Shown here: in pieces, positions 1 to 46,318 of the stretch
Layout: each line of letters opens with the position of its first letter
Numbering within the stretch: the stretch's first letter is position 1
Virus record (IMG/VR): IMGVR_UViG_3300042914_003711
Location: 1-46,318 of that record
DNA length: 46,318 bases
From: a virus
Direction: 5' to 3' (one strand)
Made by a program: the position numbers and the translations under genes
Notes under the pieces: model-generated
The model's input: only the letters and a program-made list of their open reading frames with translations
Databases searched by the model: none
Told to the model about the DNA's origin: nothing

Positions 1-127
1 CTAACACAAATTTACGCTTTCCAAAATCTGGACTACTTGCATCCGTAATCATTAACGGAGAAATAAATCCAGATGGAAGCGAATCAACATCACCTTTACT
101 AACCACAATAGAGTTGATGTAATCTGT
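1..127. repeat. Terminal direct repeat, left copy
   Basis: Bases 1-127 are identical to 46192-46318. One gene reads cleanly across the join when the copies are merged, so the repeat marks a circular or circularly permuted genome of 46,191 bp. An exact length of 127 equals a common maximum assembler k-mer, so it is probably an assembly overlap and not a biological terminal repeat. Confidence 0.9.
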
Positions 128-202
128 TAATCTAAACCTAGAATTCTCAATTAGTTTAGCTAACGATTTTCTGTATGTTGAGCCTAAAAACCTCAAATTC
201 AA
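1..202 (-). CDS. Small tail-region protein, 5' part (gene crosses the circular join)
   Basis: On the circular molecule this is one open frame of about 70 codons. It starts at TTG (202-200), whose last two bases lie in the TGA stop of the tail-tip gene (TTGA overlap). It runs to base 1 and continues at 46191 down to a TAA at 46174-46172. The product begins with a basic stretch (NLRFLGSTYRKSLAKLI) and ends with KRKFVLGVDDVD. I do not recognise the family. Tight overlap with both neighbours, the tail-tip protein upstream and the large tail protein downstream, argues that it is a real virion or tail-assembly gene. Only the linear cut of the sequence breaks it. Confidence 0.6.
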   Translation of the reverse strand, partial: MNLRFLGSTYRKSLAKLIENSRFRLTDYINSIVVSKGDVDSLPSGFISPLMITDASSPDFGKRKFVL

Positions 203-2871
203 CTTAGAATCACCTCTTCATCCAACGCAATTCGTTCTAGAATGACATCCATAAATAGATCAACTTTCGCTTTTCTGATATAAGGAATGCTAACAGTTTT
301 AACACTAAAGTTGTAATCAGCTAACACTTCAATGTTATCGCCGTATTCAATCATTCTATATTTAGTTGGGTCATCTTCATGTGGGAACCAGAAAATTGGA
401 ATTGTTCTACCTAATCCAATTCTACCTAATCCGGCAAATCTAGCCAACCTAACAGTGATAGCATTTATGACATCTTTGCTAACTTTTGAGTAAATAGCTA
501 AGTCAGGCATATATGCAACAGCAGGTAAAACCATTCCAATATAATCAGGTCCACGATCTTCAATCGGAATTGGAACCGTCACTCCATTATATTCCCATTC
601 AACTGAATTTTTATTAAACCACATTTGTTGCAATTTAATTGGATTTTGCTTTCCTTCGGTCGATCCCGTTTGAGTCACAATTAAGTAATTGAACTCTGGT
701 GGAATCGGGAAGAATTGAGCTCCTTTTTTGCTTTCAATCTTGGGAATTGGATCGAGACTAGTGTACCTCAATTTATTTGTCATAGCTACACGCAAGCCCG
801 TTTTAGGTAGGAAACTTGCTTTAGCCAAGTCATCCTTTTTAGGCTTAGTTTTTAACTTGAATTCCTCGGTAACGTGATCCCATTTTAAGTAATAAGGGAG
901 ATTAGTTCTAAGCAACTCCATAAATAATTCAGCCAAATTCTTACCTGGATTAATGTAGGGGGGAACTTGATCTTTACTTAAATTGAGTCGGGTTGTGTCG
1001 CTAAGAAAGTTGATTTTACTTTCTGGAACTCCAGCTAAAATTAAGATGTCGCGTAAAATACTAACAATGATTCCAGGCTTACCATGTGTTGCAATGCCGT
1101 AATCTATTAAGTTAATAGATTGTAGATTCATCTGTGTTGCCACAAAATGCCATGGAGTCCTAGCCTCAATTTTAAACTTTGATCTTAAATTTTCACCATC
1201 AGATGTTTGTTCAATAGATGAGACAATTCCACTAAAAATGTTGTGCCAAACTCTAGTGTCATCAGCATAAGTCAAATTAGGTGTAACTGATAATGCAGGT
1301 GTAGTTGGTGCAGTTCCAGAATCGTTAAAACAAATTTGGTACTTAATTGTCCACCAACTACGGTTCCGAATATTCTTAATCTTGTTGTAAGGATCATGAA
1401 CTTCCAATGTCATAGTGACATCTTTAATGTCCTCAGCTGAAGTAACTAAGTTTGTAATTGTGCAACCTTCAGTAGGCAGAACAAGATAATCCTCAACTTC
1501 ATCCACAAAAGTTCCGTCTAATGCAACATAAGCACTTTGGTAAAGAGGTGAAACTTTATCTAAACAAACAAAGTCAATTTGTAATTTAACTTTTTGAAAC
1601 ACAATAGTTGTGTCAAGGCTAAAGTTATTTCGCTTACCTTGATTTTGTGTGTCAGTCGAAACTAATTCTTCTTCTACTCCGTCTGCATCAATGCCAAATG
1701 CTTTAACATTAAAACTTGTTCCGGTTGGAGTATCACCAGTAAGATCAATGAACAAATCTTTATCTGTTTGCCTTCCTACTGCATACGGTAAAACAATTTC
1801 TGAATTGTTTAATCTTTTCTTTCTACCATGTGTGTACTTACAATATCCCATGCGAAATGAAACATCAAACAAATACGGATTTACACCAAAATAAACATAT
1901 TTTGGCGTAGGGTCTAAAATTTGCGAACTTCCAATAATGGTGTAAGATCGCCCTAATGCAGGAATTTCGGATTTTCTATTTGATTCGTCAATTAAGTAAT
2001 CTTTAGCATTGAGAAGAAGGTTTTCAAAAGGGCCAGCAACTTGAATTACCATGAAGCCCGCGGTAAATTGTGTTGGGGCTCTTCGGTGAATCAAAAACGA
2101 ATTTCCATCTATTGATGCTTTTCCTAAATCCTGAACAAGAATTAATGGATTTTCGTAAACTCCCGGTTCTAATATATCAACACACGCACAATATAAATAA
2201 AGCCGTCCGGCCCGCATTTTAATGAAGTAATAACTTCCGCGAACTTCACGACCATTGTGAACTCTTTCCAACACTGGACCAGTAAAACTTAAAGTCCAGG
2301 CAGTGTCCTCTTCTGCAATATGAGCATAAGAAAAACTATGCTTAATGTGAAAGATTATGGGAGAATACGGATCATCAAAAATTTGTGTTCGTAATTTAGG
2401 TGGGGTGTAATTTCTGTTATCGACTGATGGATTGTCAGCTTCATCACTTTCCACTTTATAAGTTGATCTGAAAATTCCGGGGTCCGCTACACCACTTAAA
2501 GATTGAGTTAATCCACCAGATGCGGAACTAACCAATCTCGTCATGAAGTTTTTACCCGCTGTTTTCACGCTGGTGTCATTTACTGGGCCAGTTGGTGGAA
2601 AACGGTTATCGTCGAATCCTTTGTGATATGGAGATTCAGTAAAATCCGGAGTTTTTTCAAAGTCCGCTTCGGTTAAATATTCAATTTCCTCGTTTAAAAT
2701 ATCAGCATAAACACTATCAATTGAACATTGAGCCATTAAACCCAAGTCACAATGTGTTAGCCCAAATGAAGTGTTTAACTTCACGGATTTAAAATCTTGG
2801 TACGCCTGAATAGGTGGATTTTTGAATCCCACAAAAGGTTCGCCTAATATAACTCTAAAAGATGCACCCAT
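199..2871 (-). CDS. Tail tip / baseplate hub-like protein, 890 aa
   Basis: This is a large protein encoded directly after the tape measure, the usual place for the distal-tail or tail-hub protein that closes the tube and carries the fibres. The middle (about residues 540-700) has a layout seen in hub proteins: a FSGIVSSIEQ stretch followed by KIEARTPWHFVATQMN and an ILILAGVPESKI segment. These recall gp27/late-control-D-type hubs that include an 'induced-derivative' beta domain. No peptidase motif is evident. The start is ATG at 2871, four bases after the tape-measure stop in gene order. The assignment rests mainly on position and size; it could be a combined Dit/Tal protein. Confidence 0.6.
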   Translation of the reverse strand: MGASFRVILGEPFVGFKNPPIQAYQDFKSVKLNTSFGLTHCDLGLMAQCSIDSVYADILNEEIEYLTEADFEKTPDFTESPYHKGFDDNRFPPTGPVNDTSVKTAGKNFMTRLVSSASGGLTQSLSGVADPGIFRSTYKVESDEADNPSVDNRNYTPPKLRTQIFDDPYSPIIFHIKHSFSYAHIAEEDTAWTLSFTGPVLERVHNGREVRGSYYFIKMRAGRLYLYCACVDILEPGVYENPLILVQDLGKASIDGNSFLIHRRAPTQFTAGFMVIQVAGPFENLLLNAKDYLIDESNRKSEIPALGRSYTIIGSSQILDPTPKYVYFGVNPYLFDVSFRMGYCKYTHGRKKRLNNSEIVLPYAVGRQTDKDLFIDLTGDTPTGTSFNVKAFGIDADGVEEELVSTDTQNQGKRNNFSLDTTIVFQKVKLQIDFVCLDKVSPLYQSAYVALDGTFVDEVEDYLVLPTEGCTITNLVTSAEDIKDVTMTLEVHDPYNKIKNIRNRSWWTIKYQICFNDSGTAPTTPALSVTPNLTYADDTRVWHNIFSGIVSSIEQTSDGENLRSKFKIEARTPWHFVATQMNLQSINLIDYGIATHGKPGIIVSILRDILILAGVPESKINFLSDTTRLNLSKDQVPPYINPGKNLAELFMELLRTNLPYYLKWDHVTEEFKLKTKPKKDDLAKASFLPKTGLRVAMTNKLRYTSLDPIPKIESKKGAQFFPIPPEFNYLIVTQTGSTEGKQNPIKLQQMWFNKNSVEWEYNGVTVPIPIEDRGPDYIGMVLPAVAYMPDLAIYSKVSKDVINAITVRLARFAGLGRIGLGRTIPIFWFPHEDDPTKYRMIEYGDNIEVLADYNFSVKTVSIPYIRKAKVDLFMDVILERIALDEEVILS

Positions 2872-2875
2872 GATT

Positions 2876-4300
2876 TTAAATATCTCCCAATGCTTTTATC
2901 TGATTACGAATTCGAGTTCCATCCGAATCTGTTGGATTAAATTGAACTCCTTGCAATGCTTTCCTAAATTGCGCTCCACCACCGTATAACCCAGCGGCTT
3001 TTAAATATTTATCTGCGGCTTTATCAATTTTGTCTGCGGCTTTATCTAATTTGTCAACACTCTTGCCTTTGCCATTGTTGATGAAGTCGAAGATTTCTTT
3101 AAGAACTCGTAGTTTAAGGTTGTCAAGTTTATTTAACGCTCTGACCATTATGATAATGGGATTAATCGCAATCGCAAAATACGCCATTGTCAGTGCAAAA
3201 TCTTTAACCTTCAATCCAATCTCTTCAAATTCCATCTTTAAGCTATTAAGCTCTTTACGAATTTGATCTGTGTTTGGTGAAACGACATCCATGTTTTCAA
3301 ACATTTTGTCGAATTGGTTCTTGCTTAAATCACGCAAATTTAAGTAGGCTTCAAGTTCGTTAGCTTTAGCATATTGCAATGCCGCCACGTCATTTTCAAT
3401 GTTATATAATGTGCGTAGCTTTGCAAACAGAATTTCCGGTAATGCTTCAGAATTCATTCTGTTAATAACATCACCAACGTTCTGCCCTGTTTGTGCCGCA
3501 ATAGCTCGTGCGGGCCCAACTTGATTTAAACTTGTTTTTCTAAACGTTGAAAGTTGATTAGCAAAATCGGATAGGTTAACAACAGCCGCAGATAGACCAA
3601 CTCCAAACGCAACAATCCCGGCACCAACTGCCGCTATTGGCATAACCAAACCAGTTAAAACTGGAATCATTGATGACAACTTCATTAATCCAGAAATAGC
3701 TGGCATTTTAGACGACAACAATTGTCGTAATGATGCGACTGCACCACTATTATTTCCTTTATTAATGTTGTCCATCATATGATCTTTATGGAATCCTGCT
3801 CTCAGTTTATTCCATTGACTGATATGAGTTGACGGACCAATGTTAGGGCCAAAACTTCCTACGGGTGGGGGAATGATTGGTGGTGGAGTAACTGGCATTC
3901 CATTAACGATACTAGGTGTTTTAGATTTATTTCCAAATCCGCCAAAGAATCGAAACATGCTGGAATTCTGGAACGCATTTTTGAACAAGTCAATTTGTTG
4001 CGCGCTAAAAATTCCATCACCTGAAACACTGCCAGCTAATCCACCTTGTTTACTGCTGTTACTAACCCGACTAACACCCTGTGATGCTTTAATGCTTGCT
4101 AACCTATCAAGGGCTTTATGCAACTTTCTAAGTTCTAACACAAGCGGGCGCAAGCCCTTATCTATTTTAGATATGGACCGATCTAACTTAATTACTTCTC
4201 TATCAAGTGAATTGATAACAGATTTAATCAAGGTCAACGAAGTCTTGAGGCCCGTTATCCCCGTGTCCTTCAGTTGAATTTTTATCAGGTGTGTTGCCAT
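2876..4300 (-). CDS. Tail tape measure protein, 474 aa
   Basis: It would set tail length and fill the tail tube before DNA ejection. The sequence shows a helical N-terminus with heptad character (residues 1-70), a Pro/Gly-rich linker near 140-155 (VTPPPIIPPPVG), and a long hydrophobic block at about 200-250 (PVLTGLVMPIAAVGAGIVAFGVG is its core in part) typical of tape measures. Lys/Asp-rich helical repeats (KLDKAADKIDKAADKYLKAAG) lie near the C-terminus. It follows the chaperone pair, and its start at 4300 lies inside the frameshifted chaperone extension, the standard siphophage arrangement. At 474 residues it predicts a rather short tail, roughly 70 nm by the usual 1.5 angstrom per residue rule. 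Confidence 0.8.
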   Translation of the reverse strand: MATHLIKIQLKDTGITGLKTSLTLIKSVINSLDREVIKLDRSISKIDKGLRPLVLELRKLHKALDRLASIKASQGVSRVSNSSKQGGLAGSVSGDGIFSAQQIDLFKNAFQNSSMFRFFGGFGNKSKTPSIVNGMPVTPPPIIPPPVGSFGPNIGPSTHISQWNKLRAGFHKDHMMDNINKGNNSGAVASLRQLLSSKMPAISGLMKLSSMIPVLTGLVMPIAAVGAGIVAFGVGLSAAVVNLSDFANQLSTFRKTSLNQVGPARAIAAQTGQNVGDVINRMNSEALPEILFAKLRTLYNIENDVAALQYAKANELEAYLNLRDLSKNQFDKMFENMDVVSPNTDQIRKELNSLKMEFEEIGLKVKDFALTMAYFAIAINPIIIMVRALNKLDNLKLRVLKEIFDFINNGKGKSVDKLDKAADKIDKAADKYLKAAGLYGGGAQFRKALQGVQFNPTDSDGTRIRNQIKALGDI

Positions 4301-4867
4301 AATTAATCAGATTATTTACTAGTCGAGATTCATTTACTAAGGGCAAGTCCAGACCTTCTTTACCCCCAAGTCTTTCATTAATTGACCAGAGAATGTTATA
4401 AACAAACATTTCTAATTCTGGATCACGTTTGAAAACTTGTATATATTGACGTGCTATTCCGAGAGAAGGTCTGTCAGTTTTTTTGAGACTTCAGCAAATG
4501 TTTCGCCCAAGAAAGTAAAAAGTTTTCGATGTTTAATCATGCTGTCATCCGACATAACAAATCTTAAACAATCATCAAACTCCAAAACTTTACTTGGGCA
4601 TTGAGCAACAAACATTAATGCCGCAGTGTAGAGTGAATCTTCTGGAACATATGTTTGGTGACCACCGAGAATAGAACTAAAATCTTGTTGTCCAGTCGAA
4701 TCCATGTAGGCTTCGTGGTTTTTAATCTTATTTACAACTTCATCGAAAGCCTGAACTTCCGAAAAGCCAAAACTCGACATAAACGTTAAATCTTTTAGTT
4801 CTGGATATGCTTCTTCTATGCTAGGAAACTTAACATAGTTTTTAATGTAGGGGATTTTTTCTGTCAT
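4224..4867 (-). CDS. Tail assembly chaperone, -1 frameshift product (gpGT-like), about 214 aa
   Basis: Reading the first 130 codons of the chaperone and then slipping back one base at the seven-A run (4484-4478) gives a continuous frame. It reads TDRPSLGIARQYIQVFKRD and continues without a stop through the downstream open frame to TGA/TAA-type termination at 4224 (…QDFVDLD). The zero-frame codons are TCA AAA AAA CTG, so the heptamer A AAA AAA is correctly phased for -1 slippage. The extension overlaps the start of the tape measure gene (4300), as the T part does in lambda-like phages. The downstream frame has no convincing start of its own close to its 5' end, which supports expression by frameshift. 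Confidence 0.72.
4454..4867 (-). CDS. Tail assembly chaperone, unshifted product (gpG-like), 137 aa
   Basis: It lies between the tail tube and tape measure genes, where lambda-type tails encode the G and G-T chaperones that coat the tape measure during tube assembly. The product is acidic and helical, as for this class. The start at ATG 4867 is preceded by AAAGGTTAAT, a fair ribosome site. Near the 3' end the frame contains a run of seven A on the coding strand (4484-4478) phased as A_AAA_AAA. After it, seven more codons lead to TAG. Some ribosomes are expected to shift there to make the longer product. Confidence 0.7.
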   Translation of the reverse strand: MTEKIPYIKNYVKFPSIEEAYPELKDLTFMSSFGFSEVQAFDEVVNKIKNHEAYMDSTGQQDFSSILGGHQTYVPEDSLYTAALMFVAQCPSKVLEFDDCLRFVMSDDSMIKHRKLFTFLGETFAEVSKKLTDLLSE

Positions 4868-4875
4868 ATTAACCT

Positions 4876-5433
4876 TTAGCTAATCACTGTTGTGTTACCT
4901 GGGGAACGAAGTTGCTGATTAAGCGTTCCAGAACCAGAAAAAACTGCGCGGAACTTGAATTTAAGTGTAAAATTCACTTCCTGTTTGTTTGCAGTTTGAT
5001 CCATTCCAGACAACGTTGCCCAAATGATTGTAGTGTCCAATCCAAACGAATCAGCGATAGTCAACTTTGTGACATAATTGTGTGCAGATTCGGTTGAAGC
5101 ATCAACCAAAGTTTGTGCATAAACAATTGCTCTATGAAAGTTTGTTAAATCCTTCATAGTTTTGCGTGATGCGTAACCTTCCAATGTAATCTCTTCATCA
5201 AATTCATAGGGAACGTGATTAGAGCTATCTAAATCCATCGGTGATAGATTAGACGTTTCGATTGTGTGTGAACGTGTAACACTCTTTAAAACACCACGAA
5301 AAACGAATGTGGCAGAGTTAAAGTTTGTTGCATGTAAAACTGTCGAGGTTAAAGCGCAATCTTCATCTAATTGGAAGAATTCCGCAGTAACAGATTGAGA
5401 ACGTCCAGTTGCTAAACAAAGTGCAACACTCAT
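4876..5433 (-). CDS. Major tail tube protein, 185 aa
   Basis: This is the likely building block of the tail tube. Size and position (just before the chaperone pair and tape measure) fit, and the sequence is beta-rich with many Thr/Ser/Val residues, as in tube proteins. Segments such as ATFVFRGVLKSVTRS and QEVNFTLKFKFRAVF look like the long strands of the tube fold. Its ATG at 5433 overlaps the stop of the preceding gene (ATGA), indicating coupled translation. No sheath gene lies next to it, so the tail is non-contractile. I assign it from order and composition; no single diagnostic motif was seen. Confidence 0.65.
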   Translation of the reverse strand: MSVALCLATGRSQSVTAEFFQLDEDCALTSTVLHATNFNSATFVFRGVLKSVTRSHTIETSNLSPMDLDSSNHVPYEFDEEITLEGYASRKTMKDLTNFHRAIVYAQTLVDASTESAHNYVTKLTIADSFGLDTTIIWATLSGMDQTANKQEVNFTLKFKFRAVFSGSGTLNQQLRSPGNTTVIS

Positions 5434-5825
5434 TTTAATATATCCTTGATGCTATTGACTAACTTGAGAATGTTAATCTCTACTAAACCTTCAACAGTTG
5501 AAATGCTGGTTGGGTGTAGTAAAGTTTCACGACGAACAGTTAAATCTGGAATTCCCATTTCCAGCCTATTGAAATATTTAGAGGAGTTTGTGATTGTTAT
5601 TCCATTTGCGTTTATGATTCCTTGCCAGTTTCTGTAAAAATTTCCTTTTCTTTTGTTGATATAGCGGTAATCGTTTTTGTAAGGTAATGCTCGACGATTA
5701 GCTGGATTAGCGGAATATGGAGTGTTATCATCCATAAATTTACGTGAGTAAGTTCCAGAACTTAATTCTTTGTAAAACTTAATAACATCATTTCTGATTC
5801 CTTTTTTTATATCATATAGTTCCAT
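5430..5825 (-). CDS. Neck/tail completion protein candidate (HK97 gp10-like position), 131 aa
   Basis: This small basic protein lies between the head-closure genes and the tail tube. That slot holds HK97 gp10-like or tail-terminator proteins that prepare the head-tail joint. Visible features are an N-terminal helix (IKKGIRNDVIKFYKELSSG), a Tyr/Arg-rich middle (RYINKRKGNFYRNWQG) and a hydrophobic end (EINILKLVNSIKDILK). The start overlaps the stop of the upstream gene as TAATG, and its own stop overlaps the tail tube start as ATGA. The role is inferred from gene order only. Confidence 0.45.
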   Translation of the reverse strand: MELYDIKKGIRNDVIKFYKELSSGTYSRKFMDDNTPYSANPANRRALPYKNDYRYINKRKGNFYRNWQGIINANGITITNSSKYFNRLEMGIPDLTVRRETLLHPTSISTVEGLVEINILKLVNSIKDILK

Positions 5826-6505
5826 TAGTACAACACCGTCGCTTTACATTCTAGAACTCCAGAATATAGTGTAGACCGAGTTCCAACTAACGCTTTATTA
5901 AGTAAATCTTGTCCCGTTATATCAATCGGCATTTGAGAATTAAGTTGAATTAAATTACTTAAACATGGATCATTAATCAAATTAGTTCTCAATTTACCTA
6001 AAACTCTGTACAACGTTTGCTTTAATTCTGATCGCAATTTAACATTAGTTGCTGGCAACGCTTTGTCAAAAGTTCCAATCTTAGTTCCATTATTCCATGC
6101 AGTTAATCTGTAACTTTCTGTGCCACTAGAAAAAACTTCATTTAATTCAAAGAACGGATTATTTGTTACCGTACCTAAAGTTGCGTTTGCAGTTGTTGTT
6201 CCAGTAGTTGTGATGGATGGATTAAATTCCATTTCCTGCTTAGATGACATAATCAAATAAAGTTTAATATCAAAAACTTCAGATGAATATTCCATCACTT
6301 CTGAAAACTGACTTTCTTCTCCTGAAGCATTAAACGTTAAGTAACAAATAGGCAATGAAAGTTGTGCATCTGGTTGTGATTCAAAAATTCCAAGGTATTG
6401 TTCCCAACTAAAAGTTTCAACAACTCTTGTAGTTAAAACTGAATAGTTTAAAATCGTTTTTACACGCTTCAGAAACTCTAATTGCAGATCACCAAAATCA
6501 CTCAT
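5825..6505 (-). CDS. Tail terminator-like / minor neck protein, 226 aa
   Basis: This structural-region protein follows the head-closure gene. The N-terminus is helical (LQLEFLKRVKTILNY). The middle has a low-complexity Thr-rich stretch (SITTTGTTTANATLG), and the rest looks like mixed alpha/beta. Length and position are compatible with a tail terminator or completion protein. I see no sheath or tube signature. It is preceded by a 49-base AT-rich spacer with a duplicated 14-mer and followed without a gap by the next gene (TAATG overlap). Exact function is not known. Confidence 0.4.
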   Translation of the reverse strand: MSDFGDLQLEFLKRVKTILNYSVLTTRVVETFSWEQYLGIFESQPDAQLSLPICYLTFNASGEESQFSEVMEYSSEVFDIKLYLIMSSKQEMEFNPSITTTGTTTANATLGTVTNNPFFELNEVFSSGTESYRLTAWNNGTKIGTFDKALPATNVKLRSELKQTLYRVLGKLRTNLINDPCLSNLIQLNSQMPIDITGQDLLNKALVGTRSTLYSGVLECKATVLY

Positions 6506-6508
6506 AAA

Positions 6509-6553
6509 ACAGAAACCAAAACCCTAAACCAAAACAAAAACAGAAACCAAAAC
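6509..6553. repeat. Short direct repeat in an AT-rich intergenic spacer
   Basis: The 14-mer ACAGAAACCAAAAC occurs at 6509-6522 and again at 6540-6553, with a partial copy (AAACCAAAAC) between them. The spacer contains only A, C, G-poor sequence on the plus strand (G/T-rich on the transcribed strand). It may come from slippage, or act as an unstructured leader for the gene that starts at 6505. Confidence 0.6.
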
Positions 6554-6554
6554 T

Positions 6555-6905
6555 TTAAATATCCGTTCTCTTACAATGAATAGTTGCATCTTTGAAAAAC
6601 CAAGTAAATCTACGTTCGGGTGTAATAACAGCAAACGTTTGACCGTCATCCTCTGAATCTGGATTAATAAACACAACTTTAGAATTGACTGGAATATTCA
6701 CATTGTCAGGAATCGAGAATGTTTCAATTGCGTAACTCGATTTAGGTTCAGTTGATGCGCTAAAAGCATTGGCCTCAACAAAAGCATTTTTAGTTACACG
6801 CAAACATTTACATCTAAAATTAGGAGTGTCGGGATAATCCAATCCGGTACCGTGTAAAAAACTCTCCAATTCTGGAATGTAAACATCTAAGTAAGTTGGT
6901 TCCAT
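6555..6905 (-). CDS. Head closure-like connector protein, about 116 aa
   Basis: It lies between the adaptor candidate and the tail completion genes, the usual place of the head-closure protein that seals the portal and provides the tail docking surface. The sequence is beta-rich (AVITPERRFTWFFKDATIHC). I chose ATG at 6905, preceded by TAGGTTTCATAAA, a moderate ribosome site. A GTG at 6932 that overlaps the previous stop (GTGA) is an alternative and would add nine residues. The connector role is inferred from order and size. Confidence 0.45.
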   Translation of the reverse strand: MEPTYLDVYIPELESFLHGTGLDYPDTPNFRCKCLRVTKNAFVEANAFSASTEPKSSYAIETFSIPDNVNIPVNSKVVFINPDSEDDGQTFAVITPERRFTWFFKDATIHCKRTDI

Positions 6906-6928
6906 TTTATGAAACCTATTAAAAACGT

Positions 6929-7618
6929 TCACCTTCGTCCACCTATATTAACTCTCGGTGGTAACTTACCAGGTTGATAGAAACTAGCATATTTCTTAGC
7001 CAAAGATTTAAGTGAAAATTGATTTAAGATTGAAACTCTGCGACCTTGTTGGTTGTAGTGAACTTCACGGTCAGCATGAATAATAGCTTTAACCGCATCC
7101 GAATCCGTAGTCATATCTTCATTAGTTGCAATTCTTTCTATTGATCTAATATATTGCATTAAACCAATTTTAATGTCGTTAGGAAACGATGCCCCACATC
7201 CCCAAACCGCTTCAACTTTAATGCTATCGCGATTATTTGGAAATAGGTTAACATACGCACCATAATTGTTTATGATGGGTTGTGTTAATGAAATAAAATT
7301 GTTAAACGCAAGTTCTCTGCCATAAGGAATCACATTAATGAATTCAAAATGTTCTTCTGGAGTTTGTCCATCATATCGAACAAAACTCACTTTCGTTAAT
7401 GAAGTAAAAGGATGAACAGGTAAAATGTTTTGATTGTTACCAGAAAAGTAACGAACTACCGCAGTTCCTGTAGTGTCTGGATCATAGCCAGTTTCTCTTA
7501 GAAAATCTTCTTTCCAAACATCAATATAAAGTTGTAAAATTGTGTCGCCCAAAGTAGGTGCAACACCTACTTGACTTGTGTACAAATCTTTTATCGAAGA
7601 TAATGTGGGCCAGGCCAT
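6929..7618 (-). CDS. Head-tail connector (gp6-like adaptor) candidate, 229 aa
   Basis: The N-terminal half resembles phage adaptor proteins that form the ring below the portal: an initial helix (SSIKDLYTSQVG), then the pattern DTILQLYIDVWKEDFLRETG. A beta region with HPFTSLTKVSFVRYDG and VEAVWGCGASFPNDIKIGLMQYI follows; the VxxVWG(C/Y)G…P.DIKxA/GxxQxI pattern is a familiar feature of this family. A basic tail (KLPPRVNIGGRR) follows. The start is ATG at 7618, after a strong intergenic terminator (7636-7668), so it may need its own promoter or antitermination. Confidence 0.65.
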   Translation of the reverse strand: MAWPTLSSIKDLYTSQVGVAPTLGDTILQLYIDVWKEDFLRETGYDPDTTGTAVVRYFSGNNQNILPVHPFTSLTKVSFVRYDGQTPEEHFEFINVIPYGRELAFNNFISLTQPIINNYGAYVNLFPNNRDSIKVEAVWGCGASFPNDIKIGLMQYIRSIERIATNEDMTTDSDAVKAIIHADREVHYNQQGRRVSILNQFSLKSLAKKYASFYQPGKLPPRVNIGGRR

Positions 7619-7635
7619 GATTCAAACCAAAACTT

Positions 7636-7668
7636 AAAAAATGGGGAAACCGATTTCGCGATTTCCCC
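7636..7668 (-). terminator. Intrinsic terminator after the head decoration gene
   Basis: GGGGAAA (7643-7649) pairs with TTTCCCC (7662-7668) around a 12-base loop. On the minus strand the hairpin is followed by ATTTTTT. It lies between the genes at 7726 and 7618, so it may reduce expression of the connector and tail genes relative to capsid genes. Confidence 0.7.
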
Positions 7669-7688
7669 TATTTCCGTACGCGCTTGCT

Positions 7689-7716
7689 TTTCCCTACTTG
7701 AGGGAAACTGTTTTTT
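7689..7716 (+). terminator. Hairpin with U-run on the plus strand, opposing the structural operon
   Basis: TTTCCCT (7689-7695) pairs with AGGGAAA (7701-7707) around ACTTG, followed by CTG and six T on the plus strand. It sits next to the minus-strand terminator and could block antisense transcription. No plus-strand gene ends here. Confidence 0.4.
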
Positions 7717-7725
7717 GCAATTTTC

Positions 7726-8166
7726 TTATCGAGTGTGACGACCCATTGATAAATAGGCTTCGTATCGAACAGATCGACTTGTGCTACCACCAGCTACAAT
7801 TGTTCGCAATCGAATATAACGCTTAATATTACGAATTTCGAAATTGTACATTGCGGGTTCAGCGGCAACAGCATCAGTGATGATGAAATTACCACTTGTA
7901 TCCATTAAACTCCCAGGAACATCAAAAAGTGTTCCTGCTACTCCGTCCCAGTTAGTTCCATCTTCGGAAGTTTCCAAAGCCCAGTTGACTGTAACGTTTG
8001 ATCCAACAGCAGAACCCGAAATTAATCGTAAAACTCCCTTGAGAGTTACTAAATTCTTGTCCTTTTGTCCTAAATCAATTGCAGTAGAGTTGAATGTTGC
8101 GGCAGTAGTGTGAGTTACATCCGCAACTCCACTAAACTTAAATAATCCAGATTCAGTTAAGCTCAT
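7726..8166 (-). CDS. Head decoration / capsid-associated protein candidate, 146 aa
   Basis: It is encoded three bases after the major capsid protein and is Thr/Ser/Gly/Val-rich with alternating strand patterns (KNLVTLKGVLRLISGSAVG, VTVNWALETSEDGTNWD). This is a discoidin- or jelly-roll-like composition common in small head decoration proteins and head fibres. No transmembrane segment or enzymatic motif is visible. A strong terminator follows, so capsid and decoration proteins form a separately terminated pair, consistent with high expression. The role is inferred from position and composition. Confidence 0.5.
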   Translation of the reverse strand: MSLTESGLFKFSGVADVTHTTAATFNSTAIDLGQKDKNLVTLKGVLRLISGSAVGSNVTVNWALETSEDGTNWDGVAGTLFDVPGSLMDTSGNFIITDAVAAEPAMYNFEIRNIKRYIRLRTIVAGGSTSRSVRYEAYLSMGRHTR

Positions 8167-8168
8167 AA

Positions 8169-9182
8169 TTAGACGAACCTCAAATTGTGCATTTGTGCAA
8201 AAGTTTTGGGGTCTTTATTCAGGAAGTTGTATCCCATTCGAATGTAGTAATTCATGGTTTTACCATCTTGTCCTTCAATTCGATAAATAGGACCACGTTG
8301 ACGATCATAGGAAGTAAATGCTTCCAATCCTGGAGTGTTAATCTTTGCAAAAAGCAACGAAGTAAAGTTCGAGCCAATTGTGGAAACTCCACTTGCGGAT
8401 TCTGTGTTTGGCAAAATCGGATTGATTTGATAGTTAGGATAGAAGTTACCTGGATCGAAGAATCGTGCTCCACGATAAGTAACTACAAAACGATCAAAAG
8501 CATCCCGAGTTGTTTCAAAACCAGAACCAGCTCCAAGAAGTCGAATAGCCGCATTAATTCCTGCAAATGCTTGAGTGTTCAAGAAGATGACTACGCTACT
8601 AAAATCAGTAGAGTTATCACACATGTGTGAACAAATGATTTCAAGTTCATAAACAAGTCTTTGAGCATTTGCCAAAGTCATTGCAGATGGTCGTAAATCA
8701 ATTCCACCCAAGTCTCGCTTCAATTCAGTTGGAATCTTATTTGTAACTGGATTACGCATCCAACCACGGATTCCTTGGAATGATCGAGCATTTCCAGTTG
8801 TCACATCGTTGTTAAGAAACTTGTTGTTAAAATCTCGCGAGAAGATTCCTTGCCAAACTCTTAATTGAAACGTAACTGGATCAGTGATGTTAGCTCCGTT
8901 TTGTTGAACTAATGGATCAATGCTGAACTTGTGGAAAGCCCATTTGAAACTGGATTCAACCGAAGTTGGGTGAGAAAGGATTTCCGTAGAATCCATTTCC
9001 AAACCAGTCCAGTTAATTGTTCCGGCATTTTCACCATGGAAAACTGCATCCCTGATAACATGATGATCAGTCCACTTAAAGTCAAACAAACTCAAAATGG
9101 ATTGGTGATTTGATTGTGGTTCAAAAATTTCGCGGATTTGGGGCTCATTTTGATAACCCGCCGCAAGATCAGTATAAAACAT
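8169..9182 (-). CDS. Major capsid protein, 337 aa
   Basis: This is the likely HK97-fold coat protein. The length is typical and it follows the scaffold candidate. The sequence has a spine-helix-like segment (SAMTLANAQRLVYELEIICSH), a VTYRGARFFDPGNFYP region and a C-terminal beta part (GPIYRIEGQDGKTMNYYIRM) like that of many phage coat proteins. The start ATG at 9182 has AAGGA eight bases upstream, one of the better ribosome sites in this arm. An intrinsic terminator (9210-9250) separates it from the scaffold gene, so a promoter may lie close upstream. No protease or crosslinking motif can be seen. Confidence 0.75.
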   Translation of the reverse strand: MFYTDLAAGYQNEPQIREIFEPQSNHQSILSLFDFKWTDHHVIRDAVFHGENAGTINWTGLEMDSTEILSHPTSVESSFKWAFHKFSIDPLVQQNGANITDPVTFQLRVWQGIFSRDFNNKFLNNDVTTGNARSFQGIRGWMRNPVTNKIPTELKRDLGGIDLRPSAMTLANAQRLVYELEIICSHMCDNSTDFSSVVIFLNTQAFAGINAAIRLLGAGSGFETTRDAFDRFVVTYRGARFFDPGNFYPNYQINPILPNTESASGVSTIGSNFTSLLFAKINTPGLEAFTSYDRQRGPIYRIEGQDGKTMNYYIRMGYNFLNKDPKTFAQMHNLRFV

Positions 9183-9209
9183 AATTCTATTCCTTCATTG
9201 TCGAGGGTT

Positions 9210-9250
9210 AAAAAAATTCCCCTACGCATTAATATATTAATGAGTAAGGG
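9210..9250 (-). terminator. Intrinsic terminator between scaffold and capsid genes
   Basis: Bases 9219-9234 and 9235-9250 form a near-perfect inverted repeat (13 of 16 pairs, centre ATTAATATATTAAT). On the minus strand it is followed by AATTTTTTT. It ends a transcript coming from terminase, portal and scaffold, or acts as a partial attenuator. Confidence 0.65.
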
Positions 9251-9283
9251 AAAAATTGTTTAGGAGGATTACTTTACAAATGC

Positions 9284-9805
9284 TTATTTTTTCTTTTGCG
9301 CATTGACCACTGCTTCCTGATTAAATCCTTCAACTTTTTTATCTAATGGATTTGGATTTCCTTCGCCACCTTCACCTTCTTTCTTAGTAAACGGATTAGG
9401 TGTTGATCTACCAGTTAAAGTTTTCTCTAACAAGCGTGAAATTGCTTCGGCTCTTTCTGGAGTTTTAGGGTCTTGCCAATCTTCAGCAAAATCAGACAAC
9501 AATGCCTTTTCTTCTTCTGTTAGTTTACTAACTTTTTCCTCAATTAACAAACTACTCTTAAACTTCCCAAACAACTCCGAATAGTTTGTATTAAACTGCT
9601 CATTTTTAGTTGTTAATTCGTCTAATTGAGTTTTATGCGTTGCTAAGTCTGTTTCTAATTGAGTTAGTTTAGTTTGTGCTTCTTTAGTTTGTTCAACTTG
9701 TGCGGCCAACGTTGCTACTTCAATTTGCAATTTAGCTTTAGATTGAATTAATTCCTGATAAGTGTCAATGTCAATAGTGACGATGTTTTCTGTTTTATCG
9801 CTCAT
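9284..9805 (-). CDS. Capsid scaffolding protein candidate, 173 aa
   Basis: It precedes the major capsid gene and has the classic scaffold look. A long coiled-coil region (about residues 15-75, IEVATLAAQVEQTKEAQTKL and following heptads) is followed by a charged helix (EKVSKLTEEEKALLSDFAED) and a flexible Gly/Asn/Pro/Lys-rich C-terminus ending QKKK. Such proteins direct procapsid assembly and leave before DNA packaging. The start ATG at 9805 has GAGGAAAAT upstream and overlaps the previous stop (ATGA-type). Because no protease gene is seen nearby, it may exit intact. Confidence 0.65.
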   Translation of the reverse strand: MSDKTENIVTIDIDTYQELIQSKAKLQIEVATLAAQVEQTKEAQTKLTQLETDLATHKTQLDELTTKNEQFNTNYSELFGKFKSSLLIEEKVSKLTEEEKALLSDFAEDWQDPKTPERAEAISRLLEKTLTGRSTPNPFTKKEGEGGEGNPNPLDKKVEGFNQEAVVNAQKKK

Positions 9806-10302
9806 GATTTTCCTCCGAGATTATTTTTAAGTGCGGTTAAATCTGATCCTTCTGTTGGAACAAATTTACTGTTTCTAAACACTGCAACACTGTAAGTGTT
9901 ATCGAATCCCACAAACTTCCATTGTAAACTTTCTTCAAAGGATGGCCCTTCTGGGAATTGTTCACGAATTTGGTCATTTGTAATTTTTAGCAATTCAGGT
10001 CTTTCTCTAAATGCCGCCACATCCTGTTTCATATGCGTAACGGAATCAAAGTTGAATTGTGTTGTAGGTCGTTGATAGCGAATTAAAAAGGGATCGCCAA
10101 TTCCTAAGAATTCCTTTTCCTCTTTAATCTCATAATAGGTTTCACCTGTTTTGCTATCAATAAGAATTTCAATGTCGGTGAAGTGCTTCTTTATAGTTAC
10201 CTGATCTTTCTCATTAACTAATTCACTATAGTTTTCAATTATAGGAATCGACACTTCTTTTGATGGTTTTACTAGTCGGATTTTTAATATACCATTAGTC
10301 AT
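9802..10302 (-). CDS. Unrecognised head-module protein, 166 aa
   Basis: I do not recognise this protein. It lies between portal and scaffold, where phages often encode a prohead protease or a head morphogenesis protein, but no Ser-His-Asp protease signature is apparent. The N-terminus is beta-like (GILKIRLVKPSKEVSIPII). The middle is charged, and near the C-terminus there is a WKFVGFDNTYSVAVFRN segment and a Gly-Gly-Lys-Ser end. It has close spacing to the portal stop and overlap with the scaffold start. It is probably a minor head or assembly factor. Confidence 0.4.
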   Translation of the reverse strand: MTNGILKIRLVKPSKEVSIPIIENYSELVNEKDQVTIKKHFTDIEILIDSKTGETYYEIKEEKEFLGIGDPFLIRYQRPTTQFNFDSVTHMKQDVAAFRERPELLKITNDQIREQFPEGPSFEESLQWKFVGFDNTYSVAVFRNSKFVPTEGSDLTALKNNLGGKS

Positions 10303-10304
10303 AA

Positions 10305-11828
10305 TTATTCGCTCTCTTTTGATTCTTGCCTAGCTTTAGCTTCAGCATCTTTGTTTTTGTTGTTTTTGTTGTTTTTGTCGTTTTTGTTGTTTTCTTTTTG
10401 TTCTTGTTTTTCTTTTAAGTCTTGGATTTGTTTTTCAATTTGCTTGCATTCTTCTTCAGTTGGATCAAGGTCTAGTAAAGCGTTAAATCGTTTAATTGCG
10501 GATGGAATAGTCAAAATTCCAAGGTTCAATCCACTCTGGATCATTTGACTTTCCGTCAATCTATCTCCCGGTCCCATGTAATGAAGTCCACGAGGTCGAT
10601 CTAAATCAACATTAAACTTAATTTCATCCGGTTCAATCGGAAGTTCAATTAATCCCTTCATATTCGCCATTTTAGCAACCAAAATAAAGAGGTCTAACAA
10701 ACCTTCATTGAATTTATCGCGTAATGGCGTCAACTTAGTGATCGCAGGAGTGAATTGGCTTCGAGTCATTTCACTTGTCACATTTCCTTTATTAGTGACA
10801 TCTTTCATTCGATTAATAGTAACTCCAAGTGATTCGTAAAAAAGCATCTTGGCATCTTCTACCCAGCTACGAATATAAGCCTGAAACTTTCCACTAGCTT
10901 CTAAGATTTCAATTTGTGGTGTGACTAATTCCTGAGTTTCCTCATTCATAGTTGAATGAACTTCTAAAGCCTCACCACTTTGTAATGTGTTAATGTTGCT
11001 TGGTGGAATTGCATCCTTAAAAACTTTGATTGGAAATGCTTCGCGAGAATTAGCTTCTTGCATCCAAGCATAAACCAAGTCAATTGCTTTCAGGAGTTTA
11101 AACCGTCCATCTAAATCAAGAGAAACAACTCGCGTAGAACTCTTTTTGTGATTAGTGAACAAAACTCCCGGAATAGTTCCCAACTCGTTTGGAATAACTC
11201 GATCAATGTCACTTGGAGTCATCCCCATCATAGCTTTCCAGAAAGTTTCTTTATAACTATATGGATATTCGTCGTAGTCGTACACACTGTTTTCAATTTT
11301 AATTGATTTGTAAATTGTTCGTGTTTCTGGAGTTAACAATTCGAATTGCCATGATTTATATCCACCTTCATCAACCACGTAATGGAGAAAAACCGCATCA
11401 AGTGATTCATCATCTACTGAACTGAAAACTGGAGTAAATTGATTGGGTGACAAAAGTTTAAACTTAAATCCTTTGTCCGCGCTCCAAGCTGGCATCACAA
11501 AACACATTCCAAATAATCCCATAAAATTGCGGATCAAATGAAGTCGTAACTTAATGTTTTTCCAAAAATGAAATCGGAACAAATCACTTAAACTATCTTT
11601 TAGTTTATTAGATGTTTCAATTTTAGCCTCTCCTTCAATAATGAATTCAGTTCTAAAATCAATTGCTGTTTGTGCATGTAGAAACCCAATTAATCTACTA
11701 TTTGCAATTAAATCTTCATTGCCAGGTAAACCAAAAGTTGGATATGCACAACTATTATAGTGCGCCCAACTTTCAGCCCCAGCAAGTAACATTGTTCTAT
11801 GATGTTGTGGAACGTAATAGTTTTTCAT
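10305..11828 (-). CDS. Portal protein, about 507 aa
   Basis: It forms the dodecameric DNA gate at one capsid vertex. It follows the large terminase, and size and sequence fit the Mu/HK97/SPP1-type portals: an N-terminal domain with WAHYNSCAYPTFGLPGNEDL, a crown/clip region with KLLSPNQFTPVF, and a stem-helix region (KAIDLVYAWMQEANSREAF). A long C-terminal helical part follows. The C-terminus is a low-complexity Lys/Asn/Asp/Glu tail encoded by reiterated TTTTTGTTG-type sequence on the plus strand (about 10355-10400). I prefer ATG at 11828 (AAGGA upstream); a GTG at 11840 overlapping the terminase stop is possible. Confidence 0.75.
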   Translation of the reverse strand: MKNYYVPQHHRTMLLAGAESWAHYNSCAYPTFGLPGNEDLIANSRLIGFLHAQTAIDFRTEFIIEGEAKIETSNKLKDSLSDLFRFHFWKNIKLRLHLIRNFMGLFGMCFVMPAWSADKGFKFKLLSPNQFTPVFSSVDDESLDAVFLHYVVDEGGYKSWQFELLTPETRTIYKSIKIENSVYDYDEYPYSYKETFWKAMMGMTPSDIDRVIPNELGTIPGVLFTNHKKSSTRVVSLDLDGRFKLLKAIDLVYAWMQEANSREAFPIKVFKDAIPPSNINTLQSGEALEVHSTMNEETQELVTPQIEILEASGKFQAYIRSWVEDAKMLFYESLGVTINRMKDVTNKGNVTSEMTRSQFTPAITKLTPLRDKFNEGLLDLFILVAKMANMKGLIELPIEPDEIKFNVDLDRPRGLHYMGPGDRLTESQMIQSGLNLGILTIPSAIKRFNALLDLDPTEEECKQIEKQIQDLKEKQEQKENNKNDKNNKNNKNKDAEAKARQESKESE

Positions 11829-11836
11829 TTTTTCCT

Positions 11837-13525
11837 TCACTTAACCCGCCTATGAATTACAACGTTTGCACGTTTCTTCTCATTTTCCTTAACTACTGTC
11901 AGTGTTTTAATCTTGGAATTGATTAACAACCAGTTTGCCAATGCTAACATAATTACGCAGTCATCATGCCTTCCTTTTGGTGCTCCTAGCTTTCCGTTTG
12001 GTAAATTGGAGTAATCTTTTAACTCCTTAACTATAAACGTGAATGGAATCTTAAACAATCCCTCATTAAGTGAATCTTTTAAAGTTGACATCACCAATGG
12101 TTTTGTTTTCATGTTAGTTTGAAAACCAAATCTGTCCCTTAGTTTTTCTTTCTTTCTTTTGTTTCTATCTTCGGGTTCTTCATGCTTCCAAATTAAATGC
12201 AGAGGGTAATTATTTGCAATTACTTGTTGGATCACAGCATGACCGTGATTGTTCCTCTCTATTATTAACTCCGCGCTATTATAATATGCCCCCAGCTCTG
12301 TGATGATGTTACCCGTTGAGGCTGAGTCGAGTAAGGCCGATCTAACCAATGCCACAATTTCCCACGTCTCAGAGTCGAACACCCCTATTACTGTAGAGTC
12401 AGCGTCCACACCCTCGGACGGGTCACAGGCCAATTTGTATATTCTACCTGCTTGGGGACGTGCTAGAACGAAGATTTCATTTTCATTCCTTAAATTACAA
12501 TGGTGCATAAACTTAGGCAATGTTTGTGATTTATGCTTTAATTGCTCCAAATTCTTCTCATGTTTACTCAAGTTGTCAATGGACTGAACATTAAAATAGA
12601 GGTTTCCTTTATTTCTAAACGCTTCGTTAAGATTCGAGGGATATTCTTGTTTGAAAAGAGCTAACCCGTTTCCAAGATCGGAAACTTCAAAAGTGCGAAT
12701 CTTCTTACGTCGGAACAGAATTTGGCCCTGTGTGAGCAACAATTCTTGTGCTAAATCTTTTTCATTCCCAACTACTCCATCGTGTAAAAATTCAAAATCA
12801 TCAGTAACCGCTTCTGCATATTCTGCAATCATATGCCAAGGATCAAATAAAACCATGTATTCGGATGAACCTTCTGCGGCTTGCATCGTTAATTCGTAGA
12901 ACATTCCAAGTGTTCCATTACCAGTTGATTCCCAAATTATATTTCCATCTTCGGGAATTGATTGCACAACACCAGTTAGTAGTTTAGGTGCATTAACATA
13001 AAAAGCAGCTTCAGTAGCAAGCAAATTATGATAAGTAAAGCCACGGCCTTTTTCAAATGATTTGTCAGTTCCAATATGAAACTTCGAATTGTTTGGAAGT
13101 AAGATTTCACGCGAGTTGTCCTTTAAAGTAGAATATTGTTCAGTAAACGCAAATCTCTTTAACTGCGAACTAATCCGATCCTTAATTTCAACTGACGTAT
13201 CCTCTAGGTGTGCGAGGATTAGAGTTAAAGTGTTAGCAATATTTACACCAGTTAAAAGTTTTTGCGAGGACCAAAATGTTGAACTTCCAACCTGACGAGG
13301 TTTAACGACAATTGCCCTACAACCTCTCCAATTCCTAACTCCACCGTAAGGAACTACTGCTTTATTGTAGTAGTTTTGTTGAATTGGATTCATGTTCTCA
13401 TAAGTAAATGGAATCACCTGACGATTCTTACCTATGATTGTTAAATCACCAAAATCAAAAAACCGAGTAGCCGAATTTTTGTTTACTTGTTCTACGCTCT
13501 GTTTCAGAATGTCATCAAAGTTCAT
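11837..13525 (-). CDS. terL: Terminase large subunit, about 562 aa
   Basis: This is the ATP-driven packaging motor and headful or cos nuclease. The N-terminal ATPase has a deviant P-loop, KPRQVGSST, with the lysine at its front as in lambda gpA-type motors instead of the usual GKS/T. It also has a LLATEAAFY Walker-B-like segment with the catalytic Glu. The C-terminal RNase H-like nuclease shows three acidic sites: LACDPSEGVDADSTVIGVFD, ELIIERNNHGHAV, and GRHDDCVIMLALANW. I chose ATG at 13525 (GGACGAAAACCAAC upstream), which overlaps the previous gene; ATG at 13546 would add seven residues. Confidence 0.88.
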   Translation of the reverse strand: MNFDDILKQSVEQVNKNSATRFFDFGDLTIIGKNRQVIPFTYENMNPIQQNYYNKAVVPYGGVRNWRGCRAIVVKPRQVGSSTFWSSQKLLTGVNIANTLTLILAHLEDTSVEIKDRISSQLKRFAFTEQYSTLKDNSREILLPNNSKFHIGTDKSFEKGRGFTYHNLLATEAAFYVNAPKLLTGVVQSIPEDGNIIWESTGNGTLGMFYELTMQAAEGSSEYMVLFDPWHMIAEYAEAVTDDFEFLHDGVVGNEKDLAQELLLTQGQILFRRKKIRTFEVSDLGNGLALFKQEYPSNLNEAFRNKGNLYFNVQSIDNLSKHEKNLEQLKHKSQTLPKFMHHCNLRNENEIFVLARPQAGRIYKLACDPSEGVDADSTVIGVFDSETWEIVALVRSALLDSASTGNIITELGAYYNSAELIIERNNHGHAVIQQVIANNYPLHLIWKHEEPEDRNKRKKEKLRDRFGFQTNMKTKPLVMSTLKDSLNEGLFKIPFTFIVKELKDYSNLPNGKLGAPKGRHDDCVIMLALANWLLINSKIKTLTVVKENEKKRANVVIHRRVK

Positions 13526-14066
13526 GTTGGTTTTCGTCCATTGCAATCATGTTCTGGTAAAGTTTACGAACATCTAGAGTTAATCTACCAAGTTTTTCCG
13601 GATCATTCACGTAAAGTTTAACCACCTGGAAAACTGAAGCCATGAAAACTTTAATCTGTGTTTCAGTTAATTGTTTGTTTTCGCGGGCCTTTGAAGTGTC
13701 ACGAGCTGAAAGAGCTTTAGTTTGTGAATCAATGAGCTTAACAATGATATTTGATTTGTTAGTGACTTGATCCAAATTCTTCTTGCGATCTCGAAGTCGA
13801 TTCACTAATTCCATTTCGGCTCTTGTTAAACCATCTTTATCTGCAAAATGTGAAAGCAAATCCCCAGTTAATTGCTTGTCAAAGAATTCGGGATTCTGCT
13901 CGTTAATTTCCAAAACTTCGTTGACTAGGGAGCGGAGAACTGACAAGTTTTCTTCGTATTGCCTAGAAAAAACGTCGTTAGTTGTTAAAATGTTTCTAAT
14001 CGGGGCCGGGGTTTCGACTTCACCACCAACAATGATTTGGTTTGAATTTGGTTCAAATTTTTCCAT
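13515..14066 (-). CDS. Terminase small subunit candidate, 183 aa
   Basis: It is encoded directly upstream of the large terminase with a short overlap, the usual place for the DNA-recognition subunit. It is strongly helical and charged: SVLRSLVNEVLEINEQN, RAEMELVNRLRDRKKNLDQV, then TETQIKVFMASVFQVVKLYV and a helical C-terminus. I do not see a textbook N-terminal helix-turn-helix, so the alternative is the 147-residue gene just upstream, or that both take part in packaging. Its start ATG at 14066 lies within the upstream gene. Confidence 0.45.
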   Translation of the reverse strand: MEKFEPNSNQIIVGGEVETPAPIRNILTTNDVFSRQYEENLSVLRSLVNEVLEINEQNPEFFDKQLTGDLLSHFADKDGLTRAEMELVNRLRDRKKNLDQVTNKSNIIVKLIDSQTKALSARDTSKARENKQLTETQIKVFMASVFQVVKLYVNDPEKLGRLTLDVRKLYQNMIAMDENQHEL

Positions 14067-14496
14067 CTTCTTTTAACCTATCTAGTAGTTTCTTTTTGGT
14101 AATGTGGTAGGAAGCGTCGCCTTTTTTACGCAACATGAATTCTTCAAATTCTTCATCAGTCACGAACATTGATTTAAATTCAATTAAGTCAAAGTCAATT
14201 GTTTCCTCAACTTTGGCGACACTAATTATTGTTTCTAACGGCGCTTCGCGCCGCCGCCTTCTTGTTTCATTATCGAATTCGTTTAAGGTGTAAGTGAGCA
14301 AACGACTAAAAGTGCGATCTGGAAACTTCTCCGCATCTATAAACAATTGTGGCAAAATCTCTTCTATGACTTCACGTTTACGACGTGTCACACGCATCAA
14401 CAATGTTAAAAATGTATTTAACCCGAGCGAAGCGAGGGCCAATCGGAGATTGGTACACTTCCAAGAATTCAAATCATTATAATTTTCCATTTTCAT
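14053..14496 (-). CDS. Unrecognised protein upstream of terminase, 147 aa
   Basis: The family is not recognised. The protein is basic in the first half (LLMRVTRRKREVIEE, NETRRRRREAPLE) and ends with a helical, charged part (YHITKKKLLDRLKEDGK). This would suit a DNA-binding role in packaging, next to the small terminase candidate that it overlaps by 14 bases. The first residues (MENYNDLNSWKCTNLRL) occur again, in diverged form, in two mini-ORFs immediately upstream (14545-14622 and 14477-14548), an unusual duplication of a gene start. Two short GC-rich patches in the gene (CGAGCGAAGCGAGGG around 14424 and GGCGCTTCGCGCC-like around 14240) form hairpins and are out of character with the AT-rich surroundings. 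Confidence 0.55.
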   Translation of the reverse strand: MKMENYNDLNSWKCTNLRLALASLGLNTFLTLLMRVTRRKREVIEEILPQLFIDAEKFPDRTFSRLLTYTLNEFDNETRRRRREAPLETIISVAKVEETIDFDLIEFKSMFVTDEEFEEFMLRKKGDASYHITKKKLLDRLKEDGKI

Positions 14497-14548
14497 TTAT
14501 TTGTCGGAGACAAGATGAATTCCACGAATTAATTTCATAATAATTCAT
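14477..14548 (-). CDS. Second diverged leader mini-ORF, 23 aa
   Basis: It starts at ATG 14548 and encodes MNYYEINSWNSSCLRQ, again of the pattern Y-(N/Y)-(D/E)-(L/I)-x-SW-x4-LR seen in the downstream gene and the other mini-ORF. It ends inside the start of the 147-residue gene. A still shorter trace (MNEWNSSRN) lies further upstream near 14674. Whether these are translated is unknown. Confidence 0.35.
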   Translation of the reverse strand: MNYYEINSWNSSCLRQINENGKL

Positions 14549-14879
14549 TTCAATTTCGTAAACCTAAATCGGAGACTGGAACTAGACCAACTACTTAAAT
14601 CATTATAATTTTCCATTTTCATTGGCTTGCATGAATTCATTTTAGTTTCTAGATGAGTTCCACTCATTCATTTTAATTTTGTTTTATTTATTTTATTTTT
14701 TTTTTATTCTAACTCACCGGCGACATGTGACACGGGATGGCTCGACCACCTCTCACCCCCCTACGGGGGGTTGAGAAGGTGTTTCGCCTGTACATCCGGG
14801 GAAGTACACATGATCGACAGGGGAAGTACAGAGGAAATGGGAGTTTCGCCCGTCGGTTTCCCCTGTTGAACCGTGAGGT
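14500..14879. other. Noncoding hairpin-rich block upstream of terminase (possible pac/cos region)
   Basis: Apart from the mini-ORFs there is no gene here. The right part (14715-14885) is GC-rich. It holds a strong hairpin (CTCA-CCCCCC/GGGGGG-T-TGAG, 14752-14775), a second hairpin, and repeated GGGGAAGTACA (near 14797 and 14819) and CGCCCGTCG (near 14848 and 14895). The left part is A/T-rich with duplicated gene-start sequence. A noncoding, structured block just upstream of terminase genes is where packaging sites often lie; that role is inference. Confidence 0.35.
14545..14622 (-). CDS. Mini-ORF duplicating the start of the next gene, 25 aa
   Basis: ATG at 14622 begins MKMENYNDLSSWSSSSLR, matching the start of the 147-residue gene (MKMENYNDLNSWKCTNLR) at residue and partly at base level. 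It then ends after 25 codons at a TGA overlapping another ATG (ATGA at 14548-14545). It could be a diverged remnant of a tandem duplication, or a leader peptide. Confidence 0.4.
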   Translation of the reverse strand: MKMENYNDLSSWSSSSLRFRFTKLK

Positions 14880-14884
14880 TCAAC
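14865..14884. other. Perfect 8-bp stem hairpin with GTGA loop
   Basis: GTTGAACC (14865-14872), loop GTGA, GGTTCAAC (14877-14884). On the plus strand the loop is of the GNRA type. No U-run follows on either strand, so it is not a simple intrinsic terminator. It overlaps the 3' end of the gene that stops at 14880. Confidence 0.6.
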
Positions 14885-15311
14885 CGTTGGCTTCGCCCGT
14901 CGAGGATGTTGCCCGAGCCTTGCGCTTTGGTGCATTAGTGATTTCAGTGAACTGATTCATCAATTGTCCAAATGAAGCGTTTAATGCACGTCGCAATTGG
15001 TCTGCATCAACCGAAGCCCAATTAGCTTGTTCCGCAATCAAAACTTCCATAGATGGATTCTCGACACCAAACAAGGTGAGTTTGCGAATCCCCTTCTTTC
15101 CAGTAGCAACTGTGAGTGTTCCGAGAATTTCTGTGACTTCAGCACATGAAGTTGCGTTTGGAAACAGAGTGTCAAAACCCTTGATTTGAGTTTTGAGAAT
15201 AGGTCCGGCAACGTCCCAATCCACTCTTGAAAGAGCATTTGCTAATTTGCTCCACTTTTGGATCGTCGATTGTCGAAATGTTGATTGAGTTTGAGTTTGA
15301 GTGTTTTCCAT
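14880..15311 (-). CDS. Unrecognised protein of the GC-rich island, about 143 aa
   Basis: No family is recognised. From ATG 15311 (GGAAATGATT upstream) it encodes a Gln/Thr-rich N-terminus (MENTQTQTQSTFRQST) and a helical body with WSKLANALSRVDWDVAGP and LRRALNASFGQLMNQFTEI. The C-terminus is basic, Ala/Lys/Arg-rich (NAPKRKARATSSTGEANG). The open frame extends further upstream (ATG 15431, then a Pro/Lys-rich stretch with QKKSRPNPTHK). However, the promoter at 15441-15470 would start transcription near 15434, making the longer forms leaderless. It is the last gene before the hairpin block and terminase module. Confidence 0.5.
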   Translation of the reverse strand: MENTQTQTQSTFRQSTIQKWSKLANALSRVDWDVAGPILKTQIKGFDTLFPNATSCAEVTEILGTLTVATGKKGIRKLTLFGVENPSMEVLIAEQANWASVDADQLRRALNASFGQLMNQFTEITNAPKRKARATSSTGEANG

Positions 15312-15440
15312 AATCATTTCCGTTTGTTGCCCTATGCCTACTAACGTAGGCGGGGCGGGATTTTTTGCGTTCCCACTTTTGTGGGTGGGATTAGGCCGGG
15401 ATTTTTTCTGTTTGGGCTTTATCGTTCCCATGACTTCTTT

Positions 15441-15470
15441 ATAGTACCACACTCAATTTTTGGTTGTCAA
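15441..15470 (-). promoter_or_regulatory. Sigma70-like promoter for the gene ending at 14880
   Basis: On the minus strand TTGACA (15470-15465) is followed after 18 bases by TACTAT (15446-15441), then TAAAG. The -35 box is perfect. It stands just upstream of the gene at 14880-15311 and downstream of the terminator at 15697-15729, so this gene and perhaps the terminase module have their own transcription start. Confidence 0.6.
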
Positions 15471-15534
15471 GAGTTTTCACGGAATTTTACGAAAATTTCT
15501 CTATCCGGGATTTTTGGTTGTCAATGGTTTTCAC
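15457..15534. repeat. Direct repeat around a -35 box (two 24-bp copies)
   Basis: 15457-15480 and 15511-15534 match at 22 of 24 positions, each containing TTGACAACCAAAAA on the minus strand. The centre spacing is 54 bp. Only the downstream copy has a good -10 box, so the upstream copy may be a weaker second promoter or a binding site. Confidence 0.6.
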
Positions 15535-15696
15535 GAATTTTTTTTCTGGTCGGGGTTTTTGGTTTGTGTTTTGGTTGATTCGATTGTTTTGAAATTTTTT
15601 GTAAAAAATATTTTTCAAGTCGAAACTCTTCCGCTTAAATTCTGTCAGTTTGGCTGGAGCCAGGGTGCATTTACGTGTCAGTAACTAGGTTTTAAA

Positions 15697-15729
15697 CTAA
15701 AAAGACCCCGGTCAAAAGTTGACCGGGGT
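15697..15729 (-). terminator. Strong intrinsic terminator after the 15753 gene
   Basis: An 11-bp perfect stem (15705-15715 with 15719-15729) with loop AAG is followed on the minus strand by TCTTTTTAG. It ends the leftward early transcript of the GC-rich island. The 220 bases between it and the promoter at 15470 hold AT-rich palindromes but no gene that I can support. Confidence 0.85.
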
Positions 15730-15752
15730 TGAGATCGACTAGAGAGTCGGAG

Positions 15753-16103
15753 TTAACTTGCCGGACTCTCAAGTCTAGCTAGAGCATCCTTGAGTGTCTG
15801 CACCATGCTCCAGTAGACTATGTAGGTGACCCCATCTTCGTTCATCACGTAGAGGTCGGAATCGGGATTTACTTCCACGGTTAGATAGTCGTTCTTATCT
15901 GGCTCCAATCGTAATGTAACGTCATCGAACGGGCAATCTTCGACGACTCTCTCAAGTTGTTTTCGCGTGATATTCGCGTTTTCCAACAGGGAATGGGAGT
16001 CCACGTAGAATGCCCAAACTCCAGGGACTACCCACCATCGTTCATTAATTCCACGGGTGTTGCTGACGGAGTGTATTGATCGTTGATTTTGTTTCATGTT
16101 CAT
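15753..16103 (-). CDS. Unrecognised protein of the GC-rich island, about 116 aa
   Basis: No family is recognised. It is acidic overall, with a WWVVPGVWAFYVDSHSLLENA segment beginning after the N-terminus, a VVEDCPFDDVTLRLEPD region and a C-terminal helix (YWSMVQTLKDALARLESPAS). Start choice is open: ATG 16103 or 16097, or TTG at 16142, which would overlap the upstream gene. A strong terminator follows. Codon choice is richer in G and C than in the capsid genes. Confidence 0.5.
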   Translation of the reverse strand: MNMKQNQRSIHSVSNTRGINERWWVVPGVWAFYVDSHSLLENANITRKQLERVVEDCPFDDVTLRLEPDKNDYLTVEVNPDSDLYVMNEDGVTYIVYWSMVQTLKDALARLESPAS

Positions 16104-16120
16104 TCTAGTTGAGGGTGTAA

Positions 16121-16360
16121 TTATGCCCCCAGGGTTAACCAAGGGAAGGGTTCTGGGGCCGGACGGGACGGTTCGAATTTTGCTTCACGTCCCTTTGCCC
16201 AGAGCGTAAGCCATGAGGCGAGGTTTTCCACGTCATCATGCTGTAGATTCCCCCCGCGACCGGGGGGAAGTTGACTTGTGAATTGCGCGTAGAGATCATG
16301 GCAACCTTTGTTGCTCAGGCCCGTGAAGGCTTGAAGTTCAGCCAATTGCGCCGGAGTCAA
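16121..16360 (-). CDS. Unrecognised small protein, 79 aa
   Basis: No family is recognised. It starts with TTG at 16360, whose last two bases are shared with the TGA stop of the upstream gene (TTGA overlap), indicating coupled translation. The N-terminal part is a helix pair around LAELQAFTGLSNKGCHDLYAQF, and LASWLTLWAKGREAKF follows. The C-terminus is Pro-rich (PSRPAPEPFPW). It belongs to the four-gene leftward unit that ends at the terminator near 15.7 kb. Confidence 0.5.
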   Translation of the reverse strand: MTPAQLAELQAFTGLSNKGCHDLYAQFTSQLPPGRGGNLQHDDVENLASWLTLWAKGREAKFEPSRPAPEPFPWLTLGA

Positions 16361-17277
16361 TTTTGCTCACCTTCCACCATTTCGGATGCTTCACCTTCCA
16401 CGGATTCAACGTCAGCACTAGTGATTTGTTCTGGCGCGTTCTTTTCGCTCTTTTTTGGCGGCATGTTTGCCCCTGTCCGCTTGTTTGGGAATCCAAGGGC
16501 ATTTTTAGTTACGGGCATGAATTCGCGCAAGGCATAGTTGACATGCCCGAAGTTCTTTTTGGTTTGCGTCAGCATGTCCAAAATTGCGGGTTCCACTGTT
16601 GCATTCCAAAGTGCCTTCAATTGGGCCGCTGTTTCGTCGTCAACACGACCTGCTGACCCCTCGGGGTTATTTACTCTATCCCAAGTTTTCAGCGTGCGTG
16701 CGAGGTCATCAGACACTTGCAATTGACTTTCTGCGAGAGTCGCGTAGTCTGCGAAAACTTGGAACCACAAGTCAAGATTATCGGAGTCAATTTCGCCAAG
16801 GTTTACAAGATCGTCTGCAAGCTTCCCAAAAAAGCCCTGAACCCAACGAAGTTGCGCTCCAGACACTTTAGTTCTCTTCTGGCTCTTCTCGTCTAGCGTT
16901 CCCAACAGGACTGAACCGAAAACTGAATTGTCGAATTCTGCCTGATCTGCTTTATCCAATTTGGAACGTTGGAATTCCAAGAACGTGATGAACCAAGTAG
17001 CAGACGGTTTCAAGGTTGGCAGATTGGCCCAGATCATGTCCTTAATTGCGTCATCAATGTCATCATTGGTCAAGGTGAGCAGGAACGAATTGGCACGTCC
17101 TTTAATCCAGGCCGGGAACGCCTGAATCAGCCAAAGTCCAGTCTTCGGACATCGCGCAATCTCCTTCACGTCATTTCGACTCACCGCAGTGGAATGTTCA
17201 CCACCGTCAAAAAGTTGAGACAATGCCAATGTTGGCAGGGTTACGATAGTTTCAAGTTTCGTTGTTTGTTTAGTCAT
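16357..17277 (-). CDS. Unrecognised island protein, about 306 aa
   Basis: No family is recognised. The product is soluble and mostly helical, rich in Trp and Leu in the middle (LRWVQGFFGKLADDLVNLG, LDLWFQVFADYATL), with an acidic C-terminal tail after PPKKSEKNAPEQ. The segment ETIVTLPTLALSQLFDGGEH near the N-terminus and LTQTKKNFGHVNYALREF near residue 250 are its clearest landmarks. I chose ATG at 17277 because AGGGAACC precedes it; ATG at 17313 would add 12 residues. Base composition differs from the AT-rich phage average, suggesting a separate origin. Confidence 0.55.
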   Translation of the reverse strand: MTKQTTKLETIVTLPTLALSQLFDGGEHSTAVSRNDVKEIARCPKTGLWLIQAFPAWIKGRANSFLLTLTNDDIDDAIKDMIWANLPTLKPSATWFITFLEFQRSKLDKADQAEFDNSVFGSVLLGTLDEKSQKRTKVSGAQLRWVQGFFGKLADDLVNLGEIDSDNLDLWFQVFADYATLAESQLQVSDDLARTLKTWDRVNNPEGSAGRVDDETAAQLKALWNATVEPAILDMLTQTKKNFGHVNYALREFMPVTKNALGFPNKRTGANMPPKKSEKNAPEQITSADVESVEGEASEMVEGEQN

Positions 17278-17345
17278 TGTTTTAGGTTCCCTTAGAAAGG
17301 GCAGGTACCGCAAGCGGAAGTCTCTCGCACGATTCGCACGCCAAC

Positions 17346-17558
17346 CTAGTTAAAAAAATACTTCAAGGCTTGAATATCATCTAAGCATGTCTGCATACTC
17401 CTTTGCGCCAACTTCAATCTACTGATTCGAATATTCATCTGGCTTTCAGGGTCTTTTTCAGACCAGGTTCTAGCGTTATTTACTACTTTCTCCAAGTGGA
17501 TATCCAATTGATCCATAAGTGTATGCAAGTCTACGAGTTCTTTTTCCCATCTATTCAT
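17346..17558 (-). CDS. Small helical protein, first gene of the leftward arm, about 70 aa
   Basis: No family is recognised. It is entirely helical and probably coiled-coil: EKELVDLHTLMDQLDIHLEK, then SRLKLAQRSMQTCLDDIQAL. ATG at 17558 is preceded by AAGGACAAAACGAAC, a good ribosome site; the longer ATG at 17579 lies almost at the predicted transcription start. As the first gene after the divergent control region it could be a regulator or host-takeover protein, but no DNA-binding motif is visible. Confidence 0.5.
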   Translation of the reverse strand: MNRWEKELVDLHTLMDQLDIHLEKVVNNARTWSEKDPESQMNIRISRLKLAQRSMQTCLDDIQALKYFFN

Positions 17559-17581
17559 GTTCGTTTTGTCCTTACACATCT

Positions 17582-17610
17582 ATTATACGTCGAACCTGGT
17601 TCAACTTTAC
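17582..17610 (-). promoter_or_regulatory. Leftward promoter -10 box with overlapping palindrome
   Basis: TATAAT (17587-17582, minus strand) stands 24 bases upstream of ATG 17558. Just upstream is the interrupted palindrome GAACC-T-GGTTC (about 17593-17603), which would cover the spacer and -35 area and could be an operator. No clear TTGACA lies at the right distance, so the promoter may need an activator. Confidence 0.5.
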
Positions 17611-17627
17611 GTTATTTTAGTCAAATT

Positions 17628-17643
17628 TTAGGATAAATCCTAA
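17628..17643. promoter_or_regulatory. Perfect inverted repeat TTAGGAT-AA-ATCCTAA
   Basis: Two 7-bp arms are separated by AA, about 50 bp upstream of the leftward -10 box. Partial copies (TTTAG) flank it on both sides. It is suitable as a dimeric repressor or activator site. Confidence 0.5.
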
Positions 17644-17723
17644 CTTTAGGTAAATTTACTGGTTTTGAGCCTATTTTGATCAAAAGGGTAGCTTTTTGGA
17701 ATTGATTTAAGGTAATCGCGCGT

Positions 17724-17739
17724 CACGCGCGTGCACGCG
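17724..17739. promoter_or_regulatory. CpG palindromes, first copy of CACGCGCGTG
   Basis: CACGCGCGTG (17724-17733) overlaps a perfect 12-bp palindrome CGCGTGCACGCG (17728-17739). The same 10-mer recurs at 17912-17921. Such sequences are very rare in this AT-rich genome, which suggests protein binding. Confidence 0.5.
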
Positions 17740-17788
17740 TTATTATAAAGGTCAAGACGAAAGTGTTAGATAAAATCGCTTCAAAGTG

Positions 17789-17808
17789 TTAACTAGTCTA
17801 CTAGTTAA
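17789..17808. promoter_or_regulatory. 20-bp perfect palindrome TTAACTAGT-CT-ACTAGTTAA
   Basis: Two 9-bp arms are separated by CT, in the centre of the divergent noncoding region between the first leftward and first rightward genes. It is the longest perfect palindrome noted there and is a good candidate for an operator or for part of an origin. Confidence 0.55.
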
Positions 17809-17909
17809 GTGCAGCGTACTGTTACGTAAGTGGATTAATCAATATCTAAATTCCGTTAGGTGAGTTCGACATGTTCGCACCTGTGTTTTAATTTAATTCT
17901 AAATATAAA

Positions 17910-17933
17910 CGCACGCGCGTGTGGGGGTTTTTT
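17910..17933 (+). terminator. Second CACGCGCGTG copy followed by a T-run
   Basis: The palindrome at 17912-17921 can fold as CGCAC/GTGTG around GCGC and is followed by GGGG and six T on the plus strand. It may serve as a terminator as well as a binding site; the stem is short. Confidence 0.35.
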
Positions 17934-17968
17934 ATTTATTTTGTTTTTATTTGGAAGTAAAACCTGAC

Positions 17969-17991
17969 GGCCCCGCTTCGCGGGGTTTTTC
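17969..17991 (+). terminator. Intrinsic terminator upstream of the rightward promoter
   Basis: CCCCGC-TTC-GCGGGG (17971-17985) is followed by TTTTT on the plus strand. It isolates the early rightward promoter from upstream transcription. It may also be the 3' end of a short untranslated RNA from the 17.7-17.97 kb interval, where no gene is present. Confidence 0.75.
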
Positions 17992-18024
17992 TCAAATACT
18001 CAAATAACATAAGAAATTTAAAGG

Positions 18025-18045
18025 CCGGATGTGGTATACTAGAAG
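18025..18045 (+). promoter_or_regulatory. Rightward early promoter (extended -10)
   Basis: GGATGTGGTATACTA contains an extended -10 (TGG-TATACT, box 18035-18040) without a recognisable -35. A close copy, GGATGGGGTATAGTA, precedes the gene at 36094, so this is probably a promoter class used by the rightward arm. It drives the early genes starting at 18171. Confidence 0.6.
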
Positions 18046-18074
18046 TATAGAAAAAAATGAACTGGTCATAAAAG

Positions 18075-18103
18075 TGATTTTATCATTCTGCGTGATTAAA
18101 TCA
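18075..18103. promoter_or_regulatory. Paired operator-like palindromes TGAT-N3-ATCA
   Basis: TGATTTTATCA (18075-18085) and TGATTAAATCA (18093-18103) share the same arms and lie 18 bp apart in the untranslated leader just downstream of the rightward promoter. They suit cooperative repressor binding. A short hairpin (ACTCT/AGAGT) follows near 18107-18122. Confidence 0.5.
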
Positions 18104-18170
18104 AACTCTATTTTAAGAGTCGATTGAAAATCTAAAAGTAGAAAGTGACCCCTACCCTAATCTAAATCTA

Positions 18171-18449
18171 ATGGAAGAAATCCTAAAACAAACTAAGAAA
18201 GTTTATCGCAACACAAAGCGCCAAGGTTTAACATCTTATGATTCAATGATGGATGCGTTGGAATCAGTTCCAAACACTTATGGTGTTGAATCACTACAAA
18301 TGCGCTATTCATCTACTATTCTCTATTATGCTAACACAGGAGAAACTTACGAAACAACTGTTCTAGCTTGGCACAATCCTTATTCCCAAAGAACAACGTT
18401 TAAGTTGGGAAATTGGGGCGATTTAGTCGAATCAGGAGATTACGTTTAA
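18171..18449 (+). CDS. Early protein of unknown function, 92 aa
   Basis: This is the first gene of the rightward arm. No family is recognised. It has a basic N-terminus (LKQTKKVYRNTKRQG) and then a beta-like part (LQMRYSSTILYYANTG, ETTVLAWHNPYSQRTTFKLG). Its start ATG follows a 130-base leader with operator-like palindromes but no clear ribosome site. The stop is one base from the next gene's start. A host-takeover role is possible by position only. Confidence 0.5.
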   Translation: MEEILKQTKKVYRNTKRQGLTSYDSMMDALESVPNTYGVESLQMRYSSTILYYANTGETYETTVLAWHNPYSQRTTFKLGNWGDLVESGDYV

Positions 18450-18450
18450 T

Positions 18451-18825
18451 ATGGTTTATCAAGTTCATGGAATGTTTAGTAAAGATGGAATGAACACTGA
18501 ATTGGGAAGATTTCGTTCTTACAAAAAAGCGTATGAATTTATCCAAACACAATGTGATGCAACAATTTATCCAGTTGTTTACATCTTACAAATGATAAAT
18601 GTTGGTTCAGCTCCATTGACTATGTGGGGATTCTACAAACAAGATCTTTTTGGGACTATTTCTTATGTAGCGTGGTTTTGGAGTGACTTACTAAGTAAAG
18701 GAGAAGGATTCGGTTACAAAGTTTGGACTTTTAAACCACATTCTAATGCTGTTCATGGAACTCGATTTTGGGAAAATCAATTATGGAGAAACCCCGCCCT
18801 TACTAAGTACTTGTTTAATAATTAA
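18451..18825 (+). CDS. Early protein of unknown function, 124 aa
   Basis: No family is recognised. The sequence is Trp/Tyr/Phe-rich (TMWGFYKQDLFG, SYVAWFWSDLLSKG, FRSYKKAYEFIQTQ near the start), soluble by appearance, with a mixed alpha/beta pattern. It follows the first early gene after one base and is followed after one base by the next, so the three are probably cotranslated. Confidence 0.5.
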   Translation: MVYQVHGMFSKDGMNTELGRFRSYKKAYEFIQTQCDATIYPVVYILQMINVGSAPLTMWGFYKQDLFGTISYVAWFWSDLLSKGEGFGYKVWTFKPHSNAVHGTRFWENQLWRNPALTKYLFNN

Positions 18826-18826
18826 A

Positions 18827-19387
18827 ATGATTGCTTACTTTAACAAATTCGAAATTTCACTCACTAAAGAGGAAGCTCTTTCTGTAACAGGTCCAGGAGA
18901 TCAAATCGTTAATCTAAATTTGCTGACTAGCAAATCAAAAATTAGAAAACAACTAGATAAAATTGATCCACTATGCATTGAAGAAGAAATAAAAGAATAT
19001 GGCATTACACCCTATTCTAAGGAATATAACGAAATGCAGATTGTTTGGCTTGCCGCCGCAAGCATTGTTCATGAAATGAATGAAAAGAAAACTAAATCTA
19101 ACATTTACACAGAACAAGAGAAATATGACATGAAAGTTGAAACAGAAGTTTTTGCTACAGCCTCTCATTTAGAATCATTTATTAACGATATTGCTTCTGA
19201 ATATAAAGCAGTTCGAGAATCTACTACGAGAATTTACAACATTATTGTGAAATCAAAAGAATACTACGATTCACAATCAGAAGAATGGAAGCAAACTCCA
19301 TATGCTAAATTCTATAAGAAACACATTAGAGAAACAGAAGTAGCGTATAATGCAATTTGTGAAGGACGTGAAACATTAATCCATTAA
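18827..19387 (+). CDS. Early helical protein of unknown function, 186 aa
   Basis: No family is recognised. The chosen start is ATG 18827, directly after the previous stop; in-frame ATGs further upstream overlap that gene. The protein is charged and helical: SLTKEEALSVTGPGD, CIEEEIKEYGITPYSKEY, then a long helix with SFINDIASEYKAVRES. A C-terminal part contains YKKHIRETEVAYNAICEG. There is no membrane segment. Confidence 0.5.
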   Translation: MIAYFNKFEISLTKEEALSVTGPGDQIVNLNLLTSKSKIRKQLDKIDPLCIEEEIKEYGITPYSKEYNEMQIVWLAAASIVHEMNEKKTKSNIYTEQEKYDMKVETEVFATASHLESFINDIASEYKAVRESTTRIYNIIVKSKEYYDSQSEEWKQTPYAKFYKKHIRETEVAYNAICEGRETLIH

Positions 19388-19425
19388 ATTTCGAACCAAC
19401 AGCAACTTTGAGAGGCAAATTCAAA

Positions 19426-19542
19426 ATGCTTTTCTGTCCAAAAAAAGTTTTTCTTTGCGCCCATCTTGACTTAGTGTTTTACACTTTGAATGATAATTAC
19501 ATTGGTGCTAAACACTACATAACGGAAATGTTTTACGACTAA
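19426..19542 (+). CDS. Small ORF, 38 aa
   Basis: ATG at 19426 is preceded by GAGAGGCAAATTCAAA, a fair ribosome site, and opens a frame MLFCPKKVFLCAHLDLVFY ending after 38 codons at 19542. It is cysteine-bearing and aromatic. It fills most of the 184-base gap between neighbouring genes, which supports expression. No family is recognised. Confidence 0.4.
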   Translation: MLFCPKKVFLCAHLDLVFYTLNDNYIGAKHYITEMFYD

Positions 19543-19577
19543 TAATGTTAGATTTAGTTTATAGTAGGTAAATGATT

Positions 19578-19880
19578 ATGGAATTCAATGAATTAGCAAT
19601 AAGCGTAGTTAAGGATGTTTGCAAAGCAAATGAGCTTATGCATCTTTCTTACAAAATTTCTAAGGCTTTGGGAAATGAAGAACAAATGTTAAATGATTTC
19701 TCACAATTTGTTAAAGCACACAATAATAATATGGAAGTTGCTTTGAGAGCTGGAGCAGATCGTGAGTTTTGTAGGTATTTATTAGAAATCATTTGTCATG
19801 ATTTTCCTTTCCTTAGAATCGAAGATAATCGAATTGTTTTTGATTCAATGGTGTTCAGTGTTTGTGGAGTAGAAAAATAA
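19578..19880 (+). CDS. Early protein of unknown function, about 100 aa
   Basis: No family is recognised. It is helical in the first two-thirds (NELAISVVKDVCKANELMHLS, EEQMLNDFSQFVKAHN) with a beta-like end (DNRIVFDSMVFSVCG). The start may be ATG 19578 or ATG 19572, both following TAGGTAA. Its stop is directly before the next ATG. Confidence 0.5.
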   Translation: MEFNELAISVVKDVCKANELMHLSYKISKALGNEEQMLNDFSQFVKAHNNNMEVALRAGADREFCRYLLEIICHDFPFLRIEDNRIVFDSMVFSVCGVEK

Positions 19881-20357
19881 ATGAGTACAAAACAAGAAAA
19901 AATTAAATTGGTTAGTCTGCATGGTGCGTGGGTTGGAGATCGGTTTTTTCGCCTATTCTTTAATCGTGTTACTGGCAAATTCATTGTTCTGGAAGAAACA
20001 GAAACAATTCCCGGAAGTGTGCTTCTTAAACAAGTCAATCCGTCAATGATTGGTATTGTTAGTTCTAGGTTTTTTGCAATGAATTGTTTTAATTTAACTC
20101 TGGCTGAAGCAAACGAACAGGAATTTACTATGGAAATTAAGGATGATGAAATTGAAGTTTTAGCTTCATGTGATATATCTAGTAACGTGGGAAACCTACG
20201 TTACATTCGTAACATAAAGACAGATAGAACCAGTTTGGAATTTAAGTACACTACAGAAAGTGATGCTGATTATAGAGAATGTTCAAGTTCTACTTGGTCT
20301 ACTGACACTCTTGTTAAATTGTTGGATTCTATGGTGACTAGAGAAAATGGTTATTAA
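19881..20357 (+). CDS. Early protein of unknown function, 158 aa
   Basis: No family is recognised. The N-terminal part is beta-rich and basic (HGAWVGDRFFRLFFNRVTG), and the middle contains SMIGIVSSRFFAMNCFNLTL and an acidic EFTMEIKDDEIEV stretch. The C-terminus is polar. Its 3' end overlaps the zinc-ribbon gene by 11 bases. Confidence 0.5.
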   Translation: MSTKQEKIKLVSLHGAWVGDRFFRLFFNRVTGKFIVLEETETIPGSVLLKQVNPSMIGIVSSRFFAMNCFNLTLAEANEQEFTMEIKDDEIEVLASCDISSNVGNLRYIRNIKTDRTSLEFKYTTESDADYRECSSSTWSTDTLVKLLDSMVTRENGY

Positions 20358-20613
20358 TTGTTACAACTGTCAATCAGTTTTTACGTATGATTATGAACTA
20401 GCTAGTTATGGATGCTGTCCAGAATGTGGAAAGTTCTTTGATGAATCAATTATAGCTGAAGTGTTAGCAGATGCTTTGGCAAATGGTAAGAAAATTGGTT
20501 GTGTTCACGAAGGTTCTAAACCAGATAGAGCTGAATTGCATTTACTTCTAAGTAAAACAATTGGTGAATTGCACAACGCAGGATTAATTTTGTACGAAGA
20601 GGAATCTAAATGA
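20347..20613 (+). CDS. Zinc-ribbon protein, 88 aa
   Basis: The N-terminus carries two cysteine pairs, C5-x2-C8 and C24-x2-C27 (…NCYNCQS… and …CCPECGKF…), spaced as in zinc ribbons that bind nucleic acid or protein. The rest is a helical domain (ESIIAEVLADALANGKK, LHLLLSKTIGELHNAG). It could be a transcription-associated factor, but the partner is unknown. It overlaps both neighbouring genes slightly, so it belongs to the early operon. Confidence 0.6.
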   Translation: MVINCYNCQSVFTYDYELASYGCCPECGKFFDESIIAEVLADALANGKKIGCVHEGSKPDRAELHLLLSKTIGELHNAGLILYEEESK

Positions 20614-20993
20614 ATATAGAAAAAAACTTGTTTAACCCAAAACGACTGAAATTCAAAAAAGTTAATGATCGAATCAAAATTTGGATTGATTCCTTACGAT
20701 CTGGTCATTATGTGCAGGGAGGTGATAGAGGTCTTTATTCTGTAAGTAAGGATTCTTATTGTTGTTTGGGAGTTGCCAATTCAGCTTGTGCCTTAAATGA
20801 ATGTTCACGTTTCTATTTAGAAACTACTTATCGCAAAATGGGATTAAAAGATCAATTTGGTAGCGTGGGTTCAAATAGTTTATCTGTTATGAATGACAGA
20901 CTAGGAGCAACATTTACAGAATTAGCAGATTTGATTGAGCTTCATCATAAGGAGGCATTAAATTGGTTATCTACGCAAGAAAACTCAAAGTAG
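20610..20993 (+). CDS. YCCLGVA-motif phage protein, paralogue 1, 127 aa
   Basis: The region RIKIWIDSLRSGHYVQG, the motif YCCLGVANSAC, and a C-terminal FTELADLIELH segment define a small family that I have seen in many tailed phages and that has no assigned function. A diverged copy is encoded 140 bases downstream (21133-21561) with NIEKWIVGLRSGEFKQG and YCCLGVANKVC. The conserved double cysteine suggests a structural or metal role. It starts in an ATGA overlap with the zinc-ribbon gene. Confidence 0.6.
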   Translation: MNIEKNLFNPKRLKFKKVNDRIKIWIDSLRSGHYVQGGDRGLYSVSKDSYCCLGVANSACALNECSRFYLETTYRKMGLKDQFGSVGSNSLSVMNDRLGATFTELADLIELHHKEALNWLSTQENSK

Positions 20994-21136
20994 GGGATAA
21001 AACACCTTACGGTAAAATCTTTCGCATTACACGAATTTACAATGAACAAATATGCACCTATCAACTTTTAGTTCGATTCTGGTTCAGAAAATCACGAAGG
21101 TTTCTTCTTAGCGAATTAATTGAGGTAAATAGATGA
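20963..21136 (+). CDS. Small basic protein with TTG start, 57 aa
   Basis: An exact AAGGAGG (about 20949-20955) lies seven bases upstream of TTG 20963, the strongest ribosome site in the early region. It opens a 57-codon frame that starts inside the preceding gene and ends at 21136 in an ATGA overlap with the next one. The protein is very basic (RKLKVGDKTPYGKIFRITRI, then RFWFRKSRRFLLSELIEV). Such a protein could bind nucleic acid, but no family is recognised. Confidence 0.55.
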   Translation: MVIYARKLKVGDKTPYGKIFRITRIYNEQICTYQLLVRFWFRKSRRFLLSELIEVNR

Positions 21137-21561
21137 AAACACTTAAGAATCAAAAAACTGAAAATTTGGGGTATTTTAATTACTCATTACTGTATGATGA
21201 CATGATTAAATCTAACATTGAAAAATGGATTGTCGGTTTAAGATCTGGAGAATTTAAGCAAGGTCAGTCGCATTTGTATAATGCAGAAAACAATGCTTAT
21301 TGTTGTCTCGGAGTAGCAAATAAAGTTTGTAATTTGGGGGAAACACATGCTTGCGGTTTAGTAAAGACACATAAAAAAATCGGTTTACCGAATGAAGGAT
21401 GTGGAGCGGTTTTAGGTTCAGATCTTATGTATTCCCCATCTCTTGCTAGTCTAAATGATAGTCATCACTGGACTTTCATAGAAATTGCACAGATACTTGA
21501 AGATCAACTTAAAGTTTGTTTGAAAACAATTGAAGAGGAACAAAATGAGCGCATTATCTAA
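21133..21561 (+). CDS. YCCLGVA-motif phage protein, paralogue 2, 142 aa
   Basis: This is the second member of the pair. It shares the W-x2-(S/G)LRSG-x(2)-QG motif, the YCCLGVAN motif, and a C-terminal TFIEIAQILEDQ segment with the gene at 20610. It differs by an N-terminal extension (KTLKNQKTENLGYFNYSLLY). The start overlaps the small TTG gene, and GAGG precedes the ATG. Tandem copies suggest local duplication followed by divergence; function is unknown. Confidence 0.6.
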   Translation: MKTLKNQKTENLGYFNYSLLYDDMIKSNIEKWIVGLRSGEFKQGQSHLYNAENNAYCCLGVANKVCNLGETHACGLVKTHKKIGLPNEGCGAVLGSDLMYSPSLASLNDSHHWTFIEIAQILEDQLKVCLKTIEEEQNERII

Positions 21562-21790
21562 TCTGATTCCAGTGTTTGCCGCTTACCTTAAAGAAGGTAA
21601 CAATGTTAGGTACTTAGAAAACAATTGGACTGTTACTAAAATTCTTGAACTTGAACCCCTTAATTATCATTTCAGAAATATCACTTTAGAAGAAAATGAA
21701 TTTCAAGGAGAACCAACAATTCTAGTAGAAAGATTCCACGACCTTGACATCATTTCACTTTATTCTAATGGTGACTCAGATGAAGATTGA
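21545..21790 (+). CDS. Early protein of unknown function, 81 aa
   Basis: No family is recognised. ATG at 21545 has GAAGAGGAACAAA upstream and overlaps the previous gene's end. The product is a small acidic protein (IPVFAAYLKEGNNVRYLENN, EENEFQGEPTILVERFHDLD). The N-terminal half looks like a helix followed by strands that resemble the small beta domains that phages use as inhibitors, but nothing more can be said. Confidence 0.5.
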   Translation: MSALSNLIPVFAAYLKEGNNVRYLENNWTVTKILELEPLNYHFRNITLEENEFQGEPTILVERFHDLDIISLYSNGDSDED

Positions 21791-22220
21791 TCTAAAATTA
21801 CTTGGGATTGAATTGTCAGCAGACGAAATTCTGAGGCATATTTTCTTCCAACCAACAACTACACAACTAGAAGGGGACAAAGTTGAATTAATTCGAAAAC
21901 TCCGTTCTGGAACAATAAAAGTGATTACAGTAGATCACCAAAAATTCATTCAGGATAGTGTTGTAGAAGATTTGACACCATTTAGAATTGTGAAAATCCG
22001 TCCTAAGGATTTAGCATTTATGCGTGATATTTCATTCTATGATTATCTTGATTACACTGAACTAGCTGAAGTAATGGATGTTAAAAACCAAAAATTCATC
22101 GACAATATGCTAAGTAAAATTAAACGGGACTATCAAATTTCACGACCAATGTTCACACAAGTTTTGCATTATTTGAATGAACGTGGAAAGTTCATTATTG
22201 GGGATGTCATTTTAACATGA
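21780..22220 (+). CDS. Early protein of unknown function, about 146 aa
   Basis: No family is recognised. I start it at ATG 21780, inside the end of the previous gene; further in-frame ATGs upstream are less likely. Segments: LKLLGIELSADEILRHIFF, VELIRKLRSGTIKVITVDH, RIVKIRPKDLAFMRDIS and a helical C-terminus. It ends in an ATGA overlap with the next gene. It is a charged soluble protein, possibly nucleic-acid associated. Confidence 0.5.
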   Translation: MKIDLKLLGIELSADEILRHIFFQPTTTQLEGDKVELIRKLRSGTIKVITVDHQKFIQDSVVEDLTPFRIVKIRPKDLAFMRDISFYDYLDYTELAEVMDVKNQKFIDNMLSKIKRDYQISRPMFTQVLHYLNERGKFIIGDVILT

Positions 22221-22531
22221 TTGTAAAGAAAGGAAATTATTACGTACCACAAGCATTTCTAAGTAAACCAATGGTAGATGAAAATTTGGAACATCTAACT
22301 ACTTGGATTGAGCACCAACAAAAATTCTACGAACTAATAGTCAAGTTGTATCACGATGAAACTTTTAGTAAGGAAAGATTTGGCAGAAACATCACTTTCT
22401 ATGAAGCAATTAGAGTAGCCCAGCACGATTTGAATTTCAGAGTACATTCGGATTTATGGACTCAAGAAATGATGAATCTGTTTCAAGATGGTGTAAAGAG
22501 AAAAAGGTCATTCCACACATTATGCAACTAA
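22217..22531 (+). CDS. Early protein of unknown function, 104 aa
   Basis: No family is recognised. It is helical (LSKPMVDENLEHLTTWIEHQ, FYELIVKLYHDETFSKERFG) and has coupling overlaps on both sides: ATGA with the previous gene, and a 10-base overlap with the SF1 helicase start. Position suggests an accessory role to the helicase. Confidence 0.45.
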   Translation: MIVKKGNYYVPQAFLSKPMVDENLEHLTTWIEHQQKFYELIVKLYHDETFSKERFGRNITFYEAIRVAQHDLNFRVHSDLWTQEMMNLFQDGVKRKRSFHTLCN

Positions 22532-23976
22532 CACAAGAACAAACCACATTCATTGATTTTGCGCGAACTAATAGAACTAAACACATTGCAGTAGTAGCTA
22601 ACGCGGGTTCGGGCAAGTCTACAACTATTGCAAAGTATGTTAATGATTTGGAAGGAGTGAACGTTTTAATTTGTTCTTTTAGCAAGCAAGCATGTGAAAG
22701 CATTCAACCTAAATTGGATTGGGCTAAAGCCGAAACATTACATGCCGCTTGTCGAAGATGGATTCTTAAAACTAAGAATTGGCGAACAATCAACATTGAT
22801 AATCGGAAGTACAAAAACATCCTTAAAAATCTCATTGCTGAGAAAGAGGATATCTTCTGTGATCTTTCGAAGTACGAACAAGATCAAGTTCTAGCTAGAG
22901 TTGACTACATCCGAGAATATGGAAGTGTAGATAAACCAGATCATTTTGATGACAATGAACACGATTCTGATTTTGCTCCAATTCAGTTTGACGAACTGGA
23001 GTTGGATTGTGATATGGGTTCACCACAATTGTTTGATGATCTTGCAAGAAAAATTCTAACGGTTTATAATAAGCCGAATGTTTTTGACTTTACTGATTTG
23101 CTGTGCTACGTTGCTGACCCCAAGAACAAAATTGTTTTTGAACAATATAAAGAATTCATTCTTGATGAAGCTCAGGATTTGTCACCGCTTCAAGTTAAAG
23201 TAATCAAAAGATTCATTGGTGAAACAGGTGCCAGATTTATTATGGTTGGTGACCCCAATCAGTGCATTTATGGTTTTATGGGAGCTGACATTCAAACATT
23301 CAATAGTTTGATTAAGTTCTTTGATTGTGAAACGTTTGAATTGACTGAATGTTTCCGTGTTCCTGACACTCTACTTAACTTGGCTAGGGAATATGTTCCG
23401 TCAATTCGAAGTAACATTCAATTTAATAGTGGTGAAGTCCACGTTAATGATCTAGTTAAACCCGATTTTGTTAGAGAAAATGAAACCGCGTTTCTCTTCA
23501 GAACAAACAGTGATCTATTCACGATGTTTAGTGAGTTCTACGATCTAGGTTTGGTTCCGATTATTAACTGCACATTCAATCCATGGAAAGCATTTTACAT
23601 GGCCCAACATTTGAAAATTTACGATGTAAGGCAATGTAATGATGAATTGAGCCCTGAATGGAAATTCTTTAATGTAAACGAATCTGGAATTATCTTTAGA
23701 ATCTTTAGTGAGATTTTGGGAATCACAACTCTCAAAGAACTCGCTAGTGCAATTGATTCCTATCTTAAAGATGCAGACGCAAAGAAGGACAATTCAAATT
23801 GCAAACTAATCTTGTCAACAATTCATAGAGCAAAAGGAGCCGAATTTGACTATGTTGTTTTGTTTATGGATAGGCCCAAAGAATTCAAGCATGATACAAA
23901 GAATGAAGATAACAATCTTTTTTATGTTGGAGTCACACGCGCTAAGAAGGGCTTGAAACTTCAAGGAGATTTATGA
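22522..23976 (+). CDS. SF1 (UvrD/PcrA-like) DNA helicase, about 484 aa
   Basis: An ATP-driven 3'-5' helicase for replication or recombination. Motifs in order: Q-motif TQEQTTFIDFA at the N-terminus, Walker A ANAGSGKSTT near residue 30, DEAQDLSPLQ (Walker B) near 214, GDPNQCIYGFMGAD (motif III) near 242, ECFRVP (motif IV), STIHRAKGAEFDYVVLF (motif V) and YVGVTRAKKGL (motif VI). It is smaller than UvrD and lacks extended 2B insertions. The chosen start is ATG 22522; an upstream in-frame ATG at 22456 would overlap the previous gene heavily. The next gene starts four bases before its stop. Confidence 0.85.
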   Translation: MQLTQEQTTFIDFARTNRTKHIAVVANAGSGKSTTIAKYVNDLEGVNVLICSFSKQACESIQPKLDWAKAETLHAACRRWILKTKNWRTINIDNRKYKNILKNLIAEKEDIFCDLSKYEQDQVLARVDYIREYGSVDKPDHFDDNEHDSDFAPIQFDELELDCDMGSPQLFDDLARKILTVYNKPNVFDFTDLLCYVADPKNKIVFEQYKEFILDEAQDLSPLQVKVIKRFIGETGARFIMVGDPNQCIYGFMGADIQTFNSLIKFFDCETFELTECFRVPDTLLNLAREYVPSIRSNIQFNSGEVHVNDLVKPDFVRENETAFLFRTNSDLFTMFSEFYDLGLVPIINCTFNPWKAFYMAQHLKIYDVRQCNDELSPEWKFFNVNESGIIFRIFSEILGITTLKELASAIDSYLKDADAKKDNSNCKLILSTIHRAKGAEFDYVVLFMDRPKEFKHDTKNEDNNLFYVGVTRAKKGLKLQGDL

Positions 23977-24932
23977 AACAAATCACATTAATTAACGAGA
24001 ACTATGATTTTCTAGGTAAGATTTTTGCAGGTCAATCTGTTAAAGTTCCAAAATCACTAACAATTACGGATTCAGCTGGACATGTTAGTTTGAATGGGGT
24101 TTCAATTCGTGCAGAAAATTATGCCGGAATGGTGTTAGCCTATCCAACAGATGAATTCATGTTCCATGTTCGGAACACATCAATATCTGGTAAGCACATT
24201 TGTTACCCATTTGATAGTCCAGATGATGATCTCGAATTGCGTTATGATCTAGATCGTGATTATTTAACTAGGATTCCTGACAATTGGCAAAACTTGTTTA
24301 ACGTTCCGGTTACTCCTATTCAACTACCCGTTTACTTCAAAAATCCATTCAAGGAAATGGAAGAAACTGTTTGTGGTCGAATTGTGATTGATTCTGAAAC
24401 ACAGAAAACAATCACCAAGAATTGGGATAAACGAAGGACTGTAACGTTTACGGAACCCTACGCAAACAAATTCGTTACAAATGTTTCTACGGAATTCTTA
24501 GACGCTAGATTTAAGATGTTCAAGTTTACAGATTTCAAACCATATGTGAAGAGATTGGATTTGATCAGTAAGGTGTACGAAAGTGAGTTTCTATCTTGTG
24601 GATTGAGTTTGATTCAAACATCTTCTTTGGTAATTCGTGCGCGTTACGTTTTGTTCCTTGGCAAGAATGTTCTCGAAACTCCAGATATGCCTGAGTATAA
24701 TTGTCCGACTAACGAGAGGCAATTAGTTCTTATGAACAATATGGCAAGTAAACAAATGGACAAGATTTACAGTAGAGTACGTAATCGAATTAAGTGTGGA
24801 GATTGGGAATCAGCCTCTTTTGATGCACTAAAAGAAAGATTTGCTACTACCGAGGTTAAGGTGATTGGATATAATGCCGTATCTCCAGATTATCTAACGC
24901 TTATCAATGCAACTAATGAAGACTATAGATGA
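23973..24932 (+). CDS. Unrecognised protein between two helicases, 319 aa
   Basis: No family is recognised. ATG 23973 follows AAGGAGATTT and overlaps the SF1 helicase stop (ATGA). The N-terminal ~120 residues are beta-rich (SLTITDSAGHVSLNGVSIRA, YAGMVLAYPTDEFMFHVRNT). The C-terminal half is helical with KRLDLISKVYESEFLSCGLS and several Arg/Lys patches. It overlaps the SF2 helicase start as well, so it probably works with one or both helicases, for example as a loader or DNA-binding subunit. Confidence 0.5.
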   Translation: MKQITLINENYDFLGKIFAGQSVKVPKSLTITDSAGHVSLNGVSIRAENYAGMVLAYPTDEFMFHVRNTSISGKHICYPFDSPDDDLELRYDLDRDYLTRIPDNWQNLFNVPVTPIQLPVYFKNPFKEMEETVCGRIVIDSETQKTITKNWDKRRTVTFTEPYANKFVTNVSTEFLDARFKMFKFTDFKPYVKRLDLISKVYESEFLSCGLSLIQTSSLVIRARYVLFLGKNVLETPDMPEYNCPTNERQLVLMNNMASKQMDKIYSRVRNRIKCGDWESASFDALKERFATTEVKVIGYNAVSPDYLTLINATNEDYR

Positions 24933-26265
24933 AATCCAATCTGAAATCACTGATTTTCTAATAAAGGGTTTACGCAAGGGTAATGGAAGCGGGGTAGGTA
25001 CGGGTAAGTCCAAAACTGCCCTCGACGTTTTTGAGAGGCATCAGCGTGTACCAGGGCGACGAATTCTGGTAGTATCTTCGAAGATAGGGTCTAGGGTAAC
25101 ATGGCCTAAGGAAATAGCTAAATGGACAAATAAAAAAAGTTTAGTTCTAACTAAAAACATTCAATTCAATGATTCAATTCCTGATGATGTTACTTATATT
25201 TGCATGTCAATTGATTTATTTACTTCTGGTAAACTAACAACTAGGCATTTTCAAAAATGGAACATCGGAGCGTTTGTAATTGATGAAGCACATTTGATTC
25301 CACATTGTGGAACAATTGGTTATGAACGAATGTACAGTTTGTTATGTAACAAAACTTACCAAACGTTTCCTCTTATCTTGCTAACTCAAACTTTGATTAG
25401 AACTAAGATGTGGGATGTGTTTAGATTCTATCAATTGATGAATCCCAAAAAGTTTTCATCTTTACATAGATGGAAAATGGATAACATTAAAAGTGCTGAA
25501 CGAGTTCTTAGTAATGCAACTAGATTGGAGTATTTAAATGAGGTGATTGACCCCGTTAAATTTAGGGCAGAATTATCCGAACATTTTATTCAACGTGCAA
25601 TTCCAAGAGATTGGGAGCCAACTAAATTCATTTCAATTCAATTGGATTTTAGTGAGTCACAAAACAAGTTGATTGAAATGGCTGACAAACGTGGATTCAT
25701 TAAAGATAAAGATGGAGAGATTTATTATGCAACTGAAGGTTTACGTTATCGAAATGCTATCCGGCTTATATCTATTGTTCCCGAAGCATTGAATCTAAAA
25801 GCAACGAGTTCCAAACTAGATTGGTTACTTGACTTCATTGATTCGATTGATGAACCCTTAGTAATAGGGACAAGTTCACCCGATGTTTTAGAACATTTGA
25901 GGAAAGTGATTCCAGATTACGATTGCATACACGGTAAGATTAATGATAGATTAGAAATCATTGACAAATTTGATAGTGGAAAAATCAAAGTTTTGGGAAT
26001 GACATATGAAGTAGCTAACTCGGTCACATTGATCAATTGTAGATTAATGATCGCCATGGATTCTTATGTTAATCCGGAAGATTTTAGGCAATTTGTCGGT
26101 AGGTGTGACAGAAAAGGACAAACTAAACAAGTGATTGTTTACAAACTTCTAAACGGTGAGAAAGATGAATTAAACTTACAACGAATTCTAAGACTCGACT
26201 CTAATAGTTCCGATGTTCAGGAACAAAAAACCAAACTACAAGATTCCATTTGGGAATCTAACTAA
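24916..26265 (+). CDS. SF2 / SNF2-like helicase or translocase, about 449 aa
   Basis: A DNA-dependent ATPase. Walker A GSGVGTGKSKTA lies near residue 24, the DEAH box VIDEAHLIP near 121, motif III LLTQTLIRTKMW near 155, and motif VI FRQFVGRCDRKGQTKQVIVY near 391. The latter is the SNF2-type R-x2-R-x2-GQ pattern in altered form. Compact phage SF2 proteins of this kind remodel forks or recombination intermediates (compare T4 UvsW). The start may be ATG 24916 or 24907; both overlap the previous gene. Confidence 0.8.
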   Translation: MKTIDEIQSEITDFLIKGLRKGNGSGVGTGKSKTALDVFERHQRVPGRRILVVSSKIGSRVTWPKEIAKWTNKKSLVLTKNIQFNDSIPDDVTYICMSIDLFTSGKLTTRHFQKWNIGAFVIDEAHLIPHCGTIGYERMYSLLCNKTYQTFPLILLTQTLIRTKMWDVFRFYQLMNPKKFSSLHRWKMDNIKSAERVLSNATRLEYLNEVIDPVKFRAELSEHFIQRAIPRDWEPTKFISIQLDFSESQNKLIEMADKRGFIKDKDGEIYYATEGLRYRNAIRLISIVPEALNLKATSSKLDWLLDFIDSIDEPLVIGTSSPDVLEHLRKVIPDYDCIHGKINDRLEIIDKFDSGKIKVLGMTYEVANSVTLINCRLMIAMDSYVNPEDFRQFVGRCDRKGQTKQVIVYKLLNGEKDELNLQRILRLDSNSSDVQEQKTKLQDSIWESN

Positions 26266-26271
26266 CAAATC

Positions 26272-27555
26272 ATGACAACAAAAACACAAACACAAACACA
26301 ATCCTACAACTTGAATCTTTCCCCTAAGTATGCTTCTGATTGGGGAGCATGGGAGATTGCAAGGGAAATTCTTTGTAACGCATTGGATGTTGATGAACAT
26401 AATATGCGAATTACTAAAAATGGAACTGACCATCTTGAGGTTACAACAACTACTGTTCCAGATATTTCTCAAATATTTGTAATTGGAGAGGGAACTAAAC
26501 AAGTAGGTGGAGAAACAATTGGTCAATTTGGTGAGGGAATTAAAATGGCGGCTTTGGCGGCAACTAGATTGCAAAGTAATTCACATAGTGGAATGACCAT
26601 TTTTACTCCAGATAAAACAATTCGATTTAGTTTCGAAGTAGGTGTAGGGCAAACTAAATCGCTTCATGCGCATTCTACCGAATCTAAAAATTCAAATGAA
26701 TTCAAAGTTGTAATTAACGTTCCCTATGTTGTGGAGTCAATTGAAGGAAAGATTCTGGAGGACAGAAAACCTGGACCAATCGTTAAAGAAAAAGATTCGG
26801 AAGGATGTAGAATCTTCTGTAAGGGAGTTTATATCACTACATTATCCAATTCAGCGGTTTATGATTGGAATTTAAATAGAATTAGCATTAACCGTGACAG
26901 AAATATGGTTGCCAATGATTCTGTTTGGCGAGAAATTGCTAACTACTTTGGTTCTTATGGAACCGAAGAACAATTTAAGTCGCTTTTGAAATCAAATGGT
27001 TGCATCGAAATTGATTCTATTTACTACACTCTTGATTCACGTTGTAAGTCACTTTTAGGGGCGGCTTTCTTTAAGAATTATCCGAATCATGTTTTGTCAT
27101 CTAATTATGAAGAAGCAGACCAACTGGCAATGGATAAAGGTTACGAAATTTTCTACACAGAAAGTTACAACCTTACTTACATCTTGAAGAATAGTTGTGG
27201 TGTTTTAGATGCGACTAAAATTTCCGGAACACTCTATAAGTTTGAATGTGTTGATGACATTGAACCTTATCAAGGAGAAATTGCTAAGTTGATGAAATTG
27301 TTAAGTTTTTTCGAAGCTGATCCATTTAGCATTAGGATTTTCAAGAAGCGTGATGATGGAGTCACACATTCTAGTGATAATACGGTAGATAAAGTGATTT
27401 GGCTATGTGAGAGTTTGTTCCAAGATGAAGATAAATCAAAATTGGCTGGCTATTTTGTTTTAAATTTGGCCGATTTTGTTGACTATAGTGTGCATGCTAC
27501 TAAATCTGGCGCGTTAATTTACACACTTAGTTCCGCTATTTACAAACAGTTGTGA
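26272..27555 (+). CDS. GHKL-fold ATPase (histidine-kinase-like ATPase domain), 427 aa
   Basis: The N-terminal third has Bergerat-fold motifs: an N-box-like EIAREILCNALDVDEHNM (Glu and Asn for Mg-ATP), then IFVIGEGTKQVGGETIGQFG and EGIKMAALAAT, the G1/G2 glycine motifs. No histidine-kinase dimer domain, HSP90 middle domain or topoisomerase VI transducer can be recognised in the remainder, which is unique-looking with a C-terminal FVLNLADFVDYSVHATKSG. It lies in the replication and recombination cluster between the SF2 helicase and the RepA-like helicase, which suggests ATP-switch or MutL-like function in DNA transactions. The starting MTTKTQTQTQ is low complexity. Confidence 0.6.
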   Translation: MTTKTQTQTQSYNLNLSPKYASDWGAWEIAREILCNALDVDEHNMRITKNGTDHLEVTTTTVPDISQIFVIGEGTKQVGGETIGQFGEGIKMAALAATRLQSNSHSGMTIFTPDKTIRFSFEVGVGQTKSLHAHSTESKNSNEFKVVINVPYVVESIEGKILEDRKPGPIVKEKDSEGCRIFCKGVYITTLSNSAVYDWNLNRISINRDRNMVANDSVWREIANYFGSYGTEEQFKSLLKSNGCIEIDSIYYTLDSRCKSLLGAAFFKNYPNHVLSSNYEEADQLAMDKGYEIFYTESYNLTYILKNSCGVLDATKISGTLYKFECVDDIEPYQGEIAKLMKLLSFFEADPFSIRIFKKRDDGVTHSSDNTVDKVIWLCESLFQDEDKSKLAGYFVLNLADFVDYSVHATKSGALIYTLSSAIYKQL

Positions 27556-27558
27556 TCA

Positions 27559-29370
27559 ATGACATTAGCAGAAGTATTCGATGGGTTCATTAAAAATGTG
27601 GATGTTGAAACAACAACATTCACATTACCAAACAAAGTAGAGGTAGATTATGTAACGAACGAATTTATTCATAAGGGTAAACCAATTTCAATCACTGAAG
27701 TTGTGGAGTTTCTTCCAAAAGAATGCTTAACTAAATTTCGATTTTTTATAAGTCTGAATTTTGGTAAAGTTCAATCCGAACAAGAAAAGTTTGTTCGTGA
27801 AGTGGTTGAACCATTTCAGTCAAACTCTAAATCATTTTGCTTGTTACGGGAAATTGATCCACAATTAGGCGAACAACAGGGATTATCAGAACATAATGGA
27901 AACGTGATTATTCCCTATCGTGATATTCATGGTAGAGTTGTAGGCTATTGTTCTAGGAATCCTTTGACAGGTGAAATCCAAACATTTGAACTCTCAAGTA
28001 ACATCCCCTATTTTATAGGGGATGGTAAAAAGAGAAACAATGTTTTGGTTCTACTTAAAAATGAGATTGACCCATTGTGTTTTGCCTCAAAACTCAAATC
28101 ACTTTCTACCCAATATGAAATTGATGTGATGGGAATTCCATTAAACAAAATTTCAAAATCATTCAGCAGGTTCTTCAATCAGTACAGAAAGGTTTTTTAC
28201 ATTGGGTCACAAACTGACACCAACCTAGAGAAGGAAAAACTGCTCAAGGAATTATTTCCTGAAATAGAGCATGTTAGTTTGCGTTGGTCACCAGCTCAAA
28301 TTGGTTCTGATTTTACTGATTGGATTGCTTATCCAGAAAACGATTTTGAATCTTTAGTAAGTGTTCTAAAAGTTGATGTCTCTCACAAAGTCATTATGAC
28401 TCATGAACAGTTATTAAATGTTCCTGATTCTGCTAAAGAATGGATCATTGAGAATCTGTTTGGTGTTGGTGATTTTGTAGTAGTAGGAGGACAGCAGAAA
28501 AGCAGAAAAACATTCCTTGTTCTAAACATGTTAAAGTGTTTGGCTACGGGTGAAAATTTCCTAGGAAATGAAAACTTTGAACCAAACGTGAAAGCAAATG
28601 TTTTGTTTTTGGAAGCAGAAGGAAACATAAAAGATTTTGGAGATCGTGTCACTAATTGCATAGGAGTTAATCCAGAATTTGATTCTAGATTTAGCTGGAT
28701 TCATAGAAGTGGAATTAAATTAACCAATGAAAATGAAGTTGATTACATCATTTATGAAGCTAAGAAACGAAACTGTAAATTAGTTGTAATTGATCCATTG
28801 CAAGATTTTAGCAATTTAACCAGTGAAAATGATTCAACTCAAATGCTGTTAGTAACTAATAGCATTAAGAGAATTATTCGAGATGCGAACGTTTGTGTAA
28901 TGGTCATACACCACTTCAACGGTAGCGGTAGTGTTGAATCAGGTTGGAAATCTTTGCGTGGTTCTACAGCGTTAGCAGGGGCCGCAGACTTGGGTATTTT
29001 TATATCCCCCGGTGAAGGGCAGAAGAAAAATGTGCATAAGATTGCAATAGATGGAAGAGAGTTCAGATCAATTCATATTGAAGATAAGAAAACAATTAAG
29101 GTTACTTTCAAAAATTACGAATTCAACGCGGTGACCGGAATTGAAGCATTAAATGAAGAAGGAGTTGTTCATGGTCCACAATTAGTCATTAACTATCTAA
29201 GGCAAAACAATCTAAAGGAGATTCCACTTAAAACATTGGCTAATCTTTTAAATAAAACAATCAAAACAATCTCAAGTTGGGTAACTTTAAGTGGTGGGGC
29301 TTTAACTAAAACTTCACCTTCACCTAACAATCCAGTAATGGTGCAATTAAATGATATTAGTAGCAATTGA
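27559..29370 (+). CDS. RepA/AAA_25-like replicative helicase with N-terminal primase-like part, 603 aa
   Basis: The C-terminal half is a RecA-fold ATPase of the RepA/AAA_25 type: P-loop VVGGQQKSRKTFLVLNML near residue 308, Walker B LVVIDPLQDFSN near 409, a sensor region VMVIHHFNGSGS, and LRGSTALAGAADLGIFIS, all typical for hexameric RepA-like helicases. The N-terminal half contains VIIPYRDIHGRVVGYCSRN, which resembles the N-terminal and Toprim-adjacent part of DnaG/T7 gp4-type primases, but no intact zinc finger or Toprim acidic cluster is evident. A C-terminal helix-turn-helix-like end (LKTLANLLNKTIKTISSWV) may bind DNA. It is the likely replicative helicase. Confidence 0.72.
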   Translation: MTLAEVFDGFIKNVDVETTTFTLPNKVEVDYVTNEFIHKGKPISITEVVEFLPKECLTKFRFFISLNFGKVQSEQEKFVREVVEPFQSNSKSFCLLREIDPQLGEQQGLSEHNGNVIIPYRDIHGRVVGYCSRNPLTGEIQTFELSSNIPYFIGDGKKRNNVLVLLKNEIDPLCFASKLKSLSTQYEIDVMGIPLNKISKSFSRFFNQYRKVFYIGSQTDTNLEKEKLLKELFPEIEHVSLRWSPAQIGSDFTDWIAYPENDFESLVSVLKVDVSHKVIMTHEQLLNVPDSAKEWIIENLFGVGDFVVVGGQQKSRKTFLVLNMLKCLATGENFLGNENFEPNVKANVLFLEAEGNIKDFGDRVTNCIGVNPEFDSRFSWIHRSGIKLTNENEVDYIIYEAKKRNCKLVVIDPLQDFSNLTSENDSTQMLLVTNSIKRIIRDANVCVMVIHHFNGSGSVESGWKSLRGSTALAGAADLGIFISPGEGQKKNVHKIAIDGREFRSIHIEDKKTIKVTFKNYEFNAVTGIEALNEEGVVHGPQLVINYLRQNNLKEIPLKTLANLLNKTIKTISSWVTLSGGALTKTSPSPNNPVMVQLNDISSN

Positions 29371-29812
29371 TCCCGGAAATAGAACCGGATATGTAAAACT
29401 AGATGTTTGTGTTGAAACACAAGTTGTCAAAGTTGTCGATATGGGAACGGTTCAAATCCATGACATTGTTCAGTTCAAGAATAGTGTTCTTCCAGAATAT
29501 TTAGATGAAGCAAACATTGTTTGTTATGAAACTTGGATTCAATTAACAAATGCGGCAACAGGTTCAATTGTGAACGAAATTATTGGAGCTGTTAAATTGT
29601 TTGCAAATCCAAATGCAGTTGTTAAAGGACAAATTCCATCCACAAGATTGATTTGCATTAAGCCCTTGAACCTAAAAACATATAGTCACGATCCAGATGA
29701 TATAAGCGCTTTCAAACATGCTATGTCATATTTATTAATTAACAAATTTCTTGATCCCGACAAAGTTAGTTTTGAACATTCCAACCGCAGTGAAAGGGTT
29801 TTTCTAAAATAG
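29351..29812 (+). CDS. RuvC-like Holliday junction resolvase, 153 aa
   Basis: It would cut recombination junctions or branched replication DNA before packaging. It has the RuvC/RNase H layout: AIDPGNRTGY with catalytic D7, VCYETW with E60, and a C-terminal SHDPDDISAFKHAMSYLL with the acidic residues near 114-117 and the His of the last helix. Length is typical of RuvC. It overlaps the RepA-like gene by 20 bases, indicating coupled translation. Confidence 0.75.
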   Translation: MILVAIDPGNRTGYVKLDVCVETQVVKVVDMGTVQIHDIVQFKNSVLPEYLDEANIVCYETWIQLTNAATGSIVNEIIGAVKLFANPNAVVKGQIPSTRLICIKPLNLKTYSHDPDDISAFKHAMSYLLINKFLDPDKVSFEHSNRSERVFLK

Positions 29813-29815
29813 CCT

Positions 29816-29878
29816 ATGAACAATAAGCAAACACGCACACCAATTGGGTACATTAGAGAGGTTAGGGGGACGAAATGA
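29816..29878 (+). CDS. Mini-ORF between resolvase and nuclease genes, 20 aa
   Basis: ATG 29816 opens a 20-codon basic peptide (MNNKQTRTPIGYIREVRGTK) that ends in an ATGA overlap with the nuclease gene. Its 3' half contains the GGTTAGGGGG that serves as ribosome site for the nuclease. It may be a coupling leader only. Confidence 0.3.
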   Translation: MNNKQTRTPIGYIREVRGTK

Positions 29879-30831
29879 GTAATAAAATTGAACATTTACA
29901 TCTTAGTGATGCTTTGAAATTCAGAAAGTGTCCACGAGAATTCTATTTCAGTAAAGTTAAAAGGATTAAGAGAGCAGATTACCCAGTTCATATTCACTTC
30001 TTAGAAGGAACTCTTTTACATGAACTTCTAAGAGAACACTACACTGGAATTGAAATGCGATTACCGTATGGTGATTGTTTTATGGGTAATTTTTGGGGTG
30101 GTTTTGGAATGGCTCATGTGTACCGAACTTTTGAGCATTACAAAACATTTTATAAAGATGAACCACATTGGGAAGTTTTATCTTCTGAACAATCTTTATT
30201 CTTAAACTTGGGTGGGTTTGAATGGGCCGCCACTTTTGATATGAAAACAATCAATCTGGAAACAGATGTTGTTACAATTTGGGACCATAAATACTACAAA
30301 AGTGATTTAGATGAAGATTGGGTTTTTTGGGAAGAGCAACCAAACTATTATCTATGGACTGCAAAACAATTTGGTTGGAAAGCAGACTTTCGATTAAACT
30401 ACATCCGTAAGATTCCATTCAAGTTTCCAACCCTGACAACAACAGGTAAGCTAAGTTATGCAGAAAATGTTTGTGCTAACTTTACTTCGGAAGAATATGA
30501 AGAAGTGATGAATGTTTTCCAATTGGAAAATTCACCTAAACACGTTGAAAGACTTCAGGAATTACAACTCAGAGATAGAACAGCTTTTAAGCGAATTGAT
30601 TGTCAACCCAACGAAGCACGTTTAATAGAAGTAGAAAAAAGAATTCTTACTTCTATTGATGAACTAAGCAAACGAAACTTGGATTCTATTGGTGACTTCC
30701 CTAAAAACGTTTGTAGCAATTGTGAATATTGCGATTACAAACAGATTTGTAAAACAGAAATGATAGAACCAGAAAAAGTTGAATCAGTAATTGACAACTA
30801 TTTCATTAGTAAGAGGCAAGACGAAAGATGA
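29875..30831 (+). CDS. Cas4/RecB-like Fe-S nuclease, 318 aa
   Basis: A PD-(D/E)XK exonuclease of the RecB/AddB/Cas4 group. The N-terminal helix has FRKCPREFYFSK with one cysteine. The nuclease core contains FDMKTINLETDVVTIWDHKYY, with D…DHK as metal ligands. The C-terminus has C-x2-C-x2-C-x5-C (VCSNCEYCDYKQIC), completing a probable [4Fe-4S] cluster with the N-terminal Cys. In phages such enzymes pair with Sak-type recombinases for end resection. Here the Sak4-like gene follows with an ATGA overlap, which fits. There is no Cas gene or CRISPR array nearby. Confidence 0.78.
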   Translation: MSNKIEHLHLSDALKFRKCPREFYFSKVKRIKRADYPVHIHFLEGTLLHELLREHYTGIEMRLPYGDCFMGNFWGGFGMAHVYRTFEHYKTFYKDEPHWEVLSSEQSLFLNLGGFEWAATFDMKTINLETDVVTIWDHKYYKSDLDEDWVFWEEQPNYYLWTAKQFGWKADFRLNYIRKIPFKFPTLTTTGKLSYAENVCANFTSEEYEEVMNVFQLENSPKHVERLQELQLRDRTAFKRIDCQPNEARLIEVEKRILTSIDELSKRNLDSIGDFPKNVCSNCEYCDYKQICKTEMIEPEKVESVIDNYFISKRQDER

Positions 30832-31604
30832 ACGATAAAGAATTAGAAACAGAAAAACAATTTTACACTGGTGAACCAGTTGAAATGGTTGTTTATGGTG
30901 AACCAGGAGCGCAAAAAACTTCGTTTGTTTTAGACCCTGAAACCGGAGCCACACTTTTCTTTGAATATGTAATTCACGTTGACTTCGATGGTAATTCTAA
31001 ATTCCTAAAAGATTCTAGGACTACAATTGATTTTACTAAAGCTAGTTTACCTTCAGTTGTTAAACCAGGCTATTATCATATTCTAGCTACTAGAACTCCA
31101 GCAAATGAATTAGCTAAAAGCATTAGTAGCATTACTTCCGTGTTTATGCAACTATCTAAAACTAAATCAGTTTGTGTGGTTATTGATAGTGCAACAATGC
31201 TTGGTAATAAAGCGGTCCAATTTGCTTTGGACACGAATCAAATTAAACGTTCTAGTGATTTTGTTCCTAATCAAAATGACTGGGGAATTATTAATGGGAT
31301 TCAACTACGCATCTTCGAAAACATTAAACTTCGTGGAGCGTCCTACATTTTAATTTGTCATCGTAAAGGAAGTTACGATACAAATGGCAATTTGACGGCG
31401 TTATTTCCGTCAATTCAAGGTGATCAAAGTAGAAACTCTATAACAGGAAGTTGTGGAACTATTTTGCACGTTGAGATCGTCAACGGGATTCGTAATATTA
31501 CTTATAGAACCATGCCAGGAAGGCGGGAACGAGTAAAATTCGAATCCAAGTCTCCAATCGGTAAAATTGAAACCTTTGCCGATTTGAAACCTATTCTAGA
31601 ATAA
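30828..31604 (+). CDS. Sak4-like RecA-fold recombinase, 258 aa
   Basis: A short P-loop ATPase of the Sak4/AAA_24 type. VVYGEPGAQKTSF (P-loop) lies near residue 23, with a Walker-B-like VCVVIDSATML near 115. YILICHRKGSYDTNGN follows near the Walker B distal strand, and the sequence ends with KIETFADLKPILE. Sak4 proteins anneal single strands or assist recombination together with a phage SSB. The next gene is SSB-like and the previous one a RecB-like nuclease, so the three form an apparent recombination module. Confidence 0.72.
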   Translation: MNDKELETEKQFYTGEPVEMVVYGEPGAQKTSFVLDPETGATLFFEYVIHVDFDGNSKFLKDSRTTIDFTKASLPSVVKPGYYHILATRTPANELAKSISSITSVFMQLSKTKSVCVVIDSATMLGNKAVQFALDTNQIKRSSDFVPNQNDWGIINGIQLRIFENIKLRGASYILICHRKGSYDTNGNLTALFPSIQGDQSRNSITGSCGTILHVEIVNGIRNITYRTMPGRRERVKFESKSPIGKIETFADLKPILE

Positions 31605-31615
31605 ACAAATAAAAC

Positions 31616-32116
31616 ATGTCAAAAACAAAATCAAACTTTGAATTCTCTTCACTCGACGAAATGTTTGGTGCGGAGCAACCAGCAAATGATGTAACGGGAA
31701 TTTCCGCTGGAATCTGGACAACAACAGTTACAGCAATTAAGTTCCGTTTGTCAAAGAAAACTCAAAAGCCGATGTATTCGTTTACAGTAACGCATAACGA
31801 TTGGCCTCAAGATAAGGAAGGAAATAGTTCTACTCTTACTGGATATGCTATGGTTGAAGCATCTGGAACTTTGACTTCTGCTCGACAATTGTTTGAGTTT
31901 ATTGGAGTTACTTCTGGAGTTCCGGTAACAGAAGACCCTGAATTGAATCTTCTCGATGTTATGATCGAAGCAGGAATTCTTGAAGGGTATCCGCGACTCA
32001 AGGTGGAAGTTGCTAATTCTGAAATGCGAATGTCAGTGTTTAATCACGACACGCAACAGGATGAAGATGTTGTGACTCCTTCTCTGAATATTAAGCGAAT
32101 CCTCAAGGTTGCTTAA
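31616..32116 (+). CDS. SSB-like DNA-binding protein (Sak4 partner), 166 aa
   Basis: An OB-fold-like, beta-rich protein: TTTVTAIKFRLSKKTQKPMYSF, then YPRLKVEVANSEMRMSVFN. Its first residues are low-complexity and acidic further on (NFEFSSLDEMFGAEQP). Proteins of this size next to Sak4 in many phages are single-strand-binding factors (the DUF669 type). An acidic C-terminal tip, as in classic SSB, is not present here. The role comes mainly from position and fold impression. Confidence 0.55.
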   Translation: MSKTKSNFEFSSLDEMFGAEQPANDVTGISAGIWTTTVTAIKFRLSKKTQKPMYSFTVTHNDWPQDKEGNSSTLTGYAMVEASGTLTSARQLFEFIGVTSGVPVTEDPELNLLDVMIEAGILEGYPRLKVEVANSEMRMSVFNHDTQQDEDVVTPSLNIKRILKVA

Positions 32117-32126
32117 TAGTTAATTA

Positions 32127-32250
32127 AATTCGGAATGTGGCAAAATGCTAACACTAGTCGTGTTATCTACTTACTTACAAAAGTGAAACCAGGTTCTATT
32201 TCCTTAGTCCTCCGGGTGTGGAACTAAACGTGTAAGATTCCGAATTTTTC
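32127..32250 (+). ncRNA. Candidate structured RNA between the SSB-like gene and the next gene
   Basis: AATTCGGAAT (32127-32136) is the exact reverse complement of ATTCCGAATT (32237-32246), closing a 120-base domain. CTTAC near 32170 can extend the helix with GTAAG just before the 3' arm. Inside are AACAC-TAGTC-GTGTT and a GGTTC…GAACT stem. The 3' arm is followed by TTTTC, so the whole may end as a terminator. No coding frame fills the 155-base gap. The 5' flank also has GGAATGTGGCAAAAT, similar to the phage promoter motif. I know no family with this layout. Confidence 0.45.
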
Positions 32251-32271
32251 TAAAATTAAAGGTTAAGTATA

Positions 32272-32769
32272 ATGACTGTAGATGAAAAGTTTAGAGAAAT
32301 ATTAATTGAAGAATGTCCAGATTGTGATTTTGCTACTGTAAGCTATTTAGCTAATTATGTTGCGTTTGATTGCGATTGGTCCTACATTGTAACAACTAAA
32401 ATCGAGTTTGTGGGCTTTTACGATGATTGTGGTATGGAAACAAATCCATACGTAGAAAAAACTTTACGTGCTTTCTGTTCATTGTACAACACGCTTAAAA
32501 ATAGCTATGGTGAAGGAACACTTACCCATCTTGCAACTTGTTTATATTTAGTAAAATCGACTGAACGCAAATATAAGAGTTGTCGCGAGTTGGCTCATGC
32601 AATTCAATATCTACGAACACTAAAATTAAACAATCCCGAATTAGATTTTAGTTGGAGAATTGGGGTTAAGCCGGCAGAAACACAAAATTGTTTGGAAATC
32701 TTAAACGCATTCGCCTCTTTCCCACGTAAAGAAATCATGTCAACTTGTGACTATGTAAAGTTTGGTTAA
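32272..32769 (+). CDS. Unrecognised protein, 165 aa
   Basis: No family is recognised. ATG 32272 is preceded by AAAGGTTAAGTATA. The N-terminal third is acidic with several cysteines (EECPDCDFATVSYLANYV, DDCGMETNPYVEKTLRAF). A helical middle (CSLYNTLKNSYGEGTLTHLA) is followed by a basic C-terminal part. The Cys-x2-Cys-like ECPDC is single, so a zinc site is not supported. It lies just upstream of the tRNA gene. Confidence 0.45.
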   Translation: MTVDEKFREILIEECPDCDFATVSYLANYVAFDCDWSYIVTTKIEFVGFYDDCGMETNPYVEKTLRAFCSLYNTLKNSYGEGTLTHLATCLYLVKSTERKYKSCRELAHAIQYLRTLKLNNPELDFSWRIGVKPAETQNCLEILNAFASFPRKEIMSTCDYVKFG

Positions 32770-32778
32770 ACAAACTAT

Positions 32779-32863
32779 CCCCCGGTGGTGAAATTGGTAA
32801 ACACAGTGGACTTAAAATCCATTGACTTATGTCTTGCGAGTTCGAGTCTCGCTCGGGGGACCA
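32779..32863 (+). tRNA. tRNA-Leu (anticodon UAA)
   Basis: This is an 85-base cloverleaf. The acceptor CCCCCGG pairs with TCGGGGG (last pair G-U), A is the discriminator, and CCA is encoded. The anticodon stem GTGGA/TCCAT encloses loop CTTAAAA, with TAA at 32813-32815. A long variable arm is typical of class II tRNA-Leu. The T arm is GCGAG-TTCGAGT-CTCGC. The A discriminator fits leucine. It would read UUA, a codon common in this AT-rich genome. Confidence 0.92.
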
Positions 32864-32876
32864 AAATTTTAAAACG

Positions 32877-33062
32877 ATGAAAAAGAAACTGACTGACAAA
32901 GATTTGATTGCGGTTCTAAATAATGCGGAAACTGCAAATGCCGAGGATGTAAAATTAGCTTATTTCCGTCTTATGATAAACGCTCCATGCTGGGCTTTTT
33001 CTAATGACTTAGAAGAGCAAAGGCAATTCTTAATTCAGTCGAGGGAAGGACCACAAACTTGA
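32877..33062 (+). CDS. Small protein of unknown function, 61 aa
   Basis: No family is recognised. I start it at ATG 32877, after the tRNA; the open frame upstream runs through the tRNA and is not meaningful. It has a basic start (MKKKLTDKDLIAVLNNAE) and a helical rest (AEDVKLAYFRLMINAPCWAF, LEEQRQFLIQ). The stop overlaps a possible TTG start of the next gene (TTGA). Confidence 0.45.
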   Translation: MKKKLTDKDLIAVLNNAETANAEDVKLAYFRLMINAPCWAFSNDLEEQRQFLIQSREGPQT

Positions 33063-33094
33063 AATTGTGGTTTGTTCAAACAGGATTATTAAAT

Positions 33095-33700
33095 ATGACT
33101 AAACAAGAATCAAATCAAATTCTGTCAGAAAATTATAACACACTTCGCTTTTTCTCTTTTGAGGATTGTGTAGAAAAAATTGATATTGAACATGTTCCTA
33201 ACGAAGAAAAACCAAAAGTCAAAGTAGATTTTAATTCGAACTATGTGTGGCTTGGGTTCAAGAAATATGCAATTAGAACAACCCATAAACCTGGAATTCA
33301 GCTTCCAGATTATTGTACACCAAACGATCTATATAAAACTTTAGATTTAATAATTAAGTACATCGAATTGGGAGTTCCTTCAAATCATATTCAGGTTTGG
33401 GAATGCGCACCACACAATCTATTAACTATTCATGCTGAAATAAGCAAAACGGATAAAGGGTTTAGTTGTACCTATTCGTTTGAAAAATGCCCAATGCGTG
33501 AGGCATTTAAAATTCGTTCATTTCATGTAGAAGGAACATCTGTTCCACCATGTTTTGCTTACATGGATGCTATTGGAAAAGAACAACTATTCGACATCTT
33601 TGATAGGTTTCCAAATCACATTGTTGAGTTAAGTTGCTTTCAAACTGAATTGGGTTCGTCATTGAGTAACACAATCTTTTGGGAAATTCGGCCCTACTAA
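33095..33700 (+). CDS. Unrecognised protein upstream of DNA polymerase, about 201 aa
   Basis: No family is recognised. The start may be ATG 33095 or TTG 33059, the latter in TTGA overlap with the previous gene. The protein is mixed alpha/beta (FNSNYVWLGFKKYAIRTTH, DLYKTLDLIIKYIELGVP, NLLTIHAEISKTDKGFSCTY) with a C-terminal LFDIFDRFPNHIVELSC. Three bases separate it from the polymerase gene, so it is probably cotranscribed and replication-related. Confidence 0.45.
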   Translation: MTKQESNQILSENYNTLRFFSFEDCVEKIDIEHVPNEEKPKVKVDFNSNYVWLGFKKYAIRTTHKPGIQLPDYCTPNDLYKTLDLIIKYIELGVPSNHIQVWECAPHNLLTIHAEISKTDKGFSCTYSFEKCPMREAFKIRSFHVEGTSVPPCFAYMDAIGKEQLFDIFDRFPNHIVELSCFQTELGSSLSNTIFWEIRPY

Positions 33701-33703
33701 ACT

Positions 33704-35974
33704 ATGTCAAAAATTCGAGATATTAACAATTGCGCTAATTGCATTATGGGGAAGGTTGATAATTTTCTACCCCGCGATTTACTAGGTTTCAATCAAAAAG
33801 ATAGCAAAAAAGTTAAGTACCTCTTCGTTCTTGAAGCTACCGAAAAATCTAAAGCACGTAGTTTACAAAGCACACTAATTCGAACTCTCAACGCTAACAA
33901 CGTTTCACAAGAAGAATACGTAGTTACGTTTGTTTCATTATGTCACACACCAAAGCTACTAGAAGAAAGAATTACGCCCAATTGTGGTAACCATGTTCAG
34001 TTACTTATTAATCTTCACTCACCAGAAAGAATCATTTTTTGTGGTGAAAATACACTAAAGCATTCTCGTTGTGGAACAGTAGAAGATAAGTACAATTGGT
34101 TTAAATTGGATGGTGCAGACGCAATTGTAATTCAGCATGTTTCAGGTGTTATTACTCGACCTGACACATATAATCAATTTAGACGTGCAGTAGAAAAAGT
34201 AATTCGCGGCAGAGTTTTTGAAGGTTGGCCCGAAGATTATCTATTCATTGACACGCCTAAAAAGTTTTTAAGTTTTTACAAAGATAAAACTGAATGTTCA
34301 TTTGACATTGAAACTTACGCAGGTCTTGACACTTATTGTAACGCAGTTTCAATGGTAGGTAGTTACGGACCGGGATTTAAATGCCCCGTCGTAATAGATG
34401 GTCCGGTTTTAAGCGATCCAAAAGTTGTCGAATTCGTTAACACTTGTGACATCATTTTCTATGGTGTACGACAAGTTGAATTCGATGCTAAAGTTTTGTT
34501 TCACACTTTGGGATTAAACCCCAAGAATGTTGTTGACATTCGTGATATGGATTATGTTTTAAACGAAGTAGAAGCTAAAGATGCAAAACGTGACTTGGAA
34601 ACTTTAGCCGCGTTGTACTGTGACATTCCTTCTTGGAAAGAAGAAATGAAACCTTACATAAAAAACATTAGTTTAGCACCAAGAGAACTTCTACTAAAGT
34701 ACACCGCGTATGATGGTTATGCCAGTTATGTTTTAGCTAAACAAATTAAGGATGTTTTTTCTGAACGTGAAAGTCGTTTGTTTAATGATGTTATTTTTGT
34801 TCATAGTAACAATTTTCGACAAATGTCAAATGAAGGCATCACTATTGATGTTCCCTATTTCCACCAATTGCAAAATGAATTTGAATCGGAATTAGATGAA
34901 TTAAAAAAGAATCTCGACTTCAATCCTAATAGTCCCAAACAAACTTTAGAGAAACTTCAATCTGAACATCTAACTCTATTTGGTAGAAAAATTAGTGACA
35001 CTAATGCTACTACTCTTCAACAATTAGAATTAATCCATCCAGATAATGAAACACTTAGAAACATTTCTAAGTTCAGAAGCACTAAGAAGATGATCTCTAC
35101 TTATTGTGAGGGAATTCTGGATATCGAACAAGAAGGAAAAATTCACGTTGATTTTATTATGTCTGGAACTGTTACTGGGCGTCCGTCTAGTAGAAACATT
35201 AACATAATGAACATTCCGGTTCGAACTGAACAAGGCAAAAAGATCAAAAAGGGATTCATAGTTGATCCTCTTTACAACCATTTTGTCAGTTTGGATTATA
35301 GTCAACTTGAATTAAGGCTTGCGGCAATTGTTTCTAACGATGTTGTTTTGTTAGATTTGTTCAAAAAGGGAATTGATGTTCATGGTTATGTAGGTGAACA
35401 ATTCTTTGGAGCGTCTTATAATAGAGAAGAACACCGACCATTGTGCAAAAAGGGTGTGTTTACCGTACTGTACGGAGCTAGTAGAGACAATGTGGGATTC
35501 CAGATGGGAATATCACAGGCACTAGGACGCGCTTTCTACGATGCTCTTACAAAATCAATTTTCCCTGGGTTTGGTGCGTACATTAAAACCATTACAGATC
35601 AAGTCATTAATTACTTCCAAAAGCAAGATTCAATTATGAGTTGCCTAGAAATTCCTTATATGGATTCTGATCGTGTTAGAAGATTCCCATTTATCACAAG
35701 TAAAACATTAAAGGAATCTATTCGACAAGCTATTAACTCACCTATTCAAGGACGTGGAAGTGACTTTAATTTAGATAGACTACTTGCCGCCAGGAAAAGC
35801 GGATACGGTGGTTTACGTTTTACTGTTCACGATAGTGTCAATGGTTATTGCAACACGTTAGATGAACTATTGAAAATTCAAGAAATCATGCTAGTTAATG
35901 ATTATGAAATTCCTCTTATCGTTGAAGCACAATACGGACCAAATTGGGCCGAACAAGTTAAACTTGAAATTTAA
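33704..35974 (+). CDS. Family A DNA polymerase with N-terminal UDG-like domain, 756 aa
   Basis: This is the replicative polymerase. Residues 1-170 look like a uracil-DNA-glycosylase fold of the Fe-S type: C10-x2-C13 and C80-x13-C94 are present, but the active-site GEAPG-like loop is replaced by LEATEKSK, so it is probably non-catalytic. SPO1-type phage polymerases carry a comparable domain. A 3'-5' exonuclease follows: FDIETYAG (D201, E203), VRQVEFDAK and YTAYDGYAS. The polymerase motifs are A, LDYSQLELRLAA (near 530); B, RPLCKKGVFTVLYGAS (near 578, with K and F at the standard positions); and C, FTVHDSVNGY (near 705), where Ser stands in place of the usual Glu of HDE. No 5'-nuclease domain is fused. 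Confidence 0.9.
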   Translation: MSKIRDINNCANCIMGKVDNFLPRDLLGFNQKDSKKVKYLFVLEATEKSKARSLQSTLIRTLNANNVSQEEYVVTFVSLCHTPKLLEERITPNCGNHVQLLINLHSPERIIFCGENTLKHSRCGTVEDKYNWFKLDGADAIVIQHVSGVITRPDTYNQFRRAVEKVIRGRVFEGWPEDYLFIDTPKKFLSFYKDKTECSFDIETYAGLDTYCNAVSMVGSYGPGFKCPVVIDGPVLSDPKVVEFVNTCDIIFYGVRQVEFDAKVLFHTLGLNPKNVVDIRDMDYVLNEVEAKDAKRDLETLAALYCDIPSWKEEMKPYIKNISLAPRELLLKYTAYDGYASYVLAKQIKDVFSERESRLFNDVIFVHSNNFRQMSNEGITIDVPYFHQLQNEFESELDELKKNLDFNPNSPKQTLEKLQSEHLTLFGRKISDTNATTLQQLELIHPDNETLRNISKFRSTKKMISTYCEGILDIEQEGKIHVDFIMSGTVTGRPSSRNINIMNIPVRTEQGKKIKKGFIVDPLYNHFVSLDYSQLELRLAAIVSNDVVLLDLFKKGIDVHGYVGEQFFGASYNREEHRPLCKKGVFTVLYGASRDNVGFQMGISQALGRAFYDALTKSIFPGFGAYIKTITDQVINYFQKQDSIMSCLEIPYMDSDRVRRFPFITSKTLKESIRQAINSPIQGRGSDFNLDRLLAARKSGYGGLRFTVHDSVNGYCNTLDELLKIQEIMLVNDYEIPLIVEAQYGPNWAEQVKLEI

Positions 35975-35992
35975 ATCCCGAACCACAAACGG

Positions 35993-36033
35993 CCTTTTTC
36001 TCAATTACGCATTTTCTGTAGGCGTGAAAAAGG
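35993..36033. promoter_or_regulatory. Long inverted repeat upstream of the IS110-like gene's promoter
   Basis: CCTTTTTC (near 35992-35999) is complementary to GAAAAAGG (near 36026-36033), with an inner CGC/GCG pair. The hairpin lies between the polymerase stop and the promoter at 36044. It could be an operator or a weak terminator; on the plus strand no T-run follows. Confidence 0.4.
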
Positions 36034-36054
36034 TTGGATGGGGTATAGTAAACA
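36034..36054 (+). promoter_or_regulatory. Promoter for the IS110-like gene and repeat array
   Basis: GGATGGGGTATAGTA with -10 box TATAGT (36044-36049) resembles the early promoter GGATGTGGTATACTA at 18027-18041. The leader then contains the hairpin AAGGG/CCCTT (near 36058-36076) and the ATG of the next gene at 36094. This indicates that the gene and the downstream array are transcribed independently of the polymerase operon. Confidence 0.55.
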
Positions 36055-36093
36055 TGTAAGGGAAAAGACGACCCTTTATTAAACAATAAAACA

Positions 36094-36876
36094 ATGGAAC
36101 CAATTCAACAAAATCAAACTACTGAAATTGATGTTACCGAAATTCGTGCAATTAGTGATGCTAGGCAAAAACTGCAAAAGATGCGAATTCAGAATGGTAA
36201 TCGACTCGAAGCATATAAGGCTTTGATGACAGATGAACAATTGGACAAACTTAAAGAAAAGCCATTTTTTATTGATTTGTTTGAAGCGTTTACTATTCTT
36301 GAAAAGAAAGCAGATAAACGAATTGAAAAGGAAATGCGAAAGCATAATATGTGGAACACTGTAACTAGTGTTAGGGGATTAGGCCCAATTCTAGCGGCAC
36401 GACTTCTACTAAACATTGATATTCACCGGGCTAAAAATGCAGGAAGTTTGGTTAAATATGCAGGTTATGCAGTTAATAGAACAACCAATAAAGCAGATGG
36501 TAAAGTCAAGGGTGAAAAACTTTGTTACAATCAAGATTTGAAAGTCACTGTTTATTTAATTGTGTGCAGTTTCATTAAGGTCGCTAATTGCCCATATCGA
36601 CAAGATTACGATAATGCTAAATTGCGATATGAAGAATTGTATCCAGATAAACCTTCTGATCCTAAACTAGTTGATCCTAACAAGGTTTACAAAACTAAGG
36701 CACATAGACATCAAATGGCAATTAGAAAAGTAGCACGTTTGTTCCTTTGTCATCTTCACCAAGTTTGGTCTGAAAAAGAAGGTTTAGAAGTTCGACTTCC
36801 TTATGCTTTGGAACACTTGGGACATAACACTTTTATCTCTCCTCAAGAAAGAGGTTGGCCCGAAATAGAAAAATAA
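36094..36876 (+). CDS. Free-standing IS110-type (Transposase_20) helix-hairpin-helix protein, 260 aa
   Basis: Residues about 90-230 resemble the C-terminal domain of IS110/IS116/IS902 transposases. A helix-hairpin-helix (SVRGLGPILAARLLLNIDI) is followed by LVKYAGYAVNR, a KGEKLCYNQDLKVTVYLIV segment, and AHRHQMAIRKVARLFLCHLH. The N-terminal ~85 residues are a charged coiled coil (LEKKADKRIEKEMRKHNM); the DEDD RuvC-like nuclease domain of true IS110 enzymes is absent. The serine normally found before the GNxxLR-like helix is not apparent (TTNKADGKVKGEK). It is therefore probably a DNA-binding protein and not a transposase. Directly downstream is the 37-bp repeat array, a possible target. Confidence 0.65.
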   Translation: MEPIQQNQTTEIDVTEIRAISDARQKLQKMRIQNGNRLEAYKALMTDEQLDKLKEKPFFIDLFEAFTILEKKADKRIEKEMRKHNMWNTVTSVRGLGPILAARLLLNIDIHRAKNAGSLVKYAGYAVNRTTNKADGKVKGEKLCYNQDLKVTVYLIVCSFIKVANCPYRQDYDNAKLRYEELYPDKPSDPKLVDPNKVYKTKAHRHQMAIRKVARLFLCHLHQVWSEKEGLEVRLPYALEHLGHNTFISPQERGWPEIEK

Positions 36877-36919
36877 AACATTTTGAATTATAACGACTAA
36901 GTACATCTACTGGTGAAAA

Positions 36920-37651
36920 ATGAATTTAACGTGTCAAGTTAATCTATCCACTTTAAATGAATTGCACCTTGTAAGTAAATCTATGTCATCTATATGAATT
37001 GTTAGACACAAGTTAATCTATTTGCTCAAAAATGAATTGTACCTTGAAAGTAAATCTTGATCTCCTAAATGAATTAAACCAAGTAATTAAATATAAGTCA
37101 TGTAAATGAATTAAGTTCAAAAACTAAATGTGAGCTGTTAGAATGAATTGTACCCTGAGAGTAAATCTATCGAAAAAATGAATTTTACCTTACGAGTAAA
37201 TCTATGGCAAAGAAATGAATTGTAGTTTGAGATTAAATATGCGTCACCTAAATGAATTTAGGTTTGATATTAAATATAAGGAACTTAAATGAATTAAAAA
37301 AAACAAGAGTAAAAATGAATTATATTGTTGGATTAAATATACGGAACTTAAATGAATTGAAGATCGAATGAATTGTGACGACAATGAATTTCACATTGTA
37401 AGCTAAATGTTGTTTTGGGAAATGAATTACACATCGTAAATAAGATTTATGAGAACTAAATGAATTAATGAAACCAAGTAAATCTATTATCTTGGAATGA
37501 ATTAAGAAGGATAAGTAAATCTAAAATCACGTAATGAATTGAAGTTAGTAAGTAAATCTACTTGTGACGAATGAACTAAAGTGTAAAAGTTAATCTAACT
37601 TTTCCGAATGAGTTTAAAAGTGAGAGTAAATCTAATCTCACAAAACGAATT
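36920..37651 (+). repeat. 37-bp period tandem repeat array (21 units, two conserved boxes)
   Basis: Box 1, ATGAATT, occurs at 36920, 36957, 36994, 37032, 37069, 37106, 37143, 37178, 37215, 37252, 37289, 37315, 37352, 37368, 37384, 37422, 37460, 37497 and 37534. One-base variants are at 37571, 37608 and 37645. Fourteen of 21 intervals are exactly 37 bp, three are 38, and the others 35, 26, 16 and 16. Box 2, AGTAAATCTA (variants GTTAATCTA, ATTAAATAT, CTAAATGT), begins 17-18 bases after box 1. Bases between the boxes vary. Short units (37352, 37368) lack box 2. The period is close to 3.5 helical turns. No protein frame runs through it. Confidence 0.9.
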
Positions 37652-37654
37652 ATT

Positions 37655-37747
37655 ATGTTTAAAGCAAGCTATAAAGAAATCACAATCGCAATCTTAATGT
37701 CAGGAATCCTAATCGGATTCTTCTATATTGTAGGAGCAGTTCAATAA
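37655..37747 (+). CDS. Single-span membrane peptide, 30 aa
   Basis: ATG 37655, in the last partial repeat unit, opens a 30-codon frame: a basic start (MFKASYKEITIAI) and a hydrophobic helix (AILMSGILIGFFYIVGAV). The stop TAA is immediately followed by the next ATG (37748). Tight spacing and a clear membrane helix argue for a real small gene. Function is unknown; it may act at the host membrane. Confidence 0.5.
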   Translation: MFKASYKEITIAILMSGILIGFFYIVGAVQ

Positions 37748-37987
37748 ATGGAAATCAGTTTCACACCAGAAGAAGAAGAATATATTGATGCCGTCAGTAA
37801 ACTACTTGACAGAATCCCCGACACTTTAGAACTTAGAGTTAAGGACGAAAACCTTTATTTGATTAAAAAAGATAATGGACTTCCGACTATTTTATGTCGT
37901 ACTCCACTTTACTTAACAGACAGGTTCATAGAAACCTTTGACTTTCTTGGAAATCTCCGAAAATCTAAGCATGAAACAAACAATTAA
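37748..37987 (+). CDS. Unrecognised acidic protein, 79 aa
   Basis: No family is recognised. The N-terminus is acidic (ISFTPEEEEYIDAVSKLLDR), followed by LELRVKDENLYLIKKDNG and a C-terminal helix. It begins directly after the membrane peptide gene and overlaps the next gene by 17 bases, so it belongs to the late-early membrane-peptide cluster at the end of the rightward arm. Confidence 0.5.
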   Translation: MEISFTPEEEEYIDAVSKLLDRIPDTLELRVKDENLYLIKKDNGLPTILCRTPLYLTDRFIETFDFLGNLRKSKHETNN

Positions 37988-38186
37988 AACTTTTACTTGG
38001 ATATTGAACTTCGCATTAGCTTGCGTAATAACCTATGTAACGTACGAAGTTTATTGTTACCTAATGCCAAAAGTTTTCCCCAATTTAAATTCGTTCATTA
38101 CTAACCCTAAAATGGAAGTGTTCATACTTGTTATTATTGTAGGAATAATTTTCCATGATTGGATCGACCTAACCTCGAAGAGTTAA
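37971..38186 (+). CDS. Two-span membrane protein, 71 aa
   Basis: From ATG 37971 the product has two hydrophobic helices: WILNFALACVITYVTYEVY near residues 8-27 and VFILVIIVGIIFHDWI near 50-65, with a basic N-terminus (MKQTIKTF). This layout would fit a small inner-membrane protein, perhaps a holin-like or superinfection-exclusion protein, but it lies in the rightward arm, away from the lysis genes. The start inside the previous gene is preferred over upstream in-frame codons. Confidence 0.5.
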   Translation: MKQTIKTFTWILNFALACVITYVTYEVYCYLMPKVFPNLNSFITNPKMEVFILVIIVGIIFHDWIDLTSKS

Positions 38187-38187
38187 T

Positions 38188-38562
38188 ATGACAATTGAAG
38201 AATTCATTAGAAAATCAGAAGAAACCGATCTTACATCAGAACAATATTTTAAATGTGACCAAAGGCTAAAGGATCAATCCGTTTTAGTTCATTTCACGAT
38301 GGGACTTAGTAAAGAATCGGGTGAAGTTTTACAAGAAGTAGTACGTCATGTTTATCATAACCAAACACTTGATCCAACAAAACTAGTTAATGAACTAGGG
38401 GATTGTTTTTGGTACCTTGCTGGAATCTTACGCTATATGCAATTGGAGTACAAAATTAGTTTGGCTGAAATCTTGGAAGCAAACTACCAAAAAATTAAAA
38501 CACGTTACCCAGATGGAGTTGAATTAAATTCAACAGAAGATTGTGGATGCCATAGCGATTGA
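38188..38562 (+). CDS. MazG-like nucleotide pyrophosphohydrolase, 124 aa
   Basis: An all-alpha NTP-PPase related to MazG. LSKESGEVLQEVVRHVYH (E-x2-E) lies near residues 40-57, and LVNELGDCFWYLAGILRY (E-x2-D) near 66-83, the four-residue Mg-binding set. Phage MazG proteins hydrolyse nucleotides such as dUTP or (p)ppGpp-like alarmones to keep host metabolism favourable. A single MazG domain of this length is common in phages. One base separates it from the membrane protein gene. Confidence 0.75.
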   Translation: MTIEEFIRKSEETDLTSEQYFKCDQRLKDQSVLVHFTMGLSKESGEVLQEVVRHVYHNQTLDPTKLVNELGDCFWYLAGILRYMQLEYKISLAEILEANYQKIKTRYPDGVELNSTEDCGCHSD

Positions 38563-38594
38563 CAATTTAACGACCACTAGAACAGGATATTAAT

Positions 38595-38855
38595 ATGAAA
38601 CAATTATCATTCATTCTCAGAGTAAATTTCGACAAAAAAGTGTTTGGATTCTGGCGAATCCGTGTAAACGAAGCACTTGGTTTTGTTATTAACCTAGAAA
38701 TGAACACACTTAGAACAGTAGAAAAAGATAGAATTGCGGTTGAACCCGCATTTCAAAATTGCACATTCAAAACTAACTTCAAACGTGAAGGAATTGAATT
38801 CAATGTTTGTTTCCCCAATATGATGAATATTGAAAGCAACTCATTCACACAATAA
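38595..38855 (+). CDS. Last gene of the rightward arm, 86 aa, unknown
   Basis: No family is recognised. It is beta-rich and basic (LSFILRVNFDKKVFGFWRIR, ALGFVINLEMNTLRTVEKD) with a C-terminal KREGIEFNVCFPNMMN segment. ATG 38595 is preceded by AGGATATTAAT, a fair ribosome site. A bidirectional terminator follows within 30 bases, closing the rightward operon. Confidence 0.5.
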   Translation: MKQLSFILRVNFDKKVFGFWRIRVNEALGFVINLEMNTLRTVEKDRIAVEPAFQNCTFKTNFKREGIEFNVCFPNMMNIESNSFTQ

Positions 38856-38869
38856 AATAGCCCAAGAGC

Positions 38870-38906
38870 AAAAAAAGAACCCAGTTCGTTTGAACTGGGT
38901 TTTTAT
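38870..38906. terminator. Bidirectional intrinsic terminator between the converging arms
   Basis: CCCAGTTC (38881-38888), loop GTTT, GAACTGGG (38893-38900); flanking A and T residues extend the stem. Five T follow on the plus strand and a T-rich run (TTCTTTTTTT) on the minus strand. It terminates both the rightward arm and the lysis cassette. Confidence 0.88.
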
Positions 38907-38925
38907 TTTTTATTTAAATGGAATT

Positions 38926-39075
38926 TACTCCAAGTGAAAGGGCGGTTGCTATGGCTACAACTCTCATAGTTTGTAAGAATTCAAATTTGGTTTTAGGGTC
39001 ACGTGCTTTATGTGAGTAATAATTCATTATGTCTAAAACTAATGCTAAACCAATTGCAGTTATGTAAGTTTTCAT
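38926..39075 (-). CDS. Small membrane protein, holin candidate, about 49 aa
   Basis: ATG 39075 overlaps the stop of the upstream gene (ATGA). The short product has a hydrophobic N-terminal helix (TYITAIGLALVLDIM), a basic loop (SHKARDPKTKFEF) and a second hydrophobic patch (MRVVAIATA). Two short membrane helices with a charged turn, at the end of the lysis region, fit a small class II/III holin. The exact C-terminus depends on reading a G-run near 38940; one base more would extend it by a few residues. Confidence 0.45.
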
Positions 39076-39350
39076 TCGCTTTGTCTCTCTAGTAATCGAG
39101 TTAGTTTACGATCCATTGCATTCATTTGCTCATGCAAGTTATCCATCTTAGTTGACAACTTAGCAATTTCGATTGCTTGGTGAGCTGACTCAAGTTTCAT
39201 TCTATCTAAGCTATCTTGTATGTGTTCCACGTCAATTAACATCCTATCTTGTACATTCTTTATTTTGTGTACCCAAATTATTGCGCCAATAAAAGCACAA
39301 AGAATTGAAAATAGAATTTGTGCTTCATTCAGACTCAAGGAAAGCACCAA
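39072..39350 (-). CDS. Membrane-anchored coiled-coil protein (lysis cassette), about 92 aa
   Basis: One N-terminal membrane helix (ILFSILCAFIGAIIWVHKI) is followed by an extended coiled coil (DVEHIQDSLDRMKLESAHQA and NLHEQMNAMDRKLTRLLER). This resembles XhlA-type hemolysin accessory proteins or an inner-membrane spanin. It lies between the endolysin candidate and the small holin candidate with overlaps on both sides. Start codon is TTG 39350 or GTG 39347, both non-ATG. No lipoprotein partner (outer-membrane spanin) was seen. Confidence 0.55.
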   Translation of the reverse strand: MVLSLSLNEAQILFSILCAFIGAIIWVHKIKNVQDRMLIDVEHIQDSLDRMKLESAHQAIEIAKLSTKMDNLHEQMNAMDRKLTRLLERQSE

Positions 39351-39885
39351 CCTTATTTATGATATCTTCCCTAGTAGTCAAGAAGTAACGAAATGTTGTT
39401 CCGGGTACTCCGCTAGGTTTGTTCATTACTTCGAGATCAGTAGTACCTAACGCTTTGTACAACTCAAATCTAAACTCTCCCCACACCGAAGGCGGTAAAG
39501 TTTGGCATCCTTCGCTAGACGTCCCAGATGAGCCACCTCGATGCAAATTGATCCCAAAATATCCCGTGTCCTTGCCCCGGTTGTGCCTATCTACAGTAAC
39601 ATAACCATATTGTCGAAATGCCGAATAACCTCTTGGAGAACTTAATTTGTGTTTACCAGCTATGAAACTCCAAACACCCGGAATTAAGGTTGCCATTCCA
39701 TCAATTCTTTTGGAGGGATTAGTGTTAAATGGATAAATATTCATCCTATCTGGATAAACAATAATGGCGTAATCATCATATGTGTTTACGTCATTATCCA
39801 TTCTAATCCCTAATAAAAGAACACGGTTTACTTCAACACCACTTACTTTTAGAAATTCCCTAATTTTAATCTTGTTGATTCTCAT
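39325..39885 (-). CDS. L,D-transpeptidase-like murein enzyme, endolysin candidate, 186 aa
   Basis: The centre carries GYFGINLHRGGSSGTSSEGC, with H115 and C127 spaced like the His and Cys of YkuD-type L,D-transpeptidase folds (H-x(n)-S/T-x-G-C). It is followed by QTLPPSVWGEF, which I associate with phage murein-acting proteins of this type. The upstream part is beta-rich with MATLIPGVWSFIAGKHKL. In phages such domains are thought to cut or remodel peptide crosslinks; the present assignment as lysin rests on motif plus position next to membrane proteins. The start ATG 39885 overlaps the deacetylase stop (TAATG). Confidence 0.55.
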   Translation of the reverse strand: MRINKIKIREFLKVSGVEVNRVLLLGIRMDNDVNTYDDYAIIVYPDRMNIYPFNTNPSKRIDGMATLIPGVWSFIAGKHKLSSPRGYSAFRQYGYVTVDRHNRGKDTGYFGINLHRGGSSGTSSEGCQTLPPSVWGEFRFELYKALGTTDLEVMNKPSGVPGTTFRYFLTTREDIINKVGAFLESE

Positions 39886-41267
39886 TATTGCGTCACACTT
39901 ACTTGAGAAGCCATTGCTTCCCACTGGGAACGTGTAACTGGAATGATTAAACCAGCACCAATTCTAACAGCAATTTGTTCCATTAACTGTTCAAATCTTC
40001 GCAATGGGTAATCTGTAGCAACTGCGGGATTAGCATCCGAAGCGGCTGTGTCTAAAATATTATGAAATAGAAGTGAACAAGTAGAACCAGTAGCTATTGC
40101 TTTATCAACTACCGCCAAAGCAGAAGCAACACTAACAGTGTTAATAACTGGAAATGTTTTAATGTGATATTTAGAATCAATTATATTAGCTTGGTGTGTG
40201 CCAGAAGCGACACGAGCCAATTTAATATTGTTATCAGCTAAAATTGTCAAAGTGTTCGCATTATATCTTCCGTATGGATAACCAAGTAACATAGCTGATC
40301 TGGAATAGCCCCAACCTTGAAGCAATTCCATTGCATCTAAAATATCAACTTGTTGTTGAGCTAATGATCCTGTGTCTAAACCTGTGTTCGTTAATCCATG
40401 TGTTTTGGTGTGATTTGCAATGTCATCACCATCTGCGTAGAGTTTGTCATTATCGTCTCGTTTCCAGTAATTAGAATCCGAATCTAATAATTTATCAGTA
40501 ATGACATTGTGTGTCATTGGAATTCCAAGTCTACGACAAATTGGCACAGCCTTACGTAAAAATTCTATTCTGTTATCGTCTGTTTCGACAATTAAGAAAG
40601 CAGGTCCACGAGATTTTAAGTAAACGCCACTTAAATAAACTGCCAAAGCATTAGCATTAGTAGCATCAGCGCCAATTCTAAATTGCAGTCTAGCTAAAGT
40701 GTCAGAGTTTAATGCCACAGTTCCGCTAGTTGCTGAAACATCACTTGTAACAGTTGTTCCAATTGGGGCTGGCAAAACATAATCAGTTAAAAGTACTTCA
40801 ACCAATTTCCACGAACCTTGCATGATGCTTGGGTTGTATGTTAATGCGTTAGCACCATCAGTAGTTCTAATTAAGTGTGTTGTTAAATAAGAAGATGAAG
40901 GTGAAATTGGGGTTGTTGGAGAAGTGATTCCCTCTGTGTAAACCCAAAATTGTAAAACATTTTGGTACCCGCATCTTCCAGCAGTTCCACCAGGAGAAGG
41001 CATATTAAAGTACGCCGCTTGAGCCGTTCCATCTGCACGACTTAATTTAGCAACTGTTCCGGCAACTTTAGCCGCACTAGCACCACTACCTAGAGTAGTA
41101 GCATTAGTTAAATTGGCGCCAACAAAACCCGTCATTCCAGGTACGTTAGATAAATCCGAAAGTAAAACCCTCGGACCTAATTCCATTCCTTTTACCCTAT
41201 CAATTGCACTCACACTTGCTAATTGTGGGTTCTTATTATATTCAAAAATTTGATCTGAAGATTTCAT
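39885..41267 (-). CDS. Tail-associated polysaccharide deacetylase-like protein (CE4/NodB), 460 aa
   Basis: The first ~215 residues are a Ser/Thr/Gly-rich beta region (SPSSSYLTTHLIRTTDG, SDVSATSGTVALNSDTLARL) like a tail-attached carbohydrate-binding or lectin fold. The C-terminal half is a carbohydrate esterase 4 barrel: VETDDN near 229 (motif 1, normally TFDD), IANHTKTHGLT near 286 (motif 2, H-x3-H metal ligands), LGYPYGRYN near 331 (motif 3), and LLFHNI near 402 (motif 5). It would deacetylate host capsule or peptidoglycan sugars during adsorption. It follows fibre genes and precedes the lysis cassette. Confidence 0.7.
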   Translation of the reverse strand: MKSSDQIFEYNKNPQLASVSAIDRVKGMELGPRVLLSDLSNVPGMTGFVGANLTNATTLGSGASAAKVAGTVAKLSRADGTAQAAYFNMPSPGGTAGRCGYQNVLQFWVYTEGITSPTTPISPSSSYLTTHLIRTTDGANALTYNPSIMQGSWKLVEVLLTDYVLPAPIGTTVTSDVSATSGTVALNSDTLARLQFRIGADATNANALAVYLSGVYLKSRGPAFLIVETDDNRIEFLRKAVPICRRLGIPMTHNVITDKLLDSDSNYWKRDDNDKLYADGDDIANHTKTHGLTNTGLDTGSLAQQQVDILDAMELLQGWGYSRSAMLLGYPYGRYNANTLTILADNNIKLARVASGTHQANIIDSKYHIKTFPVINTVSVASALAVVDKAIATGSTCSLLFHNILDTAASDANPAVATDYPLRRFEQLMEQIAVRIGAGLIIPVTRSQWEAMASQVSVTQ

Positions 41268-41275
41268 TTTAGCAC

Positions 41276-41578
41276 TTAGTAACCTTGGCGAACTATTGGA
41301 GTAGCAGTTCCTGATTCTACAACAGCAAAGTAACGTAATAAACTACCAGTTCCGTAATCAATTACTTCTTCACCTGGCAACAATTTGTACTCGTAATTAT
41401 CAATAACCTCAGGGGAATCTGCTGGTTCGGTGTCATTTTCGCCCATAACACGAACATAAAGATTAACGTTAGAAGTGTTACGAATCTTAATAAAAGTTCT
41501 AGAATCTTTTAATCCTAAAAGTTCTTCCGGATCAGTTGAAAGATTCCAATTTAATGTATAAATGTTAGCGTATGCCAT
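41276..41578 (-). CDS. Small fibre-region protein, 100 aa
   Basis: It is beta-rich, with KIRNTSNVNLYVRVMGENDTE and YKLLPGEEVIDYGTGSLLRYFAVVESG, the look of a small jelly-roll or Ig-like accessory domain of tail fibres. It sits between the 202-residue fibre protein and the deacetylase, overlapping the former's stop. No specific family is recognised. Confidence 0.45.
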   Translation of the reverse strand: MAYANIYTLNWNLSTDPEELLGLKDSRTFIKIRNTSNVNLYVRVMGENDTEPADSPEVIDNYEYKLLPGEEVIDYGTGSLLRYFAVVESGTATPIVRQGY

Positions 41579-42186
41579 TAGTTTAAAGCCTCTAAGCTAT
41601 CAACTCCACCAAACAACATTTTAGTTGTTGCGGTAGTTAAAGCGTAAGAACCCGATCCAACTTTAAGTGTTAGAGTTTGACCTGTTCCATTTTTAACAAC
41701 AAACATCCCCAAATTACTATTTGGGAATGTCACATCACGACCAGCAGTTAGCGTCCCAGTAAAACTAAAATAAGTGACACCATGAACCTGAACATTTGTT
41801 AATGTTGTGTTGGCATCACTTAAAGCTAAGGCTAACATTCTACCGGGACTCATTCCAGGATTTGCAACGGTGTCTACCACAATTTCATTCAATCCAGCAC
41901 GTAATTCAATTACTGGGCCAGCTCCAATTTGAACACTAACTTTCTTTCCAGTTGTTTGATTGTTAAATTTGAAAACACTTCCAACACCAGCCGCAACAGT
42001 TAATGTCACATTACCAGTTGGAATTCCAGTTAGTTTAATAACTGGGGATTCAAAAATACTAGAAATAACAGCAACCGTTCCGGTCGATCCTGTTAAAGAA
42101 ACTTCGCCTACTTGATATTTAAGGGAATCGCCCCCACCAGATAATCCATTTGCACTTGTGTGTTTAAATCCCACTAAATTCACCAC
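41578..42186 (-). CDS. Fibre/tail accessory protein, 202 aa
   Basis: A beta-rich Gly/Thr/Val repeat-like protein: VSLTGSTGTVAVISSIFE, SPVIKLTGIPTGNVTLTVAA, FSFTGTLTAGRDVTFPNSN and QTLTLKVGSGSYALTTAT are similar strands in tandem. This resembles phage tail-fibre or head-fibre proteins with sequence repeats. The start is GTG at 42186 or 42183, in an overlap with the upstream gene. Receptor-contact role is inferred from composition and location. Confidence 0.5.
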   Translation of the reverse strand: MVNLVGFKHTSANGLSGGGDSLKYQVGEVSLTGSTGTVAVISSIFESPVIKLTGIPTGNVTLTVAAGVGSVFKFNNQTTGKKVSVQIGAGPVIELRAGLNEIVVDTVANPGMSPGRMLALALSDANTTLTNVQVHGVTYFSFTGTLTAGRDVTFPNSNLGMFVVKNGTGQTLTLKVGSGSYALTTATTKMLFGGVDSLEALN

Positions 42187-42844
42187 CTACATAAATATTT
42201 GTGTACTCAAAATCTGCTGAAGTTGTTTTACTTTGACCAGATGAAACATAAAGAGGGCCAGGAGATTCTAAACTATGAATAGGAAAATATTCACCGTCAA
42301 CGAATTTCCAAATTCCATCGTATGTTTTCACAATTTCAGAAGAGTAATCTTCTGTTGGAATTCCATTAATTGGCACTTTACAAATTGAATCACCTTGAAT
42401 AATCCGGATGACATAAAAATCTGAAATTACAGCAGTGTTACCCACCATAATTATTTGTGCAATTCTAATAGAATTAATGGGAGGAGTCGCAGAAATCCCG
42501 GAAACTACAACTCCATCCCTACGTAAAAAAAGATATTGTGACGTTCGACTAAAAGATTGAATGTCAACTTTCTCTACTAAAGCACCAATAACAGCAAACC
42601 CAGGTGCAACCTGAATTTGTGTTCCGTTATCGGTAACAGCCAATCCATCTAAAATTCCATTAGCCTGTCCAAAATAAGAAACCAATTCCAGGATTGCGGA
42701 GTTCTTATTTAATTTGGTTGGAATTCCAGTACTCTCACCCGTACTAAAAGTCGATAAGTACGCACTTGAATGACCAGTAGAACCAATTGCGGATAAACTA
42801 ATTTCAGTATCGGGAAAGTTTCCTACTAAATTATTTAAATCCAT
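42164..42844 (-). CDS. Tail fibre-associated protein, 226 aa
   Basis: The N-terminal part has a helical segment (GIPTKLNKNSAILELVSYFG). The central and C-terminal parts are beta-rich (IQVAPGFAVIGALVEKVDI, YLFLRRDGVVVSGISATPP, SICKVPINGIPTEDYSSEI). This looks like an adaptor or fibre shaft protein between the large tail protein and the distal fibre parts. It overlaps both neighbours (10 and 23 bases). No specific family is recognised. Confidence 0.45.
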   Translation of the reverse strand: MDLNNLVGNFPDTEISLSAIGSTGHSSAYLSTFSTGESTGIPTKLNKNSAILELVSYFGQANGILDGLAVTDNGTQIQVAPGFAVIGALVEKVDIQSFSRTSQYLFLRRDGVVVSGISATPPINSIRIAQIIMVGNTAVISDFYVIRIIQGDSICKVPINGIPTEDYSSEIVKTYDGIWKFVDGEYFPIHSLESPGPLYVSSGQSKTTSADFEYTNIYVGGEFSGI

Positions 42845-45800
42845 GTTAATCCTTTATCGTAAGAATGTTTATCTTTAGTAGTTTGGTCGTCAAGTAGAGC
42901 AGACAAAATTAGTTGTCCATTGTTATATATTAAACTAACTGCCAAAACATTATGTAGGAATTCGACTACCGCTATTTGACTGTCATTTAAATCAATTGGA
43001 ACTTGGTTGCTTTCCGTTGTAACTCTCGCTCTAATTATTTCATCTTGATTTGTTTTTGTTATTGAAAACATTTTGGTTCCCGGTCGAGTTGTTAAATCGA
43101 CAACTGTTGCTTCATTGTAAAATTGCTTACGAGTGTCATCGTTAAATAACACTTCAATCATTAAGAAGTTTCCGTGACAAATTATATCTGCCCATTTAGC
43201 GTCAGTAGCTACCACAACATTTTTGGGTAACCAAATTACTTCCGAATCGTCATTTATATAAACTGTCATAAGTTGTTTGTTTGTTGTAAATGCTTGGTTT
43301 ATGCAATAACCTTCTACACTATCTTTAGGCGTGTTACCTAATGCAGTGTACCCATAATACGGAATTACGTCTGCATGTTTAACACCAGCATTATTAACTA
43401 TGTCATAAGTTGGTAGAGTTGTTGCGTCAAAAGTTGTTTCATATTCATAAACCGCATAACCATCTGGAATAGAAGGCAGAAATGCACCCGAATCTACACC
43501 TAAGATTTTAAATGAAGTTGGTTTATCGCTTAAAATTGGAAGTTTAGTGAAACCCCAATCGTAAACTATTTGTGCATAGCCACCAACTTGTTGCCAGTTT
43601 TCATTTCGTAATCTAGTAGGGAACAAACTCATTGGAGGTTGTTCTGCTAAACTATCACAATATGCGAATCTTAAAACATTGTCATTTCCTTTTGGAAGTA
43701 GAAATGCTCGTGAACCTTGATCGCATGTGCTAACTGCTCTAGTTTCAAAAGCATCATATAGGGGGAAGAGTTCACCAGCAATTGTTGCCGCCAAATCTAC
43801 CCCACCTGTTCCTAAGAACAAACGATGTTTAAATGCTAATAGATCAATCAACGTGAATGGAATATTGTAATTCGATATAAATGGAGGGTCTTGAAAACCT
43901 AGAATTGAATCGTACCAACTTACATCACCTAATCGAATTAGAGGTCCATTTGCCCAATATAAAACTTGTGTTTGTCCATTCTCCCAAATCATGTGTGGGT
44001 GAGTGTTAAACAGTTTTACTATGGGCCATTCCAAATCTAATGAGCCTGAGTTAATGACGAACTTTAATCGTTTGTAACTCCGTCCTGATGACAAATTGTA
44101 AATCGTGTTTAACTGTGGATCACTCATTACATCACCGGAAACTCCGGTAGCTAATGAGTCAGAACCAGCATCATCATAAATGCCTAAGCCTCTTTCAAAT
44201 TCCCAAGAACCCGCATATTTAATTGGAGTCGAATAAGGAACAGAATAAGTTCCTGGTGTAGTTCCAAGTAAAACGGATTTACCAAAAGCATCCTCTAAGT
44301 AAACTTCAACATCTGTTGCAACAAAATCAAGAACAATTTCTTTAGCTAAACTGGGAAGCAAATAGGGTTTCTTATCCCAACTAATTAGATCAAAGTAAAG
44401 CTCAACCGGACCAGTAACACTGATTCCACCGACTCCAACCGTAGGCGTAATTAACACATCATTTGTTGTGATATGTGCATCATCGAAAGTGACTTCAGTA
44501 GGAATTGTGATTTCTTGTAACCGAAAGTTTTTAACTCCAATGAACCCACGTCCATTGTAAAATGATTGTTGAAATGGTTCGTTCTGATTTTCTGGTCCCA
44601 ACATTCCAACAGCTAAATGTGTTGCATTAAACGTTTTCTGTTCAACTGGAAGATAGCTACTGCCAAAATATTGCCTGTGTTGATTTTGCCAATAATCTAA
44701 CCCATCGCGAGTTAACCAATCTTCAAATTGATAACCAAATGCCCAAAATGGATTTCCCCAAGTTCCAAAATAACGAATGATTGATTTATTGTGCCACAAT
44801 GGATGTGAAATTCCAGACTGAACAAAGTTTGGAAATGCAATATCTAACGTTGTGTCCAATTGAATCCCGGCATCGAATGTTGGTAAAAGCATTTCAACAT
44901 TAGTTCCTGGTGGGGGACTACCTGGACTGCATTCTGGACGTGGAATTACATAAGTTGGAACCAATGTTAAAGCGGGACAAACGTAAAATTCACCTTCACG
45001 CTTTCTATGGAACAACGCTTCACCATAAGGTGCGTAAGTTTCAAAAGTTAGAGGTTCTTCACAATCACTTACACCATCATAAGCACGACCAGAAAACTCT
45101 GACATATAAGAGTAAACAGTAACATTAGTTGTTGTTGTTTCAAACGCACCCGGAATTTGTAAGTTACCAGTTCCTTCAGATATTACACCCCGACATTCTG
45201 GAAGTTCATTTCTAGAATATAAAGCCGAAAAATCTCCATTAAGCCTGTCAATTAAACAAGCAACGTTAGGTTGTAAGTAAACACTTCCAGCCTTTGTTTG
45301 TGTGTTATTTTTTGAAAAGTAGATGTCCCAAAACACTGGCTCTTCGATTCCGCAAACCAATGAACCAAACTTAGCTGGTCCACGGGAAATGATTTCCTTA
45401 GTTTCCTCTGTAACAATATCAAAACAAGTTGCTGAAACTTCAACCTCAACATATTCCCTACGTCGGTAAACTTGTTCGCGATTAATGATGTAACCAGCGT
45501 CAACTTTAACGCTATTGCAATTACTACCCGTGACAATGCCAGCAGATTTACCTAAATCCTTTATCTTAATTGGCAATGTGATTTCTTCATTGTTTCTATC
45601 TATGTAACGAACACCAACAATAAATCCGCCACTCATGGTTAAATTTGCAGAGAATGGAAGATTTAAACTAACATCACACGGATCGTATGACCAAGTGTTA
45701 GTTGCACTTAAAGTTCCATTGACAACACTGTTAAAGTTAAATGGTGTTCCAATATACGGAATGTAAGTTGGTCCTGTTCCGGTTGAATCTTCAGTGAATC

Positions 45801-46185
45801 CAGAAAATGTTTGAACAACCGAATCGTTAATGATTAAGTCAATCGAACCACAAACAAATTTGTAAGTTTGACCTAATAAAACACAGTAAACTTTAATGTC
45901 CTTAAATGCAACTTCAACTTTTGGGTTAAAACTAGTTGACGTAGAGTAGCCACCGAATGGTGCATTAGGACCATTGTAAATAACTGTTGTTCCAGAATTA
46001 GAAGCCTCTATTCTAATTAAAGCAGTTTCAACGGTTGTAACAGTTGTGTCAACATGTTCCAAATCTCCAGTAGCAACGTAAGAATATGTTCCAGTTCCAC
46101 CCGAAACACCACCAGTCATTCCGGTTGCGTCAATCTTAAAAATCATTGCATTTAAATCAATGAATTTTTTGTTAATCGACATCAT
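42835..46185 (-). CDS. Large tail/fibre structural protein, 1116 aa
   Basis: This is the longest gene of the genome, probably a receptor-binding fibre or baseplate wing protein. The N-terminal part contains Gly-rich GMTGGVSGGTGTYSYVATG. Most of the rest is beta-rich with many aromatic, Asn and Gly residues and a Cys-containing region (PRPECSPGSPPPGTNV near residue 410). Segments such as WGNPFWAFGYQFEDWLTRDG and LWHNKSIIRYFG suggest carbohydrate-binding surfaces. I see no catalytic motif. Start: ATG 46185 (or 46182); the upstream TTG is less likely. It overlaps the join-spanning small gene. Confidence 0.55.
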   Translation of the reverse strand: MMSINKKFIDLNAMIFKIDATGMTGGVSGGTGTYSYVATGDLEHVDTTVTTVETALIRIEASNSGTTVIYNGPNAPFGGYSTSTSFNPKVEVAFKDIKVYCVLLGQTYKFVCGSIDLIINDSVVQTFSGFTEDSTGTGPTYIPYIGTPFNFNSVVNGTLSATNTWSYDPCDVSLNLPFSANLTMSGGFIVGVRYIDRNNEEITLPIKIKDLGKSAGIVTGSNCNSVKVDAGYIINREQVYRRREYVEVEVSATCFDIVTEETKEIISRGPAKFGSLVCGIEEPVFWDIYFSKNNTQTKAGSVYLQPNVACLIDRLNGDFSALYSRNELPECRGVISEGTGNLQIPGAFETTTTNVTVYSYMSEFSGRAYDGVSDCEEPLTFETYAPYGEALFHRKREGEFYVCPALTLVPTYVIPRPECSPGSPPPGTNVEMLLPTFDAGIQLDTTLDIAFPNFVQSGISHPLWHNKSIIRYFGTWGNPFWAFGYQFEDWLTRDGLDYWQNQHRQYFGSSYLPVEQKTFNATHLAVGMLGPENQNEPFQQSFYNGRGFIGVKNFRLQEITIPTEVTFDDAHITTNDVLITPTVGVGGISVTGPVELYFDLISWDKKPYLLPSLAKEIVLDFVATDVEVYLEDAFGKSVLLGTTPGTYSVPYSTPIKYAGSWEFERGLGIYDDAGSDSLATGVSGDVMSDPQLNTIYNLSSGRSYKRLKFVINSGSLDLEWPIVKLFNTHPHMIWENGQTQVLYWANGPLIRLGDVSWYDSILGFQDPPFISNYNIPFTLIDLLAFKHRLFLGTGGVDLAATIAGELFPLYDAFETRAVSTCDQGSRAFLLPKGNDNVLRFAYCDSLAEQPPMSLFPTRLRNENWQQVGGYAQIVYDWGFTKLPILSDKPTSFKILGVDSGAFLPSIPDGYAVYEYETTFDATTLPTYDIVNNAGVKHADVIPYYGYTALGNTPKDSVEGYCINQAFTTNKQLMTVYINDDSEVIWLPKNVVVATDAKWADIICHGNFLMIEVLFNDDTRKQFYNEATVVDLTTRPGTKMFSITKTNQDEIIRARVTTESNQVPIDLNDSQIAVVEFLHNVLAVSLIYNNGQLILSALLDDQTTKDKHSYDKGLTWI

Positions 46186-46318
46186 CAACTCCTAACACAA
46201 ATTTACGCTTTCCAAAATCTGGACTACTTGCATCCGTAATCATTAACGGAGAAATAAATCCAGATGGAAGCGAATCAACATCACCTTTACTAACCACAAT
46301 AGAGTTGATGTAATCTGT
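46172..46318 (-). CDS. Small tail-region protein, 3' part (other side of the join)
   Basis: This is the 3' part of the gene that begins at 202. The 127-base overlap supplies the shared codons, and the frame then runs through 46191-46175 to the TAA stop at 46174-46172. It overlaps the start of the 1116-residue tail protein (ATG at 46185) by about 14 bases, as is usual in this operon. Function is unknown. Confidence 0.55.
   Translation of the reverse strand, partial: TDYINSIVVSKGDVDSLPSGFISPLMITDASSPDFGKRKFVLGVDDVD
46192..46318. repeat. Terminal direct repeat, right copy
   Basis: This is the exact second copy of bases 1-127. It adds no new sequence and should be trimmed when the circle is closed. 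Confidence 0.9.

What the first reader, a model, noticed from the sequence alone, without database searches (positions are those of the whole stretch)
36034..37651. Free-standing IS110-type domain protein paired with the repeat array
The 260-residue gene holds only the helix-hairpin-helix (Transposase_20) part of IS110 transposases, without the DEDD nuclease domain and without an evident nucleophilic serine. It has its own promoter of the early type and ends 44 bp before the repeat array. Full IS110 enzymes act with a bridge RNA transcribed from adjacent noncoding DNA, so a domesticated DNA- or RNA-binding derivative working on the array is a testable idea. I infer the pairing from adjacency and shared transcription.
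Basis: partly seen in the sequence, partly recalled or inferred. Interest (0 to 1): 0.72.

Follow-up and report, generated by a model that had tools for sequence, protein, structure and literature searches.

The report
Phage RNA-guide array with nuclease-free TasA
The gene and the repeats after it form a TIGR-TasA system, a recently described kind of RNA-guided DNA-binding machine; this phage carries a nuclease-free version with about twenty paired 9-base guides whose targets are unknown.

Summary
The 260-aa protein is a Tas protein: NCBIfam TIGR_Tas_endo 171 bits against a cut-off of 100. Its closest solved structures are TasH and TasR, by sequence and by fold. It has no HNH or RuvC domain, so it is of the TasA type.

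The array starts 4 bp after the stop codon. It is a dual-repeat TIGR array: edge RAATGAATT, spacer A 9 nt, loop RAKTAAATCT, spacer B 9 nt, a 37-bp unit. Four related loci carry comparable direct-repeat arrays.

Best mechanism: the transcript is cut into ~36-nt tigRNAs, and a TasA dimer uses each one's two spacers to bind opposite strands of a DNA target without cutting it, probably blocking a competing element. RNA processing and DNA binding are inferred from Faure et al. 2025; the role is my inference. I found no targets.

Spacers within the array resemble each other more than chance. In passing, relatives in mycobacteriophages have stem-loop arrays whose spacers differ by 58% between phages whose tasA four-fold sites differ by 9%. 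Novelty: new member of a known kind.

The parts
36094..36876 (+). tasA: 260-aa solo Nop-domain Tas protein
   Evidence: NF052498 TIGR_Tas_endo 171 bits, cut-off 100; PDB TasH E 5e-23 and TasR E 1e-18 by sequence; AlphaFold2 model pLDDT 79.7, pTM 0.76, best folds TasH 9w04 E 7e-11 and TasR 9mty E 2e-8
36881..37651 (+). Dual-repeat TIGR array: 22 edge-to-edge segments, unit mostly 37 bp (edge RAATGAATT, spacer A 9, loop RAKTAAATCT, spacer B 9)
   Evidence: chance test
36881..36918 (+). Diverged first unit, degenerate edge TTTTGAATT, 4 bp after the tasA stop codon
37288..37382 (+). Irregular stretch: a 26-bp segment with a broken loop, one normal unit (37314), then two 16-bp edge-to-edge half units with 7-nt spacers and no loop
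   Evidence: direct reading
37643..37651 (+). Terminal degenerate edge AAACGAATT; the start codon of a small ORF follows at 37655
   Evidence: direct reading
38875..38904 (+). First strong intrinsic-terminator-like hairpin downstream, after the MazG-like gene: array and following small genes may share a transcript (inferred)
   Evidence: I1

Best explanation
It is a phage-borne TIGR-TasA system. The + strand transcript of the array is cut within the edge repeats into guide RNAs of about 36-37 nt, each holding spacer A, the loop repeat and spacer B (inferred from the tested relatives). A dimer of the 260-aa Nop protein holds one guide by its edge and loop repeats; the two 9-nt spacers open a target of about 18 bp by pairing with opposite strands, and the DNA is sharply bent (inferred). 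With no nuclease domain (shown) the complex should bind without cutting. The most likely use is a programmable roadblock against transcription or replication of competing phages, plasmids or host defence genes (inference, about 0.45 on its own). The stated confidence is for the identity and the RNA-guided, non-cutting DNA-binding mechanism.
For: Protein: family model, solved TasH/TasR by sequence and by fold, no nuclease family found. Array anatomy: two alternating repeats of 9 and 10 nt with 9-nt spacers, against 8-12-nt repeats and 9-nt spacers in Faure et al. (PMC12045711). Both repeats begin R-A and end in U; the first base is A or G in 32 of 36 positions against a background of 0.51 (p 2e-6), consistent with the box D/box C pair becoming R-U. 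The same method recovers the published Salicola phage array in L003, and arrays beside relatives in L002, L125 and L127. Fast turnover of guides in mycobacteriophage relatives fits targets that change, not a fixed site.
Against: No target was found: paired spacers show no excess over re-paired controls in the window itself. The same holds for mycobacteriophage spacers in 6 carrier and 6 non-carrier phages, and for the Microcystis phage against itself, there without a re-paired control. There is no terminator directly after the array, unlike the published pattern. Several segments are irregular, so part of the array may be decayed. No expression data exist. In the published work TasR gave no protection against phage or conjugation, only plasmid loss.
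Confidence: 0.85

Rival explanations
1. RNA-guided regulator of the phage's own or its host's genes: TasA guides silence or schedule transcription of resident targets rather than competitors.
For: TasA lacks a nuclease; it sits next to the DNA polymerase in the replication region. Faure et al. list gene regulation as a possible role.
Against: No excess of paired-spacer matches in the phage's own genome or in 6 carrier mycobacteriophage genomes. Guides turn over far faster than silent sites in mycobacteriophage relatives, unexpected for fixed self targets. Host genomes could not be searched.
Confidence: 0.25
2. Guided DNA bending that helps recombination or segregation, for instance with an integrase or a ParB-like partner.
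For: Faure et al. raise both ideas for TasA; in L127 the gene between the array and tasA may be of that kind.
Against: None of the ORFs beside tasA that I scanned matched an integrase or ParB family.
Confidence: 0.1
3. Free-standing IS110 derivative acting on the array as DNA.
For: Transposase_20 match; the fold also resembles IS621 (E 2.5e-3).
Against: The IS110 model is far below its cut-off while the Tas model is well above; TasH and TasR are closer by orders of magnitude; the array has guide-array anatomy.
Confidence: 0.03
4. An iteron-like replication origin or partition site in which the repeats are protein-binding DNA sites.
For: Tandem repeats lie near the polymerase gene.
Against: Two alternating repeats with 9-nt variable spacers beside a Tas gene; relatives with unrelated repeat sequences keep the same layout.
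Confidence: 0.03

Closest known systems
TIGR-TasA with dual-repeat array (for example Flavonifractor plautii FpTIGR; Faure et al. 2025, PMC12045711)
   Same: Solo Nop-domain protein, adjacent array of two alternating repeats with 9-nt spacers, same strand
   Different: Repeats are A/T-rich (R..U in place of the TasR UG..CCA boxes), unit 37 rather than 36, no terminator straight after the array, irregular half units, about 20 units against the usual 5-15. I did not see the FpTIGR sequence itself.
TasA-like gene of Microcystis phage Mvi-JY20 (L002, annotated hypothetical)
   Same: Nearest annotated relative (38% by tblastn); array of edge ATGCGAGCC and loop ACGAAACCC starting at the stop codon
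   Different: 36-bp unit, fewer units, array ends in a terminator-like hairpin; spacers not alike
TIGR-TasH of Salicola phage CGphi29 (L003; PDB 21kl, 9w04)
   Same: Nop domain, array straight after the gene
   Different: HNH nuclease at the N-terminus; 8-nt spacers; window protein lacks the nuclease
IS110/IS621 bridge-RNA recombinases
   Same: Shared fold, RNA guide with two pairing stretches
   Different: DEDD domain, single bridge RNA and recombination; IS110 model not passed here

Membership tests
TIGR-Tas | Nop-domain protein of the Tas family | tested here: met
   NF052498 171 bits, cut-off 100; fold search
TIGR-Tas | Adjacent array of two alternating 8-12-nt repeats with ~9-nt spacers | tested here: met
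   Column conservation over 15 of 22 segments, those of exactly 37 bp; parsing of 19 of 22 segments
TIGR-Tas | Box C/D-like motifs that covary between edge and loop and can pair | tested here: inconclusive
   Both repeats start R-A and end U; R in 32 of 36 positions; no structure or covariation test possible with a single locus
TIGR-Tas | Array starts and ends with truncated edges and is followed by an intrinsic terminator (typical, not strictly required) | tested here: not met
   Degenerate edges at both ends, but the nearest strong terminator-like site is at 38875, beyond further genes
TIGR-Tas | Array processed into ~36-nt RNAs bound by the protein | not testable with these tools
   Needs RNA sequencing
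TIGR-Tas | tigRNA-directed DNA binding, one spacer per strand | not testable with these tools
   Needs binding assays; target search gave nothing
TasA subtype | No HNH or RuvC domain | tested here: met
   260 aa; only the Nop-type models match; the match to TasH begins at query residue 15
IS110 transposase | Family model above cut-off, DEDD domain present | tested here: not met
   NF033542 36.5 bits against 140; only Transposase_20 in Pfam
IS110 transposase | Catalytic serine | not tested
   No residue-level alignment to IS110 was made
CRISPR-Cas | Single 25-36-nt repeat alternating with spacers of similar size | tested here: not met
   Two short repeats per unit; the window was not searched for cas genes

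The most novel reading that the evidence does not exclude
TasA arrays are fast-changing guide repertoires. In this phage new guides seem to arise by copying and mutating existing ones rather than by capturing foreign DNA. In mycobacteriophage relatives whole guides are swapped within conserved RNA scaffolds far faster than silent sites change. TasA would then be a cutting-free weapon in an arms race between mobile elements.
Probability: 0.3. Interest if true: 0.8.

Novelty: new member of a known kind. Interest (0 to 1): 0.5.

Why it matters
The roles of nuclease-free TasA and the origin of TIGR spacers are named as open questions in the founding paper. This locus gives a large dual-repeat array in which spacers resemble each other, a clue to how arrays grow. 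The relatives found in laboratory-tractable mycobacteriophages show guide turnover in an experimental system with a known host, where tasA can be deleted and targets sought.

Tried and rejected
Close relatives of the window: single-protein scans of viral contigs and genome contigs, of the DNA polymerase, of alignments A3 and A1 and of plasmids confirmed no relative. A1 in viral contigs gave 3 loci, L125-L127. A loose array pattern gave 119 stretches in AT-rich contigs (not followed up, presumed chance). A strict pattern gave 2 contigs whose single matches lie outside any array, so chance. No record in the phages collection is close in DNA over 22001-46000.

Targets: window spacers against the window, both possible orders and gaps 0-2, no excess over three re-pairings. 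32 mycobacteriophage spacer pairs against 6 carrier genomes: best match in the two plausible orders 2 mismatches, as in the re-paired control; against D29, Che8, Giles, Bxb1, TM4 and Cueylyss nothing within 1 mismatch either (at exactly 2 mismatches 5 against 1 in the control for one order, 2 against 2 for the other). Eight Microcystis phage pairs against its own genome, nothing within 1 mismatch (no re-paired control). Two BLAST searches with four 18-mers each gave no match, weak evidence because gapped or mismatched targets would be missed. The correct order of the two spacers on the target was not certain from the text, so both were tried.

Array growth: a test of whether A, loop and B similarity go together gave only loop-B p 0.017 among six tests and A-B p 0.10, so whole-unit duplication is not shown. 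No such signal in L002; in L127 for spacer A only. A second array at 14666-14709 suggested by a tandem-repeat hit is not one on reading. Rfam gave only a tRNA.

Full report
What is there. The ORF at 36094-36876 (+) encodes 260 residues. The NCBIfam model for TIGR-Tas proteins matches it at 171 bits (cut-off 100), while the IS110 model stays at 36.5 (cut-off 140). By sequence the nearest solved proteins are TasH of Salicola phage CGphi29 (E 5e-23) and TasR (E 1e-18). An AlphaFold2 model from a four-row alignment (mean pLDDT 79.7, pTM 0.76) matches TasH-tigRNA-DNA complexes (E 7e-11) and TasR (2e-8) well ahead of IS621 (2.5e-3). No nuclease family matches, and the match to TasH starts at residue 15, so there is no room for an HNH or RuvC domain: this is a TasA.

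The array. From 36881 to 37651 there are 22 edge-to-edge segments, 15 of them exactly 37 bp. Column conservation gives edge RAATGAATT, nine variable positions, loop RAKTAAATCT, nine variable positions; the base at the start of spacer B is still biased to A (12 of 15), so spacer B may be 8 nt. The first unit is degenerate and begins 4 bp after the stop codon. Three segments are short: 26 bp at 37288, 16 bp at 37351 and at 37367. The last two join edges with 7-nt spacers and no loop. Unit 37142 is 35 bp with a 7-nt spacer B. The box pattern is far beyond chance (6 matches against 0.00 expected). Both repeats open with R-A and close with U. The first base is A or G in 32 of 36 cases against a spacer background of 0.51 (p 2e-6), as expected if it pairs with the closing U. 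I read this as an A/T-rich form of the box D/box C pairing described for TasR in Faure et al. (PMC12045711; main text parts 1-4, methods sections 24 and 44 and figure legends read; supplements not seen).

Context. Upstream lies a family A DNA polymerase, and before it replication genes. Downstream come small ORFs and a MazG-like gene, then a strong terminator-like hairpin at 38875. No terminator follows the array directly. The record is a 46,318-base virus contig; its host is unknown and no close relative was found.

Relatives. The protein search of the phage collection found 79 records, 75 of them Mycobacterium phages. I examined six related loci. Direct-repeat arrays lie by the genes of L002 (Microcystis phage Mvi-JY20), L003 (Salicola phage CGphi29, the published system, serving as positive control), L125 and L127. 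L128 (Mycobacterium phage Buttons) has a stem-loop array, and none was found by L126 at 8800-11600. All six proteins pass the TIGR-Tas cut-off, with 115 to 232 bits.

Mycobacteriophages. The ~340 bp before the tasA-like gene of cluster-A-type mycobacteriophages (Fromanvirus; the cluster name is recalled) has no direct repeats. It reads as five units closed by palindromic stems (folds, z-scores -1.9 to -6.1 against shuffles). Each unit has the form CCA-N9-CG..CCA-N9-CG (alignment of 8). On that alignment 99.4% of stem cells pair, 6 of 44 pairs have changes on both sides (1 of 500 shuffles reaches this), and sliding the partner destroys it. This is the stem-loop type of TIGR array of Faure et al. 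Fig. 7. I parsed 57 of 70 units in 14 of the 74 well-covered records; 13 units with variant boxes or stems did not fit my patterns. Over 91 phage pairs the spacers differ by 58.1% on average, the tasA-like gene by 2.7% and its four-fold sites by 9.3%; spacers exceed four-fold sites in 90 of 91 pairs (28 of 28 in the first 8 phages). Unit comparisons are bimodal, identical or nearly wholly different, which looks like replacement of whole guides within conserved scaffolds more than slow drift. Old alleles shuffled by recombination could give the same picture. Four-fold sites were taken only where the first two codon bases agree.

Spacers of the window. Spacers at the same position in different units are more alike than column permutations give: variance of pairwise distance p 0.0012 for A and 0.0018 for B with 19 and 18 spacers; p 0.001 and 0.013 with 18 and 17. 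Row shuffles agree. Examples are GTACCTTGA/GTACCCTGA and AAGGAACTT/ACGGAACTT. Segments 37288, 37351 and 37367 were left out, also 37421, and 37142 for B. The L127 array shows this for A, not for B; L002 shows it for neither. Links between A, loop and B are weak. Copying followed by mutation is the simplest reading; selection for related targets is an alternative.

Targets. None found; see Tried and rejected. With 18 bp per guide and unknown hosts the tests have limited power.

Mechanism. Shown here: family membership, absence of a nuclease, array anatomy, strand and adjacency. Inferred from the published relatives: processing to ~36-nt RNAs, dimeric binding, two-strand pairing, DNA bending. 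My own inference: interference with competing mobile elements by blocking rather than cutting, favoured over self-regulation because self-matches are absent and guides turn over quickly in the mycobacteriophage relatives. Those relatives are only about 27% identical to the window protein and use the other array type, so the transfer is cautious.

Literature. Searches for TIGR-Tas and related terms list the founding paper and reviews (the Genes 2025 review seen only as listing and abstract start). The only paper in the held library with both 'mycobacteriophage' and 'tandem interspaced guide' is the founding paper, where the word 'mycobacteri' appears once, in reference 41. Its supplementary tables were not seen, so mycobacteriophage loci may be listed there.

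Noticed in passing
L128 3680-4015 and the same place in L129-L135, L184-L189: Stem-loop TIGR arrays before tasA-like genes of mycobacteriophages; stems covary, spacers differ by 58% between phages against 9.3% at four-fold sites. The gene is annotated as hypothetical protein, transposase or DNA-binding protein.
   Followed up: partly
L127 1077-1817: ORF of 246 aa between the array and a 370-aa TasA; by position it could be the ParB-like partner (TasParB) of Faure et al.; no NCBIfam match.
   Followed up: no
L126 9911-10741: TasA-like protein (191 bits) with no direct-repeat array within 8800-11600; stem-loop arrays not excluded.
   Followed up: partly
L002 5690-6050: Unannotated TIGR array in Microcystis phage Mvi-JY20 that begins at the stop codon of the tasA-like gene and ends in a terminator-like hairpin.
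   Followed up: partly
window 14720-14900: Intergenic stretch that looks richer in G+C than its surroundings, with repeated GGGCGAA motifs and a GGTTGAACC..GGTTCAAC inverted pair on the - strand; possible regulatory or origin region.
   Followed up: no
window 32779-32863: tRNA-Leu (TAA) in the replication region.
   Followed up: no

What the first reader, a model, noticed from the sequence alone, without database searches (positions are those of the whole stretch)
36920..37651. Array of 21 tandem units with a 37-bp period and two conserved boxes
The box ATGAATT occurs 19 times exactly and three times with one change in 730 bp; 14 of 21 spacings are exactly 37 bp. A second box, AGTAAATCTA or a close variant, begins 17-18 bases after each first box in most units. 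Since 37 bp is near 3.5 helical turns and the boxes alternate about every 18.5 bp, bound proteins would line up on alternating faces. Both boxes share a TNAAT core. Bases between boxes are free to vary. I know no phage iteron family with this design. It could be an origin, a centromere- or enhancer-like site, or a transcribed repeat RNA.
Basis: partly seen in the sequence, partly recalled or inferred. Interest (0 to 1): 0.88.

Follow-up and report, generated by a model that had tools for sequence, protein, structure and literature searches.

The report
Phage TIGR guide-RNA array beside tasA
The repeat array is not a protein-binding DNA site but a TIGR array, a recently described set of short guide RNAs that an adjacent nuclease-less phage protein (TasA) probably uses to find and bind matching DNA; it is a clear new member of that known kind, with an RNA base pair that changes in matched fashion from unit to unit.

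Summary
In detail: 19 exact ATGAATT boxes (shuffles: mean 0.46, max 3), 14 of 21 spacings exactly 37 bp. The interpretation changes. The array starts 4 nt after the stop codon of a 260-aa Tas protein gene (36094-36876): NCBIfam TIGR_Tas_endo, 171 bits versus cut-off 100; nearest solved structures are TasH-tigRNA complexes and TasR by sequence and by fold. The HNH/RuvC part is missing, so it is TasA-type. Units read edge repeat (9) - spacer A (9) - loop repeat (10) - spacer B (9), the dual-repeat TIGR architecture of Faure et al. 2025. Decisive for RNA rather than DNA sites: two loop-repeat bases are Watson-Crick partners in 19 of 19 units with all four pair types, at the place of the box C/D pair of TasR. 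No self-target was found; natural targets remain unknown. Most likely the array is co-transcribed with tasA, cut into about 37-nt tigRNAs, and each directs a TasA dimer to bind, not cut, DNA by pairing spacers A and B with opposite strands. New member of a known kind.

The parts
36094..36876 (+). tasA: 260-aa Tas (Nop / Transposase_20-type) protein without nuclease domain
   Evidence: NCBIfam NF052498 TIGR_Tas_endo E=3.4e-50; phmmer PDB TasH 5e-23, TasR 1e-18; Foldseek TasH 1.9e-11, TasR 2.4e-8; Pfam Transposase_20 5e-5
36881..37651 (+). dual-repeat TIGR array: 19 complete units (edge-A-loop-B) and 3 truncated units, closed by a final edge repeat
36881..36917 (+). first, degenerate unit (edge TTTTGAATT, A ATAACGACT, loop AAGTACATCT, B ACTGGTGAA), 4 nt after the tasA stop codon
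36918..36926 (+). edge repeat, consensus RAATGAATT (example: unit labelled 36920)
36936..36945 (+). loop repeat, consensus RANTWAATN'T with N:N' Watson-Crick in 19/19 units (example: unit labelled 36920)
37287..37312 (+). truncated 26-nt unit, loop repeat runs straight into the next edge repeat
37350..37381 (+). two 16-nt half-units (edge + 7-nt spacer), no loop repeat
37643..37651 (+). last edge repeat (AAACGAATT), followed at 37655 by a 30-aa membrane-type ORF
38875..38904 (+). strong bidirectional terminator-like hairpin, first good terminator downstream; would end the tasA-array operon

Best explanation
This is a TIGR-Tas system of the TasA type in a tailed phage. Shown: a Tas-family protein gene is followed at once by a same-strand array of edge repeat - 9-nt spacer A - loop repeat - 9-nt spacer B units, and the loop repeat conserves a base pair rather than bases. 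Inferred from the published family: the array is transcribed with tasA, cut in the edge repeats into about 37-nt tigRNAs, and each is held by a TasA dimer through its box C/D-like repeats; spacer A pairs with one strand and spacer B with the other strand of an adjacent DNA site. Because no HNH or RuvC domain is present, the complex probably binds and bends its target, blocking transcription or replication, most likely of competing mobile elements or host genes, without cutting (this last step is a guess).
For: Protein: NCBIfam TIGR_Tas_endo 171 bits vs cut-off 100; TasH and TasR are the only confident PDB matches by sequence and the best by fold, then the IS110-family IS621; the match starts at query residue 15 against TasH residue 69, so the N-terminal HNH part is absent. 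Array: 14 units of exactly 37 nt with two conserved blocks and two variable 9-nt blocks. RNA: loop positions 19 and 25 are Watson-Crick in 19/19 units with four pair types, reached by none of 200,000 permutations; of 666 column pairs only this one is paired in all 14 full units with several pair types. Context: array starts 4 nt after the tasA stop, no terminator between. Relatives: Tas genes in Microcystis phage Mvi-JY20, Salicola phage CGphi29 and IMG/VR contigs L056, L058 have 35-36-nt dual-repeat arrays next to them. Published: PMC12045711.
Against: No transcription or processing data. No natural target found: no excess of sites in the phage itself against three control geometries; sampled exact target searches in viral contigs gave no clear excess. 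The array is not followed directly by a strong rho-independent terminator, as TIGR arrays typically are; only a weak hairpin at 37702-37722. The permutation value overstates independence because units may be related by duplication; the three alternative pair types are at least three independent double changes.
Confidence: 0.9

Rival explanations
1. Iterons / replication origin: an initiator or helicase-loading protein binds the boxes and opens the AT-rich DNA.
For: Tandem, regularly spaced AT-rich boxes near replication genes (DNA polymerase A gene ends at 35974).
Against: Loop-box covariation is not needed for protein-DNA sites; variable 9-nt blocks on both sides; Tas gene adjacent; GC-skew turning points are near 15 kb and 39 kb, not at 37 kb, and follow gene strand.
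Confidence: 0.03
2. Centromere-like or ParB-type partition site, with the neighbour acting as a DNA-binding partition protein.
For: Some TasA loci are operonised with ParB-like genes (PMC12045711); a 246-aa ORF that I read as ParB-like lies between a 35-nt array and the Tas gene in L058 (not scanned with a profile).
Against: No ParB or ParA domain in the neighbours scanned here; covariation says RNA.
Confidence: 0.03
3. IS110-family mobile element remnant: a shortened transposase with repeats.
For: Pfam Transposase_20, PHROG 'transposase' label, IS110 model 36.5 bits.
Against: IS110 model far below its cut-off of 140 bits while TIGR_Tas_endo is well above its own; no DEDD domain found; the array has dual repeats, not one bridge RNA.
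Confidence: 0.02
4. TIGR array whose guides act on RNA (snoRNA-like) or as plain antisense regulators rather than on DNA.
For: Nop-fold kinship with box C/D snoRNPs; TasA lacks a nuclease; the target type is untested here.
Against: TasR did not act on RNA substrates (PMC12045711); spacers show no excess of near-complementary sites in E. coli rRNA (9 observed, 13.8 in shuffles), though the true host is unknown.
Confidence: 0.08

Closest known systems
TIGR-TasA dual-repeat systems (Faure et al. 2025, PMC12045711; e.g. Flavonifractor plautii FpTIGR)
   Same: Solo Nop-type Tas protein, adjacent array of two alternating 8-12-nt repeats and 9-nt spacers, period about 36-37 nt, partial edge repeats at the array ends.
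   Different: AU-rich boxes (edge RAATGAATT, loop RANTWAATN'T) instead of the UG...CCA reported for TasR arrays; the loop pair changes identity among units of one array; 22 units (published arrays most often 5-15); no strong terminator right after the array. The FpTIGR repeat sequence itself was not available to compare.
TIGR-TasH of Salicola phage CGphi29 (PDB 21kl, 9w04) and TIGR-TasR (PDB 9mty)
   Same: About 30% identical over the Nop part (TasH); same fold; dual-repeat array downstream of the gene. In the Salicola array the matching loop pair is G-C in 8 units, A-T in 1, mismatched in 2.
   Different: Those carry HNH or RuvC nuclease domains; this protein does not.
Tas locus of Microcystis phage Mvi-JY20 (PP438412)
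   Same: Closest relative found (38% identity by tblastn); gene followed by a 36-nt dual-repeat array ending in a terminator-like hairpin.
   Different: G+C-rich repeats (TGCGAGCC / ACGAAACCC); no shared array sequence.
IS110-family transposases with bridge RNA (IS621, PDB 8wt9)
   Same: Shared Nop-like RNA-binding fold.
   Different: DEDD recombinase domain and single bridge RNA are absent here.
VIPR systems (PMC13142463)
   Same: Virus-related RNA-guided system with a programmable repeat RNA.
   Different: By its abstract it uses alternating GGY/NN motifs and a Vipr protein; no such motif pattern in this array.

Membership tests
TIGR-Tas (dual-repeat) | Tas protein with Nop-type domain | tested here: met
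   NCBIfam NF052498 171 bits vs 100; PDB TasH/TasR by sequence and fold
TIGR-Tas (dual-repeat) | Array of two alternating 8-12-nt repeats with about 9-nt spacers next to the tas gene | tested here: met
   edge 9, spacer 9, loop 10, spacer 9; array starts 4 nt after the stop codon
TIGR-Tas (dual-repeat) | Box C/D-type base pair within repeats | tested here: met
   loop pair Watson-Crick in 19/19 units, four types; the edge pair A1-T6 hardly varies, so covariation cannot test it
TIGR-Tas (dual-repeat) | UG ... CCA box motifs (reported for TasR arrays; the paper says boxes can diverge in other arrays, so not defining for the whole family) | tested here: not met
   AU-rich boxes here
TIGR-Tas (dual-repeat) | Transcription and processing into about 36-nt tigRNAs | not testable with these tools
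   needs small-RNA sequencing
TIGR-Tas (dual-repeat) | Tandem-spacer targeting of both DNA strands | not testable with these tools
   no natural target found; binding needs an assay
TasA subtype | No HNH or RuvC nuclease domain fused | tested here: met
   only Transposase_20 in Pfam; TasH match begins at TasH residue 69
TIGR-TasParB variant | ParB-like gene in the tasA operon | tested here: not met
   no ParB among neighbours scanned with Pfam
Stem-loop TIGR array | Palindromic stem-loops instead of edge repeats | tested here: not met
   conserved edge repeats in all units; the whole array is no more structured than shuffles (z = +1.8)
IS110 transposase | DEDD catalytic domain plus Transposase_20; IS110 model above cut-off | tested here: not met
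   36.5 bits vs 140 cut-off
Iteron origin | Replication start at the array, initiator binding | tested here: inconclusive
   GC skew does not turn at the array; no binding data

The most novel reading that the evidence does not exclude
A TIGR array in which the protein reads the loop box C/D pair only as a pair (any Watson-Crick combination works), and in which guides arise by unit duplication and spacer drift inside the array rather than by capture from invaders: near-identical spacers (for example GTACCTTGA/GTACCCTGA, AAGGAACTT/ACGGAACTT) exceed column-shuffled expectation (pairs with at least 7 of 9 equal: A 5 vs 1.2, p about 0.008; B 3 vs 0.35, p about 0.003).
Probability: 0.3. Interest if true: 0.6.

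Novelty: new member of a known kind. Interest (0 to 1): 0.42.

Why it matters
TIGR-Tas systems were described only in 2025, and how TasA acts, where spacers come from and what they target are open. This array, with 19 full guides and natural compensatory changes in the loop pair, gives in-sequence evidence for the RNA base pair and a hint of array growth by duplication, and offers a compact TasA to test for DNA binding without cleavage.

Tried and rejected
Self-targeting: spacer A + 0-2 nt + reverse complement of spacer B, up to 4 mismatches, against the rest of the window: 55 sites against 43, 56 and 69 in three control geometries, so no excess. rRNA targets: no excess of complementary sites in E. 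coli rRNA. Same array elsewhere: a 27-nt edge-spacer-loop pattern gave 44 viral contigs, all single matches, i.e. chance. Close relatives of the phage: none by megablast, by DNA polymerase, or by the Tas protein in viral or genome contigs beyond L056-L058. Rfam: only a tRNA. Whole-array RNA folding: no more stable than shuffles, as expected for solitary pairs held by protein.

Full report
1. Observation. ATGAATT occurs 19 times exactly and three more times with one change; 14 of 21 spacings are 37. In 1000 dinucleotide-preserving shuffles of the same stretch ATGAATT occurs 0.46 times on average and at most 3 times. The box is not confined to the array (19 further copies in the AT-rich 46-kb window), so density and regular spacing are the signal.

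2. Anatomy. Stacking the 14 full-length units column by column gives: R36 A37 A1 T2 G3 A4 A5 T6 T7 (edge, 9 nt), nine variable bases (spacer A, 8-16), R17 A18 N19 T20 A/T21 A22 A23 T24 N25 T26 (loop, 10 nt) and nine variable bases (spacer B, 27-35); the block borders are uncertain by one base. 9 + 9 + 10 + 9 = 37. Spacers are 9 nt in nearly all units (exceptions 7 or 10). A degenerate unit precedes the stated start (36881-36917), so the array starts 4 nt after the stop codon of the upstream gene. Three units are truncated: one of 26 nt and two of 16 nt that consist of edge plus a 7-nt spacer. In the 26-nt unit the TAAA of the loop repeat runs into the next edge; recombination between the similar TAAAT of loop and edge would explain such losses (inference).

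3. RNA signature. Loop positions 19 and 25 are complementary in every one of the 19 units that have a loop: G-C in most, T-A in four (37069, 37215, 37252, 37315), C-G in two (37106, 37384), A-T in one (37422, where the loop needs a slightly different register and reads AAATAAGATT). None of 200,000 permutations reached 19 of 19. Among all 666 pairs of columns in the 14 full units it is the only pair that is complementary in all units with several pair types. Units can be related by duplication, so this is at least three independent paired changes rather than nineteen. Protein-binding DNA boxes have no reason to conserve complementarity; an RNA pair does. In the TasR structure both repeats carry a box C/D Watson-Crick pair at what I take to be the corresponding place (PMC12045711; the correspondence is my alignment of repeats, not a structural result). 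The Salicola TasH array shows the same on a small scale: loop pair G-C in 8 units, A-T in 1, two mismatches.

4. Neighbour protein. The 260-aa product of 36094-36876 scores 171 bits (cut-off 100, E = 3.4e-50) with NCBI's TIGR_Tas_endo model and only 36.5 bits (cut-off 140) with IS110. In the PDB the only confident sequence relatives are TasH (5e-23) and TasR (1e-18). An AlphaFold2 model (mean pLDDT 79.7) matches TasH-tigRNA complexes best (E 1.9e-11), then TasR (2.4e-8), then the IS621 bridge-RNA recombinase (3e-3), with Nop5 weak. The part that aligns to TasH begins at TasH residue 69, so the N-terminal HNH domain is missing: it is TasA-like, and the 'endonuclease' in the NCBI name and the 'transposase' of PHROGs do not apply literally.

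5. Context. The window is a 46,318-base linear virus record with terminase, portal, major head protein, helicases and a DNA polymerase A: a tailed phage with no close relative in the collections searched. tasA and the array lie on the + strand after the DNA polymerase gene; small genes and a MazG-type gene follow, and the first strong terminator is a bidirectional hairpin at 38875-38904 where the opposing gene block ends. The array is therefore probably part of a longer transcript. GC skew turns near 15 kb and 39 kb with gene direction, not at the array.

6. Relatives. Tas genes elsewhere also have arrays: Microcystis phage Mvi-JY20 (36-nt units ending in a terminator-like hairpin), Salicola phage CGphi29, contig L056 (36 nt) and contig L058 (370-aa Tas, a ParB-like gene and a 35-nt array). 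In L057 and in mycobacteriophage BigPaolini (L011) no array was seen in the stretch fetched.

7. Mechanism. Shown: the genes, the dual-repeat anatomy and the conserved pair. Inferred from the published family: transcription, cutting within edge repeats into about 37-nt tigRNAs, a TasA dimer, spacer A and spacer B pairing with opposite strands of one DNA site, no cleavage because no nuclease domain. What the binding is for is unknown for all TasA systems (PMC12045711); blocking transcription or replication of competitors or host genes is the best available guess. No natural target was found (see tried and rejected).

8. Novelty. This is a new member of TIGR-Tas in a divergent phage. What is unusual is the AU-rich boxes, the unit-to-unit swapping of the loop pair inside one array (the 2025 paper describes repeats as conserved within a locus), the number of units (22, against most often 5-15) and the similarity between spacers of different units, which points to growth by duplication and drift. 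The last point is suggestive only.

Noticed in passing
window 37655-37747: A 30-aa membrane-type ORF (MFKASYKEITIAILMSGILIGFFYIVGAVQ) starts directly after the last edge repeat and abuts the next gene at 37748; a weak terminator-like hairpin (37702-37722) lies inside it.
   Followed up: partly
window 14500-18000: Region of higher G+C (0.40-0.50 against about 0.35) at the divergent junction of the two gene blocks, with the GC-skew minimum; candidate for foreign DNA or for the replication origin.
   Followed up: no
window 32779-32863: tRNA-Leu (TAA) gene among replication genes.
   Followed up: no
L058 360-1120: TIGR array of 35-nt period with about 18 units upstream of a ParB-like gene and a 370-aa Tas gene: a TIGR-TasParB-like locus in contig IMGVR_UViG_3300031673_000779.
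   Followed up: partly
L009 2971-4060: Microcystis phage Mvi-JY20 carries an unrecognised Tas gene (XAI95461.1, 'hypothetical protein') and an unannotated TIGR array with a terminator-like hairpin.
   Followed up: partly
   Followed up: partly
window 39885-41267: Polysaccharide deacetylase domain protein on the opposite strand, perhaps a tail or lysis enzyme.
   Followed up: no
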